Made by a program: the position numbers and the translations under genes
DNA from: Cyanomargarita calcarea GSE-NOS-MK-12-04C
Lineage (GTDB): Bacteria > Cyanobacteriota > Cyanobacteriia > Cyanobacteriales > Nostocaceae
Assembly: GCA_019359595.1 (NCBI GenBank)
Contig: JAHHGZ010000023.1
Location: 1 to 64,000, forward strand
Length of the DNA stretch: 64,000 bases
Reading direction: 5' to 3'
Notes under the pieces: model-generated
Databases searched by the model: none
What the model was told of the DNA's origin: nothing
Seen by the model: the letters and a program-made list of their open reading frames with translations, nothing else
In this document: piece by piece, positions 1-64,000 of the stretch
Position numbering within the stretch: position 1 is the stretch's first letter
Layout: each line of letters begins with the position of its first letter

Positions 1-88
1 TTTAATCAGTAGCGATAGAGCTTGAAACTAGCGAATCCCAAGGTATCATGACCCAGATAACGTTTACCCTACGTGGGGGTGGTTTGGT

Positions 89-397
89 TCACACTCGCCC
101 CGTATTACTACGGTTTAGAATGATCCCGTCACTATCTTGCGCAGCCAAACGCTTGAGTTCTGCCGTAAAAGTTTCCGCACCAACCATTCGTGAGGTTGAG
201 AGGGCAGTTTGGGCTTCCTGAGCGATCGCTAAATCCTCTAACTGAGCCAGTCGGTTGATTAATTGCTCATAGTTTTCGACTGACATAATCACATAAGTCG
301 GTTGCGATTCTGCCGTCAGTAAAACAGGCTCAATAGCAGCTTGATTTAAAACTTCACTGTCAGTATTTTGGATTTCAGTAACAGAAAAGTGCTGCAT
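89..397 (-). CDS. Phd/YefM-family antitoxin
   Basis: This 102-residue protein has the layout of a type II toxin-antitoxin antitoxin of the Phd/YefM family. An N-terminal DNA-binding part (about residues 1-55) opens with MQHFSVTEIQN and contains the typical stretch PTYVIMSVENYEQL, in which the partner is declared silenced and the operator is bound. The C-terminal half is charged and would be the toxin-neutralising tail. By family knowledge it would repress its own promoter and mask a RelE- or VapC-like toxin. The toxin should follow on the minus strand, but the 88 bases left of the stop codon contain no convincing toxin start. The antitoxin is therefore either an orphan or separated from a toxin outside the window. 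The family call is secure; the partner is unknown. Confidence 0.8.
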   Translation of the reverse strand: MQHFSVTEIQNTDSEVLNQAAIEPVLLTAESQPTYVIMSVENYEQLINRLAQLEDLAIAQEAQTALSTSRMVGAETFTAELKRLAAQDSDGIILNRSNTGRV

Positions 398-475
398 CCT
401 AACACCATTTCCTTCTTCTTTAGACTCTATTGTAATGTAAATCGCTGTTTCTACTTGAACTTGGCATTCGCCTTA

Positions 476-871
476 TTATCCTGGTATCACGGCAATACAA
501 TCAATCTCCACCAAAACATCCTTAGGCAAACGGGACACCTGGACGCACGCACGAGCCGGGGCTGTATCTTCGGAAAAATACTTCGCATAAACCGCATTCA
601 TCGCGGCAAAATCATTCATATCAGCCAAAAATACAGTAGTCTTCACCACATCTGGGAACCCAGCACCTGCACTCATCAGGATAGCTTGAAGATTAGCCAT
701 TACCTGCTCAGTTTGTTTTACAACATCTTCCGTGTAAAGAACATCACCCAATTTTGGGTCAATGGGAATTTGTCCAGCGACGAAAACCATTTGACCTGAG
801 GCTACAATGGCTTGATTGTAGGGTCCCACTGGTGCTGGGGCTTTATCCGTATGAATAACTTTACGAGTCAT
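476..871 (-). CDS. ridA: RidA family reactive imine/enamine deaminase
   Basis: A 131-residue RidA (YjgF/YER057c/UK114) protein, normal length for the family. RidA hydrolyses reactive enamine/imine intermediates released by PLP enzymes such as threonine dehydratase, protecting other PLP enzymes in the cytosol. Visible signatures are APVGPYNQA near residue 14, the conserved Arg107 in [11 protein letters not shown] (equivalent to the substrate-binding arginine of E. coli RidA) and Glu122 in VEIDCIA. The frame can be opened three codons earlier with GTG at 880, but ATG at 871 gives the normal RidA N-terminus (MTRKVI) and was chosen. It is transcribed alone, between the antitoxin gene and a Nudix gene on the same strand. 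Confidence 0.93.
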
Positions 872-1168
872 ATATTTCACTTTTTATTACTATAGTTTTT
901 GTTTGCCGATTGGAAATTTAGAGTTTATGAGGCATTATCCCACCTGCTATAAAGATGCGACATATGGGAATACTACAAGAAGAGCAAACTCTCCTCGTAA
1001 AAGCTTTATGAAAGACTGTAGTGTAGTAGGATTAGTCCTTTTTCAAATATTCGGTATCCTTGGTGTTGCGATACTGAATTTGGTTCCAATATTTTATTAC
1101 ACAATTGAGACACAAAAGCGCAAAGCTGATCGCGGGAATGCTCAAGGAAGGCAGACTTTCCGAAAAAA

Positions 1169-1615
1169 CTACTCCCCATTCCTCGACCCCAACCTCGGAC
1201 GTATTCCATAATGCCGATACCGCCAATAATCTTGCATAATGCGATCGTGGTCAAAACACAAACTAATCGGTACTCGCCAAGATTCAAAAATCCCCACACT
1301 TTTAGCATCGTCCCCAGCCTGCGGTTCTCCCTTCGCTGTCGCCAAAAACACAACGCTCATCGTATGCTTGCGCGGATCGCGGCTCGGGTCAGAATATACA
1401 AAGAATTGATCTATTAACTCTACTTGCAAGCCAGTCTCTTCAATAGCTTCCCGCTGCGCTGCGGATTCCACAGACTCTCCATAATCTACAAAACCACCAG
1501 GAATAGCCCAACCAAGGGGGATCTTATGTCGCTCAATTAAGACTATTGGTCGATGAGGACGATCGACCAATTCGATGATTATATCAACTGTCGGAGTCGG
1601 ATTTCGGTAAGTCAT
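1169..1615 (-). CDS. Nudix hydrolase
   Basis: A 148-residue Nudix protein. The Nudix box is complete and canonical at residues 41-63: Gly41, Glu47, Arg55-Glu56, Glu59-Glu60 and Gly62, so the metal-dependent pyrophosphohydrolase site should be intact. The start (PTPTVDIIIEL) is a typical first strand of the fold and the C-terminus carries FDHDRIMQDYWRYRHYG. Family members cleave nucleoside diphosphates linked to other groups (ADP-ribose, NTPs, dinucleotides). The substrate cannot be read from the sequence. It is monocistronic; its start lies just downstream of the GGAGTTA heptamer array. Function as a class is sure, substrate unknown. Confidence 0.9.
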   Translation of the reverse strand: MTYRNPTPTVDIIIELVDRPHRPIVLIERHKIPLGWAIPGGFVDYGESVESAAQREAIEETGLQVELIDQFFVYSDPSRDPRKHTMSVVFLATAKGEPQAGDDAKSVGIFESWRVPISLCFDHDRIMQDYWRYRHYGIRPRLGSRNGE

Positions 1616-1622
1616 AGTAAAA

Positions 1623-1684
1623 AGTTAGGAGTTAGGAGTTAGGAGTTAGGAGTTAGGAGTTAGGAGTTAGGAGTTAGGAGTTAG
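1623..1684. repeat. Tandem GTTAGGA heptamer array
   Basis: About nine perfect direct copies of a 7-bp unit (AGTTAGG) fill the space directly upstream of the Nudix gene start. The same heptamer family recurs near 15100, 16500, 35000, 50870 and 51950. It is a simple intergenic repeat without spacers, so not a CRISPR. Confidence 0.95.
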
Positions 1685-1801
1685 CGGTAGACAACCAACA
1701 CCACGAACAATCAATAACTAACAACCAAGAACTAACCGTTTCTGTTTCTGTTCCGTGATAGATTCGATGAGATTGCTTCCTTTTATATTTTGTGGTTATT
1801 T

Positions 1802-3319
1802 ATGCCCTTTCCTAGATCCAGCGGCGTTTTGCTGCATCCTACCTCATTTCCGAGTCGATTTGGCATTGGCGATTTAGGTTTAGAAGCCTATCGCTTTATT
1901 GATTTTCTGAAAGAAAGTGCCCAGCAATATTGGCAAGTTCTGCCTTTGGGCCCAACTGGCTACGGGAATTCGCCGTATATGTCATACTCGGCAATGGCAG
2001 GAAATCCTGTGTTGATTAGCCTGGAAAAGCTGCGGGATGAAGGTTTGTTGTTTGATGATGATTTTGCTAATTTACCAGGTTTTCCAGCAGAAAAGGTTGA
2101 ATTTGAAAGGGTTATACCGCTTAAAGTTGAACTGTTGAAAAAAGCCTGCGAGAACTTCAAAACTAATAAGAGCGAAATAATTCAGCGAGAATTTACAGGT
2201 TTTTGTGATAGTAAAGCTTACTGGTTAAATGATTATGCTCTGTTTATGGCGCTTAAAGATGCCAATGACGGTGCAAGCTGGCATACTTGGGAACCAGAAA
2301 TAGCTAAACGTGAAAAAGAAGCGATCGCCTCTTCACAAGAAAGACTAGCTGACCAGGTTTTTTATTATAAGTTCATTCAGTTTCAATTTTTCCGTCAGTG
2401 GTCGGAACTCAAGAGCTACGCAAATATGCGTGGTATTGAAATCATCGGCGATATTCCTATCTACGTAGCTCATGATAGTGCTGATGTCTGGTCATATCCG
2501 CAATTCTTTTGTTTAGATAAAAAGACAAACGAAGTTGCTTTAATGGCAGGAGTTCCACCAGATTACTTTAGTGCTACAGGTCAATTATGGGGTAACCCGG
2601 TTTATCACTGGGAAGAATTGCAGAAACATGACTTTAAGTGGTGGGTACTGCGGTTTGAGGCAATGCTGGACTATGTGGATATTATCCGTATTGACCATTT
2701 CCGGGGTTTTGAAGCTTACTGGGCTGTACCGCAAGGTGAAGAAACTGCATTGAATGGAGAATGGATTGAAGCACCAGGGGAAGCCTTTTTTGAAACCCTG
2801 AAGAACAAGCTGGGCAAGTTACCCATCATGGCAGAGGATTTGGGTGTAATGACTCCTGGAGTAGAAGCTTTGCGCGATCGCTTTGAGTTTCCAGGAATGA
2901 GAATTTTGCACTTTGCCTTTGGTTCCGATCCAGGTAATCCATTTTTACCGTTTAATTACCCGCGTAATGCTGTTGTTTATACCGGAACTCACGACAACGA
3001 CACAACTGTCGGTTGGTACAATCAAGCCTCGGACTGGGAAAAACGAAATTTGTGGCTTTATTTAGGTTGTATCAGTCCGGAAGGCATTCACTGGGATTTG
3101 ATTAGAATGGCTCTAAGTTCTATAGCGAATCAAGCGATTCTGCCGTTGCAAGATATTTTAGGATTAGATACCCAAGCGCGGATGAATTTTCCCAGTACAG
3201 CCGAAGGTAATTGGGAGTGGCGCTATCATGAGCATGCTTTAAATAATGATGAATTAGCCTCGAAGCTAAAAGTTCTTACCACACTTTGCGGACGCGCTCC
3301 TAGGAGTACTGAGTCCTAA
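1802..3319 (+). CDS. malQ: 4-alpha-glucanotransferase (amylomaltase)
   Basis: A 505-residue GH77 enzyme that transfers alpha-1,4-glucan segments between maltooligosaccharides during glycogen/maltodextrin turnover in the cytosol. Full family length is present. With ATG 1802 as residue 1, the catalytic nucleophile Asp298 sits in RIDHFRGFEAYW, the acid/base Glu345 in IMAEDLG and the third carboxylate in GTHDNDT (about residue 398). The opening RSSGVLLHPTSFPS and the sugar-binding YGNSPY segment are typical. The frame could begin four codons earlier at 1790, but MPFPRSSG is the usual cyanobacterial start. The gene stands alone, oriented away from its left neighbour and converging on the rodZ-like gene. 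Confidence 0.96.
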   Translation: MPFPRSSGVLLHPTSFPSRFGIGDLGLEAYRFIDFLKESAQQYWQVLPLGPTGYGNSPYMSYSAMAGNPVLISLEKLRDEGLLFDDDFANLPGFPAEKVEFERVIPLKVELLKKACENFKTNKSEIIQREFTGFCDSKAYWLNDYALFMALKDANDGASWHTWEPEIAKREKEAIASSQERLADQVFYYKFIQFQFFRQWSELKSYANMRGIEIIGDIPIYVAHDSADVWSYPQFFCLDKKTNEVALMAGVPPDYFSATGQLWGNPVYHWEELQKHDFKWWVLRFEAMLDYVDIIRIDHFRGFEAYWAVPQGEETALNGEWIEAPGEAFFETLKNKLGKLPIMAEDLGVMTPGVEALRDRFEFPGMRILHFAFGSDPGNPFLPFNYPRNAVVYTGTHDNDTTVGWYNQASDWEKRNLWLYLGCISPEGIHWDLIRMALSSIANQAILPLQDILGLDTQARMNFPSTAEGNWEWRYHEHALNNDELASKLKVLTTLCGRAPRSTES

Positions 3320-3504
3320 GTAATTTAGGAATTAAGCAAAATTTTCTCTCTTGAAGGAAGCCCCCTGCCACAATTCTGGGGGTATTTTGTTCAAGTTTGT
3401 ATTTTTTTCCCCCAGATTCGGGGAAAGGGGGCAAAATTACCAGAAAGTCCTGAGTAGTTATTCACTTCTACTCAGGACGAACGCATTTCATTCTCAGAAC
3501 TCAA

Positions 3505-4311
3505 TTAAGTTCTAGGCTTCGCAGCAATTTTCACTTCTTTGATTTTCCCCGGTGCTCCCATCTGCGTGGCTGCTTCCTCATTCACACTAACCATGACAAC
3601 GCCGGCATTACCAGCCTTCACAGTCAGTTCGCTTTCGGCTTTCCAAGTGCGTTGAGTTCCCTGGGGTAGCTCACCCTCAAAGGCAGTTTTACCATCCGCA
3701 ATGACGCGAATCCAAGACTTTTCTTTGAGAGTGACACCAATCTGTACCTGTTGAGTGTTGCTGCTGCTAAGGGTGTCGCTAACAGCTTTGACATCAGATA
3801 GCTGAGTATTTTGGATTTTTTGTTGTATTCCGGACTTTGGTTGAGGCTTTTGCTGACTTTGGGGATTATTTGCTTGGAGAGCAGCATTATTCAAAAACTG
3901 AGATAAACCGCTCACAGAGCAAACAATCAAACCAATGTAAAGCACGTATAGATGAACCGGACGTAATTGACCGGCTGCTGGAGTTTTCCAAGCTGGCTTC
4001 AGGCTGACTCGATTGGAGCCAATAGGAAAGCTGCGGGAAAATTCTCCTCCATTAAAGCCCAAGGCATCGGCAAATTGCCTGATTAAACCCTGAATATAAA
4101 TCGGTTCTGGCAGATCGTCTAAATTAGCTTCTTCGATCGCTTGCAATAATCGTCTCGGAATTTTGGTCAATATAACCATTTCTTCCAATGACAAACCTTT
4201 TTCCAGCCGAGTGGCCCAAAGCTGGGCACCCATTTCTGCTAATTTTTCGGCTCGTTTTTCGTCTACTGAAGGTGTTGACTCAAACTTGTCCTTCCTTCTT
4301 AACCATTTCAT
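3505..4311 (-). CDS. RodZ-like HTH membrane protein (DUF4115)
   Basis: A 268-residue protein with the RodZ plan: an N-terminal helix-turn-helix domain (about 27-90, containing LEEMVILTKIPRRLLQAIE), a linker, one transmembrane segment (about 119-140) and a C-terminal periplasmic DUF4115 beta domain (about 190-262, KSWIRVIADGKTAFEGEL). In rods RodZ links MreB to the wall machinery. In cyanobacteria the role of these relatives is less clear, so cell-shape function is inference. Its ATG overlaps the TGA of the upstream pseudouridine synthase by four bases (ATGA), so the two are almost certainly cotranscribed and translationally coupled. Confidence 0.85.
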   Translation of the reverse strand: MKWLRRKDKFESTPSVDEKRAEKLAEMGAQLWATRLEKGLSLEEMVILTKIPRRLLQAIEEANLDDLPEPIYIQGLIRQFADALGFNGGEFSRSFPIGSNRVSLKPAWKTPAAGQLRPVHLYVLYIGLIVCSVSGLSQFLNNAALQANNPQSQQKPQPKSGIQQKIQNTQLSDVKAVSDTLSSSNTQQVQIGVTLKEKSWIRVIADGKTAFEGELPQGTQRTWKAESELTVKAGNAGVVMVSVNEEAATQMGAPGKIKEVKIAAKPRT

Positions 4312-5102
4312 CTTCTGTTACACTCCTTCAATCCAGCTGAGTCATTAATAGGAATCTGCTTGAATTGCTTTCGCAAAAAGCTAATCTCGAAATCTTTTAG
4401 GGAACGATAGGAACCCTCATCTAAAAAGGGTTCAGTAAATGCATTTAGTTGAATTGAACCGATAGCAGTGCGATGTAGCTTGATTACCGGGTATCCTAGT
4501 TGTTCGGCTACACGGCGAATTTGACGATTTCTCCCCTCCTGTAAAACAATTTCCAAACTTGTTTGATCGGCAAAGCTTTCAATAACGCGCACTTGTGCCG
4601 ATCTTGTTTGTCTTCCCGATAGCATTACACCCTGACACCATTTTTCTACAACTGCCTCGGGGGGATGTCCTTTGACCAAAACATTATAAGTTTTACTAAT
4701 ACTGTGACGTGGATGAGTCAGCCAGTATGTCAAATCTCCGTCGTTGGTAAGTATTAAAGCTCCAGTGGAGTCTGCATCTAAACGACCAACGGGGTGGATT
4801 CCGTGACCCTCTCGCAATTCTTTTGGCAATAAATCCAAAACTGTTGGTCTTTTCTGGGGGTCATAGCAAGTGGAAACTACTCCTTCAGGTTTGTGCAGCA
4901 ATAAATATATAGAGGACGGACGTTTTTGATCTGACATTAACTTCCCATCTACCGCGATCGCATCTCTTTCGGGGTCGGCTAATTGACCTAAATGTGCCAA
5001 TAGACCATTTACCTGCACCCGTGACTGCCGAATCATTTCTTCAGCTTCACGACGTGAGGCAATACCCCATTGGGAAAGAATCTTTTGTAACCGTGCCTCC
5101 AT
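4308..5102 (-). CDS. Pseudouridine synthase, RsuA/RluB family
   Basis: A 264-residue enzyme of the RsuA/RluB/RluE/RluF group that isomerises uridine to pseudouridine in ribosomal RNA. An S4 RNA-binding domain covers about residues 2-48 (MEARLQKILSQWGIASRREAE). The catalytic domain has KPEGVVST (about 71-78) and the catalytic Asp109 in GRLDADSTGALILTNDG, followed by KTYNVLVKG and the QIRRVAEQLGYPV segment. It is the first gene of an operon with the RodZ-like gene (4-bp ATGA overlap). Which rRNA position is modified cannot be decided here: RluB-like (23S) is more likely than RsuA because the S4 domain and sequence style match the RluB branch. Confidence 0.9.
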   Translation of the reverse strand: MEARLQKILSQWGIASRREAEEMIRQSRVQVNGLLAHLGQLADPERDAIAVDGKLMSDQKRPSSIYLLLHKPEGVVSTCYDPQKRPTVLDLLPKELREGHGIHPVGRLDADSTGALILTNDGDLTYWLTHPRHSISKTYNVLVKGHPPEAVVEKWCQGVMLSGRQTRSAQVRVIESFADQTSLEIVLQEGRNRQIRRVAEQLGYPVIKLHRTAIGSIQLNAFTEPFLDEGSYRSLKDFEISFLRKQFKQIPINDSAGLKECNRR

Positions 5103-5244
5103 GTTGAAATTACTTATTCTTTAGTGAGCAGTTAAATCAATAATAATATTTATACTTGGTATTTGATAGCTCGTGATGTTACATTTAACTCTTGTTTAAG
5201 TGCTTGTTTGTTGTTAATCAAGTACCCGTGAACAAAGTAGTTAA

Positions 5245-5958
5245 ATGTCACAAAACAATCCCGAAGCTAAAAACTCAAGCAAAATCCGGATAGTCACTAG
5301 CGTTCTATCCAAAGCATTAGAGCTGTGGTTGCGATCGCAAGTCAGCCAAGTCTCTCAACTCCAGGTGGAAATTAAAGCGAGCGATCGCCAAATTCTCTCT
5401 GGCTGTGTCCCTAGTGTATCTATTTTTGCCAGTAATGCCGTCTATCAGGGGCTTCATCTTACGCAAGTCCAGCTAGTCGCGGAAAGTATCAGGATAAACA
5501 TCGGCTCCGTTCTCAAAGGTCAGTCATTACGACTCCTAGAAACAGTACCCGTGGCTGGTCAACTTACCCTGCTTGAGGAAGACCTCAACGCCTCTCTCAA
5601 TTCTGCATTATTATCGACGGCTTTAAATGATGTACTGGTTAAACTTGTACCAGAATACAGCCAAAATTCCAAGTCAATTAGCTGGCAAAAAATTACACTT
5701 GACAAAGGTCAACTTATACTCACTAATACCCAAGTACTATCTGGGGAGCTAACCCCCCACGAAATTGGCCTCAGCTTGCAGCTAATCAATTCCCATGAGT
5801 TACAGATCGCGCAGATTGAACCCAAAAACAGTAAATCAGAAGAATTGCAACAAAATCAGGCTTTGAATTTGGACTTGGGAAATGATGTAGATATCCAAGA
5901 ATTGACCTTGATCCCAGGTAAGCTAGTCTGTCGCGGACGGATTAATGTTAATCCCTGA
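5245..5958 (+). CDS. DUF2993 (LmeA-like) protein
   Basis: A 237-residue protein of the cyanobacterial DUF2993 family, related to mycobacterial LmeA, a phospholipid-binding envelope protein. Typical family segments are VLSKALELWLRSQV near the N-terminus, the GCVPSVSIFASNAVYQGLHLTQVQL block (split here by position about 55-80) and VAGQLTLLEEDLNASLNSALLSTALNDVL in the middle. No signal peptide or membrane segment is evident. It is divergent from the pseudouridine synthase operon and alone. The biochemical role in cyanobacteria is unknown; a lipid-binding role is inferred only from LmeA. Confidence 0.85.
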   Translation: MSQNNPEAKNSSKIRIVTSVLSKALELWLRSQVSQVSQLQVEIKASDRQILSGCVPSVSIFASNAVYQGLHLTQVQLVAESIRINIGSVLKGQSLRLLETVPVAGQLTLLEEDLNASLNSALLSTALNDVLVKLVPEYSQNSKSISWQKITLDKGQLILTNTQVLSGELTPHEIGLSLQLINSHELQIAQIEPKNSKSEELQQNQALNLDLGNDVDIQELTLIPGKLVCRGRINVNP

Positions 5959-6280
5959 TGATAAAAAATAAAAAACTAAACAGAGTTATAATTTATATTT
6001 AATTATACAACTTTCCCACCGGATAGGAATTGAACTTTAGAGCTAACTTCTTGATACCTGATGGTTGAGTGTGAGCTATTTTTGCTACCCTCTGTATAAG
6101 TTTTCTGACTTTTATCCCAGATTTCAGGAAATACTCTGACAAAAGAAGGCTTATGTATGTTGCGAGTTAGATCCCCGACTTCTTAAACAAGTGGGGGATC
6201 TGACCCTTTGACCCTTACAAACACTCTTTATTAATGTGCTGAAGGTATTTTCAAAGAAACCCAGTTAAAACGGCAATTTA
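5959..6280. other. Gap between convergent genes
   Basis: No gene is seen in these 322 bases between two converging genes. The only structure is the 33-bp palindrome at 6169-6201, which could end transcription from either side. Confidence 0.6.
6169..6201. repeat. Dispersed 33-bp palindrome (copy 1)
   Basis: The arms AGATCCCC(G)ACTT and AAGT(C)GGGGGATCT form a strong hairpin. It lies between the converging DUF2993 and mfd genes, so a bidirectional terminator role is plausible. Related copies are at 18227, 30962, 36398, 40895 and 41591. Confidence 0.8.
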
Positions 6281-9200
6281 TCAAACAATCACAGCTTCAG
6301 GAATTGCACCCTGCATAGACGCAAAAGCATCAATCAGATTTTGCAACTGTTGGTCAGCTTTGAATACTCCCAAACCTCGCACGGTTATTTTACCAGGAGA
6401 GTACACGAAACGCGATCGCATTGTCTCTGTTAAATTCGCAGCTAAGAGATTCCAAGCTGGTTCTTCCATCGGTGTTTCTAAGACTATGTGCTGTTTGTTT
6501 TCTGGTTTAATCCGGCTAAACCCCAGACTTTTCCCTAATTGTTTCAATTCCATGACTCGCAATAGTTGACTTGCTGCAACGGGAATTGTGCCGTAACGGT
6601 CATTCCACTCAGCAGCGATCGCCGATAATTCTTCTTTAGATTTGGCTGTAGCTACGGCACGGTAAGCGCTCATCTTCTGATCGATATCGGGGATGTATTC
6701 AGTGGGGATAAATGCTGTCAGAGTCAGATCAATTTGGGTATCTTCAACTTTGGGTATTTCTTGACCCCGGATTTCACGGATAGCTTCTTCCAACATTTGC
6801 ATATACAAATCAAAACCGATAACATCCATCTGTCCGGATTGTTCGGCACCCAATAAGTTACCCACACCTCTGATTTCCATATCCCGCATTGCCAATTGAT
6901 ATCCAGAACCCAACTGCGTAAATTCCTGAATTGCTCGTAATCTTTGCCTTGCAGCATCAGATAACGCCCTTTGCTTGGGATAAAATAACCAGGCATGGGC
7001 TTGAATTCCCGCACGTCCTACCCGTCCCCGCAATTGATAAAGCTGTGCCAAACCAAAGCGGTGAGCATCTTCAATTAATATCGTGTTGACTCGGGGAATA
7101 TCTAAACCAGATTCAATAATTGTCGTACACAGCAGAATATCCGCTTCACCATTGCCAAAGGTAAGCATGGTTGATTCTAACTCGCTTTCCTCCATTTGCC
7201 CGTGAGCGATCGCCAATCTGGCACTCGGGATCATTTCTTGTAATTCCGCACCTGTTTCTTCAATCCCATCTACCCGTGGAACTACGTAGAACACTTGACC
7301 ACCTCTGTCAAGTTCTTGACGAATTGCAGTACGGATACTCTCTGGATTTCTTGGTGAAAGATGAGTTTTAATTGGGCGTCTACTTGGTGGGGGTGTGGTA
7401 ATTAAACTCATTTCCCTTATCCCCGACAAAGACATATATAAGGTGCGGGGAATGGGAGTTGCACTTAGAGTTAGCACATCCACCAGAGTTTTCAGGCTTT
7501 TAATTTTCTCCTTTTGGTTCACCCCAAATCGTTGTTCCTCATCTACCACCAACAGTCCCAAATCTTTGAAAGCAATTTCCTTACTCAAAAGTTGGTGCGT
7601 ACCGACAACGATATCTAATTCACCCGTTGCCAGTCGCTTGATAATCTCACGACGTTCTTGGGGACTGCGGAAACGGTTGAGTAAACCGACATTCATGGGA
7701 TAAGGTGCAAAGCGTTCTTTGAGGGTATGGTAGTGCTGCTGGGTGAGGATGGTTGTGGGTGCGAGAAGTGCGACTTGTTTACCTGCAGTCACAGCTTTGA
7801 AGATAGCCCGAATCGCCACTTCAGTTTTCCCAAAACCAACATCCCCACAAACCAATCTATCCATTGGGCGATCGCTTTCCATATCTCGTTTCACATCCTG
7901 TACAGCTTTTAACTGATCCGTTGTCGGTTGATAGGGGAAAGAGTCTTCTAATTCCTCTTGCCAAGGCATATCTGCGGGATATGCAAAACCATGTTGTTGG
8001 GATCTGGCAGCATATAATCGCAACAAATCCACCGCCAATTTCTTGATCGCTTTACGGACTTTATTCTTAGTATTTTCCCAAGCCTTGCCAGTCATCTTAT
8101 TCAGTTCTGGCGGCTTGTCGTGGTTGGTGCGGAACCTAGATAAAGCTCCTACTTGGTCGGCTGCCACCCGCAACAATCCGTCAGCATACTGCACCACCAA
8201 ATATTCCCGAGTTTCGTAATTAATCGTCAAACTTTCCAACTTGACAAATTTACCAACACCGTGATTTCTATGGACTACGAAATCTCCCGGACGCAGCTTA
8301 TTGGGGTCAACTTGCTTGGAAGTCGCTTTGCGCCGCTTGCGAACATAGCTGGGAGTGGCGAGAGTATGCTGTCCAAAGAATTCGCGGTCGGTGACAATAA
8401 CCATCCGGAAGGTGGGTAAAATAAAACCTTCCAATTCCGCCAAACCAGAATATTTTAGTGCTACAGGAGTGTGATTGATTTGTAACCTGTCAATTGCGTA
8501 ATAGTCGTGAGGGTTGGGGATAAACTGCGCCGGACAGTCGTGTTCTTGCAATAGCGACACAGAACGACTTGGCTGTGCCGAAATTAACCAAATCGCAAAA
8601 TTGCGATCGCGCTCTTGTCGTAATGCCTCGGCAATTTTGGCAAATTGGTGTGGTGTTACAGGAACCGGACGAGAAGCGAGATTCAGAGTGCTGGTTGTTG
8701 AGTCTGTTTCTACTAATTCAGATAAATATACTTTCTGAAACTGCGCCGCTGTTGTTAGACAATCATCAAAAGAGCGGTGAATCTTAGGGAGTAGATCCCC
8801 ATTCCCTAATTTCCACTGTTCTTCAGCATTTTCCACCCAGCGATCGCTATGAGCGTAACACTGTTCTGGTTCATCAATCACAACCAGGGTATTTTCTGGT
8901 AAGTAGTCTAATAGAGAAGCGGGTTTAGAGTAAGCTAACCCCAAAAATCGCCGACTACCCTCCAGTAGTCCTGAGTTTTGAACACTGTACTCATTCAAAG
9001 AACCAGAAGAGTGTTCTGAGTCATCTAACTCAGGAATACTTTTGAGAGATGCCATCACAATTGGAGCGAAACTGGTAGGAGTCAGAATTAGCTGTTGAAC
9101 TTTATCTAGGGCAGAACGTTGTGTTGCTGGGTCAAATTCGCGTATTTGCTCAATTTCGTCTCCAAACCACTCCAAACGGACAGGTAATTCCGACGACACC

Positions 9201-9805
9201 GGGAATACATCAACAATATCGCCACGTCGGCTCCACTGCCCTTCTGTTTCCACCAATGGCACCCTTTCGTACCCTAGAGTCGCCATTCTTTCACCAAAGG
9301 CATTTAATTCAAATTCCATCCCACCCTTAAGGGTGAGGCAAAATGGCTTAAAAGCTTCTACTGGTGGTAGATGCGGTTGCAGGGCATTTTGCGTTGCAAT
9401 AATTACCACCTTCGACAGTTGCTTTTGCTCCTCATTACCCATCATCCCCGATGCCGATTCCCTACTCCCTTTTAAAAGATCCGCGAGAGCCTGCATTTGC
9501 CCCCAGGTCATTTCGGTTTCGGGATCGAAAGGTTCGTAAGGAGAGGCTTCGGAAGTAGGGTAAAAATGTACAGTTTGCCATCCCATTGCCTCCACTTGTG
9601 CTGTCCAACGTCCGGCTTCCTCCAGAGTGGCGCAAACGACAAACAAATTTTTTCCACTTGCTTGCGCTAATGCTGAAGCCACCAAGCCTTTGGGCAAGCG
9701 AGGAATCCCATTTAACCGCAATTCTTGCTGTTTGTTAAGTTTCGATAAGAGTTCAGTACTAAGTGGCGATCGCACCATAGCACGCACAATAGAAGAAAAA
9801 GCCAT
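6281..9805 (-). CDS. mfd: Transcription-repair coupling factor Mfd
   Basis: A complete 1174-residue Mfd. It displaces RNA polymerase stalled at DNA lesions and recruits UvrA for transcription-coupled repair. Domains in order: UvrB-like N-terminal module (about 1-330), the CarD-like RNA-polymerase interaction domain (about 503-565, [17 protein letters not shown]), a superfamily 2 helicase/translocase with Walker [10 protein letters not shown] at 654-662 and Walker B DEEQ at 755-758, and the C-terminal TRCF domain (about 1010-1110). The QLRGRVGR motif VI is intact. Every signature residue expected for an active ATPase is present. It is monocistronic, with a short acidic Ser-rich insertion near residues 258-285 that probably is a flexible linker. 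Confidence 0.98.
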
Positions 9806-10159
9806 AAATTGCCAATATTATGATGGAAGTCTTTTTGAGGGAGAGATAGAACAGAAGTCAGGAACAGGGGAAGGAAAAAACGGTTGAATATTCCCGAGAA
9901 CACACCAATGGGCATTTATGTAATAAATACTCATTGATCTTTTCGCTACCTACATCAACCATTTTAAAAGTGTTAAGGGAGTTATTAGTCTTGCTAATGG
10001 ACTATTACTCCCTAGTACAATGACTGGAGCGATGGCGTACTTGCTACTCCGATGAATAATTTTTCTATGTTGAGAAAGTTTTATTCTTACTCCTTAGATA
10101 CCAGATACTAAAAAATTAAGGTTAAGTAATTGTTCGCCGAGGTATCGGCAATTTTAATA
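9806..10159. other. Divergent promoter region, no gene seen
   Basis: This gap separates the mfd start (minus) from the CorC-like gene (plus), so both promoters must lie here. I see no repeat or recognisable operator. Confidence 0.6.
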
Positions 10160-11482
10160 ATGTCACCAGCTATCGAAGTTCTAATTATTTTCCTACTAAT
10201 CCTCGTCAACGCTTTATTTGTCATGTCAGAATTGGCGGTTGTTTCCGCACGCAAGGTGCGCCTACAGCAACTTGCCGAGCGAGGAGACTTAAAAGCCCGT
10301 GCAGCTTTAGCCCTAGCATCTTCCCCAAATCAATTTCTTGCTACCGTTCAGATCGGAATCACGCTTCTGGCAATTGTTTCTGGTGCTTATGGTGAATCGG
10401 TATTATCTAAGCTAATATTACCTATTGTAAATCTGATCCCACTGCTTCTGCCTTACGGGGAACTGTTGGCTGGAATAATATCTGTTTTAATTATTACCTA
10501 CTTAACCCTAGTCATTGGTGAATTGGTGCCCAAACGTTTAGCCTTAAACCACCCAGAACCAATTGCTGTGGCTGTTGCATTTCCAATGCAGTTATTAGCA
10601 AAAATTGCATCCCCATTTTCTTACTTATTAGGTCTTTCTACGGATGCTATTTTGCGGCTGTTGGGAATTAAACCCTCAACTGAGCCACAAGTGACAGAGG
10701 AAGAGATTAGGGTCTTAATAGAGCAAGGGACAGAAGAAGGAACCTTTGAGGAAGCAGAACAAGATATGGTGGAGCGAGTATTTCGTTTAGGCGATCGCCC
10801 CGTCAATTTCTTGATGACACCACGACCGGATATCGTCTGGCTGGACTTGGAAGACTCTCCCGAAGAAAACCGCCACAAGATTGTTGATAGTGCCTATTCG
10901 AGATATCCGGTTTGTCAGGGAGGACTGGACAATGTACTGGGTATTATTCCAGTCACCGACTTGTTAGCCCGCAGTTTCCGTGGGGAGCAAATGGACTTAA
11001 CCCTAGGATTGAAACAACCAGTATTTGTGCCAGAAAGCACCCGTGGCTTGAAAGTTTTAGAATTATTCAAGCAAACCGTCACTCACATGGCGCTGGTAGT
11101 CGATGAATACGGCGTGATTCAGGGATTAGTCACTCTCAACGACGTGTTAGTTGAAATCGTTGGAGATGTTCCTACGGTTGATGGCCAGGAAGATCCACAA
11201 GCTGTGCAAAGAGAGGATGGTTCTTGGTTGTTGGATGGGATGTTAGCTATAGATGCATTTTTTGAACTCTTCAATATGGAGGAGTTACCACCCGATGAGC
11301 GGGGTAGTTATCAAACATTAGGTGGTTTTGTCATGACCCATCTCGGACGCATCCCAGCCGCAGCAGATCATTTTGAATGGGAGGAGATGCGTTTTGAAGT
11401 GATGGATATGGATGGTAACCGCGTTGATAAGGTATTGGTAATGCCGAAAGGGTATAAGCCTGTGGATGGGAACGAAAATTAA
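10160..11482 (+). CDS. CNNM/CorC (HlyC) family membrane protein with CBS pair
   Basis: A protein of about 440 residues with the hemolysin-C/CorC (CNNM) arrangement: an N-terminal DUF21 membrane domain with four hydrophobic segments (about 1-180, including ELAVVSARKVRLQQLAERGD and VIGELVPKRLALNHPEPIA), then two CBS domains (about 205-335, MTPRPDIVWLDLEDSPEEN and LVVDEYGVIQGLVTLNDVLVEIVGD), then a CorC_HlyC domain (about 350-435). Family members are linked to magnesium/cobalt efflux or homeostasis; the haemolysin name is historical. The frame is open from a TTG at 10130, but ATG 10160 starts directly at the first membrane helix and is preferred. It is monocistronic. Confidence 0.92.
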   Translation: MSPAIEVLIIFLLILVNALFVMSELAVVSARKVRLQQLAERGDLKARAALALASSPNQFLATVQIGITLLAIVSGAYGESVLSKLILPIVNLIPLLLPYGELLAGIISVLIITYLTLVIGELVPKRLALNHPEPIAVAVAFPMQLLAKIASPFSYLLGLSTDAILRLLGIKPSTEPQVTEEEIRVLIEQGTEEGTFEEAEQDMVERVFRLGDRPVNFLMTPRPDIVWLDLEDSPEENRHKIVDSAYSRYPVCQGGLDNVLGIIPVTDLLARSFRGEQMDLTLGLKQPVFVPESTRGLKVLELFKQTVTHMALVVDEYGVIQGLVTLNDVLVEIVGDVPTVDGQEDPQAVQREDGSWLLDGMLAIDAFFELFNMEELPPDERGSYQTLGGFVMTHLGRIPAAADHFEWEEMRFEVMDMDGNRVDKVLVMPKGYKPVDGNEN

Positions 11483-11817
11483 GTAGCCGTCATGAACTGC
11501 GTACACCGGGCTGTATTGTTTACAAATGATGTTGAAGTAAGGACCGAAGTTGGAAGAAGGAATAGCTAATAAAAATGCGCGTTCGTAAGTTGAAAGCTTC
11601 AGTAAAAAAAAAGATGTTTTTCGAGTCCTTTGTAGCGCGTTCACGTAGTGTCTCGCAGAGAAGAAAAACGAGTCGCACTGTTTCAATCCCACATGATACC
11701 GTTTCTTTGTGAAGCTGCATATATTAACCCCCGGCTACGCCGTCCCCCCTTGCCAAGGGGGGACTACAGGGGGGTCTTGATTATGTGCATCTTCATACAG
11801 AATTGGTATGAGTACTC
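11483..11817. other. Gap with GC-rich hairpin and lost 5' part of a methylase gene
   Basis: No gene is supported. A perfect 10-bp stem with 3-nt loop (GTCCCCCCTT / AAGGGGGGAC) lies at 11742-11764. The stretch occupies the place where the N-terminal half of the neighbouring truncated methyltransferase should have been. Confidence 0.6.
11742..11764. repeat. Strong GC hairpin
   Basis: Ten-base perfect inverted arms around GCC. It could act as a transcription barrier downstream of the CorC-like gene, 260 bases away. No T-run follows, so it is not a classical rho-independent terminator. Confidence 0.65.
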
Positions 11818-12396
11818 ATGTGGGTACTTCTTCCTTCTTTCTTCGGAGGCGATCGCCCAAAAAATGCTGAGGAAGAATTTCCTGATGTATCGTCAATGCT
11901 CAGAGGCTGTTATGAACCGTGGGGTATTCTGCGCAAGCCGATACCAGCAGGAATGAAACTCAGCGACTGCTTGCGAGAGTTCCAAACTGGAGGATTAAGA
12001 CGAAACCCTAATGGGAACCCTTTCGGCGATGTCATCCCCAGCGAACGCACACCTCAGCAAGAAAGAAAAATTGCCAACCATCCCAGCCTCAAACCACAGT
12101 CTTTTTTACGTCAGGTTGTGTATGCGGCTCTACCTTTAAGTGAGGGAGTGATTATCGATACTTTTATGGGTTCCGGCTCGACTGTAGCAGCAGCGGAGGC
12201 TGTAGGTGTTTTCTGTATAGGTGTTGAGCGTTATTTAGAGTATTATGAAATGAGTTGCACTGCGATTCCTAAACTGATAAATCTGGAAACCCAAATTCAA
12301 GAAACTGAAGAAATAGGAGAACGACCTGAACAAGTTTTTAATAGCGCTTCTAATTCATTACTCATTTATGACAAATTTTTAACGCTTTGCATCTAG
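11818..12396 (+). pseudogene. N-terminally truncated DNA methyltransferase (N4/N6 type)
   Basis: The 192-codon frame encodes only the C-terminal part of a DNA modification methylase (COG0863 type). Residues 88-94 (HPSLKPQ, motif X region) are followed by motif I at 114-122 (DTFMGSGST), which binds S-adenosylmethionine, and by the strand ending GVERYLEYYEMSC. In this circularly arranged class the catalytic DPPY/SPPY motif IV lies N-terminal of these, and it is missing: an in-frame TGA at 11809 closes the frame just upstream and nothing recognisable lies before it. The product could at best bind AdoMet without methylating. No restriction endonuclease gene is nearby. It overlaps the convergent HAD gene by 18 bases at the 3' end. 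I read it as a remnant of a lost solitary methylase. Confidence 0.75.
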
Positions 12397-13134
12397 AATC
12401 ATCCGTGCCAATTCACAAAACCCCTCTCCTTCAGCACCTTTAGTAACATAAGTCGGTTGATGTTGCAATTGATTTACATACCGTGACACATTTGCTACAC
12501 CCACAGATATAGGAAAATAACTCGCATCAAATAAACTTTCATCATTGGGACTATCGCCAACAGTAACAACTTGTTGTGGTGTGTACTCGGGAAAATATTT
12601 CCGCAATACCGTAAGCAATCCCATAGCTTTATCTTGCCCCAAGGGTTTGATATGGCACTGGACATTGCTGTAAGTAAATCCCCACTCTATTTGATGGCAA
12701 AGATTACCTATTGTTTGCAAATCATCGGTACTCAAACCTGCGACATCAAATGTCCAATCAGTGATGCGATAGCGGTTATCGGCAGATTCCTGGATTTCGG
12801 GAAATTTAGCTTTTAATTGCCCAAAAGCTGCTGCTAAATGCTGACGATGGGCTACGAAATCGGGAATTGGGGTTAATGTGACAAGTTTCTCATTCGTCGC
12901 AGGATAGAACAAACCGCCATTTTCGGCGATCGCACCCACTACAGGCATCAAACTACTCAACCCACTCACCCACCCCGACGAACGCCCAGTAACAATCATT
13001 ACCTTCACATCCACAGCCGCTAAATCCTCCAAAGCTTGCAGGAGTGCGCTGGTAAATTTTCCACTCGTAGTTAGGGTGCCATCCATATCCGTGGCAATTA
13101 GACGAATATTAGTTAAGTCGTTATTAATAGTCAT
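12379..13134 (-). CDS. HAD-IIB (Cof-like) phosphatase
   Basis: A 251-residue HAD hydrolase of subclass IIB. Motif I is DMDGT at residues 16-20 (nucleophile Asp16, acid/base Asp18), motif II lies in MIVTGRS (46-52), motif III lysine in the IKPLGQDKAMGL segment and motif IV is GDSPND at 193-198. The C2B cap sits between motifs II and III. Relatives dephosphorylate sugar phosphates, mannosyl-3-phosphoglycerate or flavin phosphates; the exact substrate is not readable. It converges on and slightly overlaps the methyltransferase remnant. Catalytic residues are intact, so it should be an active soluble phosphatase. Confidence 0.88.
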   Translation of the reverse strand: MTINNDLTNIRLIATDMDGTLTTSGKFTSALLQALEDLAAVDVKVMIVTGRSSGWVSGLSSLMPVVGAIAENGGLFYPATNEKLVTLTPIPDFVAHRQHLAAAFGQLKAKFPEIQESADNRYRITDWTFDVAGLSTDDLQTIGNLCHQIEWGFTYSNVQCHIKPLGQDKAMGLLTVLRKYFPEYTPQQVVTVGDSPNDESLFDASYFPISVGVANVSRYVNQLQHQPTYVTKGAEGEGFCELARMILDAKR

Positions 13135-13322
13135 AGAGTATTGGGCAATTTAATTTGGTAAAGGAGGAAAGGGTAAAGGGAAAAAATTTATTCTGTTCCC
13201 CCCTTTAACCTTTACTTGCATCTTTCCTAGTTTCTAATAAAAACCAGTAATAATACTGCCAAATCAGACTCAAGATTTGGGCATCCTAAAAATTAGGAGT
13301 TAAGTGTTTTTGTGTGCCAACC

Positions 13323-14153
13323 ATGCCTAATTCAAAGATTGTGGCTCAATCTACAGGGTCAAAGACGACTATAAAGGCATCCCAACAAGTACCAGCTAGC
13401 GATTCACAAGCACAAGCACCACCATTTTTAGTGGCTACTTGCGGAGGACTAGCTGTAGCGGTGATTGCTTTGATTGTATATGGCAAGATCCAGATAAATA
13501 AGCTGGAGAAAAGAATCAAGTTTGAAAAATTCCGGGCGCGAGAACTAGAAAAAAAGTTTAAGTTAGCTGTGGGAACAATTACCAAAATGGAAACAAATCC
13601 CGATCTGATTAACTCGCGCGACTTTAACCTCGATTATCTGCGAATGCGGATGGCTGAGGAAGTGTTTCATTTTGCGATTGTTAATCAAGTTAAAATAAAA
13701 GTCAAAGATAAAATTTCTCAATCCCTGCGTCCAAATCAATCTCAAAGTGGGGCAGTGGGAATTGCGAATAGCGCTGGAAGGCAGATAGATGAAACTTTTG
13801 ATGTTGAGTATGAGACTAATACTCAGTCAAACTCTGCTAAACGAGTGCTGTTTCGCATTCAAATCCGGTTAATGAAGCTACCAACACAAGCAACTTCTGC
13901 GACCATTAGCCAAATTATTGCGTGTATAGAAACTTATCTTAGTCCTGTAGAAGACCAAGATACATGGCAACCAACGCTTCAAGGTCGAATTGCCTCGATG
14001 CATTGGGATCAAAAGGCAAAACCAACACCCTTGCTAGTGCTGGAACAATCGAATGAAGGCGTAAATGTTACTTTCCGCACCAGTCGGCAATCCAACATCA
14101 CGACAGCACCGCCACCACCACCTGGGATGAAAAAATCAGATTATGCCAAATAA
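13323..14153 (+). CDS. Membrane-anchored conserved protein of unknown function
   Basis: A protein of about 276 residues that I do not recognise by function. An Ala/Gln/Ser-rich N-terminus is followed by one transmembrane helix (about 35-57, FLVATCGGLAVAVIALIVYG), a basic coiled-coil-like stretch (KLEKRIKFEKFRARELEKKF, about 60-80), an alpha/beta domain (about 95-250) and a short proline tail with PPPPPP. The ORF can start at GTG 13314 or ATG 13323; the ATG is preferred. It is transcribed alone and divergently from the HAD gene. The large soluble domain after the helix probably faces the cytoplasm given the positive charges right after the membrane segment. Confidence 0.7.
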   Translation: MPNSKIVAQSTGSKTTIKASQQVPASDSQAQAPPFLVATCGGLAVAVIALIVYGKIQINKLEKRIKFEKFRARELEKKFKLAVGTITKMETNPDLINSRDFNLDYLRMRMAEEVFHFAIVNQVKIKVKDKISQSLRPNQSQSGAVGIANSAGRQIDETFDVEYETNTQSNSAKRVLFRIQIRLMKLPTQATSATISQIIACIETYLSPVEDQDTWQPTLQGRIASMHWDQKAKPTPLLVLEQSNEGVNVTFRTSRQSNITTAPPPPPGMKKSDYAK

Positions 14154-14357
14154 TACCGTTTTAAATTTTGCGGAAAGTATTGCTTAGTCGGTTTCCGGAC
14201 GGCATAACTTTTGAAAAAAGATTTTAGATTGTGAAGTCTGGTCTATATAATCGTTTCGACAATCCACTTATCGCATCTATTTTCAACTCCTGGTATAATA
14301 AATCACGGTTTTAGGGTGCAGCTATATATTAAGTTATGAGTTTAACTTAGCAAACAA

Positions 14358-15071
14358 TTAACAGTTATCAGTTTGGACTATACTTTGAGAATCACGAGCT
14401 AAACGACCATCTTCCATTTCCAAGATGCGATCGGCTATGTCTAAAATGCGGTTGTCGTGAGTGACTAATAGGATAGAAGTCCCTTGGTCTTTGGCAAGTC
14501 GCTGCATCAATTCCACAACATCCCGTCCTGATTGTTTATCCAAAGCCGCTGTGGGTTCATCTGCGAGTACTAATGCTGGACTATTCACCAAAGCACGGGC
14601 GATCGCTATTCTTTGTTTTTGCCCACCAGAAAGATTTTCTGGATAGTAATTAATCCGTTCTCCCAAACCAACGGAACTCAATATTTGTTGTGATTTAGTA
14701 ACAGCTTCATACTGGGGAATCTCTTCATTAAGTTCCACTGCCATTTGCACATTTTGTCTAGCAGTTAAAAATCCTAACAAATTGTGAGCTTGGAAAATAT
14801 AGCCAATATTGCGCCTAACTCCAACTAATTGTTCTTGAGTGGCTCCAGATAATTCTTGACCTAAAAATTTTAGATTTCCCTCTTGTACGGAGCGCAAGCC
14901 ACCAATCAAGCTTAGTAATGTTGTTTTTCCTGAACCTGAGGGTCCAGTCATAATCACAATTTCTCCTGGATAAATCTCTAGGTTGATATCAAACAAAATC
15001 TGTTTTTTGAGTGCGCCTTTACCGTAGTAGTGGCTGATATTTTGAATGCTAATTACAGGTGTTGGCATCAT
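14358..15071 (-). CDS. devA: DevA, ATPase of heterocyst glycolipid exporter
   Basis: A 237-residue ABC ATPase of the DevA/MacB-LolD type. Walker A GPSGSGKT is at 43-50, the signature LSGGQ at 147-151, and Walker B ends in DE at 171-172, with the switch His in LLVTHD. It would power the DevBCA efflux pump, which with a TolC-like outer-membrane protein exports heterocyst glycolipids for the laminated envelope layer in Anabaena. It is last in the order devB-devC-devA on the minus strand. The 199-base gap to devC is filled by inverted heptamer arrays. Paralogous devBCA-like operons exist in cyanobacteria, so orthology rests on gene order plus the NtcA promoter. Confidence 0.9.
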   Translation of the reverse strand: MMPTPVISIQNISHYYGKGALKKQILFDINLEIYPGEIVIMTGPSGSGKTTLLSLIGGLRSVQEGNLKFLGQELSGATQEQLVGVRRNIGYIFQAHNLLGFLTARQNVQMAVELNEEIPQYEAVTKSQQILSSVGLGERINYYPENLSGGQKQRIAIARALVNSPALVLADEPTAALDKQSGRDVVELMQRLAKDQGTSILLVTHDNRILDIADRILEMEDGRLARDSQSIVQTDNC

Positions 15072-15099
15072 TAATTTCTTGAAAATAGTTAGAAGTTAA

Positions 15100-15262
15100 G
15101 AGTTGGGATCTAGGAGTTAGGAATTAGGAGTTAAAAATTAGGAGTTATAAGTCATTTATTATTATTTAGAACTTACGTAAAAACTCTCTCAAACTATCTT
15201 TACTTGATAATTTGTGCATAAGTCCCGTTCTTAACTCATCACTCCTAACTCCTAATTCCTAA
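15100..15262. repeat. Inverted pair of GGAGTTA-type arrays between devC and devA
   Basis: TAGGAGTTAGGAATTAGGAG-like sequence at about 15108-15147 is mirrored by ACTCCTAACTCCTAATTCC-like sequence at about 15241-15262, so the spacer can fold into a long hairpin in the devBCA mRNA. Between the arms, 15171-15195 is a copy of a 25-bp sequence also present inverted at 28328-28352. Confidence 0.85.
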
Positions 15263-15270
15263 CTCTTAAA

Positions 15271-16425
15271 TTAAAATATATCTGCCGGGTCAGCAGAACG
15301 TAGTTTACGGACGGCAATAGTACCAGAGATAAAACACATAATTATCGTCATAATCAGTACCATAATGGCTCGTTCAAAATTCATAAATACAGGTAAAAGT
15401 GTCGCATTTCTTGCACTGTTGTATAAAAATAGAGTGAAAGCAAATCCAGGAAAATATCCTAAAATAGCTAAAATAAAAGCTTCTTGTAAAATTACAATTA
15501 ACAAATATTTCTGTGTATAACCAATAGCCTTTAGGGTTGCATACTCAGCCAAGTGGTCAGTAACTTCTGTGTAAAGTATTTGATAAACAATCACGGTTCC
15601 CACAATGAAACCCATGATTGTCCCTAATGTGAAAATAAAACCAATCGCTGTACTACTTGCCCAGAATTCTCTCTCAAAATCAATAAACTCTTGTTTTGTT
15701 AAAACTTTGACATCATCTGTTAAATTCTTTCTCAATTGTTCTGCTACGGCATTGGCATCTGCTCCAGGCTTTAATCTAATTACTCCAATATCAATTAATC
15801 CTCGCTGACGGCTACTAAATATTCTTAAAAAGTTTACATCACTGGTAATTAAATTCCCATCTGCGGCAAATGATGCACCTAATGTAAACAATCCTCCCAC
15901 CTTAATTCGTCTTCTTCTAACTTCTGTTGTAACAGTTTTTCCTTGTTCAAATTCAGCAACAATTGGACCAAATTCTGGTCTGGAAGCCCGGTCATATAAA
16001 ACTGTGTCCGGCAATTTTATTTTATTTATATTTTCCTGGACTCCAGGCAAGTTAATTATATTAAACTCGGGATTAATTCCAATTAAAACAAGATTTCGCG
16101 GACGACCTGTTGCGGGATTTTTCCAACTAGTGAAGTCTATATATATAGGATGTACTGATTCTACTGTTGGTAAATCTAAAGCTTTATACAAACGTCTTTG
16201 AGAAAAGCTCTTCATAGACGGTAATGCACTAGATTGAGAATTGATTAAAACAATATCTCCCCGTAAGCTATCGTGTATCCTAACGTTGCTCAAATACAAA
16301 GAATCTCGGAAACCGAGTTGCATAAACATGAGGATGTCCGCAAAAGCTATTCCTGCCAGTGCCACACCCAAGCGAGTTGCTTCTCGCTTGAGTTGTAGCC
16401 AAGCTAGAGGTATTTTCCCCTTCAT
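15271..16425 (-). CDS. devC: DevC, permease of heterocyst glycolipid exporter
   Basis: A 384-residue FtsX/MacB-type permease. One N-terminal transmembrane helix (about 17-37) is followed by a large periplasmic domain (about 40-255) and three C-terminal helices (about 258-285, 305-330, 345-370), the classic DevC topology. The periplasmic part would dock to DevB. It sits between devB and devA on the same strand, spaced 159 bases from devB and 199 from devA by repeat-filled gaps. The C-terminus RKLRSADPADIF matches the DevC family. No frameshift or damage is visible. Confidence 0.92.
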   Translation of the reverse strand: MKGKIPLAWLQLKREATRLGVALAGIAFADILMFMQLGFRDSLYLSNVRIHDSLRGDIVLINSQSSALPSMKSFSQRRLYKALDLPTVESVHPIYIDFTSWKNPATGRPRNLVLIGINPEFNIINLPGVQENINKIKLPDTVLYDRASRPEFGPIVAEFEQGKTVTTEVRRRRIKVGGLFTLGASFAADGNLITSDVNFLRIFSSRQRGLIDIGVIRLKPGADANAVAEQLRKNLTDDVKVLTKQEFIDFEREFWASSTAIGFIFTLGTIMGFIVGTVIVYQILYTEVTDHLAEYATLKAIGYTQKYLLIVILQEAFILAILGYFPGFAFTLFLYNSARNATLLPVFMNFERAIMVLIMTIIMCFISGTIAVRKLRSADPADIF

Positions 16426-16436
16426 TTTTTATAATT

Positions 16437-16582
16437 TGTTAGTGGTTAGTGGTTAGTGGTTATTGGTTACTTGTTAGTTGTTAGTGGTTAGGAGTTAGGA
16501 GTTAGGAATTAGGAGTTAATGGTAACAACCAACAAATAACAGCTAACAAATAACAACTAACAACCAACAAATAACAAATAAC
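16437..16582. repeat. Inverted GTTAG-type arrays between devB and devC
   Basis: GTTAGTGGTTAGTGG-like units (16437-16516) face AACAACTAACAACCAAC-like units (16521-16582). The two halves are complementary and only a few bases apart, giving a potential hairpin of more than 50 bp in the operon transcript. Confidence 0.85.
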
Positions 16583-16584
16583 AA

Positions 16585-17991
16585 TTAGAGATCAATTTCA
16601 ACAGCCACTTTCGCATAAGTTAAACCTGCTACTCGTTGGCTGTATTGAGGAGGGAGAGCAATTTTTACTTCTACGACTCTGGCATCTACATCGGCAGCAG
16701 GGTCAGTATTAAGCACATCTTTTTTACCAATTTTTCTGCCAATCTCAACGACGCTTCCTTGTAATTCACCAGTGAAGGCACCATTATCACTGCTGATTGT
16801 GGCTTTTTGACCGAGACGCACCAGGCCAATGCTATCTTCCGGAACTTCCGCGATCGCAATCATCTGGTCGGTTCTACCAATCTCAGCAATGCCGTTTGCA
16901 CTCATGTTTTCTCCCGCTTTGGTGTGAATTTTAATAATTTCTCCAGCAATTGGGGCTGTAACGTAGCTCAAGCGCATTTCAGCTTCGGCTTTTCTGACAA
17001 GCGCGATCGCATTACTAACTTTGGCTTGTGCCATTTGCACATCGGTCGGACGAACTTCTTCAATTCTGTTAAATTTTGCTCGTTCTTCGTCGATTTGCCT
17101 CCGGAGAGTTTCTATGGTTTTGTCACGGTTAACCCTAGCTTCGATAATTTGCTGTTGCAATATAGCGATCGTTTTGATCTGGTTTGCCCTAGCTTCGGCA
17201 ATTTGCTGTTGCAATGTGGCAACTATCTGAGTGCGGTTAGCTTGACCTTCGATCAGTTGTTGGTCTGCAGTTTCCGAACTTAACTTTCTTCTGTCCCGGT
17301 CTTCCCTAGAAATAGCACCCTCTTCATATAACCTTTCATAGCGATCGTTTTCTACCTGAGCGTTGCGAGCTTGTGCTGATTGTCGTGAAACTGTTGCTCT
17401 AGAAGCATTTTGTTGTCCTTGCAACTCTGCTGTAAGACGATTTACCATCGCTTGTTGGGCAATTTTTTCTCCACGTAACTGAGCTTCGATGCGAGTTATA
17501 GTGGCTTGTTGGGCTTCTGTTTCTCCCCGCAACTGGGCTTGCAAGCGAGCAACTACCGCTTTTTGAGCTTGAACATCTCTTGGGGAAACAACTTTTACAT
17601 TTGTCAAACTAGCACGGGATTCTTGGAGTTTGGCTTTTGCTTCTTCCACTGCTGCTTGGTTGCTACCAAGACTATCCAAAACCGCAATTACTTGGTCTTT
17701 TCTGACTCGTTCTCCTTCTCTAACCAAAATTTGCTCAACTCGTGATGCTGCCGAGATTCCTGATGTTGGAGCAGATAGTCTAATCACTTCTCCTTTTGGT
17801 TCCAAGCGTCCCAAAGCATTAACGCTGCTAGCAACCTTTGTGTTTGTTGGAGGCACGTTCAGAGTTCTTAACATCTGGACTCTGGCTATAGCTAAAACTC
17901 CAGCAGTAATTATTAATGGTAGAGCGAAAACAACGCCCCATCGAACCGTTGGCTGCTCCCTTGTCCTTGATTTCTCACTTACCCTTGACAT
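16585..17991 (-). CDS. devB: DevB, membrane fusion protein of heterocyst glycolipid exporter
   Basis: A 468-residue HlyD/DevB-type periplasmic adaptor. One N-terminal membrane anchor (about 18-42) is followed by a lipoyl half (PKGEVIRLSAPTSG), a very long alpha-helical hairpin (about 105-320) made of Gln/Ala/Arg-rich repeats such as QAQLRGETEAQQAT and IATLQQQIAEARAN, the second lipoyl half (VTAPIAGEIIKIHTKAGE, about 340-358) and a beta-barrel domain. It bridges DevC/DevA to an outer-membrane TolC-like channel. It is the first gene of the operon. An NtcA-type promoter lies about 760 bases upstream (18758-18799), the same unusual arrangement known for Anabaena devBCA. Confidence 0.92.
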   Translation of the reverse strand: MSRVSEKSRTREQPTVRWGVVFALPLIITAGVLAIARVQMLRTLNVPPTNTKVASSVNALGRLEPKGEVIRLSAPTSGISAASRVEQILVREGERVRKDQVIAVLDSLGSNQAAVEEAKAKLQESRASLTNVKVVSPRDVQAQKAVVARLQAQLRGETEAQQATITRIEAQLRGEKIAQQAMVNRLTAELQGQQNASRATVSRQSAQARNAQVENDRYERLYEEGAISREDRDRRKLSSETADQQLIEGQANRTQIVATLQQQIAEARANQIKTIAILQQQIIEARVNRDKTIETLRRQIDEERAKFNRIEEVRPTDVQMAQAKVSNAIALVRKAEAEMRLSYVTAPIAGEIIKIHTKAGENMSANGIAEIGRTDQMIAIAEVPEDSIGLVRLGQKATISSDNGAFTGELQGSVVEIGRKIGKKDVLNTDPAADVDARVVEVKIALPPQYSQRVAGLTYAKVAVEIDL

Positions 17992-18226
17992 GGTATGTTG
18001 CCTGTTAGTCTAAATTTTGCTGATTGAAGTAAAAAAGATAGTCAGGTGCAGTTAGATTAGTTAAAAAGTCTTTTTGTTAAACAGCCAGCGGCTAATAATT
18101 CGCTGTTATAAAGGATAGTAAAAGCGTATAAACACGGGTATATTTTTATTTATTAAATTGGAAGTCCCTAAGAGTTAATAATCAAATATAGCAATCCTAT
18201 ATGATTTCTTAAAAACCGTGGTGTCC

Positions 18227-18259
18227 AGATTTACGACTTCTTAAATAAGTCAGGGATCT
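18227..18259. repeat. Dispersed 33-bp palindrome (copy 2, degraded)
   Basis: Imperfect form of the palindrome seen at 6169 and 30962: the arms share GACTTCTTAAA/TAAGTC and AGAT/ATCT ends. It lies in the presumed devB leader. Confidence 0.7.
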
Positions 18260-18529
18260 AAATTTTTACAACTGATTTAGGACTGCTATATGATGTGAAC
18301 AGCCAGAAATTAAGCCATCTGTAATTTACATCTGACTGTTATGCAATTTGGTATCATAAACCAACAAAGCATGAGATTGCTTTCTCGAAGTTTGTGACAT
18401 ACACCCGGTTAGTTGAGGCGATGCTATGCTGGTAAATTACCCGCATCAAGTGTGGTTGTATTGTGTGGCTTGCCCTTTGTCTGAAGTTTTTGTCAAAGGT
18501 TTTTATTAATGATCGTTACTTATGACAGC

Positions 18530-18630
18530 TAGTAGTCCGCCAATTCAATATTTCTAGGTGCGACCATGAAGCCCCCTTGCCACCAATTCTAAGGGAGAAG
18601 AAAAATCAAACTTGCCTTGACAGACTACTA
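18530..18630. mobile_element. TA-flanked MITE
   Basis: TA dinucleotides at 18530-18531 and 18629-18630 enclose terminal inverted repeats GTAGTCCGCCAA and TTGACAGACTAC (two mismatches) around about 75 bases without coding capacity. The TA flanks suggest mobilisation by an IS630/Tc1-mariner type transposase. Sister element at 48390-48520. Confidence 0.75.
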
Positions 18631-18757
18631 GAACGTTCTCCTCATAACGCTTTTGTTAACTTTTTGCTCAATCTTAAGCCAGGAAAATATCAGATTATCT
18701 TTGAGTATAGTTTTTCCTGCCAATATTTTCTAACTCCATCGAACTCTTGTTAAATGA

Positions 18758-18799
18758 ATTCTACATACATAAGTTTTGAGAAAACGTAGCAGAACCTAC
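18758..18799 (-). promoter_or_regulatory. NtcA-activated promoter of devBCA
   Basis: Reading the minus strand, GTA-N8-TAC (18799 to 18786) is followed after exactly 22 bases by TAGAAT (18763 to 18758), which fits a TAN3T -10 box. This is the canonical class II NtcA promoter layout. Transcription would start near 18751, about 760 nt before the devB ATG, under nitrogen-step-down/heterocyst control. Confidence 0.75.
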
Positions 18800-19035
18800 A
18801 GATAATCATTTAAAATTTCTCAAAACACGCACAAATAGAGGATAAATAAAGAAAAAGATAATGTACACCTTTTTCTTTTCAACCCCATTATTGAGAATAA
18901 ATTTATTGACAAAAAAATAATCTTGATTATCCGAGAGTTGGAGGTTTAATACCCCGACCTTATACGAGTCGTCCGTTTTGAGTTAGGGTTCCAATCCACA
19001 GGTCGAAACCTCTTCCTTCTTCCTTCTTCCTTCAT

Positions 19036-19773
19036 TCAATCTGGTAAATCAAACAAAACTGTGGTCATGTAATTTTCTGCCCATACTTCACCAAAGGCTT
19101 TTTCTAATACGCGACGGGTTTTGTCATTCTGTTGCTGTTTGTTACAGTAGTTATGTTGTCCGGCAATTATCTGCGCTTTCACTTCAGGTGTAACAGGTTG
19201 AGAAGCGATCGCTTGGGTACAATGAATCTCTAAAAAATTCTCGACCCGAAGAAGAAACATCGTTTCCTCCTCACTAGAACTAGGACGGACGAACAAACAA
19301 AAGTCTGAAAAGATATCTCCCCACTCCGGTAATTCACGAGGTTGAGAAAAGTTTGCCGCTCCCAAATTGGAGAGTGCATCAGTATAAGATGCGGGTAAGA
19401 TGTGTTTCTGTTTCAGGGGAGAAAGGTCGGCGATCGCTGCACTAATTTGACCTCTACCACCGACTAAATCGCAACCAAACATCGGTAAGTCGTATTCTGG
19501 ACGGGGAAACATGACGCAATGCAAAATATCCAGCATATTCCCCACTTTTGCCAGTTCTAGGTGCATTTTCCGAAACTGGGGTGTTTGATAGCAGCGATTT
19601 TCAATTACAAGCTTTTCACCTTCTAATCTACCTTCCACATACCCTAAGTCCTCGGGCAAATGGTAAGGGGACAAGTCGAGATGCTTGTGCCAAACTGCTT
19701 CAATACAATCAGCGAGTTGATGAATCAGGGGATGTTGTTGCTCCCGTAGCGAAGGTGTAGAAGTAGTTGACAT
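19036..19773 (-). CDS. pcyA: Phycocyanobilin:ferredoxin oxidoreductase
   Basis: A 245-residue PcyA, which reduces biliverdin IXalpha by four electrons from ferredoxin to phycocyanobilin, the chromophore of phycobilisomes and phytochromes. The active-site residues His85 (in [14 protein letters not shown]) and Asp102 (in MFGCDLVGG) are present at the same numbers as in Nostoc PcyA. The ferredoxin-dependent bilin reductase fold runs the full length, ending in [14 protein letters not shown]. It is alone on the minus strand with more than 700 bases to the devBCA promoter. This gene implies phycobilisome-based light harvesting in the host. Confidence 0.97.
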
Positions 19774-20065
19774 ATCTTTATATACAGCGAATGTTATTTA
19801 TTTGCTAGTTTACAACCCGCTGTGTCTTCGCTGGTAAGCCTTGTAACATAATCTCATCTGATATCCCGCGCATTCAAGTTTCGGCAGCTAAAGAAATTTA
19901 GCCCGCCTTACTGTGGGCTACCTGCGGAACGCGTTCAGCGCCTATGTTCAATTAGCCGCACCATTCTATGGTGACGGCGGGATTACGGGTTTCGGAGGGG
20001 TCTTAACCCTTATTTGCCAGCGGTATCTTTTAAGAAATCGGGAATCTGTACTAGCAACAATAGAT

Positions 20066-20740
20066 TCAAGCTGCTGGTAACGGTTCTTTAACTTTGTTTT
20101 CCAAAGTGCTGGGATCGACCACTTCGAGTTCTCCGTGTTTGAGAGTCCAGCATTGGTCAGCGATCGCTAACATATCACTGGCGTCGTGTGTCACCACCAA
20201 CAGCGCCCAATCTTTTTTCAGCTTCGCTAATAAATTTACCAGTTGCCGACGCATCGACCAATCCAAACCTGCTGTGGGTTCATCCAACAAGAGTAAATTG
20301 GGCTGGCGAATTAACTGCACCGCCAAAGCCAAACGTCGCTGCTGTCCGCCACTTAGAGCATGAGGTGAGGAAGATAGGGGTAAATGCTCTAATCCCACTT
20401 CACTGAGTGCTTGCCGAACTCGCTCTGTCCCTAACTCTGGATGTCCTAAGCGCAATTCTTCTAAAATTGTACCGCCACAAAAATGCCGCTCTGGAAACTG
20501 AAACACCAACCCTGCTAATTCTTGCAACTGTTCGGGAATAAGGTTCTGTTCGCGCCAGTAAACTGCGCCAGATGTGGGTTCAGCTAATCCAGATAAAATT
20601 TCCAATAACGTACTTTTACCAGAACCAGAAGGTCCAATAATCAAACCTAGTTGTTGGGGAGCAAACTCCAGGTTGATTGATTTTAGAATCGGTTTTGGGC
20701 AAGCTGTGGGGTGATAGCTTAGGTTTCTAAGATAGAGCAT
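20066..20740 (-). CDS. ABC transporter ATP-binding protein (EcfA/CbiO-like)
   Basis: A 224-residue stand-alone ABC ATPase. Walker A GPSGSGKST is at 36-44, the Q-loop falls in VFQFPERHFCGGTI, the signature LSGGQQRR at 129-136, Walker B LLLLDEP ends near 155, and the switch His in VVTHDASD. The Q-loop context FPERHF is typical of energy-coupling-factor (cobalt/vitamin) and related ATPases. No permease or substrate-binding gene is adjacent, so the partner must lie elsewhere. Neighbours are pcyA (same strand, 292 bases away) and a divergent TPR gene. The substrate is unknown. Confidence 0.88.
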   Translation of the reverse strand: MLYLRNLSYHPTACPKPILKSINLEFAPQQLGLIIGPSGSGKSTLLEILSGLAEPTSGAVYWREQNLIPEQLQELAGLVFQFPERHFCGGTILEELRLGHPELGTERVRQALSEVGLEHLPLSSSPHALSGGQQRRLALAVQLIRQPNLLLLDEPTAGLDWSMRRQLVNLLAKLKKDWALLVVTHDASDMLAIADQCWTLKHGELEVVDPSTLENKVKEPLPAA

Positions 20741-21183
20741 TTGTTAAGATTACCAAAAGGTCGGCGAAATATACTGATTAACTAAACACAGTAACAACAG
20801 CAAAAATCCGAAATATTTATAAACCAATATCCTTTGATATAGACGCTATAAGCATCCTCCTTTATCCTAGGCAAGCTCGAATTGGACTCTTAAAGTCAGA
20901 AATTTTAGATTTTAGATTCTGTTTTTGATGATGCATCACGTTTCAACGTCAGTCGCACAGCGCTGGTTAAACTATAGAAGAAACCCAAAATTTATTGACC
21001 TCTCTATTCTGGCAGACTTAACCTATAACAATAGCTACAGCAATCATGGGAACCTGGAAAAATTACCAAAGTCAAACAGCGTAGGTAATTTTGGCTACAA
21101 TCCATTCCACCCTAGTGGAGCGTTTTCTTGCATTATAAATAACACATAAAACTCTTTCAAGCGTAAATACTCTGAGGCTAAAA
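20741..21183. other. Divergent intergenic region
   Basis: About 440 bases between the ABC ATPase (minus) and the TPR gene (plus). A 74-codon frame at 20925-21149 looks non-coding by composition and has no homology I recognise. No repeat was noticed. Confidence 0.5.
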
Positions 21184-22122
21184 ATGACTGAAAGGTTTCC
21201 AATTCAGCAAAAAAAATTATTTTATAAACTCTCTAGGCTTGGTAGTGCGGCAATGGCGGCAACGCTGGCGCTTTCAATTTGGGTCAATCCAGCAACTGCT
21301 GCCGACCCCTTCCGTAGCAGCCAGCCACGTAACATTGGCGACAAAACAGAAATAGCCTTCAAAGCTATTTTCCAGCAGGGCAACTATTCAGCGGCGGATC
21401 GTTTAGTGAGTGATGCAATTTCTCAAGAGCCTAACGAACCCCTAGCCTATGCGATGAAGGCATCTTTAGGATATCTCAATAAGGATGTGGGTGTACTAGA
21501 CACATATAGCAAAAAAACTTTAGAAATCGCAGAGAAATTAATTCCAAATGACCCGTTACGTGGTAACTTATACGCTGCTGTGGGTAATTTTTTGGAAGCG
21601 GGAGTCATTCTCACCCGTGAAGGTACAGTCAACGGTGTGCCACAAGCCTTAAGTAAGCTGCGGGAAGTATATAAATATTTAGACCAAGCTGAAGCCGTTT
21701 CTGCAAACGATCCAGAACTTAATTTAATCAAAGGCTACATGGATTTGATGTTAGCGGTGAACTTGCCTTTTGCCAACCCAGATCAAGCAATTGAACGGTT
21801 AGAAAAAAATGCAGGTCCTCAGTATCTAGTCTATAGAGGTATCGCCCTTGCTTACCGCGACTTGAAACAGTACGATCGCGCTTTAGAATACGCCAACAAA
21901 GCATTAACAGCGACAGCGGATAACCCAGAGATATATTACCTCAAAGCCCAAATCCAGCAAGAAAAGGCGAAAAAAGACAAAAATCAGCGAATGATGCAAG
22001 AGGCGATCGCTAATTTTGACAAAGCGCTAGGAAAAAAATCTCAACTCCCAACAAGTTTAGTTAAGCAAATTGAATCTGAACTCCGCAACGCGAAAAATCG
22101 GCTTGCTGAGGTTGGGAAGTAG
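21184..22122 (+). CDS. Secreted TPR protein, Sll0314/Alr1548 family
   Basis: A 312-residue conserved cyanobacterial protein. A signal peptide covers residues 1-40 (basic start, hydrophobic AAMAATLALSIWV, cleavage after PATAA before DPF). The mature part is helical with tetratricopeptide-like repeats; the clearest is YLVYRGIALAYRDLKQYDRALEYANKAL (split here by position about 218-245). It should be periplasmic or thylakoid-lumenal and mediate protein-protein contacts. The family is widespread in cyanobacteria but without a defined function that I can cite. It stands alone; a G-rich simple repeat follows directly after its stop. Confidence 0.85.
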   Translation: MTERFPIQQKKLFYKLSRLGSAAMAATLALSIWVNPATAADPFRSSQPRNIGDKTEIAFKAIFQQGNYSAADRLVSDAISQEPNEPLAYAMKASLGYLNKDVGVLDTYSKKTLEIAEKLIPNDPLRGNLYAAVGNFLEAGVILTREGTVNGVPQALSKLREVYKYLDQAEAVSANDPELNLIKGYMDLMLAVNLPFANPDQAIERLEKNAGPQYLVYRGIALAYRDLKQYDRALEYANKALTATADNPEIYYLKAQIQQEKAKKDKNQRMMQEAIANFDKALGKKSQLPTSLVKQIESELRNAKNRLAEVGK

Positions 22123-22123
22123 G

Positions 22124-22180
22124 AGTGGGGGAGTGGGGGAGTGGGAGAATGGGAGAATGGGAGAGTGGGGGAGTGGGAAA
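22124..22180. repeat. G-rich simple repeat after the TPR gene
   Basis: Copies of GGGAGTGGG and GGGAGAATG run for about 57 bases, and a C-rich complementary stretch (CCCCATCCCC-like) follows at about 22235-22268. The pair can fold into a hairpin behind the TPR gene and may stop transcription. Confidence 0.75.
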
Positions 22181-22318
22181 AGCAATTAACTGTATTATCG
22201 TCATTTAATCGGTCATGATATTTATATTGCCCCATCCCCACATCCCCCCATCCCCCTTGTCCCCCACCTCTCTTACAATTAATTGTGAGTGAAAGTAACT
22301 GAAGATAATAGATAGAGA

Positions 22319-22780
22319 ATGCAGATACAGTTTCGCGAATTTAACCCTTTTGATGTGTGGATTTGGCTAAAGTTCAGCACAGTTCCTTCCCAGCGTGAAA
22401 AGCAGTTTATAGAAGAAGTTTTCAATTCTTGGTTTTACCTAGGCAAATTAGGTGCATTTAATGGAGAGAATTTGCAGGTGCAGGAAACTGGGCTGGATCT
22501 AAGCTACATGGATTACGACGAGAGAGGTTATGATAAAAGCCTGTTAGCCCTGATGCACAATATGGGTGAGTTTGAGTATGAAGGACAATGGGGGCGTTGT
22601 TGGTTTGATATGGGAACTTCTGATGCGATCGCTCTCGATATTTTAATCAACGCCCTCACCCAACTTGCCCAAGAATACGTCACTATTGAGGAATTGTACA
22701 TCGGCGGCGAAAATGAAGATTGGTCTGTCGAAGGTAGTGAGAGCCGTGCTTCTTTTGTTGACGATAATTACGATAATTAG
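22319..22780 (+). CDS. DUF3531 family protein
   Basis: A 153-residue acidic, soluble protein of the DUF3531 family found in cyanobacteria and plastids. It has the family's opening QFREFNPFDVWIWLKFSTVPSQ (about residues 3-25) and the central YDKSLLALMHNMGEFEYEGQWGRCWFDMGTSDA region (about 75-108). No catalytic motif is visible and the function is unknown. It ends eight bases before the ATG of the first of two Nudix paralogues, so the two are likely cotranscribed. Confidence 0.85.
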   Translation: MQIQFREFNPFDVWIWLKFSTVPSQREKQFIEEVFNSWFYLGKLGAFNGENLQVQETGLDLSYMDYDERGYDKSLLALMHNMGEFEYEGQWGRCWFDMGTSDAIALDILINALTQLAQEYVTIEELYIGGENEDWSVEGSESRASFVDDNYDN

Positions 22781-22788
22781 TTAGAACA

Positions 22789-23217
22789 ATGCATAAATCA
22801 GGGGAAATTCGCGTCTTAGCTTTGGGACTAATTCGAGATGGCGATCGCATCTTCATTTCAGAAGGTTACGATCCAGTTAAAGAGCAAACTTTTTACCGCG
22901 TAATGGGTGGCGGTGTAGACTTTGGTGAAACAAGTTTAGAAGCCTTAAACCGTGAGTTTCAAGAAGAGATTCAAGCGGAATTAAAAAGTATTCGCTACTT
23001 GGGCTGTTTGGAGAATATCTTTACTTTTAACGGCGAGCCACGTCACGAGATAATTCAACTGTATGAATGTGATTTTGTTGACCAGAAGTTTTATCAGTTG
23101 CAAAGTTTAGTATTCGCCGAAGGTGAGCGAAAGAAAAAGGCGCTGTGGGTAGATATTAACCGTTTTAAAACTGGAGAATTAAAGTTAGTCCCAGAGAACT
23201 TTTTCGATTATTTGTAA
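22789..23217 (+). CDS. Nudix hydrolase, copy 1 of tandem pair
   Basis: A 142-residue Nudix protein. The box runs from Gly41 through Glu47, Arg55-Glu56 and Glu59-Glu60, but the usual glycine after the second pair is Gln62 (EEIQAEL). The catalytic glutamates are all kept, so activity is expected. The region ENIFTFNGEPRHEIIQLYECDF resembles Nudix enzymes that act on nucleotide or nucleoside diphosphate derivatives; the substrate is not determinable. It starts eight bases after the DUF3531 gene. A paralogue of about the same length follows 438 bases downstream. Confidence 0.88.
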   Translation: MHKSGEIRVLALGLIRDGDRIFISEGYDPVKEQTFYRVMGGGVDFGETSLEALNREFQEEIQAELKSIRYLGCLENIFTFNGEPRHEIIQLYECDFVDQKFYQLQSLVFAEGERKKKALWVDINRFKTGELKLVPENFFDYL

Positions 23218-23655
23218 AGAAGTTTGGCGGGTATATTAACGTGGAAATTGACACTCTCCGGGCTGAAGCCACAACATTAAAAAACGACATACGACAAGAA
23301 GCTGTTTTTTAATGTCTCAGAGTTTTCAGCGTTTTTCTTATAAACAATTTACCGCCAAGCTTCGCCAATCGTTTTGTAAAAGCTTGCTTATGCTGGCATC
23401 TTACACCTCTAAAAAACAATGTCAAAATCATCACCGTTATTATCCAGGAAATCGATTAATCTCCTTACCCGCTCTTAGACTATAAGTCCCTGTCTAACAG
23501 CATAAGTCCATTAAAATGGACTAGAAGTAATGCTTTAATTTTGTCGTATTTTTCATAACTTATAAAATTATAAGTATATGTTTTATACGTAAGATACAAG
23601 TATGTAAGCTTTTTCTCAGATGAATTAAACTGTAAATGAAATGTCAGGATAATCA
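23218..23655. other. Gap between tandem Nudix genes
   Basis: No gene is seen. The gap carries the dispersed repeat at 23490-23523 and AT-rich sequence upstream of the second Nudix gene, where its promoter may lie. Confidence 0.6.
23490..23523. repeat. Dispersed CTGTCTAACAGCATAAGTCC repeat (copy 1)
   Basis: A 34-bp sequence whose 3' half is the palindrome AGTCCATT/AATGGACT. The same sequence, with one extra A in the loop, occurs at 36507-36541. Confidence 0.85.
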
Positions 23656-24087
23656 ATGCAGCAAAGATCCAAAATCAGAGTAAAAGTATTTGGGCTGATT
23701 CGAGAAAAAAATCGGCTTTTTGTGTCAGAAAATTACGATAGTGTAAAAGCAGAAAAATTTTATCGCGCACTTGGTGGCAGCATTGAATTTGGTGAAAATA
23801 GCCAAACTGCGCTACAAAGAGAATTTCAAGAAGAAGTACAAGCAGATTTAACAAATATTCGCTATCTAGGTTGTTTAGAGAACGTCTTTACCTATAACGG
23901 CAAACAAGGGCATGAAATTGTTCAAGTTTATGAATGCGATTTTGTCGATTCAAAGTTTTATCAGCTTGAAAAATTAGCTTTTTTTGAAGCTGATAATAGT
24001 CCCGGCACTGCCGTTTGGATAGATATTTCCCGTTTTAAATCAGGGGAATTGAGGTTAGTACCTGAGAACTTTATCGATTACTTGTGA
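23656..24087 (+). CDS. Nudix hydrolase, copy 2 of tandem pair
   Basis: A 143-residue paralogue of the preceding Nudix gene, alignable end to end without gaps through the box (Gly41, Glu47, Arg55-Glu56, Glu59-Glu60) and sharing the unusual Gln62 in place of glycine. Segments such as YLGCLENVFTYNG and LVPENFIDYL are nearly the same in both. It is a local duplication followed by divergence, mostly at lysine/glutamate surface positions. Its own upstream region suggests independent expression. The substrate is unknown. Confidence 0.88.
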   Translation: MQQRSKIRVKVFGLIREKNRLFVSENYDSVKAEKFYRALGGSIEFGENSQTALQREFQEEVQADLTNIRYLGCLENVFTYNGKQGHEIVQVYECDFVDSKFYQLEKLAFFEADNSPGTAVWIDISRFKSGELRLVPENFIDYL

Positions 24088-24197
24088 CATTTTCGCAGCT
24101 AATACTATTTGGATTTGATTGATGTATTTTTGAAGTTTTTATTTTTGCCTTAGACAGAACATTTCCCGCGACTTGCTGTAGGCTGAACCAATATCAG

Positions 24198-24258
24198 GTG
24201 TATGGCGGACAGTTCGGCTGTGTATGGCAGACAGTTTGAATGTGTATGGTATACAGGC
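24198..24258. repeat. 22-bp iterons GTGTATGGC(A/G)GACAGTT
   Basis: Two full 22-bp units (24198-24219, 24220-24241) and a third diverging one (from 24242) are directly repeated; a separate TATGGCAGACAGTTT is at 24381-24395. Such clustered units may be protein-binding sites or the worn end of a transposon. Confidence 0.8.
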
Positions 24259-24284
24259 ATTATTAAATATAAGATTGCGGACAC

Positions 24285-24331
24285 AGAAGCCCACCGCACA
24301 AGAGTTTTGTAACCTTGTGGGGTGAGCTTCT
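24285..24331. repeat. Hairpin with 18-bp arms
   Basis: AGAAGCCCACCGCACAAG (24285-24302) pairs with 24314-24331 with two mismatches around an 11-nt loop. It sits between the iterons and the HTH gene. Confidence 0.8.
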
Positions 24332-24463
24332 AGCCAGGGCAAACCAAAAAATAACGATGTTTATTTACGCCTACCTACTTATGGCAGACAGTTTAGCAAC
24401 GTCCTACTTCTTGAGGTAGATGCTTAATGAATAGTTACCGTAGTCTAATCGATATAAATAGCG

Positions 24464-24484
24464 TTTGATCGGTTGTCGATCAAA
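24464..24484. promoter_or_regulatory. Palindromic operator candidate
   Basis: TTTGATCG-GTTGT-CGATCAAA is a perfect 8-bp inverted repeat with a 5-nt spacer, ending 16 bases before the ATG of the HTH gene. Autoregulation by that HTH protein is the simplest reading; this is inference. Confidence 0.5.
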
Positions 24485-24500
24485 AATTACAGGTAGATTT

Positions 24501-24782
24501 ATGGCAACCACACTCCGCACATCAGACCAGTCTTGTACCGACACGGGCATCTTCGTCCGGCAGTTGCGTCATCTGCTCGAACTGACGCAGGCGCAATTTG
24601 CTGTGAAATTAGGCGTAGCCACCCCAACGATCGCCCGCTGGGAAAACAATCGATCGCAGCCCTCACCACTAGCGCTCATGCAACTAAAAGCCATGTTGCA
24701 TGAACTCAAAAATTCTCCCCACAAGGTTCAGCAAATCTGCGCTCAAGCCCTGCTTGTAGAATACTTTGACGAAGAAATTTAG
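24501..24782 (+). CDS. Small XRE-type HTH transcriptional regulator
   Basis: A 93-residue protein with a lambda-repressor-like helix-turn-helix at about residues 17-60: FVRQLRHLLELTQAQFAVKLGV followed by recognition helix ATPTIARWENNRSQPSP. The rest is a short helical tail. An in-frame TTG at 24465 would add twelve residues but lies inside a palindrome; ATG 24501 is preferred. It ends 27 bases before the hybrid kinase start, so the two genes are probably one unit. The codon choice of both is more GC-rich than in neighbours. It may control the kinase operon itself. Confidence 0.85.
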   Translation: MATTLRTSDQSCTDTGIFVRQLRHLLELTQAQFAVKLGVATPTIARWENNRSQPSPLALMQLKAMLHELKNSPHKVQQICAQALLVEYFDEEI

Positions 24783-24809
24783 CAGGCTTTAGGATTAAGG
24801 TGTAGTGCA

Positions 24810-27800
24810 ATGCAAGACAAGGAACCCCCCATGTTTCAAACGGCAGAAAACGCTCTTAATAATGGGCGGTCAATTGGCGTTGAAAGTGAGACTGGTATGG
24901 TCTTCCAGTTGGCAGATAGCACAATCTTGTCCTGCGATCCAGTTGCAGAGCGACTATTGGGCTACAGTGCTAAACAGCTTGTGGGCACCACCTCGTTTGA
25001 ACCTGCATGGCAGGCGATTTATCCCGATGGCTCTGTTGTTGCACCGGATGATTATCCGGCGATCGCTGCCTTGAGATCGGGGTTGCCCTGTCACAATGTG
25101 GTGATGGGCTTTTATAAACCAAGCGGCGATTTGGTGTGGTTGCGGCTAAATTCAACACCTTTATTTCAAGGCAATACCACAACCCCCTATGGGGTCGTCA
25201 CAACATTTGGTAAAGTTCCGAGTTCACAACACAACGAGCCGCAAGCGCTTGCTATTCTCGAACAAATCACCGATTCCTTTATTGCGCTCGATCGGAACTG
25301 GCGGGTTATCTATGCCAATCAGGCAGTAGCTCGAATTATCAAGATGCCCGTTGCAAAGATGGTCGGTAAAACCTACTGGGAACTGTGGTCGTGGTCAATC
25401 GGCACGATCGCCGAGCAAAATTATCGGCGGGCAATGGCACAGCAGCAGCCCGTTCATTTTGAAGTCCTACACGAGCCGTTGATGATGTGGCTGGAAATTC
25501 ATGCCTATCCATCTGAGGCAGGACTTGGTATTATATTTCACGACATCACCAATCGCAAGCGCATCGAAGCTACTTTACAAGAAAGTGAGCAGCGATTCCG
25601 CGACATGGCGAACAATGCCCCAATGATAATTTGGGTGACCGATGCAACGGGCTACTGTACCTACCTCAGCCGAAGCTGGTATGAGTTTTCTGGGCAAACC
25701 GAGGAAGCAGGGTTAGGGTTGGGCTGGCTTGATGTAACCCATCCAGACGATCGCGAATCTTCCAAAGCCATTTTTCTCGCCGCCAACGATTGCCAAGAAG
25801 CGTTTCAACTGGAATATCGCTTGCGGCGCAAAGACGGAGAATACCGCACTTGCATTGATGCGGCGCGTCCCTGGTTTGGTGCAGACGGTGAGTTCAAAGG
25901 CTACATCGGCTCAGTGATTGACATTGACGAGCGCAAACAAGCCTCGGCTGCCTTACGCCGATCGGAGGAACGCTATCGAACGCTATTTGAGTCGATTGAT
26001 GAAGGTTTTTGCGTCATCGAAGTGCTGTATGACGAGAACGACACGCCGATCGATTACCGCTTCTTGGAAGTGAATCCAGCCTTCGAGAAGCAAACGGGAC
26101 TGCATCAGGCGACGGGTAAAACCGCACGTCAGCTAGTTCCAAATCTTGAAGATCGCTGGGTTGAAACCTACGCCAAAATTATACTGACGGGCGAATCCCT
26201 ACGTTTTGAGAGTCGTTCCGAAGCAATGAATCGTTGGTTTGATGTTTATGCCTTCCGCATCGGGCAGCCAGAGGAACGAAAAGTCGCCCTTCTGTTCAAC
26301 GATATCAGCAATCGTAAGCGCATCGAAGCCGAGCGCGAACAAGCCGAAAAAACTTTGCTCTCAAGCGAGGAGCAGAGCCGGAATATCTTGGAGAGTATTA
26401 CCGACGGATTCTTCGCGCTCGACCAAGATTGGCGGTTTAGCTACGTGAATCCGCAGGCAGAACGCTTGCTCGATCGTACTCCGGGCGATCTGCTTGGTCT
26501 GGTTATCTGGGAAGAATATTCAGGACTCGCCGGAAGTGAATTCGAGCGAGTCTATCACGCCTGCGCCAGCGAGCGGGTTGCTTCTTCGTTCATCTCGTTC
26601 TATCCTGACCACAACCGCTGGTACGAAGTCCACGCCTATCCTGCCTCAGAGGGAATTACTGTCTACTTCCGCAACGTCACCGATCGAATCCAAGCAGAAG
26701 AAGCATTGCAAGAAACGACTGCCCAACTCGAACGGCAACTGCAAAAGTTCAACGCGGTGATGTCTTCCGTGCCGGACTTTGTTTATATGTTTGATTTGTC
26801 GGGACGGTTCATTGATGCCAATAAGCCGTTACTCGACCTTTGGCAAAAAACTTATGCTGAAGCGATCGGCAAAAACTTTTTTGAATTAGATTATCCAGTG
26901 GATTTAGCCGTCAAACTTGATTTGCATATTCAGGAAGTGATTCAGAGGCGCCAACCACTCAAGGATGAAACCCCGTTCACAAGCGCGTTCGGGACAAGAG
27001 CATACGAATATATTTTCGTTCCAATTTTCAATGCAGAGGGCGCGGTGGAAATGGTAGCAGGTATAACACGCGACATCACTGAACGCAAGCAGCTTCTGCA
27101 ACAGGAGCAAGCGGCACGGGAAGCCGCCGAAACTGCCAACCGAATTAAAGATGAGTTTTTAGCTGTTCTGTCTCACGAGTTACGATCGCCGCTCAATCCC
27201 ATTCTCGGCTGGTCGAAGTTGTTGCAGCAGGGGAAACTGGATGCAGCAAAAACAAAGACTGCACTTGCCACCATCGAACGCAATGCCCAGTTACAATCCC
27301 AACTAATTGAAGACCTGCTCGACATCTCCCGCATTCTACGCGGCAAATTGAGTTTGGATGTAATGCCCGTTGACTTGAGTAAGGTGATCTCAGCCGCTCT
27401 AGAAACCGTTCGACTAGCCGCCGAAGCCAAATCGCTGCATATTCAAACAATCCTCTCACCGGACGCTGAAACGGTGATTGGCGATGCCGGACGTTTGCAG
27501 CAAGTGGTCTGGAATCTTTTATCCAATGCCGTGAAATTCACCTCTTTTGGCGGGCAAATCACCGTTACCTTAACCCAAACTGGCGCTCATACCCAACTTC
27601 AAGTCACTGACACTGGAAAGGGCATCAATCCTGAGTTTCTGCCTTATGTGTTTGAGCATTTTCGGCAGGAAGATGGAGCCACCACGCGCAAATTCGGCGG
27701 CTTGGGGTTGGGACTCGCGATCGCCCGTCAAATTGTAGAACTGCACGGGGGCCGAATTTGGGTCGAGAGTCTGGGTGAAGACCAAGGAACCACGTTTACG

Positions 27801-28244
27801 GTTCAAATTCCGCTTGCGTCGAGCTTTAGTGAATTACCGTCAACAGAGCAATCATCCGTCTCAACAAGTGATTTAAGCGGCATCCATATCTTGGTGGTGG
27901 ATGACGATGCAGATTCACGAGACTTGATTGCGTTCGTTCTAGAGCAAGCGGGTGCAATCGTCACTCCTGTTGCATCGGGAATCGAGGCACTTCTAGCAAT
28001 CGAGCAGTCTGTTCCGGATCTGGTTGTGAGTGATATTGGAATGCCAGAAATGGATGGATATGCGCTGATCCAAGAAATTCGGGCACTGGGGTCTGCAAGA
28101 CTTGTTCCGGCAATTGCCCTGACTGCCTATGCGGGAGAAATTGACCAGCGACAGGCGATCGCCGCTGGATTTCAAGCTCACATTCCAAAACCTGTTGACC
28201 CCGATGCTGTGATTGCGATCGTTGTTCAATTAACAAAAAGGTAA
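24810..28244 (+). CDS. Six-PAS hybrid histidine kinase with receiver domain
   Basis: A 1144-residue soluble sensor kinase. Six PAS domains can be traced at about 25-135, 142-248, 257-377, 387-500, 521-628 and 641-758, the third with PAC-like WLDVTHPDDR and RRKDGEYR. They are followed by a HisKA dimerisation domain with phospho-acceptor His790 in SHELRSP, a HATPase_c domain (N box WNLLSNAVKF near 901-910, G boxes DTGKGI and GGLGLGLAI) and a C-terminal receiver (VVDDD at 1029-1033, acceptor Asp1075, Lys1127). No membrane segment is present. The cytoplasmic PAS array implies sensing of light, redox or small ligands, but no chromophore cysteine or haem motif is evident. It follows the HTH gene closely. 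One 60-base stretch (26401-26460) has 35 G+C, against 21 in 42361-42420 of the CHAT gene. Confidence 0.95.
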   Translation: MQDKEPPMFQTAENALNNGRSIGVESETGMVFQLADSTILSCDPVAERLLGYSAKQLVGTTSFEPAWQAIYPDGSVVAPDDYPAIAALRSGLPCHNVVMGFYKPSGDLVWLRLNSTPLFQGNTTTPYGVVTTFGKVPSSQHNEPQALAILEQITDSFIALDRNWRVIYANQAVARIIKMPVAKMVGKTYWELWSWSIGTIAEQNYRRAMAQQQPVHFEVLHEPLMMWLEIHAYPSEAGLGIIFHDITNRKRIEATLQESEQRFRDMANNAPMIIWVTDATGYCTYLSRSWYEFSGQTEEAGLGLGWLDVTHPDDRESSKAIFLAANDCQEAFQLEYRLRRKDGEYRTCIDAARPWFGADGEFKGYIGSVIDIDERKQASAALRRSEERYRTLFESIDEGFCVIEVLYDENDTPIDYRFLEVNPAFEKQTGLHQATGKTARQLVPNLEDRWVETYAKIILTGESLRFESRSEAMNRWFDVYAFRIGQPEERKVALLFNDISNRKRIEAEREQAEKTLLSSEEQSRNILESITDGFFALDQDWRFSYVNPQAERLLDRTPGDLLGLVIWEEYSGLAGSEFERVYHACASERVASSFISFYPDHNRWYEVHAYPASEGITVYFRNVTDRIQAEEALQETTAQLERQLQKFNAVMSSVPDFVYMFDLSGRFIDANKPLLDLWQKTYAEAIGKNFFELDYPVDLAVKLDLHIQEVIQRRQPLKDETPFTSAFGTRAYEYIFVPIFNAEGAVEMVAGITRDITERKQLLQQEQAAREAAETANRIKDEFLAVLSHELRSPLNPILGWSKLLQQGKLDAAKTKTALATIERNAQLQSQLIEDLLDISRILRGKLSLDVMPVDLSKVISAALETVRLAAEAKSLHIQTILSPDAETVIGDAGRLQQVVWNLLSNAVKFTSFGGQITVTLTQTGAHTQLQVTDTGKGINPEFLPYVFEHFRQEDGATTRKFGGLGLGLAIARQIVELHGGRIWVESLGEDQGTTFTVQIPLASSFSELPSTEQSSVSTSDLSGIHILVVDDDADSRDLIAFVLEQAGAIVTPVASGIEALLAIEQSVPDLVVSDIGMPEMDGYALIQEIRALGSARLVPAIALTAYAGEIDQRQAIAAGFQAHIPKPVDPDAVIAIVVQLTKR

Positions 28245-28289
28245 TTACAATAGGATTTATGCGTAAATTGACAGAATCTTTATTTATTG

Positions 28290-28320
28290 AACCGCGAAGA
28301 CGCCAAGTACGCGAAGGAAT
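28290..28320. repeat. Dispersed AACCGCGAAGACGC repeat
   Basis: A copy of the cyanobacterial intergenic motif AACCGC(G/A)AAGACGC...CGCGAAGGAA. Related copies lie at 48428-48456 and 63393-63418. Confidence 0.75.
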
Positions 28321-28424
28321 AAGAAAGAGTTTAAGAGAGTTTTTACGTAAGTATTATATAAGTCCTACATAATCGTGTTGATAAGTTCTTAGCACTACAA
28401 TTTTTATCAGGAATTTGAGCAAAA

Positions 28425-29171
28425 ATGTTACTGCATTTAAGTACCTGGCATGAAGTTGAAGTTTATTTAGAGCAGTCGAAAGGTATTATTTTACCTATTG
28501 GTTCCACAGAGCAACATGGGCCAACTGGATTAATCGGCACCGATGCTATTTGTGCAGAGGCTGTAGCCAAGGGTGTGGGTGAAGTAATCAAAGCGATGGT
28601 TGGGCCGACAATCAATGTCGGAATGGCTCTCCATCACACCGCTTTTCCCGGCACAATTAGCTTGCGTCCCAGCACGATGATTCTTTTAATACGGGACTAT
28701 ATCACCTCTTTAACCAAAGCTGGTTTTACCAAGTTCTACTTTATCAACGGACATGGTGGTAATATCGCCACTTTGAAAGCCGCTTTCTCTGAAACCTATG
28801 CTCATTTAGAAGACTTGCAAATCCCCAACGCATCAAAAGTGCAATGTCAAATTGGCAACTGGTTTATGTGTGGCTCTGTATATAAATTAGCTAAGGAATT
28901 ATACGGCGACGAAGAAGGCTCCCACGCAACACCAAGTGAAGTCGCCCTTACCCAATATATTTATCCAGAGGCGATTAAGCAAGTCCTCCTTTCCTCGGAA
29001 GTTGCTAGTAGTCACAAAATTTACAGCGCAACCAATTTTCGCGAGTGTTACCCAGATGGACGCATGGGTTCAAATCCGGCATTAGCAACCCCTGAACACG
29101 GAAAACAATTTTATGACTTAGCAGTAAAAGAACTTGGTAATAGTTATCTCGAATTTATGAACTCAGACTAG
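28425..29171 (+). CDS. Creatininase family amidohydrolase
   Basis: A 248-residue metal-dependent amidohydrolase of the creatininase/MftE-like superfamily. The metal-site motif GSTEQHGPTGLIGTD gives Glu29, His31 and Asp40; the second motif FINGHGGN carries His110. These are the family's zinc ligands, so it should be active. Relatives hydrolyse creatinine, act on formamidopyrimidine intermediates, or process peptides; the cyanobacterial substrate is unknown. The stop TAG is formed by the TA target dinucleotide plus the first G of a MITE that follows directly. Confidence 0.9.
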   Translation: MLLHLSTWHEVEVYLEQSKGIILPIGSTEQHGPTGLIGTDAICAEAVAKGVGEVIKAMVGPTINVGMALHHTAFPGTISLRPSTMILLIRDYITSLTKAGFTKFYFINGHGGNIATLKAAFSETYAHLEDLQIPNASKVQCQIGNWFMCGSVYKLAKELYGDEEGSHATPSEVALTQYIYPEAIKQVLLSSEVASSHKIYSATNFRECYPDGRMGSNPALATPEHGKQFYDLAVKELGNSYLEFMNSD

Positions 29172-29275
29172 TACTCGACCGCACTCGCTATGACAGGTAC
29201 ATTTTTCGTAGACGCATTGGTGTTCGGTTAATCGAGGCTGTGGTCACCCACCATAGCGAGTGCGGTGGAGTACTA
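29169..29275. mobile_element. TA-flanked MITE with 21-23 bp inverted ends
   Basis: TA at 29169-29170 and 29274-29275 enclose inverted ends GTACTCGACCGCACTCGC(TATG) and (CATA)GCGAGTGCGGTGGAGTAC, with one mismatch. The 103-bp body has no ORF. The end structure and TA flanks point to an IS630/Tc1-mariner type helper. Confidence 0.85.
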
Positions 29276-29317
29276 GTGGTTGACCGCCTTAATTTCGAGG
29301 GGTAAAGACAAGCCCCC

Positions 29318-29388
29318 TAAATCCACGCCACATGCTACAAGTCGGCAGAGCCAAGAAACGCAGTGGCTCCCCAATTCTGGGGGACTTT
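29318..29388. repeat. 70-bp dispersed repeat, copy A
   Basis: Almost identical, in reverse complement, to 51026-51095: the shared core includes GCCACATGCTACAAGTCGG and CAGAGCCAAGAAACGCAG. It sits between the creatininase MITE and the malic enzyme stop. Confidence 0.85.
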
Positions 29389-29430
29389 GAATTTGATTCT
29401 CCCCCAAAATTGTGAGCAGGGGGCAAAAGA

Positions 29431-30822
29431 TTAACAGCGAGCAATACCTTCTTGACGTGCCGCACGTTGCACCGCACCTGCAACCGCTGTAACCACGCGC
29501 TCATCAAATACTGAGGGAACGATGTGTTCTTTGTCAAGGTCTGAGGGCTTAATTAAAGAAGCGATCGCACTTGCAGCTTCTAAATACATTAAAATGGAAA
29601 TCGTCTCTGCCCGACAATCTAAGGCACCGCGAAACACTCCAGGAAAAGCGAGGACATTATTGATTTGATTGGGGTAGTCACTGCGACCGGTGGCAATCAC
29701 AGCTACATCATTTTTAATCAACTCTGGCTGAATTTCGGGTACGGGATTTGCCATTGCAAACACAATCGGATCTTTTGCCATCGCTCTTACCATTTCTGGT
29801 GTTAAAACTCCGGGTGCGCTGACACCAATAAACACATCTGCCCCTTGCATTGCACCCGCTAAAACACCTTGGGCTTTAACTGCAAATTCTCGCTTTTCAT
29901 CGGTCAAATCAGTCCGACTAGTAGAGATAATCCCCTTTGAATCACACATCAAGATAGTTTCTGCCCCAGCTTTTTTGAGCAAGCGAGCGATCGCTACTCC
30001 GGCAGCACCTGCACCATTAATCACGATGCGGATTTGCTCCATCGACTTATGCACCACCTTCAATGCGTTAAACAACGCTGCTAAGGTGACAATCGCTGTA
30101 CCATGTTGGTCATCGTGAAAAACGGGGATATCTAACTCAGCACGCAATCTCTGTTCAATCTCAAAGCAGCGAGGTGCAGCAATATCCTCTAAATTCACCC
30201 CTCCGAAAACTGGGGCCAAGTTTTTCACTGTACGGATGATTTCTTCTGTATCTTGAGTCGCAAGGCAAATGGGGAAAGCATCTATTCCGGCAAATTCTTT
30301 GAAGAGCATTGCTTTGCCTTCCATTACTGGTAAAGCTGCGGCTGGTCCAAGATTTCCCAAACCTAAAACAGCACTGCCATCGGTAACAATAGCAACAGTG
30401 TTTTGTTTGATAGTTAAATTGTAAACTTCTTCTGGATTTTCGGCGATCGCGTTACAGATTCTTCCCACACCAGGTGTATAAGCCATTGCCAAGTCTGACA
30501 CACTCTTAAGAGGTATTCTGCTAACAATGCTGATTTTGCCACCGCGATGTAAATTAAACGTGCGATCGTAAACATTCAGCAATTTAATATCTGGTAATAC
30601 CTTTACTGCCTGCACAATCATCTCAGCGTGTTCGGTGCTAGCTGCATCAACAGTGATATCTCTAATCGAAATTTGGCGGGTTTGCTCAATTAAATCGATT
30701 TGACCGAAATTTCCACCGCTTGTAGCGATCGCCTTAGTCACTGTCGCTAGCATCCCGATCCGGTTGGGAATCTGTAAGCGCAGCGTCACACTAAAACTAG
30801 AATTGGGAGTCAGGTCTGCCAT
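29431..30822 (-). CDS. NAD(P)-dependent malic enzyme with N-terminal ACT domain
   Basis: A 463-residue enzyme converting malate to pyruvate and CO2. An N-terminal ACT domain (about 8-85, LRLQIPNRIGMLATVTKAIATSGGNFGQIDLI in parts) suggests allosteric control by an amino acid or metabolite. The malic N-terminal domain carries TDGSAVLGLGNLGPAAA (about 146-162) and the metal/substrate region HDDQHGTAIV (about 236-245). The NAD-binding domain has GAGAAGVAIA (about 270-279). This short ACT-type form is typical of cyanobacteria. The gene is monocistronic; the cofactor preference (NAD versus NADP) cannot be decided from sequence alone. Confidence 0.93.
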   Translation of the reverse strand: MADLTPNSSFSVTLRLQIPNRIGMLATVTKAIATSGGNFGQIDLIEQTRQISIRDITVDAASTEHAEMIVQAVKVLPDIKLLNVYDRTFNLHRGGKISIVSRIPLKSVSDLAMAYTPGVGRICNAIAENPEEVYNLTIKQNTVAIVTDGSAVLGLGNLGPAAALPVMEGKAMLFKEFAGIDAFPICLATQDTEEIIRTVKNLAPVFGGVNLEDIAAPRCFEIEQRLRAELDIPVFHDDQHGTAIVTLAALFNALKVVHKSMEQIRIVINGAGAAGVAIARLLKKAGAETILMCDSKGIISTSRTDLTDEKREFAVKAQGVLAGAMQGADVFIGVSAPGVLTPEMVRAMAKDPIVFAMANPVPEIQPELIKNDVAVIATGRSDYPNQINNVLAFPGVFRGALDCRAETISILMYLEAASAIASLIKPSDLDKEHIVPSVFDERVVTAVAGAVQRAARQEGIARC

Positions 30823-30961
30823 CGTGATTTTAGATTGAGGATTTTAGATTTTAGATTAAATTTTAGTTAAAACTGCAAATCTGACACTTATCTATAAAAA
30901 ATAAGCCGCAATTTATCAAATGTATTTATGCACAAAAAATGGGTTTTGTCAACTAATTTTT

Positions 30962-30994
30962 AGATCCCCGACTCCTTTAAGAAGTCGGGGATCT
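30962..30994. repeat. Dispersed 33-bp palindrome (copy 3)
   Basis: Nearly perfect arms AGATCCCCGACT(C)CTT and AAGAAGTCGGGGATCT. It lies 28 bases downstream of the last permease gene on the minus strand, where it could terminate that operon before the malic enzyme gene. Confidence 0.85.
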
Positions 30995-31022
30995 AGGTAT
31001 CTCCCTGTGTCAAGCAAGGATT

Positions 31023-32744
31023 TTATTTAACTTGTTCTGCAAGTAGTGCTTTTGTTGATGATTCCCCAGCTTTTTTCAGTTGCTTTGTCATTTGAAACAT
31101 CAATAATGTTGTGATACTCAGCTGGCTGAGAATTGATAGAAATGCAGTTATTCCATCTAATGAACTAGCTTGAAAGAGGGGAATAACAGGGGCATATATT
31201 GAAAACATCCACCAAAAAGTTTGATTTCCTGGGTTCTGTAAAAGAATGACTGGAATAATCAGCGGTAATACAATTGCAGCAATTACTGCACCATTAGCAA
31301 AGAAGACGCGGTGGCGATTTTTCATGAATAATACTAACTGAGCTAATGCTGCATACATCATTGCTAAAGAGCCACAAAAACCTAGAGGAACAAAGTAATT
31401 GATTTTTTGACTAAATTCAGTATTTACCACCAAAACCAATACACTTATAAGCAGTATGGCGATGATTGCATTCAGAGCGATCGCCAATATTGCCGGACTG
31501 TTTTCACCCCAGACGAAATCCTTGATTAATGCCTGATTCCATACAATCTTCTTACTAGATATTCGTCGATAACGTGCCCAATCTTGTAAGGATTGACGGT
31601 GAGGACTGACAGCTGCTATTAAATATAGGAATAGCCAAAAATGCAAGAAAAGTAGACAAAAGATATTGGCATTGATTATTGACCGATGGTAATCCGATTT
31701 AATAAAGACTAATTCTTGCCAATTGACGAACCCTAAAGTGGTAATCGAAAAATAAGAGGTGAGCAAATAACTTTGTTTTTTACTTAACATTGTGGCATTT
31801 GAGTCACGAAAACAACGCTGCAAAGATAGCCAACTGAAGCGTGCAAGGATGCCATAATTAAATAAAGCCAAGCCGACTGCAATCGCAAAACTAATTTGCA
31901 GTGACAGAAAGAATTTTACATCATTCCATGAGTCAACATTGCCAAACATTGAGCTAGATGATAAACGCGGAATAAAGTAAAATGGGTTGAAAAACCTCAG
32001 ATAAATCAAGGAATAACTATTACTGGCATTGACCAATGCTTCCTTGGTGAGTATAAGAAAACCTAGCACCAATCCAGCACCCAACCAAGATTGAAAACCC
32101 CCCAACCAAGAGCCAACTAAGCCAAACAAAAGTGCAGTACTGTAGTAAAAAAATCCAGCAAATAATACAACAGCATAGAAGCCTAAAATCTGCCATAAGG
32201 GAATATGTGCAGACAATCCCGTCCATAAATGTAGAGGAATTGCGACGAATACTGCCAGATACAACAGAATCGGAACACCTAGCATTTTGCCTAACAAAAT
32301 ACTTTGTGAGGATTGGGGGCTTAAACGAATAAAGTTGAGCGTATCTTGGCGTTCTTCATGGGCTAAATCGCTAATTAGCAAATAAGTTCCTGCAACCAAA
32401 ACAGAAAAACAGCCAATAATACTCAGCCATGTAAATGTGTCTTGAAACCACAATTCCCTGTTGAGAATTAGATTGCCATATCCATCCTGCAGACATTGCT
32501 GCATTTTCGGAAGTGCATCAGGATAGGGACGCAACCGACTTCCTGTACAATATTTGTTGCTTAAATACTTTATTTCATCTATCAAAATCGGTAGCTGGGT
32601 TTGGAAAAACATCCAAAGAATAAATTGACTCAGCAAAGAAATAGCAATTACTAGAAGTATATTGCGTGGTTGAATACGTCCTTTGATTTCCCGCAAAAAT
32701 TGGGGATTCCAATCTCCCAGTCTGTCTAGAAAATTTTGCATCAT
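31023..32744 (-). CDS. ABC-2 type transporter permease, paralogue 2
   Basis: A polytopic membrane protein of about 573 residues with roughly a dozen hydrophobic segments. The start was placed at ATG 32744 because the paralogue upstream begins with the same N-terminus (MxNxxDRLGxWNPQxxRExKGR); the frame is open further upstream but through repeat DNA. The segment EERQDTLNFIRLSPQSSQSILLGKMLGVPILLYLA (about residues 130-165) matches the second permease closely, and such ELKG/RLSP motifs are typical of ABC-2 exporter permeases. Transported substrate unknown. It is the third gene of the ATPase-permease-permease set, separated from paralogue 1 by nested repeat elements. Confidence 0.85.
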   Translation of the reverse strand: MMQNFLDRLGDWNPQFLREIKGRIQPRNILLVIAISLLSQFILWMFFQTQLPILIDEIKYLSNKYCTGSRLRPYPDALPKMQQCLQDGYGNLILNRELWFQDTFTWLSIIGCFSVLVAGTYLLISDLAHEERQDTLNFIRLSPQSSQSILLGKMLGVPILLYLAVFVAIPLHLWTGLSAHIPLWQILGFYAVVLFAGFFYYSTALLFGLVGSWLGGFQSWLGAGLVLGFLILTKEALVNASNSYSLIYLRFFNPFYFIPRLSSSSMFGNVDSWNDVKFFLSLQISFAIAVGLALFNYGILARFSWLSLQRCFRDSNATMLSKKQSYLLTSYFSITTLGFVNWQELVFIKSDYHRSIINANIFCLLFLHFWLFLYLIAAVSPHRQSLQDWARYRRISSKKIVWNQALIKDFVWGENSPAILAIALNAIIAILLISVLVLVVNTEFSQKINYFVPLGFCGSLAMMYAALAQLVLFMKNRHRVFFANGAVIAAIVLPLIIPVILLQNPGNQTFWWMFSIYAPVIPLFQASSLDGITAFLSILSQLSITTLLMFQMTKQLKKAGESSTKALLAEQVK

Positions 32745-32801
32745 CAAAACCTCGTGTTGTAGCGGATGTAACGGATGATTAGTTGTAATACCCACAGTCG
32801 C

Positions 32802-33048
32802 TGAACCCCACCCCTACCCCTCCTCGGATGCGCTACCGTGTACACACAAGTTGAAAAAACCTTAATTTGTCCCTCAAAGCCCCTCACCCTAGAAGGGTGG
32901 GGCGTTGTGCGTGCCAAGCCCACCTTACTGTGGGCTTTGTTGGTGTAGCCCCACCCTGGAAGGGTGAGGGCGATAGGGTTTGTGTGTACACCGTAGCCTC
33001 GGATGCGAGGAGGAGACGTAAAACACAGCTTTACGGGGGTGGGGTTCC
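32802..33048. mobile_element. Nested palindromic elements with 11-bp direct repeats
   Basis: An inner element at 32833-32996 has inverted ends CTACCGTGTACACAC / GTGTGTACACCGTAG (one mismatch) and is flanked on both sides by CCTCGGATGCG (32822-32832 and 32997-33007). Outside lies an older inverted pair GAACCCCACCCC / GGGGTGGGGTTC. Deleting the insert plus one direct repeat restores the palindrome TCCTCG-GATG-CGAGGA. The whole lies between the two permease genes and codes for nothing. Confidence 0.8.
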
Positions 33049-33085
33049 GTGCTGGGGGAATTATAGTGATTTCCCGAACTTGATA

Positions 33086-34963
33086 TTATATTTCCGTTGT
33101 CACCATTAATGCTTTGGTTGCAGATTCTCCAGCTAATCTTATTTGACGTGTCAGCCTGATATTTAAGAATACCAACACACTCAATTCTGCAACAAATGCT
33201 GTGAAAATAGTTGGGATTGAAGCGTGTTCTATAGCTGCCCAAGGGAATGTGGAAAATAGCCAGGGAACAGTATTTAGATAAGGTTTTACCCTTAGCATTC
33301 CCAGAACTATTGGTGGTACGAAAACTAGTGCGCTGACTGTACCAATTGCCCAGAAAGCACGTTTATGGGTTTTCATCAATAGTGTTCTTTGAGTGATAGT
33401 AGCGCAAATCATCATCAAAGCGATAAACATCAACATCCCTAAAATGGCCTTCATCCTGCCAAGATTGTTAATTAACCAATTAATACTTGTACTATTGTTA
33501 ATGTTTAATGCTGGTGCAATTATAAACCAAACTATTAATGGTGTTGTAACCATCACAATATTAATAGCCATTGCCGCTAATGCTGGGCTTTTTTCGCTCC
33601 AAATTAAATCTGACAACCAAGATTTCTGAGACGAATTCTGATGACGATATCTTGCCCAATCTTGTATGGCTTGACGGTGGGGTAAGAGAATTGCCAGTAA
33701 ACCAAACAGTAACACTAAGTTAAATGATACAATTATAGAGAAATTGTTACTTATTTGGCGGTTCAAGTCGTAAGTTATGCGATTGGTTAAGGGATTATTT
33801 ATGTAACCTTGCAGGGTGAATCCCCAAAGAAGAACCTGAGAATAAGCTACGAATGCATAAGTTTGTCCCTTGCTGAGGATTCTAGCGTTTGGGTTGCGGA
33901 AACGACGTTGCAAGGCTTCCCAAATCCAGTAATTCCATAAACCGTAATTTAACAGATGCAAACCAAGAATTCCGATAAGGCTTTTACCTAGTGGTAAGTA
34001 AAAGAATTGTAGTTGTTCGGCTACCGATGAAGTGGAACGATTAAATAAGTTTCGGAATAAATAAGCCGTCATGTCAAAAGGACTTAGGAATCTCAACCAA
34101 GTTGCTGCATTATTTAAGTCTTGATTGTACGTTGCTATCTGCATTGTCATTATCAAGAAAGTTAAAACTGCGCCACTACCGAACCAAGGTTGAAAACCAC
34201 TAAAGAAACGACTGATTAAACCGTATAGTAGCGCAGCACTGTAGAATAAAATACAGCTAGCAATCAGAACTGTATAGAAACTCAATATGTGACTGAAGGC
34301 TATTTTGGCAGAAATTCCAGACCATAAATGCAGGGGAACTGCTAATCCAGTTACCAAATAAATTAAAATTGGTACGCCTAATATTTTTCCAGTCAAAATA
34401 CTTTTTTCTGACTGGGGACTGAGACGAATGAAATTTAAGGTTCCACTCCGTTCTTCTTGAGCCAAGTTATTAATGAGTGAATAAGTTCCAGCAACTAAGA
34501 GTGAAAATATAAACACTACACTTAAAGTGAGGAATATATATTCAAAATGGTCGCGCCACCACAACTGCATATTAATTTGATCGGTGGGGCAAAAATTATT
34601 GGATAAATACTTATTAAAATCAGCTAATTCTTTTTCAATTGTTTTTTGTTGCAGTTGCATTTCCTGAACTTTATCAGGAAGTTTAAGCCTTCTAAAACTT
34701 TCTAATTGTTGAAAAATTTGGCTCTGTTCATTGTAAAGTCCCGTTTGTTGATTCTCGTAAACTTTATATAGTTTGCAGTATGGACCAATTAAGGAATATT
34801 GCTCACCTGGAGTTTCGCGCAATTGATAAAGAAATAGTACTAATTGGCCAAGTAGTGAAATACCTGAAGCGATTAGTACATTAAAAGGTTTAAGGCGTCC
34901 TTTTAGTTCTCGCATTAATTGCGGGTTCCATTCACCCAGTCTGTCTATCAAATTGAGCATCAT
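33086..34963 (-). CDS. ABC-2 type transporter permease, paralogue 1
   Basis: A 625-residue polytopic membrane protein, paralogous over its length to the product of the next gene. It has the shared N-terminus (DRLGEWNPQLMRELKGRL), a long extracytoplasmic loop with a Gln/Lys/Glu-rich coiled-coil stretch (about 70-115) after the first helix, the EERSGTLNFIRLSPQSEKSILTGKILGVPILIYL block and about ten more hydrophobic segments. The loop is longer than in paralogue 2 and accounts for most of the size difference. It follows the ATPase gene by 117 bases. The pair probably forms a heterodimeric permease. Confidence 0.88.
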   Translation of the reverse strand: MMLNLIDRLGEWNPQLMRELKGRLKPFNVLIASGISLLGQLVLFLYQLRETPGEQYSLIGPYCKLYKVYENQQTGLYNEQSQIFQQLESFRRLKLPDKVQEMQLQQKTIEKELADFNKYLSNNFCPTDQINMQLWWRDHFEYIFLTLSVVFIFSLLVAGTYSLINNLAQEERSGTLNFIRLSPQSEKSILTGKILGVPILIYLVTGLAVPLHLWSGISAKIAFSHILSFYTVLIASCILFYSAALLYGLISRFFSGFQPWFGSGAVLTFLIMTMQIATYNQDLNNAATWLRFLSPFDMTAYLFRNLFNRSTSSVAEQLQFFYLPLGKSLIGILGLHLLNYGLWNYWIWEALQRRFRNPNARILSKGQTYAFVAYSQVLLWGFTLQGYINNPLTNRITYDLNRQISNNFSIIVSFNLVLLFGLLAILLPHRQAIQDWARYRHQNSSQKSWLSDLIWSEKSPALAAMAINIVMVTTPLIVWFIIAPALNINNSTSINWLINNLGRMKAILGMLMFIALMMICATITQRTLLMKTHKRAFWAIGTVSALVFVPPIVLGMLRVKPYLNTVPWLFSTFPWAAIEHASIPTIFTAFVAELSVLVFLNIRLTRQIRLAGESATKALMVTTEI

Positions 34964-34998
34964 TAGTTAAGTTCTCCGATGAAAAATGGGGGAATGAA

Positions 34999-35070
34999 AG
35001 GCTTATGAGTTATGAGTTAGGAGTTAGGAGTTAGGAATTATTAAGTTTTATTTTCAACTCCTCATTCCTA
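34999..35070. repeat. Inverted heptamer array between ATPase and permease genes
   Basis: GAGTTAGGAGTTAGGAGTTAG-like units near 35005-35040 face CAACTCCTCATTCCTAAC-like sequence near 35052-35072, again an inverted arrangement in an operon gap. Confidence 0.75.
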
Positions 35071-35080
35071 ACTTTTGAGT

Positions 35081-36031
35081 TTAAGAAGCTTGTTTGTGAC
35101 CTAGTTTGAGGAAAATGGTTTCTAGGTCTTCTTGAGTGCAGTGAAAATCACTTAAAGGAATATTGGCTTGAATGAGCGATCGCAATAAATCTGCACTATC
35201 CTCCTGCTTTCCAGAAAAATTCACCCTGACGCTGTTTCTCCCTGGTAATACCTCCCATTCTTCTACGAAAGGATTATTTTTCAGTTCACCTAGTAGTACT
35301 TCAAGCTTTCCTAAGGTGGACAACAAAATTTGCTGCCGAGAAAGACGTTGGTAAAGTTGTTGTAGTGATTCACTTTCTACTAGGAAACCCAGTTCCATAA
35401 TTCCCACTGATGAACACAGTTCCGCTAAGTCGCTAAGGACGTGGGAAGATATTAATATTGTCATCCCCGCTTCTTGTAGGACTTTGATAATTTCCCGAAA
35501 CTGCATCCGTGCGATCGGATCGAGTCCGGAAACTGGCTCATCCAACATCAATAAAATTGGCTCGTGGATGATAGTCCGTGCTAAACTCAGCCGTTGTTTC
35601 ATCCCTCGTGACAGAGTAGAAACCAAACTATTGCGTTTATTTCCCAGTTGCACTAATTCTAGAACTTCATGCAAACGTTGAGTCCGACGCGGTTCTCGCA
35701 AGCGATAAAGACGAGCAAAATAATCTAAATAGTCCCAAACCGTTAAATCATCGTATACAGGATAATCATCGGGTAAGTAACCAAGACGACGCTTCATTGA
35801 GAGGTTGCTTTTATCCCGTTCCAGGCGATCGCCATTTACATAAATCTCACCCGTAGTTGGTTCCTCCGCTGTTGCCAACATCCTGATGAGAGTCGTTTTC
35901 CCCGCCCCATTCGGACCAATCAGTCCGTAAACTTCACCCGCTTGAATCTCTAAATCAACATTATTAACGGCAACGTGTCTGTCAAATTGTTTAGTCAATC
36001 CACAAGTGCGGATTGCCAGTTCTTTTACCAT
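35081..36031 (-). CDS. ABC-2 transporter ATP-binding protein
   Basis: A 316-residue ABC ATPase of the CcmA/NatA/DrrA type that serves ABC-2 exporters. Walker A GPNGAGKTT is at about 38-46, the Q-loop lies in RRLGYLPDDYPVYDDLTV, the signature is degenerate LSRGMKQR at about 141-148, Walker B LLMLDEP at about 161-167 and the switch His in LISSHVLSD. The C-terminal 90 residues are the regulatory extension common in this group. It heads an operon with two permease paralogues; the substrate is unknown. All nucleotide-binding motifs are intact. Confidence 0.93.
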   Translation of the reverse strand: MVKELAIRTCGLTKQFDRHVAVNNVDLEIQAGEVYGLIGPNGAGKTTLIRMLATAEEPTTGEIYVNGDRLERDKSNLSMKRRLGYLPDDYPVYDDLTVWDYLDYFARLYRLREPRRTQRLHEVLELVQLGNKRNSLVSTLSRGMKQRLSLARTIIHEPILLMLDEPVSGLDPIARMQFREIIKVLQEAGMTILISSHVLSDLAELCSSVGIMELGFLVESESLQQLYQRLSRQQILLSTLGKLEVLLGELKNNPFVEEWEVLPGRNSVRVNFSGKQEDSADLLRSLIQANIPLSDFHCTQEDLETIFLKLGHKQAS

Positions 36032-36397
36032 AGCGACCTTACTATGCGGGTGTAAATTAATAACTACCGTATCTCCTATCTACAGCGTTTGTCTGGTTCG
36101 TTTCGGAAATTGAAACTAGCTTTAAGAAAAATTTATTTTTTGTCGGTAATTGCTGACAAAAAATATTAACAAAAGTATAAAATTATCCGGATATCTTTAC
36201 AAATTTTAGAAAGTATAAATTTAGTAGTCTGCCACAATCAAGCCCTCCTGTCCCCAATTCAAAGGGGAGAAGAAAATGTGTCGTTGGTGGTACGGTCAAT
36301 GGAGTAATGATAAATACTTCTGGATATTTAGCGATCGCTTTTATTAAGGCTTATCAAAGTTCGTAAAACAAGTCCGAGCGTCCGTTGTTTGAAGGTC

Positions 36398-36431
36398 AGA
36401 TCCCCAACTTCGTGAAAGTTGTCGGGGATCT
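36398..36431. repeat. Dispersed 33-bp palindrome (copy 4)
   Basis: AGATCCCCAACTT and AAGTTGTCGGGGATCT arms around CGTG. A variant of the palindrome at 6169 and 30962. Confidence 0.8.
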
Positions 36432-36506
36432 TGGACTAAACTGCATAATGAAATTTATACTTAAATTATTTGACTTCGTTTGATGCCCGACAAGGATTAT
36501 AAACTC

Positions 36507-36541
36507 CTGTCTAACAGCATAAGTCCATTAAAAATGGACTA
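36507..36541. repeat. Dispersed CTGTCTAACAGCATAAGTCC repeat (copy 2)
   Basis: Same 34-35 bp sequence as at 23490-23523, including the AGTCCATT/AATGGACT palindrome. Confidence 0.85.
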
Positions 36542-36690
36542 TTTTTATAGGATTTAAGCGACGCACTCACTGGTTGATTTTTCCGAAATATCCGATTTTG
36601 ATGCTTGGTTACAAATAAAACACGCTTAAAAGCAAGATGTTAGAATGAGAACTTAAGACCGCGTTGTATATACTGAAAAATGTAGTTAAC

Positions 36691-36945
36691 ATGACAACAA
36701 TATTTGGGGTTGTTCTGATATTGGTTACCTTGATAGTGTTGCTCAAATCCACTGGCTCCAACTCTGACAACACTTCCACCAACGACTACGACGACGGCGG
36801 TTCGAGTTCAAACTCCAGCGACGACAACGACAGTTCCAATTCCGACGACCCCCACGACCACAGCGACAATTCAAGTTCTCACGACCCCCACGACCACGAG
36901 GACAATTCTAGTTCTCACGATGACCACCACCACCACGGTTATTAG
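36691..36945 (+). CDS. Small membrane-anchored Asp/Ser/His-rich protein
   Basis: An 84-residue protein (ATG 36691; an upstream TTG at 36664 would add nine residues). Residues 1-20 are a single hydrophobic helix (TTIFGVVLILVTLIVLL), then the rest is almost only Asp, Ser, Asn and His, ending in HDDHHHHGY. The tail contains two 12-residue repeats of the type DPHDHSDNSSSH, encoded by 36-bp DNA repeats at about 36848-36919. The composition would bind divalent metals such as Zn, Ni or Cu; that is inference. No known family is recognised. It may be a small metal-buffering or surface peptide, and whether it is translated needs proof. Confidence 0.5.
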   Translation: MTTIFGVVLILVTLIVLLKSTGSNSDNTSTNDYDDGGSSSNSSDDNDSSNSDDPHDHSDNSSSHDPHDHEDNSSSHDDHHHHGY

Positions 36946-37132
36946 TCCAAGTAAAATTGTAAGAAGCTTATAATTAGTAGAGTTCTTGCAAAAGTGTCGA
37001 AAAATAAATGATTAACCGCACTCTTGCGCTTCGCCTTCTGTGTAGGGTAGAACGCAGATGAAGAAGACTTTTGCATTCTTGTCTAGCGATTAATGGGACA
37101 TGATATCGTCGTCGTCGTCGGGTGCGTCTTCC

Positions 37133-40100
37133 TTAATCCCCCACTGCTCCCAACGCTTGCAGAGTGGCAATAGTCGCTTCCGTCAAACCTTTAACTCCAG
37201 TAATATTCATTTCTTCATAGGGTCTTTTCGCTCTCAGAGTCTTTAAACACTGGCCGGAATTGGCATCCCATAATTTAATCGTCTCATCTTGGCTACCACT
37301 GGCGATGGTTGTACCTTGAGGACTTACTGCTACAGACCACACAGTTCCAAGATGTTCGTGTAAAGTTTTTAAACATTCTCCAGTAATGATATCCCACAAC
37401 TTTACAGTTTCGTCAGCACTGCAACTAACGAGAGTGTGACAGGATTCCTGAGTCCAAAACGCGAAACCAGAAGCTTTACCCAGCTTGTTTCCTCTGAGGG
37501 GTATAGGACTAAAAGCAACTGATTGCACTGCTGCTGTGTGTCCTCGCAAAACTTTCAGACATTGACCCGTGCCGACATCCCACAATCTGATTTTACGGTC
37601 GTTACTGCCACTAGCGATTGTTTCTCCTGATGGACTAAATGTGACAGAATTGACATCAGCGGTATGTCCTTGCAAAACTTTGATACATACCCCTGTGCTG
37701 ATATCCCATAACCTGACTGTGCAGTCATCCCCCCCACTAACAAGAATTTTGCCGTCAGGACTAAAAGCGACTGATTGCACTCTTCCTGAGTGTCCTTGCA
37801 TTTTGAGACACTTACCTTCGCTGACATCCCATAGACTGACTGTTTCGTCAGCACTGGTACTTGCAAGCATTGTACCGTCAGGACTAAAGCAAATTGACTT
37901 GATGCGATAAGTATCTAGACGCAAAGTTCTAATACATACACCTGTAATTACATCCCAGAGCTTAATCGTTTTATCGTCACTACCACTGGCAAGAATTTTA
38001 CCATCCGGACTAAAAGTTACTGTCCAGACACGACTTGTGTGTTTGATGAGAGTATTCAGGCATTCTCCTGTATTTACATCCCATAATCTCACAGCAAAAT
38101 CATCACTACCACTGGCAAGGATATTACCATTGGGGCTAAAAGCTACAGACCATACCCAGTTAGCATATCCCTGCAAAGTTTTGAGACATTTACCATCATT
38201 AACATCCCATAACCTTACCGTCTGGTCGTAACTGCCACTAACAAGCATTTGATTGTTGGGACTAAAGGCAATTGATTCAATCGATTGAGTATGTCCCCAC
38301 AGAGTGTTTAAATATTCTCCCGTAGCAACATCCCACAGTTTAATACTTAAATCTCGACCTGCACCAGCGAGTAATTTACCATCAGAACTAAAAGCGATCG
38401 CTCGTACTTGATTGATATGTCCGGACAGAACTTTCAGAGATTCCCCTGTAACTACATCCCATAAGCGGATGGTTCGGTCATCGCTGCAACTGGCAACAAT
38501 ATTAGTATTAGGATAAAAAGCAACTGACCGAATCCAACCAGTATGGCCTTCGAGAATCTGTAGACATTTACCTGTAGTGACATCCCAGAGACGGACAGTT
38601 TGGTCATAACTGCCACTAGCTAAGATTTTATTATCAAAACTGTAGGCGATCGCCCTCACCACGTTTTTATGTCCGTGAAAAATTCTCAGGCATTCACCTG
38701 TAGTGACATCCCAAAGACGTATCGTTTGGTCAGAACTACTACTAGCTAAGGTTTTACCATCAATGCTGAAAACTATTGACCGAACGTCATTAGTGTGACC
38801 TTTGAGGGTTTGCAAGCATCTACGTTCCCCGATATCCCACAGACGAATAGTTTGGTCAGAACTGCTACTAGCTAAAATACTACTATCAGGACTAAAAGTA
38901 ACTGACCATATCGAACTTAGATGTCCTTTAATACTCAGAACTTGGTTACCATCAATAACTTGCCACAGGAGAATCTGGCCGTTAGCATCACCTGCAGCAA
39001 AGACCTCACCATCAGGACTGAATACGACTGACTGAATGCTACCAAAAGGTTGAGTAAAGATAGATTTATCGATTTCCGAATTAGTAAAATTTACTCGCTG
39101 TAAATTTACACCTTGGAGGTATGCTTGCTTAATTGTCAAATTTGAAAAATCATAACCATTCAAATCAATCTTTAAGTGGACTAGAAGGTTAATAATATTA
39201 CCGACTGCATAGCCTGGTACAAAAGAAGATTCATTTCGCAGGTTTTCTAATAAAAATTCACCGATATTTTTTGGTTCGAGAGTTAATCGATAAATGACTT
39301 CTTGAAGAATTCGGCGAATTTGGGAAGAACGGATGTAATCGTTTGTGGTGGCTTTTATCAGAGCATGACTGTTAAATAATTTAAATTTACCTTGATTAAT
39401 TTCAGCACTTACTTTTTCTATCAATTGCTCAGTCATATATTCCATGACGGCATTTTGTAGTGTAAAAGTAGAGATAGGATTTATTGCATCTCCACCTATT
39501 TCAATTAAGGAACGCCTCAACAAAGATTCTAGGGCTTCAATTAATTTTGGTTGTGAAACCAAAGAAAGAACATCTTCCCGTAATTCTGATATTGTCACAG
39601 GTTCGCGATTAATTGCCAACCAATATATAACTTCTTGCTCTAAATCTGATAATCGATTAAACTGTCCTTCCAAAAGGTCACGGATTCCCCCAAAAACTAT
39701 AGATTCTTGAGATAAAAATTCCGAAATACTACCATTGAATAGCTGTTTTATTGTCGTAGAAATTATCTTTAAAGCCAGAGGATTTCCTTTATAAGAATCA
39801 ATAACTTTGCCACGCTCATCTTCCGTACCACCAAGCCCCCTTTCATTAAAAATTTCTTCTCCATCTTGCGGTTTTAAACCACTTAGTTGTAATGAACGCG
39901 CTGGAAGTGTTTCCCCTTCAAGAGATGCCACTTCTTTAGGCTTTTCTCGACTAGTAATTAGCAAGCAACTACTATGAGATACTGAACCAACTCGTCTGAG
40001 AAGTTCCCCATATTCCTCATATCCCTCTCGATACTCACCAGCCTTGTCACCTCCATTTAAAATAGACTCAAAATTATCAAGAATTAACAAACAACGTGAA

Positions 40101-40630
40101 GTGCGGAGATATTCAATTAACAGCGAAATTCTAGCACCTACCTCTTGTGGTAATTCTATTGCTTGGTCTAGAGAAATAAACTTAATAAAATCTGCTAATA
40201 TTTCTTGTATTGGTGGGGCATTACCAAGACTGCGCCAGATAACAAACGTAAAATTACCCGTTTCTACAATGTATTGTGCCAGCTTAATAGATAACGAAGT
40301 TTTGCCAATTCCACCCATTCCCAATAGTGCTATCAAACGGCATTCATCCTGTATAATCCATTGTTTTAAGAGGGAAAGTTCTTCAGACCGTCCATAGAAA
40401 ACAGAAACATCCACAGCTTCACCCCAATCAATGCGATTTTGGATTGGAGATTGGGGATTTTGGATTAGCTGTTGATTTAGTTCTGGATTTTTTAGCTTTT
40501 GATTATTAGACCATCTAGCACGCCGCTTTTCTAATTGATCCAGTACTTGAAATGAGCCAGCAAGAATACTTATTATCGTGCCAAAAAAGGCGATGCTACC
40601 TGCGATCGGGGTAATATTTTCAATAGGCAT
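37133..40630 (-). CDS. NB-ARC ATPase with 14 WD40 repeats (STAND protein A)
   Basis: A 1165-residue STAND protein. Residues 8-30 form one hydrophobic segment; the NB-ARC domain follows with the VFYGR box (78-82), Walker A GMGGIGKTS at 104-112 and Walker B LLILD at 181-185. A winged-helix/helical region (about 320-480) and a short pentapeptide-like stretch (AYLQGVNLQRVNF) lead to 14 WD40 repeats (about 535-1130), enough for two seven-blade propellers, then a conserved tail (PYEEMNITGVKGLTEA). By family logic, ligand binding at the propeller would trigger ATP-driven oligomerisation. No own effector domain is visible beyond the membrane segment. A close paralogue is at 44733-48224. The stop lies in a G-run; a one-base shift would extend the protein with an acidic tail. 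Confidence 0.9.
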   Translation of the reverse strand: MPIENITPIAGSIAFFGTIISILAGSFQVLDQLEKRRARWSNNQKLKNPELNQQLIQNPQSPIQNRIDWGEAVDVSVFYGRSEELSLLKQWIIQDECRLIALLGMGGIGKTSLSIKLAQYIVETGNFTFVIWRSLGNAPPIQEILADFIKFISLDQAIELPQEVGARISLLIEYLRTSRCLLILDNFESILNGGDKAGEYREGYEEYGELLRRVGSVSHSSCLLITSREKPKEVASLEGETLPARSLQLSGLKPQDGEEIFNERGLGGTEDERGKVIDSYKGNPLALKIISTTIKQLFNGSISEFLSQESIVFGGIRDLLEGQFNRLSDLEQEVIYWLAINREPVTISELREDVLSLVSQPKLIEALESLLRRSLIEIGGDAINPISTFTLQNAVMEYMTEQLIEKVSAEINQGKFKLFNSHALIKATTNDYIRSSQIRRILQEVIYRLTLEPKNIGEFLLENLRNESSFVPGYAVGNIINLLVHLKIDLNGYDFSNLTIKQAYLQGVNLQRVNFTNSEIDKSIFTQPFGSIQSVVFSPDGEVFAAGDANGQILLWQVIDGNQVLSIKGHLSSIWSVTFSPDSSILASSSSDQTIRLWDIGERRCLQTLKGHTNDVRSIVFSIDGKTLASSSSDQTIRLWDVTTGECLRIFHGHKNVVRAIAYSFDNKILASGSYDQTVRLWDVTTGKCLQILEGHTGWIRSVAFYPNTNIVASCSDDRTIRLWDVVTGESLKVLSGHINQVRAIAFSSDGKLLAGAGRDLSIKLWDVATGEYLNTLWGHTQSIESIAFSPNNQMLVSGSYDQTVRLWDVNDGKCLKTLQGYANWVWSVAFSPNGNILASGSDDFAVRLWDVNTGECLNTLIKHTSRVWTVTFSPDGKILASGSDDKTIKLWDVITGVCIRTLRLDTYRIKSICFSPDGTMLASTSADETVSLWDVSEGKCLKMQGHSGRVQSVAFSPDGKILVSGGDDCTVRLWDISTGVCIKVLQGHTADVNSVTFSPSGETIASGSNDRKIRLWDVGTGQCLKVLRGHTAAVQSVAFSPIPLRGNKLGKASGFAFWTQESCHTLVSCSADETVKLWDIITGECLKTLHEHLGTVWSVAVSPQGTTIASGSQDETIKLWDANSGQCLKTLRAKRPYEEMNITGVKGLTEATIATLQALGAVGD

Positions 40631-40894
40631 ATGTAGATCAATGCTGCCTGTGAATATAAGATTTTAGTTAGTGGCGAAAGTATTTTACATTCCCTAGTAA
40701 ATGCAAGTCACGCTCATGCTGCTACCTATTTGATTTCTTTATTTGTAGGGAAGAATAGAGTCCCTTACCCTAGAAGGGTCTTGCTCTACGGACAGAACTA
40801 CACCTGCGTGGGCTAATTAGATGCATCTTCATAATATTTGGTAATAGACAACAAACACAAGGTATTAATACTCGTTAAGGGTGGCTGAGGTATT

Positions 40895-40927
40895 AGAAAC
40901 CCGACTTCTGTGAGAAGTCGGGTTTCT
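40895..40927. repeat. Dispersed palindrome, AGAAACCCGACTTCT variant
   Basis: Perfect inverted arms AGAAACCCGACTTCT and AGAAGTCGGGTTTCT around GTG. It is a sister family of the AGATCCCCGACTTC palindromes; another copy is at 41591-41623. Confidence 0.85.
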
Positions 40928-41060
40928 GGTTTAGAACAATAAAAAGTTTGAAAGAATTTTTCCGTCAGTCCTAATAAAAAATTTAATTTACTCTGCCGAA
41001 TTTTTGCATAAGCTTCCACCCCATCAGAAATATATATACGTAAGTAAGCAAGTAAATTTT

Positions 41061-41065
41061 AGGAG
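41061..41065 (+). promoter_or_regulatory. Ribosome binding site of secreted TPR gene
   Basis: AGGAG lies eight bases before ATG 41074. It fixes the start of the signal peptide and so exposes the frameshift downstream. Confidence 0.75.
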
Positions 41066-41073
41066 ACGCAATA

Positions 41074-41582
41074 ATGAAAGGTCTAAAATTAGCAGTAGCA
41101 ATCTTAGCATTGGGAACAATCGTCATTAGCCCCAAAGCTGATGCAAAAGTTTGTTTAATACTAGGCAAATACTCACATCGGAAGTTCCCAACCCACAAAA
41201 CAAGAATACCAAGGATGCGACAACCTACTTAGACCGTGGCTTTGAACGCTTGGAAAAGGGAGATTATCAAGGGGCAATTGAAGATTTTAATCAATTTCTG
41301 AAGATAAAACCGAACAATGCGTATGTTTACGTCGGTAGAGGATTAGCCCGTTTTTCGTTAGAACAATATCAAGCAGCAAAAACAGATTTTGATAAAGCAC
41401 TAGAAATTACTCCTGATGTTGCTTATGCCCATTTTTTCCGGGGTTTAACTAATTATATGTTAAAAGACAAAGAGGGAGCGATCGCTGATTTAGAAATAGC
41501 AGCTGAACTGTTTAAAAAAGAAGGAAATCAGGAGTTTGCAAAAAAAGCGAACAGCGCAATTCAGAAGATACAAGAGAGTTAA
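41074..41582 (+). pseudogene. Secreted TPR protein gene broken by a frameshift
   Basis: From ATG 41074 a textbook signal peptide is read (MKGLKLAVAILALGTIVIS, cleavage after PKADA), but this frame soon turns into nonsense and stops. The next frame, open from a TTG at 41151 to 41582, encodes about 140 residues with three TPR-like repeats (YLDRGFERLEKGDYQGAIEDF; AYVYVGRGLARF; AYAHFFRGLTNYML). Adding one A to the short A-run at 41145-41149 joins them as ...ADAKSLFNTRQILTSEVPNPQ. The gene therefore appears to carry a one-base deletion, unless it is a sequencing error. Intact, it would be a periplasmic TPR adaptor beside the secreted CHAT gene. Confidence 0.75.
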
Positions 41583-41894
41583 ATGCTACTAGAAACCTGA
41601 CTTTTTTTTTAAGTTGGGTTTCTAAATATTCAGACAACAGCGAAATCACCACAAAATAAAAAAATAACTTTTTTAGACTTTATCCCTAAATTAAGTAACT
41701 GGGATTGCTTCGTCGTCCCTCCACCCTACGGGAAGCTACGCAACGCAATGACTGGGATTGCAAATCCAACGGCAAGAGTTTTACCTATACCATTAGTAGT
41801 GTACTGAAAAATACTGCATATGCTGAAAGGACGGGGAAAGCGATTGTAAATTTTGCATAAGCTCGTATGGGTGAGAAATATATGAAAAATAGCT
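41583..41894. other. Gap between TPR and CHAT genes
   Basis: A palindrome with a T-rich loop (41591-41623) sits nine bases after the TPR stop and may end its transcription. Otherwise nothing is recognised. Confidence 0.6.
41591..41623. repeat. Dispersed palindrome after TPR gene
   Basis: AGAAACCTGACTT and AAGTTGGGTTTCT arms (two mismatches) around a T-run loop; variant of the copy at 40895. Confidence 0.7.
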
Positions 41895-44582
41895 ATGGCA
41901 ATAAATATGCGAATCAATAAATTTTTACTGTTAGTATTTAGCACTTTGCTACTTACCGGATTGCAATCTGTTTGGCTAAATCCAGTGATATTTGGGTCTA
42001 CGGTGGTAGCGCAAACACTAAATGCACGGAAAACCGAAGGAGACAGATTATTTCAGCAAGGTAACGAGCAGTTTCATAACAGTCAATTTCAAGCGGCATT
42101 ACAATCTTGGCAACAAGCGCTGACAATCTATCAACAAACAGGAAATCAACTTGAAATAGCCACTACTATGAATCAGTTGGGAATAGCTTACTTTACCTTT
42201 GGAAAGTATCAAAATGCAAAGCAATTTCACGAACAATCTCTAGTTATTGCTAGAAAAATCGGGTCTAAAAAAGAAGAAGTAAAATCTCTCAATGGGTTAG
42301 GCAATGCTCTTTGTTTTTTAAGCAAATACCAAAATGCACTAGAATTGCATCAGCAATCTTTAGCTATTGCGAGACAAATAGGATTTAATGAAGAGGAAGT
42401 AAAATCTTTGAATGGCTTGGGCAATGCTTACTCTGGCTTAAAACAAAAGCAAAAAGCGATAGAATTTTATGAAGAATCCCTATCTCTTGCTAGAAAAATA
42501 GATTATAAACAAGGGGAAGGGAAAGCCCTCACAAATTTAGGTAATATTTATCAATCTTCAAAACAATACGAAAAGGCAATAGAATTATATGAACAATCTT
42601 TAACAATTGTTAAAATATTAAAAGATAATCGAACAGAGGCTGCTAACCTCTTAAATTTAGGAGGTATCTATAGTTTACTAGGACAATACCAAAAAGCGAC
42701 AGTATCTTACGAGCAGGCTTTGGCTATTTATATAAAACTGGGTAATAGACAAGGCGAAATGGATTGCTTAATAGGTTTAGGAATTGTTTACCGTAATCTT
42801 GAGCAATATGAGAAGGCAATAGAATTTAATTTCAAATCTTTAGCTATTGCTAAAGAATTAGGAGATAGACATAATGAAGCTGTATCTTATGGTAATTTGG
42901 GAGTTGCAAATAAGTTTCTAGGACGAAATGAGAAAGCAATACAATTCCACGAGCAGGCTTTATCTCTTTATAAAGAATTAGCATTTAAAGAAGGAGTAGG
43001 ACTTACACTTGGTAATTTGGGACTTGCTTATAGTTCTCTTGGTGAATACCAAAAAGCGATAAGTCTTTATCAAGAGTCTTTAGCTATTGCTAAAGAATTA
43101 GGCGACAAACTCAGGCAAGGTAATGCTCTAAATAATATTGGCGGGATATATATTAAATTAGGACAGTATACAAATGCTTCTACTCGATTACAAGAAGCAG
43201 TTGATATTTACGAAACCATACGTTTGTCTGGTTTAAATGATGCTAATAAAATATCAATTTTTGATACTTATTCCCGCTCTTATCGTATATTGCAACAAGC
43301 CTTTATTCTCCAGAATAAACCTAACAATGCCCTAGAAACTGCTGAACGAGGAAGAGCGCGTGCTTTCGTTGAATTACTATCTTCTCGACTATTTCCTGAA
43401 TTAAAACAGCAATTATCTACTAATTTACCAAGTATTGAACTGATTAAAAAAATTGCTAAAACACAAAATGCAACACTTGTTGAATATTCAATTGTTAACT
43501 CAGAAATTTATATTTGGGTCATCAAACCCACAGGTGAAGTTACCTTCCGCAAAGCTGATTTAAAACCCCTGTGGCAGAAAGATAATACAACTTTAGATGA
43601 CCTCGTAACAACCAGCCGTGACTCTATCGGTGCAAGAGGTAAGGCTTTTCGCGGCATTAAGGTATCTTACAATCCCGATGCACCCAAAGCAACAAACAAG
43701 CTTAGGCGTTTACACGAATTATTAATCAACCCGATCGCTGATTTATTACCCCAAAACCCCAACGATCGCGTTATATTCATTCCCCAAAGTTCCCTATTCC
43801 TCGTCCCCTTTCCCGCATTGCAAGACGCAGACGGTAAATACCTCATCGAAAAACACACCATCCTCACGGCACCATCAATTCAGGTATTAGATTTAACTCA
43901 CCAGCAGCGGCAAAAACTGGCAGAAAATCGAAATTATGCGTCTCTACCAACTTTAGTTCTAGGTAATCCCACGATGCCTAGTGTACCACCGAAGCCAGGA
44001 GATAAGCCGCAGAAGTTACCAGCATTACCAGGAGCCGAGAAAGAAGCCCAAGCGATCGCACCCCTACTCAACACGAAAGCAATTATAGGTTCTCAGGGTA
44101 CAAAAACAGCGATCGTCCAAAAAATGCCCTCTGCAAGAATCATTCACCTCGCAACTCACGGCATACTTGATGATTATCGAGGATTGGGGAGTGCGATCGC
44201 CTTAGCTCCCGATGCATCATTTTCCCCGAAACCTGGAGAAATTAATGGTTTACTGACGGCTGAAGAAATCCTCGATATGAAACTGCAAGCTGAGTTAGTC
44301 GTCCTCAGTGCTTGTGACACTGGTAGGGGAAAAATTACTGGGGATGGGGTAATTGGCTTATCGCGATCGCTTATCTCAGCGGGGGCTCCTAGCGTTATGG
44401 TGTCGCTGTGGTCGGTTCCCGATTCTCCAACGGCAGAGTTCATGTCCCAATTTTACACAAATCTCAAGGAGCGGCGCATGGATAAGGCGCAAGCTTTGCG
44501 TCAAGCGATGTTGACGACGATGAAAACCCATCCCAGTCCCAGAGATTGGGCCGCTTTTACCCTAATTGGGGAATCTGAGTAG
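41895..44582 (+). CDS. Secreted TPR-CHAT protease-like protein
   Basis: An 895-residue protein. An N-terminal signal/anchor (about 8-27, FLLLVFSTLLLTGLQ) is followed by about ten TPR_12-type repeats of 40 residues (about 50-440, consensus-like YQKAIELYEQSLAIAKELGD), then a linker and a C-terminal CHAT domain (about 520-893). The caspase-like dyad is present: His755 in HLATHG and Cys807 in LSACDTG. CHAT domains are caspase/separase relatives that cleave proteins once activated by partner binding, as known for the Craspase and some bacterial gasdermin systems. Export across the membrane is predicted. It lies between two NB-ARC-WD40 genes on the opposite strand. Activity is inferred from the intact dyad. 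Confidence 0.92.
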   Translation: MAINMRINKFLLLVFSTLLLTGLQSVWLNPVIFGSTVVAQTLNARKTEGDRLFQQGNEQFHNSQFQAALQSWQQALTIYQQTGNQLEIATTMNQLGIAYFTFGKYQNAKQFHEQSLVIARKIGSKKEEVKSLNGLGNALCFLSKYQNALELHQQSLAIARQIGFNEEEVKSLNGLGNAYSGLKQKQKAIEFYEESLSLARKIDYKQGEGKALTNLGNIYQSSKQYEKAIELYEQSLTIVKILKDNRTEAANLLNLGGIYSLLGQYQKATVSYEQALAIYIKLGNRQGEMDCLIGLGIVYRNLEQYEKAIEFNFKSLAIAKELGDRHNEAVSYGNLGVANKFLGRNEKAIQFHEQALSLYKELAFKEGVGLTLGNLGLAYSSLGEYQKAISLYQESLAIAKELGDKLRQGNALNNIGGIYIKLGQYTNASTRLQEAVDIYETIRLSGLNDANKISIFDTYSRSYRILQQAFILQNKPNNALETAERGRARAFVELLSSRLFPELKQQLSTNLPSIELIKKIAKTQNATLVEYSIVNSEIYIWVIKPTGEVTFRKADLKPLWQKDNTTLDDLVTTSRDSIGARGKAFRGIKVSYNPDAPKATNKLRRLHELLINPIADLLPQNPNDRVIFIPQSSLFLVPFPALQDADGKYLIEKHTILTAPSIQVLDLTHQQRQKLAENRNYASLPTLVLGNPTMPSVPPKPGDKPQKLPALPGAEKEAQAIAPLLNTKAIIGSQGTKTAIVQKMPSARIIHLATHGILDDYRGLGSAIALAPDASFSPKPGEINGLLTAEEILDMKLQAELVVLSACDTGRGKITGDGVIGLSRSLISAGAPSVMVSLWSVPDSPTAEFMSQFYTNLKERRMDKAQALRQAMLTTMKTHPSPRDWAAFTLIGESE

Positions 44583-44732
44583 AAGACTAGGACAAGTTGG
44601 ATTTTTTGATCCAATGTTGTTTTGTTTTTATGACTTGAGGGGGAGCATCCCAATTTTTAAAAAATATTAGGTAGTGGGAGCATCTTGCTCCCTTTATATA
44701 TATAACGCGGGCAAGATGCCCACACTACAAAT

Positions 44733-47700
44733 CTAAACATTTGGGATACTCCCTGACTCCACCGCTCCTAATGCTTTTAGCGTCGCTTTCTGGGCTTCTG
44801 TTAAACCAGTAACTCCAGTAGTATTCATCCCCTCATAAGGTCTAGGCACTCTCAGTATTTTCTGGCATTCACCTGTATTAAAATCCCAAAATCTAATTGT
44901 CTCATCTTGACTGCCACTAGCGATGTAAGTTCCGTCAGGGGTGATGGCAACTGACCTGATTACAGTGGTATGTCCCAATAAAGTTCTCAAACATTCTCCT
45001 GTACTGACATTCCACAGCTTTATAGTTTTGTCTGCACTGCAACTGACCAAAGTTTCACCATCAGGACTAAAAGCGATTGATTGTACTACCAGTGAGTGAC
45101 CTTCCAAAGTTTGAATATGCTCTCTTGTATTCATATCCCATAACTGAATTGTCTGGTCTACATTCCCACTAGCGAGAATATTTCCATTCGGACTAAAGGC
45201 AACTGTGTATACCTCATTTCGACTACCCCGCAAAACTTTAATCTGTTCTCCCGTGTTTGCATCCCACAATATAATAGTTCTGTCATAACTACCGCTAGCA
45301 ATAATTTTGCCATCAGGACTAAAAGCGATAGAACGTATAGTCTTAGTATGTTTATTAAGGGTATGAAGACATTTACCTTCGCTGACATTCCATAGTTTGA
45401 TTGTGTTGTCAGAACCGGAACTAGCCAGAATTTCACCGTCAGGACTAAAACAAACCGACCTGACTATGTAATTATGTCCCCGTAAAATTTTCAGACATAT
45501 ACCTGTTTTGACATCCCATAACCTCACAGTTGAATCTTGACTGCCACTGGCAATAATATTACCTTGAGGATTGAAGCAAACAGACCATAAATAACTGCTA
45601 TGTCCTTGGAAATTATTTACACATTCGCCTGTAGTAAAATCCCATAAACTGACAGAATGATTGTTAGCACTAGCGAGTATGGGTAGAAAATCTTGCGTCC
45701 CGACATTTGGACTAAAAGCTAGTGATACAACCCAACTGCTGTATCCTTGGAAAATTTTTAAGGATTTCCCATCTTGAACATCCCATAGCCTAACAGTTTG
45801 GTCGTGACTACCACTGGCAAGAATATTTCCATTGGGACTAAAGTCAATTGATTCGACTGGATAAGTATGACCTTTGAGAGTTTTTAAACATTCTTTTGTA
45901 TTAATATCCCATAGCTTGATTGTTTTATCTTGGCTTGCACTAGCAATTTGACCATCACCACTTAAGGCTAATGATTCTATAGTATCTGTATGTCCCTGTA
46001 GAATTCCCAAGCATTGACCATTAGCAACATCCCATAAACGAATAGTGCGATCGCCACTTGCACTCACAATCATTTTTCCATCAGGACTAAAAATTATAGC
46101 CCGCACAGACTGTGTATGTCCCTGGAAAATTTTTAGGCATTCTCCCGTCTTGACATCCCACAAACATACAGTTTCATCAGAACCACCACTAGCAAGAGTT
46201 TGTCCATCCGGACTAAACACAACTTTCCTTACCCAATGGTCTTTGTAGTGCAATTTGATGATACATTCACCTGTATTGATATCCCAAAGACCTATATATT
46301 TCCCAAAAGTAGCACTAGCAATAATTTGTCCATTTGGGCTAAAAGCGATAGACCTAACAGAACTGGTTTCTCCCTGCAAAGTTTTTAAGCATTCTCCAGT
46401 TATCACATTCCACAAACTGATAGTTTTATCTCTACTAGCACTTGCAAAAGAAACACCGTCGGGACTAAAAATAACAGAGTATATCCAACTTGTGTGTGCT
46501 TGGAAGCTGAGAATTTCCTTGCCATCAGCTACTTCCCACACACGAATTTGACCATCAGTATCACCTGCAACTAAAAGCTTGCCATCAGGACTAAATGCGA
46601 CTGAATGAATACTTCCAAAAGTTTGAGTAAAAACAGATTTGGTGATTTCTGAATCGGCGAAATTTACTCGCTGTAAATTAATACCTTGTAAATATGCTTG
46701 CGAAATTATCAAATTGGAAAAATTATATTCTGTAAAATCAGTTTCTAAATAACGCAAGAGATTCAAGATATTTCCACCTGCATATCCAGTTTCTGGAGGC
46801 AGTTTTTCTTGTAACGATAAGATAATTGTATTTAGTTGATTTTCTATATTTTTTTTATTTCTCAAACTTGCAAGCAGTTTATCTATTACAAATTGAACAA
46901 TAAAACGAATTTGACTTTCTCGAATATAATCTTTTGCTGTCGCCTTAATTAGTGCATATTTATTAAAAACTTCAATTTTACCTGTTTGAATCTCTTCGGA
47001 AACCTGCTCAATTAATGTATCTGTTAAATACTCCATCACTACAGGTTGCAACGTGAATAGAGAGGCATTTTTCTCAATCAAAGAACGCCTAATTAAACTC
47101 TCGAAAGCTTCTATTAAATTAGGTTGTGATGCCAGCGAGACAATATCCTCGCGTAATTCTTTTAGGGAAACAGGCTCTCGATTAATTGCCAGCCAATACA
47201 TGACTTCTCTTTCCAAATCTGAAAGGCGATCGCACTGTTGTTCTAATACCTGGCGAATCCCACCAAAAACTACTGAACCTTGTGATAAAAAATCAGAAAT
47301 ATTCCCATCAAAGAGTTCTTTTACTGTCGTTGAAATTATCTTTAATGCCAGCGGACTGCCTTGATAAAATTGGATTAATCTTTCTTGTTCGGCTTCTGTT
47401 CCCGAAAGTCCCTTAGCATGAAAAATTTCTTCACCCTCTTGTGTTTTTAGCCCAGTTAACTGCCAAGAACGCACGGGGAATGTTTCACCTTCTGATGCAG
47501 CAACTTCTTGCGGTTTCTCTCGGCTGGTAATTATCAAACAACTTTGATGGGAAGTTCCGCCAATACGTCTGAAGAGTTCCCCATAATCTTCATAGCCATC
47601 TCGATATGAGATGCGCTGAACACCGCTCTGGCCTGGTTGTAAAATTGATTCAACATTATCTAGTACCAGCAAACAGCGTGAGGTACACAGATAATCAATT

Positions 47701-48224
47701 AACAGAGAAATTCTCGCACTTACTTCTTCGGGTAAGTCAGTTTCCTGCTGGTTCGACAAGAACTTGATAAAATCTGCCAAAATTTCTTTGATGGGTGGCG
47801 CGTTGCGGAGGGTGCGCCAAATAATATACTCAAAATTATCTTGAATCTCTTGCGTTAGCTTGATAGATAGGGAAGTTTTCCCAATTCCCCCTATACCTAT
47901 TAACGCTACCAAACGACAACGTTCTTGCACAACCCAGTTTTTTAATTTGGCAATTTCCTCAATGCGTCCGTAGAAAACGGATACATCGGTAGCCTCACCC
48001 CAATCGATGCGATTTTGGACGGCACTTCCTGCTGTTTGGCTAAAAAATTTTAGATTTTGGATTGGTGTTACATCTAAGGTGTGTATAACTTTTTGCTTTT
48101 CTACCCGTTCGATAGTTTGCTGTTTTTCGCGTCGTTTGTCTAAATAATCGAGTATCTGCACTGTGCTAGCCAGAAAGCCAATTAAGCCGATAACAAAGCC
48201 GATGGAGGTTGTAATCGGGTCCAT
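44733..48224 (-). CDS. NB-ARC ATPase with 14 WD40 repeats (STAND protein B)
   Basis: A 1163-residue paralogue of the protein encoded at 37133-40630. It has the same N-terminal hydrophobic segment (about 5-26), NB-ARC with Walker [10 protein letters not shown] at 110-118 and Walker B LLVLD at 185-189, the helical region, the [13 protein letters not shown] stretch and 14 WD40 repeats, then the tail [16 protein letters not shown] plus a short unique end. Repeat 8 carries a six-residue insertion (QDFLPI region), so the propellers are not clones. The two paralogues flank the CHAT gene. ATP-driven signalling is inferred from the family; ligand and target are unknown. Confidence 0.9.
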
Positions 48225-48900
48225 GTTTTCAAGGTCTACTTCAGAGAATGTTGTAATTAATCTACCATTTTTCCCAAATGGCGAACTTAATAGGGTACTC
48301 TCATAACTTGCACGTATACGTGTAAATCACTGGTTTAAAATTATTAAGTAGCTAATAATTATATATAAATAAAACTTATCTAATAGTCCTAGTAGTCTGT
48401 CAATAAATAATTGAGGGGTAAATGATTGAACCGCAAAGACGCAAAGGACACAAAGGAAGAAGAAAAGAAGAGAAATTGGAATGTTGATTTACCTATCAAA
48501 ATGTCCTTGACAGAGTCCTAGAGGACTTTGGCTATGAGACAGGAATGTCAGGGACTGGCTGACAGGAGCGCAATCGGAGAATCTATAAATACTTAGTTAT
48601 TTTTGTGTTGACGATATCGAGAAAACTCATAGGTCGGGCTGAACGCCAATGCAGAAGCTACGGTTAAGGTTTAGTTGTCGGAAATTTATATTTGTCTTAT
48701 GAGTTGCAAAGCGGGAGTGGGGATTTAGATGCCGGGATGAGAACCGTATTGATAGCCAAACGACGACCTTCCATCGCTAAATTTCACCTTTTTGTTAAAA
48801 TGTATTTAATAGAACTATATTTATAGCGGTTATTGCAGATACAAAATACTAATAGGGAACATTTATCAATCCTACGCCAACCGGTGGCAGGTGCCTAAAA
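48225..48900. other. Divergent gap with a MITE
   Basis: No gene is seen in 676 bases between STAND protein B and the kinase gene. The MITE at 48390-48520 occupies the middle. Confidence 0.6.
48390..48520. mobile_element. TA-flanked MITE carrying a second repeat
   Basis: TA at 48390-48391 and 48519-48520 enclose inverted ends GTAGTCTGTCAA and TTGACAGAGTCC (two mismatches), the same family as 18530-18630. The body contains the AACCGCAAAGACGC repeat at 48428-48456, so one dispersed repeat is nested in another. Confidence 0.75.
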
Positions 48901-50844
48901 ATGATTTATTGCCTTAATCCTGATTGTGCAAAGCCTCTGAATGCTGATGGAATGGTATTTTGTCAAACTTGTGGGGCAAAATTAACAGCGCTACTGAGAA
49001 ATCGCTATCGGATTATCCGTCTTTTGGGAGAAGGGGGGTTTGGGATAACTTTTTTGGCGGAGGATGTGGACAATCTGCAAGAGTCTTGTGTTGTCAAGCA
49101 GCTAGCTCCAAAAGTCAAGGGAAGCAGTGCCATGCGTAAAGCTACTGAGTTATTTGCACAAGAGGCACAGCGTTTAAAACAGCTAGGAAGGCAGAATCCC
49201 CAGATTCCCACTTTGCACGCTTATTTTGAGGAAGATAACTGCTTGTATTTGGTGCAGCAGTATATCGAAGGACAAAACTTGAGGCAAGAGTTCGATGAAC
49301 AGAGAATTTTTAGCGAGGAGAAGATTTGGGAAATATTGCGTGACTTATTACCCGTTCTTAACTTTGTTCACGAGCATCAAGTCATTCACCGTGATATTAA
49401 ACCAGAAAATATTATCCGTCGCTCTCCCCAGGGGAATCTAGTGCTAATTGATTTTGGTGCTTCCAAGCAACTGACAGCAGCAGTACACACTCAACCAGGA
49501 ACCTCTATTGGTACAGTTGGCTATAGTCCCTTGGAGCAACTCAAGGACGGTGAAGCTTCCCCAGCTAGCGATTTATTTAGTTTGGGGGCTACCTGCTTTC
49601 ATCTGCTGACAGGAGTGAACCCATCTACATTGTATTTCGACCAAGGGTATAGCTGGGTAACTGACTGGGGAAAACACCGCAAGTCTCCCACATCCCAAAA
49701 ATTGTATCAGGTACTAAATAAACTGTTACAAAAAGAAACACGCGATCGCTATCAGTCAGCAGATGAAGTTATTCAAGATTTACCGCAGGAGCCACCAAAG
49801 GTTTCAAATATTACTAAAATCCCATCATTTATCTCAGCCCCCACAACTTTAGCGACTATCGTACGTTTCCGAAATAAACCGCTTTGGTTGGGTATTATTC
49901 TATTATTATCCGTCCTAGGGACAGGATTCTGGATACAATCGCGACTTAACCCATATGAAACCCAAACTTTAACCGGGCATAACAACCATGTTAATTCTGT
50001 AGCTTTTAACCCTGATGGTAAAACTTTTGCCACTGGCAGTGATGACATGAACGTCAGAATCTGGAACTTGAAGACGACAAAAGAAATCCGCATCCTCAAC
50101 GGACATAAAAAGTGGGTTTATTCTGTAGCCATCAGTCCCGATGGTCAGACTATTGTCAGTGGCAGTCAGGATAACACCATCAAAATCTGGAAGTTAAACA
50201 CTGGAGAGGAAATTCGCACTCTCATCGGGCATAAAAATTATGTTAACGGGGTTGCAATCAGCCCTGATGGAAAAACAATAGTCAGTGGCAGTTATGACAA
50301 AACTATCAAAATCTGGAACTTAGCCACTGGAAAAGAAATCCGTACTCTGACAGGACATTCATCTGAGATTTTATCTGTAGCTATCAGCCCTGACGGTCAG
50401 ACGATTGTCAGTGGTAGCAAAGACAAAACTATAAAAGAATGGAACTTCAATACTGGACAAAAAATACGTACTATTGCGGGACACAATGATGATGTGAATG
50501 CCCTTGCCATTAGTCAAAACGGTCAATTATTAGCTAGTGCCAGTAACGATAAGACGGTCAAAATTTGGAACCTGAATACAGGAAAAGAAATCCGCACCCT
50601 CACCGGACATACAAATCAAGTTTATGCCATTTCCATCAGCCCCGACGGCAAACAAATCGCTAGTGGTAGCTATGACGAAACCATTAAAATCTGGAATCTA
50701 AATACAGGAGAAGAAATCCGGACTCTCAAAGGACATGAAGGTGAAGTTTTTGCCGTTGCCTATGCCCCAAACCTAGATAGCAAAATCCTCGTTAGCGGTG
50801 GTGCAGATAAGACTATCAAAATTTGGCGGATTGGTGAGGAGTGA
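48901..50844 (+). CDS. Ser/Thr protein kinase with zinc ribbon and WD40 propeller
   Basis: A 647-residue Hanks-type kinase. Residues 4-24 form a four-cysteine zinc ribbon (Cys4, Cys9, Cys21, Cys24). The kinase domain has the glycine loop GEGGFG (43-48), Lys66, HRD at 163-165 with KPEN, and DFG at 184-186, so it should be active. A single transmembrane helix (about 327-345) separates it from seven WD40 repeats (about 350-645), one complete propeller, facing the other side. The repeats are unusually alike (IKIWNLNTGxEIRTL), suggesting recent internal duplication or selection for a variable sensor surface. It is transcribed divergently from STAND protein B; cross-talk is a guess. Confidence 0.95.
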   Translation: MIYCLNPDCAKPLNADGMVFCQTCGAKLTALLRNRYRIIRLLGEGGFGITFLAEDVDNLQESCVVKQLAPKVKGSSAMRKATELFAQEAQRLKQLGRQNPQIPTLHAYFEEDNCLYLVQQYIEGQNLRQEFDEQRIFSEEKIWEILRDLLPVLNFVHEHQVIHRDIKPENIIRRSPQGNLVLIDFGASKQLTAAVHTQPGTSIGTVGYSPLEQLKDGEASPASDLFSLGATCFHLLTGVNPSTLYFDQGYSWVTDWGKHRKSPTSQKLYQVLNKLLQKETRDRYQSADEVIQDLPQEPPKVSNITKIPSFISAPTTLATIVRFRNKPLWLGIILLLSVLGTGFWIQSRLNPYETQTLTGHNNHVNSVAFNPDGKTFATGSDDMNVRIWNLKTTKEIRILNGHKKWVYSVAISPDGQTIVSGSQDNTIKIWKLNTGEEIRTLIGHKNYVNGVAISPDGKTIVSGSYDKTIKIWNLATGKEIRTLTGHSSEILSVAISPDGQTIVSGSKDKTIKEWNFNTGQKIRTIAGHNDDVNALAISQNGQLLASASNDKTVKIWNLNTGKEIRTLTGHTNQVYAISISPDGKQIASGSYDETIKIWNLNTGEEIRTLKGHEGEVFAVAYAPNLDSKILVSGGADKTIKIWRIGEE

Positions 50845-50855
50845 GGATTTAGGAG

Positions 50856-50935
50856 TTAGGAGTTAGGAGTGAGGAGTTGGGAGTTGGGAGTTGGGAGTTG
50901 GGAGTTAGGAGTTAGGAGTTGGGAGTTTGGAGTGA
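50856..50935. repeat. Direct array of GGAGTTAGGA / GGAGTTGGGA
   Basis: About eleven 7-bp units follow the kinase stop codon, alternating GGAGTTA and GGAGTTG. No complementary partner lies nearby, unlike at 16500 and 51950. Confidence 0.85.
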
Positions 50936-51187
50936 CCAATATAACGTAGTAGTCTGTGTCATTAATTTTGATAGGTGCGACAATAAAGCCCCCCTGCCCC
51001 CCAATACTGTTCGAGAATAAAGTTCAAAGTCCCCAAGCTTGGGGAGCCGCTGCGTTTCTTGGCTCTGCCGACTTGTAGCATGTGGCGGGGATTTAGTTCT
51101 GTTTTTTCCCTACTCCCCTCTAGCGACAAACGCCCAGTAATGTGACAATATTCATACTTTTATCGATTTACGAGAGAAACCATTTCT
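50936..51187. repeat. MITE end and 70-bp repeat copy B
   Basis: A left MITE end (TAGTAGTCTGTGTCA at about 50948) is followed by CCCCCTGCC-type sequence and, at 51026-51095, by the inverted copy of the 29318-29388 repeat. The promoter of the next gene should lie in 51100-51187; nothing specific is visible. Confidence 0.75.
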
Positions 51188-51925
51188 ATGCATCCTACTC
51201 TCCAACGTGCATTTGCTAACCGCTGCGCTCTCAAAGTTATTAGCGGCCTGAATAACTTCAATGCCTCTCAGGTGGCTGCTATCGTCAAAGCTGCTGAACT
51301 GGGTGGTGCGACTTTTGTCGATATCGCTTGCGATCGCGCTTTAGTTGAATTGGTTAAAAGCTTGACGAAGTTACCTATTTGTGTATCAGCGGTCGAAGCC
51401 GAAAAATTTGTCCAAGCCGTGGAAGCTGGTGCTGATTTAATTGAAATCGGGAACTTCGATTCTTTTTATGCTCAAGGACGCCGTTTTGAGGCTGAGGAAG
51501 TCCTAGCACTGACAAAAGAAACCCGCATCCTGTTACCCGAAATTACCCTCTCTGTTACCGTTCCTCACATCCTGACATTGGATAAACAAGTACAGCTAGC
51601 AGAGGAATTAGTGAAAGCTGGGGCTGATATTATTCAAACTGAAGGTGGCACCAGCAGCCAACCGACTCACTCGGGAACTTTGGGATTAATTGAAAAAGCG
51701 TCTCCCACTTTGGCCGCAGCTTATGAGATTTCCCGTGTAGTTACAGTGCCTGTACTGTGTGCTTCTGGTATATCTAACGTCACAGCACCTCTGGCGATCG
51801 CGGCCGGTGCATCTGGTGTTGGGGTCGGTTCAGCCATTAATCAACTTAACAGCGAAGTCGCAATGATTGCTGCTGTCCGGGGTTTGGTGGAAGCATTACA
51901 AGTAAAGTTAAGAGTTAATGGTTAG
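51188..51925 (+). CDS. ycf23: DUF561 / Ycf23 family TIM-barrel protein
   Basis: A 245-residue protein of the DUF561 family, the bacterial counterpart of plastid Ycf23. Alternating beta-alpha units such as GATFVDIACD, ADLIEIGNFDSFY, AGADIIQTEGG and ASGVGVGSAIN describe a TIM barrel with a phosphate-binding-like glycine segment near the C-terminus. In phototrophs it is conserved, but its biochemical function is undefined. The stop codon TAG lies inside the first unit of the GTTAG array that follows. It converges on the DegT gene. Confidence 0.85.
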   Translation: MHPTLQRAFANRCALKVISGLNNFNASQVAAIVKAAELGGATFVDIACDRALVELVKSLTKLPICVSAVEAEKFVQAVEAGADLIEIGNFDSFYAQGRRFEAEEVLALTKETRILLPEITLSVTVPHILTLDKQVQLAEELVKAGADIIQTEGGTSSQPTHSGTLGLIEKASPTLAAAYEISRVVTVPVLCASGISNVTAPLAIAAGASGVGVGSAINQLNSEVAMIAAVRGLVEALQVKLRVNG

Positions 51926-52088
51926 TAGTTAGTGGTTAGTGGTTAGGGGTTGGGAGTTAGGGGGTAGGAGTTTACAAATTTCTTCAACTCATTACTCTAT
52001 CCCACGAAAAGCAGCCCTTTGGGTGTCTACATTCCTAACTCCTAACTCCTAACCATTAACAACTAACCACTAACCACTAACCATTAAC
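51919..52088. repeat. Inverted GTTAG-type arrays between convergent genes
   Basis: GGTTAGTAGTTAGTGGTTAG-like units (51919-51965) face CCTAACTCCTAACCATTAAC and AACTAACCACTAACC-like units (52030-52088). The large hairpin lies between convergent genes and is a plausible bidirectional terminator. Confidence 0.85.
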
Positions 52089-52096
52089 TTTTTTCT

Positions 52097-53248
52097 TCAA
52101 CTCATAACTTCTTTCAAAGCATAAATTACCTGCATTTGCTGTTCTTCAGATAATTCTGGGTACATAGGCAAGGACAATACCTCATTGCAGGCTAGTTCTG
52201 CTGCTGGTAATTGTCCTGATTGATAGCCCAGATTTGCATATACTGGTTGCAGGTGTAAGGGGTGGGGATAATAAATCATTGAATTTACACCCTGCTCTTG
52301 TAATTGCGTGCGTATTGACTCCCGATGCTTGGCACTAGTACCGTTTCGTCCCTCGGCGATCGTGCGAATGGTGTATTGGTTCCAAACTCCCATTCCGTCG
52401 GTCAATTCTTGTGGTGCAATTATACCTGGAATTAGACTGAGGTGTTGATGATAACGAGAAGCGATCGCTCTACGTTTGTCATTCCAAATATCTAAATAAC
52501 GCAGTTTAATTTGTAAAATAGCTGCTTGTAGGGAATCCAAGCGACTGTTTACACCCATTTCTTCGTAATAATAGCGATTTTTTTGACCATGCTCTTTTAA
52601 CATCCGCAGCTTTGCAGCAATTTCTGGATTGTTTGTGGTTATTGCCCCACCGTCCCCACAAGCACCCAGATTTTTGGTTGGGTAGAAACTAAAACAACCG
52701 ATATGTCCAATGCTGCCAACTCTTTTCCCTGCCCAAGTTGCCCCAGTTGACTGGGCACAATCTTCAATAACTGCGATAGTAGAGTGCGATGAGACTAGCT
52801 CCATCAGCGCAGTCATGTCAACAGGCTGCCCAAATAAGTGAACTGGGATAATAGCCTTAGTTCTGGGTGTAATTGCGGCTGCGACTTGCTGTAAATTTAA
52901 ATTAAACGTCTCAGCGTCAATATCAACAAAGACTGGTGTAGCACCCACCATGCTCACCACTTCCGAGGTCGCGATAAAGGTAAAGGGTGTAGTTATTACT
53001 TCATCACCAGCACCAATATCCAAAGCTCTCAGTGCCAGATAAAGCGCATCAGTACCAGAATTACAGGCTACACAGTTGCTGACACCATTGTAAGCAGCAA
53101 ACTGTTTCTCAAAACCTTCAACTACAGGACCGCCAACATAACGACCAGAAGCGAGTATTTCTAATACAGCAGCACTGATTTCTGCTTCAATAGTGCTGTA
53201 TTGCAATCTGTTGTCAAAGGCAGGAATCGAATTTACAGTTTGAATCAT
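52097..53248 (-). CDS. DegT/DnrJ/EryC1/StrS sugar aminotransferase
   Basis: A 383-residue PLP-dependent aminotransferase of the DegT family, which installs amino groups on nucleotide-activated keto-sugars for surface polysaccharides or antibiotics. The PLP lysine is Lys192 in SFYPTKNLGACGDGGA; Asp163 in IEDCAQS holds the pyridine nitrogen, and the N-terminal GTDALYLALRAL and TFIATSEVV segments are typical. It is alone, with no other sugar-biosynthesis gene in the window, so the pathway cannot be placed. The nearest relatives by motif are the VioA/WecE-like group, but the substrate is open. Confidence 0.92.
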   Translation of the reverse strand: MIQTVNSIPAFDNRLQYSTIEAEISAAVLEILASGRYVGGPVVEGFEKQFAAYNGVSNCVACNSGTDALYLALRALDIGAGDEVITTPFTFIATSEVVSMVGATPVFVDIDAETFNLNLQQVAAAITPRTKAIIPVHLFGQPVDMTALMELVSSHSTIAVIEDCAQSTGATWAGKRVGSIGHIGCFSFYPTKNLGACGDGGAITTNNPEIAAKLRMLKEHGQKNRYYYEEMGVNSRLDSLQAAILQIKLRYLDIWNDKRRAIASRYHQHLSLIPGIIAPQELTDGMGVWNQYTIRTIAEGRNGTSAKHRESIRTQLQEQGVNSMIYYPHPLHLQPVYANLGYQSGQLPAAELACNEVLSLPMYPELSEEQQMQVIYALKEVMS

Positions 53249-53628
53249 GAGTTTTCATTTCTTTGGAAAATAGATAGAGACAGCTGTCGCAAAGTAAAAA
53301 TCCAGCCTATGCACGTAATCCAAAATACAGTTTTTTTGTTTTAAAAAGCATAAATTGGCTTGCTTGCCAAGATTTTGTTGTATTCTTTACACTTCTCGCT
53401 GTAGATTTTGCTTATTGAATTGTTAATCAAAAAGCTATTTTAAAGCTGTCGTCTGGAATACGCCTTGTTGAGCGCTTTTACTGAGGTGCTTTATCAAAAT
53501 GAATACCATACATAGCAGAAAAGGTGATATATATCAACCAAGATCCAATACTTTGTATCAAAGTTCCCAGTTTTGGAGCGTTATTTGTTGAGTATCAAGC
53601 GTCAACCATCAACCACTAAGCATTTCCT
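53249..53628. other. Divergent promoter region, nothing else seen
   Basis: Between the DegT gene (minus) and the FetB-like gene (plus). AT-rich, without repeats that I can recognise. Confidence 0.5.
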
Positions 53629-53634
53629 AGGAGG
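53629..53634 (+). promoter_or_regulatory. Ribosome binding site that fixes the FetB start
   Basis: AGGAGG lies four bases before ATG 53639. It argues against the in-frame upstream start at 53573. Confidence 0.8.
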
Positions 53635-53638
53635 CAAA

Positions 53639-54415
53639 ATGCAGGATTTAATTAAACCAGATTTTGTTGCTTTAGCTAGTGTTGTGGGATTGATGGGTAT
53701 AGCCATTGGTTTATCTGCTTGGGAAAGATTAGGACTAGAACTAAACTTAGCCCTTGCAGTTGGGAGGACTATCCTACAATTAGCAGTTTTAGGATACTTT
53801 TTAGAGTTCATCTTTGCTGTGAACAATGCTTGGGCAGTTTTGGCGATTTTAACAGTAATGCTGACGATTGCCGCGATTGTCGCACGAAATCGCATCACTC
53901 AAAAAATACCGCAAATCCTGCCCCTAGTTTGGGGGTCAATTTTAGTCAGTACTGCCCTGACGCTTATTTATACTAATTTATTGATAATTCAGCCAGAGAG
54001 ATGGTACGAACCACAGTACGCAATTCCACTGGGGGGAATGGTAATAGGGAATGCAATGAATGCAGCCGCGATCGCTGGGGAACGGCTTGTGAGTAGCGTT
54101 AATAACAATTATCTAGAAATCGAAACTTTTTTAAGCCTGGGTGCAACTCCCCAACAAGCAGTCACCCAATATCGCAAAGAGGCTATTCGTGCGGGATTGC
54201 TTCCGACTATCAATCAAATGATGATTGTCGGTATGGCGACACTACCAAGTATATTTACGGGACAAGTATTAAGTGGTGTCAATCCCCGTGCTGCGGCATC
54301 CAATCAAATTTTATTGATGTTTATGGTAGCTTTCGCCAATTTGCTGACGACGATATTGCTGACTCGTGGTTTGTGTCGGCAGTTTTTTAACTCAAATGCC
54401 CAATTGGTTAGGTGA
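53639..54415 (+). CDS. fetB: FetB-like (UPF0014) ABC transporter permease
   Basis: A 258-residue membrane protein of the UPF0014/FetB family, the permease of a proposed iron exporter. About seven hydrophobic helices run from residue 9 to 250. The family-specific block VIGNAMNAAAIAGERL (about 137-152) with NNNYLEIETFLSLGATPQQA and the later GMATLPSIFTGQVLSG are intact. The ATPase partner FetA is not adjacent, so it is either encoded elsewhere or the permease pairs with another ATPase. The start at ATG 53639 is fixed by a strong AGGAGG. Confidence 0.88.
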   Translation: MQDLIKPDFVALASVVGLMGIAIGLSAWERLGLELNLALAVGRTILQLAVLGYFLEFIFAVNNAWAVLAILTVMLTIAAIVARNRITQKIPQILPLVWGSILVSTALTLIYTNLLIIQPERWYEPQYAIPLGGMVIGNAMNAAAIAGERLVSSVNNNYLEIETFLSLGATPQQAVTQYRKEAIRAGLLPTINQMMIVGMATLPSIFTGQVLSGVNPRAAASNQILLMFMVAFANLLTTILLTRGLCRQFFNSNAQLVR

Positions 54416-54533
54416 TAATTGCTCTTACCCTATCGATTAGGGCAAAGTTTAGGCCCATCATCAGGATGAACCGCCAAATATTGCTTGAGCCAATCACAGC
54501 TAAGTTCCAGAAATCGCCTATTTTTTTTTATCG

Positions 54534-57500
54534 TCAAGACCGATTAGGACAAATATCAGGAGCCTCTTCAGGGTGGCTAGCAACGTAATCTTTGAGCCAT
54601 GCACAGCCACGCTTGAGTAAATCGTCTAATAATTCGATTTTCCACAATCGAACCTTACCATAAGGATCATCTCCTGTCACCAGGAATTTACCATCTGGGG
54701 TGAAACTTACACTCCTCATCCAGGGACCTGCATTGACTCCATAGGGCGCAAATTGATCTACCTTCAAGCCTGATAAATTCCAGAGTTGGGCTGTACCATC
54801 AATGCCTGCTGTTGCCAGTAGTTCACCATCTGGGCTAAAACTTACCTGTTCAATCCTATTGTTAGGGGAAATTCTCAGCAGTTCTTTGCCAGACAAATCC
54901 CACAACCGGACATTAACAGAATCATCGCCGGATGTGGCAATTTTCTGCTCTTTTGGGCTAAATGTCCAACTCCTGGTGACAAAATGAGTTCTCCATTGTG
55001 CCAATTTCTTCCCTTGGAGATTCCAGATTGCTATACCATTTCCAAAACCAGGAGTTATTGAAGCAATATGCTGACCATCTGGACTAAAAATTGCGTAAGC
55101 ACTTCCAGCCCATTCAGTTAGCATTTTGGGCGTTGATTTACCAGAAATGTCCCATATCCGGATCATTTTGTCATCTCCTGCTGTGAGGAGTCGCTGGCTA
55201 TCCGGGCTAAAACTGACACTCTTGACTGCCTGACGAGAATGGGCAGACCATTGGGAGATACGTTGACGTTGACCAGAGCCATCCCATATCTCAACACGAC
55301 CATCCTGATAGCCAATCGCTAGAAATTGACCTTTGCGATCAAAATTAATACTGCTGACGTTCTTAAATTCAGCAAGGCGCTTACCAGAGAAATCCCAGAT
55401 GCGAGCGATTCCCATTTCCCACCACGTCGCAATATGCTGGTTGTCTGGGCTGACGTAAACTTGCCATACTCTTGCTCCAGACTGCTCAAATTCAGGATAA
55501 GCTGTCCACGATCGCTCTATTTCTGAATCGGATGTTTCTGCCAAATCCCAAATTGAAGCACTGATTGTATTGGTTGTAATCAACCGTTTCCCATCTGGGC
55601 TAAAGCTCACATCCGCAGCATAGTTATTATCATAAGAACCACTAGGCCGAAGATTGGGATTGTAAGTCATTAACACTTTTCCTGACAAATCTAAAATTCT
55701 TCCGCTTATTGCTAAACGTTCTCCATCTGGACTAAAACTTATGCCATAGGCACCGAGATTGTCATTAGCATCGAGATTAGACAATTCACGCTGCTGTTGT
55801 CCAGATATACTCCACAGTCGCACTGGTCTGTTTGGTACGGCTGTTACTAATTGGTTTCCATTTTTTGGATTAAAACTAACGCTCACACCAAGCGGCACAA
55901 CATCCCAATCAACAAATCTTTTTTCTGGAGGTGCTTGCCATTCGGGATATGCTTGCCACTCTCCCCGGTTTTCTCCAGATAATGTCCAGATTTTAACAGT
56001 GCCGTCCTGCCCTCCTGTTGCCAATAGCTTTCCGTCTGGGCTGTAGCTAACACTTTTGACTGCTTTACTACGCGCGTTCCACTCCTTGATTCGCTTGCCT
56101 TGTAAATCCCAGAGTTTAACCATACCATCACTACTTGCAGTTGCCAGGTGTAACTTGTCAGGGCTAAAACTGATTCCCAGGACTTGAGCGGAACCAGTAG
56201 ACCAGTTGTTAGATAGCGGTTTACCTGATGCTGTCCAAAAGCGGATTGTGCCTGTGTCACTTCCAGTTGCTAGGTATTTTTGATCAGGACTGTAACTGAC
56301 GCTGAGGATTCTTTCTGGTGGTTGACGCAGTTCAAGTTGATTGCGGAGATGAGTATTGCTATCGAGAATGGTTCGTAAGGCTAACAGAGGGCTGATAGCT
56401 GGATAATCTTGGAGACGACGACCGTTTTGAGACTGTTTTTTCAGCCATTGCACGGATTTCATCACTTCCACAAGATTATCTAGAATTGCCCCTTGATATC
56501 GCTGTGTAATTCTTAATGCATTGCGTTCGTAACCTAAGCCTTCCTTTGCAATTTCCAATTCTCTATTGGCCTGGTCACGTCTTTTTTGGGCTTCCTGTTT
56601 CTCAATTTTTGCCTGGGTTGCTAAAATCTGAGCTTCTGTTTTTTGTTTTTCGGCTTCTATTTTCTGTTGATTGGCAAGGGCTGTTTCCTGCTTTGCAGAT
56701 TGGGTGTCTTGCTCTGCTTTTTTCCGCTTTACTGTCGCTTCGTGTGCTTGCTGTTGAGCTTTATCACGATCTATCTTGGCTTTCTCTGCATTTTTTTGAG
56801 CAATGATCGCTTTGCTTTCTGCACTCTTTGCTGTTTTTTCAAAGGCGATCGCTTTAGTTTCTGCACTCTTTGCTGTTTTTTCAAAGGCGATCGCTTTGCT
56901 TTCTGCACTCTTTGCTGTTTTTTCAAAGGCGATCGCTTTAGTTTCTGCACTCTTTGCTGTTTTTTCAAAGGCGATCGCTTTGCTTTCTGCACTCTTTGCT
57001 GTTTTTTCAAAGGCGATCGCTTTGCTTTCCGCCTTACCCCTTTCAGAGTCTGCACTTATAAAACCCAGAAGACCAATTAATGCCAAACCAATAAAAACGA
57101 TCGCTACTCGTGAACTCCATTTGAGCAGACTATTCGCTTTTTTTCGGTCTTTCCTAGCTATCAGTATTTGCTCCTCAGCCTTCCGCAGTGCCTCTTCAGC
57201 CTTCAGTGTTTCTTCCTCAGCTTTCCGCCGTGCCTCTTCAAGATTGTGGTTTTCTTCCTCGATAATACGCTTCTCGACATCTTGACTGGCTGCCAAAAAC
57301 TGATAGTCTAAATCGCTCAGGCTCTTTCGTTCTGCCCAAGCCTTTGCTTTCAGTAATTCCTGCTCCCGCAGTAAACAGGATTCATCCCGGCGGTTTGAGG
57401 CAACCCAGGCACTTAGCTCGTTCCCATAGGGGCGCAACTCCGCGAGTTCTTGGTCAAACCAGGACAGATTAAACACCTCTGCATAGATGCGGTTATAAAT

Positions 57501-58544
57501 GCGGAGCTTACCCTGCCGCTTCACAACCAGTCCCGTCAGCCGCAATTGGGTATGCTCAGGACTTTCATCTGCTGTAATTTCTCCCTGCTGCACGATTTGC
57601 TGACACAGCCCCAACAGTCGCCCCGATTGTTGCTCTCCACCCACTAGCAGGCGATCGCAAATGGTTTGCAAATGTCTTGGCTCGTCTTGACTCACCCAGT
57701 TTTCCAAGATGCGCGATCGCACCAACCTTTCAATCCCTGCTGCCTCATCCCCCGCCACAATTGGATCAGGTGAGTCAAGTACCAATTGGCAGAGTTTTTG
57801 GACTAGAAAGGGTTGTCCACCCGTCCAGGCTAGGATGACCTTTAAAACCGCTTCTGGGTTCTCGGCTTTGCTGAGTAATCCTGGTATCAGGGGCTGTACT
57901 TCTGCAAGTTGGAAGCCTTCTAGAGCGATCGCTTGTCCAATATTAAACGGTGTGCGGCTTTTATCTTGAGTCAAATCGGCTGGGGTAGCAACACCCACAA
58001 GGGCAAAAGTGAGACGCTTGTATTTTGGTTGTTCTGTGCGTTGTTCAGAAAAAAAGCGAATCAGAGCAAAGAAATCATCTCTGAAATCGAATTTAAACAC
58101 AGTATCGATTTCATCAAAAAACAGCACAATCGGTTGAGAAATTTCCACCAACAGCACTGTTTCAATAAATTCCACAAAGCGTTGCCGGGGTGGGATATCT
58201 TCCCGCTCATTCCACCACGGTCTATGCTGAAATCTGATTCCCAGGCTGCTTTTTAGTCGTCCGATGATGCCCTGATACCAACCAGCTTCAGTTAGATTGT
58301 TGCTTCCTATCCCAGAAAGATCAACCACACCACAGGCAATCTTTTCTTCTAGCAACCTTTGGGCAGCACGGTTTCTCAAGCTAGATTTTCCCATTTGTCG
58401 GGAGTTGAAAACATAGCAAAACTTCCCGGCTTTCAGATCTGCATAAAATTCCTGATCCGCTTGTCGCACCACGTAGCTGGGAGCATTGCCTTCCAGCCCA
58501 CCCCCGACGTTGTATTTGTATTCTGGAAGCGGTGGCGTAGTCAT
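54534..58544 (-). CDS. AAA-like ATPase, transmembrane, coiled-coil, WD40 protein
   Basis: A 1336-residue protein. The N-terminal AAA_35-type ATPase has Walker A NSRQMGKSS at 47-55 and Walker B FFDEID at 142-147 (domain about 10-370). A charged coiled coil (about 420-475, EEARRKAEEETLKAEEAL) leads to one transmembrane helix (about 478-497), then a long coiled coil (about 500-690) whose first part is five 14-residue repeats (KAIAFEKTAKSAES/T), and about a dozen WD40-type repeats (about 740-1310). Topology suggests the ATPase on one side of the membrane and the propellers on the other. It starts eight bases after the stop of the CHAT-TIR-AAA gene, so the two form one operon. Its ATPase domain is paralogous to the one in that protein. 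Confidence 0.92.
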   Translation of the reverse strand: MTTPPLPEYKYNVGGGLEGNAPSYVVRQADQEFYADLKAGKFCYVFNSRQMGKSSLRNRAAQRLLEEKIACGVVDLSGIGSNNLTEAGWYQGIIGRLKSSLGIRFQHRPWWNEREDIPPRQRFVEFIETVLLVEISQPIVLFFDEIDTVFKFDFRDDFFALIRFFSEQRTEQPKYKRLTFALVGVATPADLTQDKSRTPFNIGQAIALEGFQLAEVQPLIPGLLSKAENPEAVLKVILAWTGGQPFLVQKLCQLVLDSPDPIVAGDEAAGIERLVRSRILENWVSQDEPRHLQTICDRLLVGGEQQSGRLLGLCQQIVQQGEITADESPEHTQLRLTGLVVKRQGKLRIYNRIYAEVFNLSWFDQELAELRPYGNELSAWVASNRRDESCLLREQELLKAKAWAERKSLSDLDYQFLAASQDVEKRIIEEENHNLEEARRKAEEETLKAEEALRKAEEQILIARKDRKKANSLLKWSSRVAIVFIGLALIGLLGFISADSERGKAESKAIAFEKTAKSAESKAIAFEKTAKSAETKAIAFEKTAKSAESKAIAFEKTAKSAETKAIAFEKTAKSAESKAIIAQKNAEKAKIDRDKAQQQAHEATVKRKKAEQDTQSAKQETALANQQKIEAEKQKTEAQILATQAKIEKQEAQKRRDQANRELEIAKEGLGYERNALRITQRYQGAILDNLVEVMKSVQWLKKQSQNGRRLQDYPAISPLLALRTILDSNTHLRNQLELRQPPERILSVSYSPDQKYLATGSDTGTIRFWTASGKPLSNNWSTGSAQVLGISFSPDKLHLATASSDGMVKLWDLQGKRIKEWNARSKAVKSVSYSPDGKLLATGGQDGTVKIWTLSGENRGEWQAYPEWQAPPEKRFVDWDVVPLGVSVSFNPKNGNQLVTAVPNRPVRLWSISGQQQRELSNLDANDNLGAYGISFSPDGERLAISGRILDLSGKVLMTYNPNLRPSGSYDNNYAADVSFSPDGKRLITTNTISASIWDLAETSDSEIERSWTAYPEFEQSGARVWQVYVSPDNQHIATWWEMGIARIWDFSGKRLAEFKNVSSINFDRKGQFLAIGYQDGRVEIWDGSGQRQRISQWSAHSRQAVKSVSFSPDSQRLLTAGDDKMIRIWDISGKSTPKMLTEWAGSAYAIFSPDGQHIASITPGFGNGIAIWNLQGKKLAQWRTHFVTRSWTFSPKEQKIATSGDDSVNVRLWDLSGKELLRISPNNRIEQVSFSPDGELLATAGIDGTAQLWNLSGLKVDQFAPYGVNAGPWMRSVSFTPDGKFLVTGDDPYGKVRLWKIELLDDLLKRGCAWLKDYVASHPEEAPDICPNRS
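56815..57035. repeat. Five in-gene 42-bp repeats, each with a HIP1 octamer
   Basis: A 42-bp unit is repeated about five times with near identity inside the coiled-coil part of the AAA-WD40 gene. It encodes KAIAFEKTAKSAES and carries GCGATCGC once per unit. Spacing is exactly 14 codons, two heptads, so copy number can change without breaking the coiled coil or the frame. Confidence 0.9.
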
Positions 58545-58552
58545 GGCGATCG

Positions 58553-60721
58553 CTACCCTTGATCTTGTAAATGATCACGAAAATACGAACGGTACAGATC
58601 GCAACGAATCGTGGCTTGATTACCCTGCAAACTAACTAATCCCATGCTTTCCAGCTTAAATGCCGATATTGAATTCAATTCCGTTGGTTTACTTTTAATC
58701 ACTACTTGGCGCAGGGCTTCAGCCAAATCAGGATAGCACTGCAAATTCAGTAAGTGCCGTCGCAAATGGTCAATGTAGATGCCTGCTTCTGTAGGTGCCT
58801 CAGAAAGCAGTTGCTCTAGTGTCACATCTTGGCGACGCAGATGATACAGCGCCTTGCGGACAAGGTAAGGATGTCCACCCACCAAATTTACAAGCTGTTC
58901 CACTTGTTGCCCGCCCCAGGTCAACCCATAGCGTTGTGCCAAATCTTGCACCTGATTTGGATTAAATTCCGTTAATTCCACAGTCATTCCCACATTAAAC
59001 GGCGACTGGTTAATGTTTTGAGGTACATAGGCTTCAGTCGAATGGACAACCACCAACCGCATTTTTGACCATAAATCACTAGAAGCATCGCCATACCGCG
59101 CCGATTCGTACCAGGAACGGACTAATCCAAAGAAATCATCAGCAATTTCGCGGTGGGGAAAAACCAAATCTACTTCATCCAATCCCAGGACAATCGGGCT
59201 ATCAACTTCCTCTAAAATGCACTCTTCTAAATAGGTAATGCACTTATCTTTACTGTTGTCTCCTCTCCAGTAGTCTTCTAACTGATTCAGCCGCTTCAGT
59301 CGCCGCCCAATTTGCACACAGAACCAGTGCAAAAATTGATCCAGGTCTGTAAAGAGTTTATTATCTGCTCTCTGAAAGCTGATGGGAATTGCCTGATAGC
59401 CTTGCTCTTTGGCATAGTTCAACACTCTTGCCATCAAGGAAGTTTTGCCCATCTGTCGGGGAGCTTTGATCCGAATCAATGCCCCCGGTTGCACAATCTC
59501 CCGGTAACAATCTGTTTCGATGGGAGGGCGTTCAATATACAATCCTGAACTTAAGGGTACTGATCCCCCAGGCTCTCGGTATAGCTCTGGTTCTGCTACT
59601 GGCAAAGGGGGCTGGTCTGGACTATCTTCGTGAGGAATGACTGGCTCAGAGTTAACCATTGGGGGCGTATGTCCTGTTGATAACAGAGTCAGCACTTCTT
59701 GCATCAGTACGGGTGTATCCGCAGGAGATTTCCATTGCCGTTGCTGAATATTCTGTAAGTACCCCCGCAGATCATAATTCAAGGGAGAATTCATCGGAAA
59801 GTTCACCCGAATTGGCAAGATTATTGGCCGCTGATTGGCACGACTGTCACGCAACCGCTTTGCCCGCCGCACTTCCTCTGTCACCATTTCGCTGACGGCT
59901 GATTGGTCAGACAGCAGTAACAAAAAGTAATCACTTCGTTCTAATTCAGCATCAATCCGCACAGGCCAGGTTTCGCCCAGACGGATGCTTTCCCCTGCCA
60001 TAAATGCTTCATGCCCTGCTGCTGTGAGCGCCTCAAAAAACTGTTGAGCCAATTCGCGATCGGGGGATTGACTGCGATAGCTGATAAACACTCTGGTTGT
60101 CTCGGTCGAAGAAGATACAGCTTTCACGCGATCGGATTGAACCGACTTACGTCTTGCCTGAGTGGGCTTTTTCAACTTAATTACAGGTGTAGAAGACTCC
60201 GGAATACTCTGGAGATCGATTAAATTACACCCAAACTCGAAAGCCTCTTTGTAAGTCCTGTCAGTCCCAAGCGCCCGGTAAAAGCCTTTCGCAAACTTAA
60301 TAGCTGCGATATCTCCGATCGCCTGATTCATTCCCACCACACAGTTAATGTGCTGATGAATCGCTTTTGCCTGTTCCTCAGAATAACAGGCATTCAAAAA
60401 GACACATTCCACTTCCGCCCTAAACAACCTAAACAGCCCAGCTAACGCTGTAGAACTGACTAGTTGCATCTGGCCTATTTCGTTTTCTAGTGCTAACCCT
60501 TGGCTCCCCCCACCATGTCCTGAGAAATGAACAATATCAGGAGTGTGATCCAATAGAATCGGCTGTAGATCGTCCACCCGAACTGCCCAACGAGTCATGA
60601 TTTCAAACTGGTCTCGATTTTTGCACTGATCCAACGCCGCCTGAATTTCCCGCACCTCATCATCCAGGCGCAATTGGTTTGTATTCTTTGGGTTCGCACT
60701 CAGAATTAAAATCTTTTTCAC
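58553..60721 (-). CDS. CHAT-TIR-AAA tripartite STAND-like protein
   Basis: A 722-residue protein with three modules. Residues 1-180 are a CHAT (caspase-like) domain with His69 in VHFSGHG and Cys112 in LNACYS. Residues 209-345 are a TIR domain (VFISYRSQSPDRELAQQFF, then GESIRLGETW); Glu283 in TEEVRRAK is placed where TIR NADases have their catalytic glutamate. Residues 385-715 are an AAA_35-type ATPase with Walker A APRQMGKTS (420-428) and Walker B LGLDEVD (513-518). Start codon is GTG; no other start is near. It is the first gene of a two-gene operon with the AAA-WD40 protein. An NTPase-gated suicidal or signalling effector is inferred from the domain content; nothing about the trigger is visible. 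Confidence 0.92.
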   Translation of the reverse strand: MKKILILSANPKNTNQLRLDDEVREIQAALDQCKNRDQFEIMTRWAVRVDDLQPILLDHTPDIVHFSGHGGGSQGLALENEIGQMQLVSSTALAGLFRLFRAEVECVFLNACYSEEQAKAIHQHINCVVGMNQAIGDIAAIKFAKGFYRALGTDRTYKEAFEFGCNLIDLQSIPESSTPVIKLKKPTQARRKSVQSDRVKAVSSSTETTRVFISYRSQSPDRELAQQFFEALTAAGHEAFMAGESIRLGETWPVRIDAELERSDYFLLLLSDQSAVSEMVTEEVRRAKRLRDSRANQRPIILPIRVNFPMNSPLNYDLRGYLQNIQQRQWKSPADTPVLMQEVLTLLSTGHTPPMVNSEPVIPHEDSPDQPPLPVAEPELYREPGGSVPLSSGLYIERPPIETDCYREIVQPGALIRIKAPRQMGKTSLMARVLNYAKEQGYQAIPISFQRADNKLFTDLDQFLHWFCVQIGRRLKRLNQLEDYWRGDNSKDKCITYLEECILEEVDSPIVLGLDEVDLVFPHREIADDFFGLVRSWYESARYGDASSDLWSKMRLVVVHSTEAYVPQNINQSPFNVGMTVELTEFNPNQVQDLAQRYGLTWGGQQVEQLVNLVGGHPYLVRKALYHLRRQDVTLEQLLSEAPTEAGIYIDHLRRHLLNLQCYPDLAEALRQVVIKSKPTELNSISAFKLESMGLVSLQGNQATIRCDLYRSYFRDHLQDQG

Positions 60722-61012
60722 AGCAATAACTCTGAAGGGGATGATTAAAAGCTACAAACAGCTACCGCTCCATTCTGATTAATTTATTAATTCTTAAGGA
60801 TTGCTTTAAAAATTCCCCAATTGAAAAGGGCTACTTAAGTGTTTAAAAGGACACTTCCTACTCACCCTTACTCAGAAAAATTATCGCTAACCATCTTGAC
60901 AAATCCTGTTTGAAAGGGAATGAAACAGCCCTGGCATACTTGAGGGATTTAGGGGGCAGTTATTCCCCATTCCTTTAAGATCGTGAGTAGTCAAGATATG
61001 AGGAATTAGTCA

Positions 61013-61447
61013 ATGCGTTTACTACATACCATGTTGCGGGTTGGGAATCTTGAAGAGTCTTTAAAGTTTTACTGTGATGTCCTGTCCATGAAGCTGTTGC
61101 GACGAAAAGATTTTCCAGCAGGAGAATTTACCCTCGCGTTTGTTGGCTATGGTGATGAATCAGACAACACAGTCCTGGAACTTACTCACAACTGGGGCAA
61201 GGATAAATATGAATTGGGCGATGCTTATGGTCACATTGCCCTGGGAGTCGATGATATTTACGCTACTTGCGAGGCAATCAGAACTCAAGGTGGTAAAGTA
61301 GTGCGGGAACCCGGACCGATGAAACACGGTTCTACGGTTATCGCTTTTATAGAAGACCCTGATGGGTATAAAGTAGAACTAATCCAACTGGGCACTCAAG
61401 GTTCTGCTGTTAATCCGGATACAAAACAGCAGCTTGTGTCTCAGTAA
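61013..61447 (+). CDS. gloA: Lactoylglutathione lyase (glyoxalase I)
   Basis: A 144-residue glyoxalase I that isomerises the methylglyoxal-glutathione hemithioacetal to S-lactoylglutathione. All four metal ligands are present at the same positions as in E. coli GloA: His5, Glu56, His74 and Glu122. The short form without the eukaryotic insert implies nickel/cobalt rather than zinc preference (family knowledge). It is monocistronic, 26 bases before the porin gene on the same strand; these two may share a transcript. Confidence 0.96.
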
Positions 61448-61473
61448 TTATATTTTACTGAGGATGGCAGGTA

Positions 61474-63234
61474 ATGGAATTGAGAGTGAAACAATATCTA
61501 TTTCAAATTCAAAAATTATTAACTGCAAGTTTTCTTAGTTGTGGCATTCTCAGCCATATCTGTTTGCCATCACAAGCTTCTTTGGAAGAGGGGAGTGTCA
61601 CGGCATTGGCTCCGGGGCAGGAGGGGGCAAAGAGCAGAGGAGAAGAGGCTCTGGTACCCCATTCCACGAATAAATTCGCGGGCTTGAGAGCAGATTGCAG
61701 CGCATCTGGGGACTTGTTCGATATTAACTCACCTATTTCTTCCCCCTGCTCCCTGCCCCCTGCTCCCCCTCATAGTTCGGTAACTTTGCCTCCTCCCCTC
61801 TCTTCCACTCCTCTCCTCGCGGCCGAAGAGTCAGAGAATCTTGACAATAGTCCCGAAATATTAACACCACAGACTTCTGTATCGCAATTGTCTGATGTCC
61901 AGCCGACAGATTGGGCTTATCAGGCTTTGCAAATGTTGATGGAACGCTATGGTGTGATTTCTGGCTACCCGAATGGCACTTTTCGCGGTAATCGTCCGGT
62001 GAGTCGTTATGAATTTGCGGCGGGTTTGGCGGCTACTCTAGATAAGGTGGATAGTTTAATTGCAAGTGCGATTGGTGATGAGTATATCCAGCAGGATGCA
62101 ATTACTTTACGGCGATTACAAAAAGAATATCGTGTGGCATTGGATGAATTGCGGCAGAATGTTGATAAAATAACTGATCGGGCTGACTTATTAGAGGGTA
62201 ATCAATTTTCTACCACTACGAAGCTTCGAGGTCAACAAATTACAGCGCTGACGGATGGTAGTAATGCGAATAAGACTATTATCTCTCGGACGCGGCTCAC
62301 TCTTTCTACCAGCTTTCAGAAAACAGATTTACTGGTCACTCAGTTAGAATCCGGGAATAATGGCGGTGATGCCATTGGTTTGGCACAAAAGGAAAAAACT
62401 GGTTCACTTGTCGATGGTGGCGGACTCGATTACGCTGATGTTGAGTCGGGACTGAAACTAAGACGTTTGTATTATACTTTTCGTCCTGCGCCAGATGTCG
62501 CGGTGACGGTAGGGGCAAAAATGTCACCACGGGATTTTATTGACCGCAATAGATATGCTAGCAATGAGGCGATTGATTTTAGTTCTAGCTTTTTTATTAA
62601 TAATCCGCTAATTGTCCAAAGACAAATAGATCGAAATGGGGGTGCAGGTGCCGCAATCGCTTGGAATCCTAAAGGTAGTAAATTTGCTGTGCGATCGCTC
62701 TACATCGCTCTTGATGCCGATCGGGCAAATTCCAGTGCAGAGGGGGGTTTATTTGGCGACAATAGACAAGCGAGTGTGGAGGTGGAATTCTCACCCAGCA
62801 ATCAATTGGCGTTACGGCTACAATATACTAATGCTTTAGTTAACAACACCGATATCAACGCTGTTGGTGTGAATGCCGAATACAACTTCAACCGCAATAC
62901 AGGAATTTTTGGCCGTTTGGGAGTTGGCGATTATCAAGGATTGAACACAGCTTTGCAACGAAATTTAGATTTACAACCGATTAGTTGGGCAGTTGGTATG
63001 GGTTTACGTAATTTGGTTATTCCTGGGACTGTCGCAGGTGTGGCAATTGGTCAACCTTTTGTCAGTGGGGGTTTTGGCAATGCGACTCAAACTAATTTTG
63101 AAGCATTCTACAATCTCCAACTCAACGATAATATCAGTGTTACTCCCACAGTATCTTTAGTTAATAACGCCAATAACGAAAGTTCCAACGGTACTATCTG
63201 GGAAAGCACCCTCAGAACGGTATTTTCGTTTTAA
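61474..63234 (+). CDS. Iron-uptake porin (SLH-OprB type)
   Basis: A 586-residue outer-membrane porin of the cyanobacterial SomA/SomB-like group, annotated as iron uptake porin. A signal peptide covers about 1-35. The SLH domain (about 140-200, VSQLSDVQPTDWAYQALQML ... VSRYEFAAGL) binds the pyruvylated cell wall, a short coiled coil follows (about 205-238, RRLQKEYRVALDELRQNVDKI), and an OprB-like 16-strand barrel fills 245-586, ending in Phe. Unusual: between signal peptide and SLH domain sits a Pro/Ser/Gly-rich segment of about 80 residues (35-115) that looks like translated intergenic repeat DNA. Function as a diffusion pore for inorganic ions is known for relatives. Confidence 0.92.
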   Translation: MELRVKQYLFQIQKLLTASFLSCGILSHICLPSQASLEEGSVTALAPGQEGAKSRGEEALVPHSTNKFAGLRADCSASGDLFDINSPISSPCSLPPAPPHSSVTLPPPLSSTPLLAAEESENLDNSPEILTPQTSVSQLSDVQPTDWAYQALQMLMERYGVISGYPNGTFRGNRPVSRYEFAAGLAATLDKVDSLIASAIGDEYIQQDAITLRRLQKEYRVALDELRQNVDKITDRADLLEGNQFSTTTKLRGQQITALTDGSNANKTIISRTRLTLSTSFQKTDLLVTQLESGNNGGDAIGLAQKEKTGSLVDGGGLDYADVESGLKLRRLYYTFRPAPDVAVTVGAKMSPRDFIDRNRYASNEAIDFSSSFFINNPLIVQRQIDRNGGAGAAIAWNPKGSKFAVRSLYIALDADRANSSAEGGLFGDNRQASVEVEFSPSNQLALRLQYTNALVNNTDINAVGVNAEYNFNRNTGIFGRLGVGDYQGLNTALQRNLDLQPISWAVGMGLRNLVIPGTVAGVAIGQPFVSGGFGNATQTNFEAFYNLQLNDNISVTPTVSLVNNANNESSNGTIWESTLRTVFSF

Positions 63235-63728
63235 AGTGGGAGAGTTAGGAGTTGGGAGTTAATTCTAGCCTAGTCTTGGTGGCTAAAAATTTGGGAAATT
63301 ATGCTTGTTTTGGGCATTTTATCTTACCTTCGCGTTCTTTGTGCCTGGGCGCAAGCGCACGCTCCGCGAACGCGGTTAAAATACGATTTTTAACCACGAA
63401 GACGCAAAGAACGCGAAGAATCTTATTTTAATGCTCATACCTTGACAGAGTAACTCCTAACTCTATGCCTACTCCTAATTTCAAAATTGCAACCGCAGAT
63501 ACACGCGGATGCACGCAGATAATGTTTGGATAGTAATTTAAAATCCAGCGTTTTTTGAATTCGGCTATAGAAATCTCTTACTGTTTGCGCTTCTTTTGCT
63601 TTGGGTGAGGTAAATTCATACTTATGATCGGCAACGCCTAAAATCCAAAATCTGTCTTGGAAAGTATGTATGGACGGAAACCGACTGAGCAACACTTTCC
63701 ACAAAATCTAAATTCTAAAATTCTAAAG
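63235..63728. other. Repeat-rich gap before clpB
   Basis: An inverted pair TTCGCGTTCTTTG (63332-63344) and CAAAGAACGCGAA (63404-63416) encloses a GC-rich core; the right arm belongs to the dispersed AACCACGAAGACGC repeat. GGAGTTGGGAGTT units follow the porin stop. A 90-codon minus-strand frame (63435-63704) is not convincing. Confidence 0.6.
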
Positions 63729-64000
63729 ATGCAGCCTACAGATCCTGATAAATTTACTGATGAAGCCTGGGATGCAATTAGCAAATCTCAGGATGTTGTC
63801 CGTGCTTATAAACAACAGCAGTTAGAAGTAGAACATTTAATTCTTGCTTTATTAGAAGAACCTACTGGGTTGGCAACTCGCATCTTCAGTCGATCTGAAG
63901 CTGACCCTATCCGCATCAAACAACAATTGGAAAGTTTTACTCAGCGTCAGCCTAAGTTTTTTGGTAAAGATGACCAGCTTTACCTCGGTCGCAGTTTAGA
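63729..64000 (+). CDS. clpB: ATP-dependent chaperone ClpB, 5' part
   Basis: The first 90 codons of ClpB, cut by the window edge. MQPTDPDKFTDEAWDAISKSQDVVRAYKQQ followed by EVEHLILALLEEPTG is the N-terminal Clp repeat domain (here split into its two recognised parts). ClpB is a hexameric AAA+ disaggregase working with DnaK. Cyanobacteria carry two clpB genes; the sequence available does not decide which this is. The ATPase domains lie outside the window. Confidence 0.92.
   Translation, partial: MQPTDPDKFTDEAWDAISKSQDVVRAYKQQQLEVEHLILALLEEPTGLATRIFSRSEADPIRIKQQLESFTQRQPKFFGKDDQLYLGRSL

Follow-up and report, generated by a model that had tools for sequence, protein, structure and literature searches.

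The devBCA operon and its upstream neighborhood

In the window (the whole stretch of 64,000 nucleotides that we analyzed), three genes on the minus strand follow one another in the order devB, devC and devA. devB (16585..17991) encodes a membrane fusion protein (TIGR02971; 295 bits, cut-off 129), devC (15271..16425) a permease that matches an equivalog family (TIGR01185; 669 bits, cut-off 290) and devA (14358..15071) an ATPase (TIGR02982; 380 bits, cut-off 296). Both the gene order and the protein families are those of the heterocyst devBCA operon, which in Anabaena is transcribed as one unit under NtcA control and exports the glycolipids of heterocysts (PMC6161253, in the part available). Upstream of devB, on the same strand, lies pcyA (19036..19773; NF002760, 375 bits, cut-off 206). 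This linkage recurs in 70 of 80 devB loci (the best 80 of 177 relatives); four of the other ten have too little upstream DNA, and the remaining six keep the promoter described below with no pcyA in the 4 kb upstream (L019, L030, L034, L037, L049 and L077). Because these six loci keep it, the promoter block goes with devB, not with pcyA.

The genome encodes five DevB proteins that score over the family cut-off. The window copy is 62–71% identical to the six orthologues tested and 35–40% identical to the four other copies of its own genome. Orthology to the Anabaena copy was judged through the DevB of Nostoc parmelioides (locus L071), which carries the proximal NtcA site of Anabaena sp. PCC 7120 and served as a stand-in for that strain: it is 65% identical to the window DevB and 34–40% identical to the other four copies. 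In the ~1300 nt upstream of each of the five devB genes, the pattern GTAN8TAC-N20..24-TAN3T occurs only before the window copy; another copy (C56) shows a looser match of the GTN10AC type at -48 relative to its start. Orthology, pcyA linkage and the sole class II promoter among five copies all point to the heterocyst exporter devBCA, bearing out what an earlier, sequence-only reading of this DNA had claimed for the operon. The same reading had called the organism heterocystous. We found one HetR_C domain (PF18460), three HetP-family matches (NF037966) and two nifH matches (TIGR01287), the latter two families over their cut-offs, together with nifV (TIGR02660). Genes for hetR, the HetP family and nitrogenase together indicate heterocysts, and the organism is very probably a heterocyst former.

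A conserved, probable distal promoter element

Read along the minus strand from 18799 to 18758, the DNA consists of GTAGGTTCTGCTAC, 22 bases and TAGAAT, confirming the arrangement of GTA-N8-TAC, exactly 22 bases and TAGAAT about 760 nt before devB that had been noted from the sequence. The NtcA box GTAGGTTCTGCTAC occupies 18786..18799, the spacer, which begins with GTTTTC in the window, 18764..18785, and the -10 element TAGAAT, of the TAN3T class, 18758..18763. From the position of the -10 element, transcription is predicted to start 6–7 nt past it, at 18751..18752. The center of the box, between 18792 and 18793, lies 41.5 bases upstream of 18751, and the devB ATG (17991) lies 760 nt downstream. 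Canonical NtcA promoters combine a box at about -41.5 with a TAN3T element (PMC3898017, in the part available); with the start placed as predicted, the GTAN8TAC box, its center near -41.5 and the TAN3T -10 element fit the class II type.

We compared the window DevB with genome contigs, obtained 177 relatives and used the best 80, that is the most window-like ones. Three loci with less than 400 nt upstream of devB (L012, L028 and L061) were dropped, leaving 77 related loci that, with the window, make up a set of 78, all of which reach this 400-nt minimum. The box, the 22-base spacer and TAGAAT are present in all 78 upstream regions. When spacings from 8 to 44 bases after the box were tested, TAGAAT occurred 78 times at N22, once at N41 and never elsewhere; the looser TAN3T occurred in 78 loci at N22 and in 0–6 at other spacings. 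These counts are not independent, because homologous loci are compared and several among the 77 are nearly identical, and the pattern is best read as a block under strong conservation rather than as 77 independent events. The conserved zone starts 4–5 bases 5' of the box, extends ~25–30 bases beyond the -10 element and then drops. Mean column information, computed from 30 selected devB rows, is highest in the -10 element (1.93 bits), followed by the box (1.56), the spacer (1.15) and the upstream positions -20 to -6 (0.32). The conserved stretch past the -10 element, TCATTTAACAAGAGTTCGATGGAGT (18733..18757, minus strand), would be mostly transcribed if the predicted start is right.

In line with the earlier claim of a class II NtcA-type promoter, the conservation of box, N22 and TAGAAT in 78 of 78 devB loci supports such a promoter for devBCA. 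We put at about 0.9 the probability that 18733-18803 (minus strand) serves devBCA as its distal class II promoter, activated by NtcA, and very probably the element truly drives the heterocyst glycolipid export pump under nitrogen stress. The arrangement itself is already known, and what we describe is a promoter of a known kind in another genome: the distal promoter of devBCA in Anabaena sp. PCC 7120 was reportedly described in Fiedler 2001 and Camargo 2012. The operons are orthologous, and NtcA-dependent expression is known for the Anabaena one. ChIP-Seq in Anabaena PCC 7120 recovered known NtcA sites, that of devB included (PMC3898017, in the part available). In titles and abstract openings, a scope set without the two primary devB promoter papers, we found no description of family-wide conservation of the block.

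The 7.92 Mb genome holds three exact copies of the pattern GTAN8TAC-N22-TAGAAT and none of a reversed control pattern. The second site precedes nifV by ~330 nt, in the same orientation (L089:1501-1542; C27:133091-133132 in the genome's own numbering), and the third precedes an amylase-family gene by ~400 nt.

glnA, named as a gene with a canonical NtcA-dependent promoter (PMC3898017, in the part available), served as a control in 30 family loci from genomes other than those of the devB rows. The class II pattern was found in 23 of the 30. The two promoters share the box, the TAN3T -10 element and conserved first transcribed bases; unlike glnA, which has N23 in 22 of 23 loci and lies 153–159 nt before the coding match in 22 of 23, devB has N22 and a distance of 304–1464 nt. 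With the seven pattern-less glnA loci excluded from the averages, information in glnA versus devB is comparable in the spacer (0.91 versus 1.15) and the initial transcript (0.90 versus 1.03), and higher in glnA upstream of the box (1.13 versus 0.32). The idea that devB is peculiar in conserving its first transcribed bases was rejected, glnA being comparable. A further likeness is hgdB, a devB homologue of Anabaena PCC 7120, for which an NtcA site is predicted from -629 (PMC6161253, in the part available): it too has a far-upstream GTAN8TAC before a DevB-like protein, although the gene is a different one and the site only predicted.

The predicted devB leader and possible sources of devB transcript

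Between box and ATG, the 78 loci differ about fivefold in length (304–1464 nt, median 825.5; 808 in the window). For Anabaena we take the devB start positions to be -704 and -454, with a distal leader of ~700–704 nt. The sequence-only reading had taken the same odd distance from devB as the signature of this operon. That argument fails: with distances ranging from 304 to 1464 nt, the agreement of the window with ~700 nt in Anabaena is unremarkable, and the distance, being the unconserved part of the arrangement, cannot serve as a signature.

The predicted 5' leader of ~760 nt (17992..18751, minus strand; ~704 nt in PCC 7120) is little conserved inside, as judged by a k-mer comparison of 32 chosen leaders. 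Two dispersed repeats make up ~200 nt of it. One (18529..18631) has inverted-repeat ends and matches at least 27 other places in the genome, the second (18186..18291) at least 32, most of these matches being partial. A separate dispersed repeat (18925-19033), with at least ~50 matching pieces in the genome, lies between the pcyA stop and the promoter. Directly before the devB ATG lies a start-proximal block (17992..18037, minus strand) that is conserved in most loci; it may serve as a site of translation initiation, as an RNA target or as a promoter. Folding of the whole leader is unremarkable (z -1.49; of 20 shuffles, one folds as stably or better), and a comparison of the window with Rfam gave no match at or above a family's gathering score. 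Base pairing of the transcript start (GATGGAGT) with the start-proximal block (ACTTCCATC) was considered and rejected, since where the former differs, as in the Scytonema-type loci, the latter shows, by eye, no matching change.

Alongside the observed sequence, spacing, conservation, orthology and uniqueness among the genome's own devB copies, we propose the following course of events. Under nitrogen shortage, NtcA with 2-oxoglutarate would bind the GTAN8TAC box centered 41.5 bases before the start, take the place of a -35 element and bring RNA polymerase to TAGAAT. Transcription would then run from ~18751 through the ~760-nt leader and read through into devB, devC and devA, and the product, presumably made in the heterocyst, would be the pump that exports heterocyst glycolipids. 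Selection would keep the promoter and the first ~20 transcribed bases and leave the leader length nearly free, so that it has drifted, partly by way of dispersed repeats.

That box and -10 element match by chance alone, in AT-rich DNA between genes, has a negligible probability. The bare GTAN8TAC box is indeed at chance level (9 in the window, 8.55 expected from shuffles), and because of this frequency GTAN8TAC alone means nothing; the chance reading is refuted by the 78 of 78 loci with TAGAAT at N22 against at most one at any other spacing. A different possibility is that the conserved transcript start belongs to a transcript of its own, a small RNA or the message of a small protein made under nitrogen stress, and that a promoter closer to devB drives that gene. 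In favor of this, the initial transcribed stretch is conserved while its distance to devB is free, and ATGGAG appears within 160 nt past the -10 element in 61 of the 78 loci, nearly always at 17–19 nt, where it opens a short frame. That frame, however, is 2–45 amino acids long and not conserved, and 17 of 78 loci have no ATGGAG, for which reasons we rejected a small ORF after the promoter. Also against a separate transcript stand the comparable conservation of first transcribed bases in glnA, the lack of an Rfam family in the window and the absence of terminator-like sites between 17850 and 19100 on the devB strand; devB, alr3710 and pcyA do not appear in the main text, the part available, of a paper on small RNAs of heterocystous cyanobacteria (PMC4734099). 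We consider this explanation improbable.

A nearer devB promoter is nonetheless possible because sigma-70-like sites occur on the devB strand: 17850-19100 holds eight such sites (3.6 expected in shuffles), five of them on that strand. It could be that most devB transcript comes from a proximal promoter, as in Anabaena PCC 7120, and that the distal one is minor, which we regard as unlikely, if less so than a separate small RNA. A proximal devB promoter under NtcA control has been reported, its site being the non-consensus GTCATCTAAGTTGC (PMC3898017, in the part available), some of the sigma-70-like sites fall within the leader, and the start-proximal block is conserved in most loci. Yet the best match to GTCATCTAAGTTGC has no mismatch in L071, where the exact PCC 7120 site lies 247 nt downstream of the distal box of the same block, one in L066 and two in L044, and 4–6 in the other 75 of 78 loci, whereas the distal block is present in all 78; by our estimate, 4–5 mismatches over 14 positions are about what chance gives at ~1500 places. 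In the window the proximal site is unrecognizable, the best match having 6 mismatches of 14. The sequence-only reading had named a proximal promoter that explains all devB transcript as grounds for giving up its claim. Judged by sequence, a proximal promoter of some other kind is possible in the window; the Anabaena proximal NtcA site was not found there. The distal and a proximal promoter could also act together.

Distribution of the block and its possible loss

For the search in other genomes, we built a 73-base sequence-only model (R1) from 36 rows chosen for diversity, namely the window and 35 relatives; matches of R1 to these rows count for nothing, because the rows are in the model. Among 292 genomes drawn evenly over the phylum, 25 match at E<=1e-8, all of them among the 32 that belong to the window's family, and none of the 260 outside the family does so. 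At E<=0.01, 16 of these 260 match (best E 6e-5), which we take for noise. In a draw of family genomes, 188 of 217 match at E<=0.001. The position before devB was checked in the window, the 77 loci and six genomes (G191, G155, G149, G087, G051 and G233). Two of the latter with weak matches, G051 and G233, keep N22 and have TAGACT as the -10 element, 270 and 304 nt before devB, respectively. In Dolichospermum-like matches, which stop at model position 49–53, the stretch corresponding to 18733..18757 is missing.

The remaining 29 of the 217 gave no R1 match at E<=0.001 under strict filters (at least 3 of the 29 are under 90% complete). Because of these genomes, the block appears to be dispensable somewhere, and it is not a strict mark of the heterocyst trait. 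Five block-less family genomes (G019, G024, G042, G091 and G174) carry a DevB relative that is 60–67% identical, with no block in the first 1500 nt upstream and none when the search was extended to ~6 kb, even with filters off (best E 0.2). pcyA was likewise not found upstream of devB in these five (L141-L145; tblastn, E<=1e-10). As pcyA is the usual neighbor in block-bearing loci, its shared absence suggests that the block was lost when the pcyA-devB region was rearranged. A missing block is not simply a sign that nitrogenase has been lost, because 14 of 19 block-less genomes tested carry nifH over the family cut-off; among the other five, in several nifH is split or only a related protein was found.

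Taken as a whole, the comparison inclines us, by a modest degree, to the following history. The distal promoter and the first transcribed bases would be the family's ancestral switch for the glycolipid exporter, kept as a fixed block, with a leader left free to vary about fivefold by insertion and loss of repeats. The proximal NtcA promoter of PCC 7120 would be a later addition in one lineage, and some nitrogen-fixing lineages would have lost the block at a pcyA-devB rearrangement and now switch on devBCA otherwise. The promoter has been known from one laboratory strain, and the comparison supports that it is shared by most of the family. In place of the misleading criterion of distance, a 73-base block near devB picks out the heterocyst exporter among devB-like copies, and its absence points to lineages in which devBCA must have another switch.

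In several family genomes (G019, G087, G300, G475, G042 and others), the nifH matches appear to be split into two pieces that lie kilobases apart, as is expected of excisable elements in nifH.
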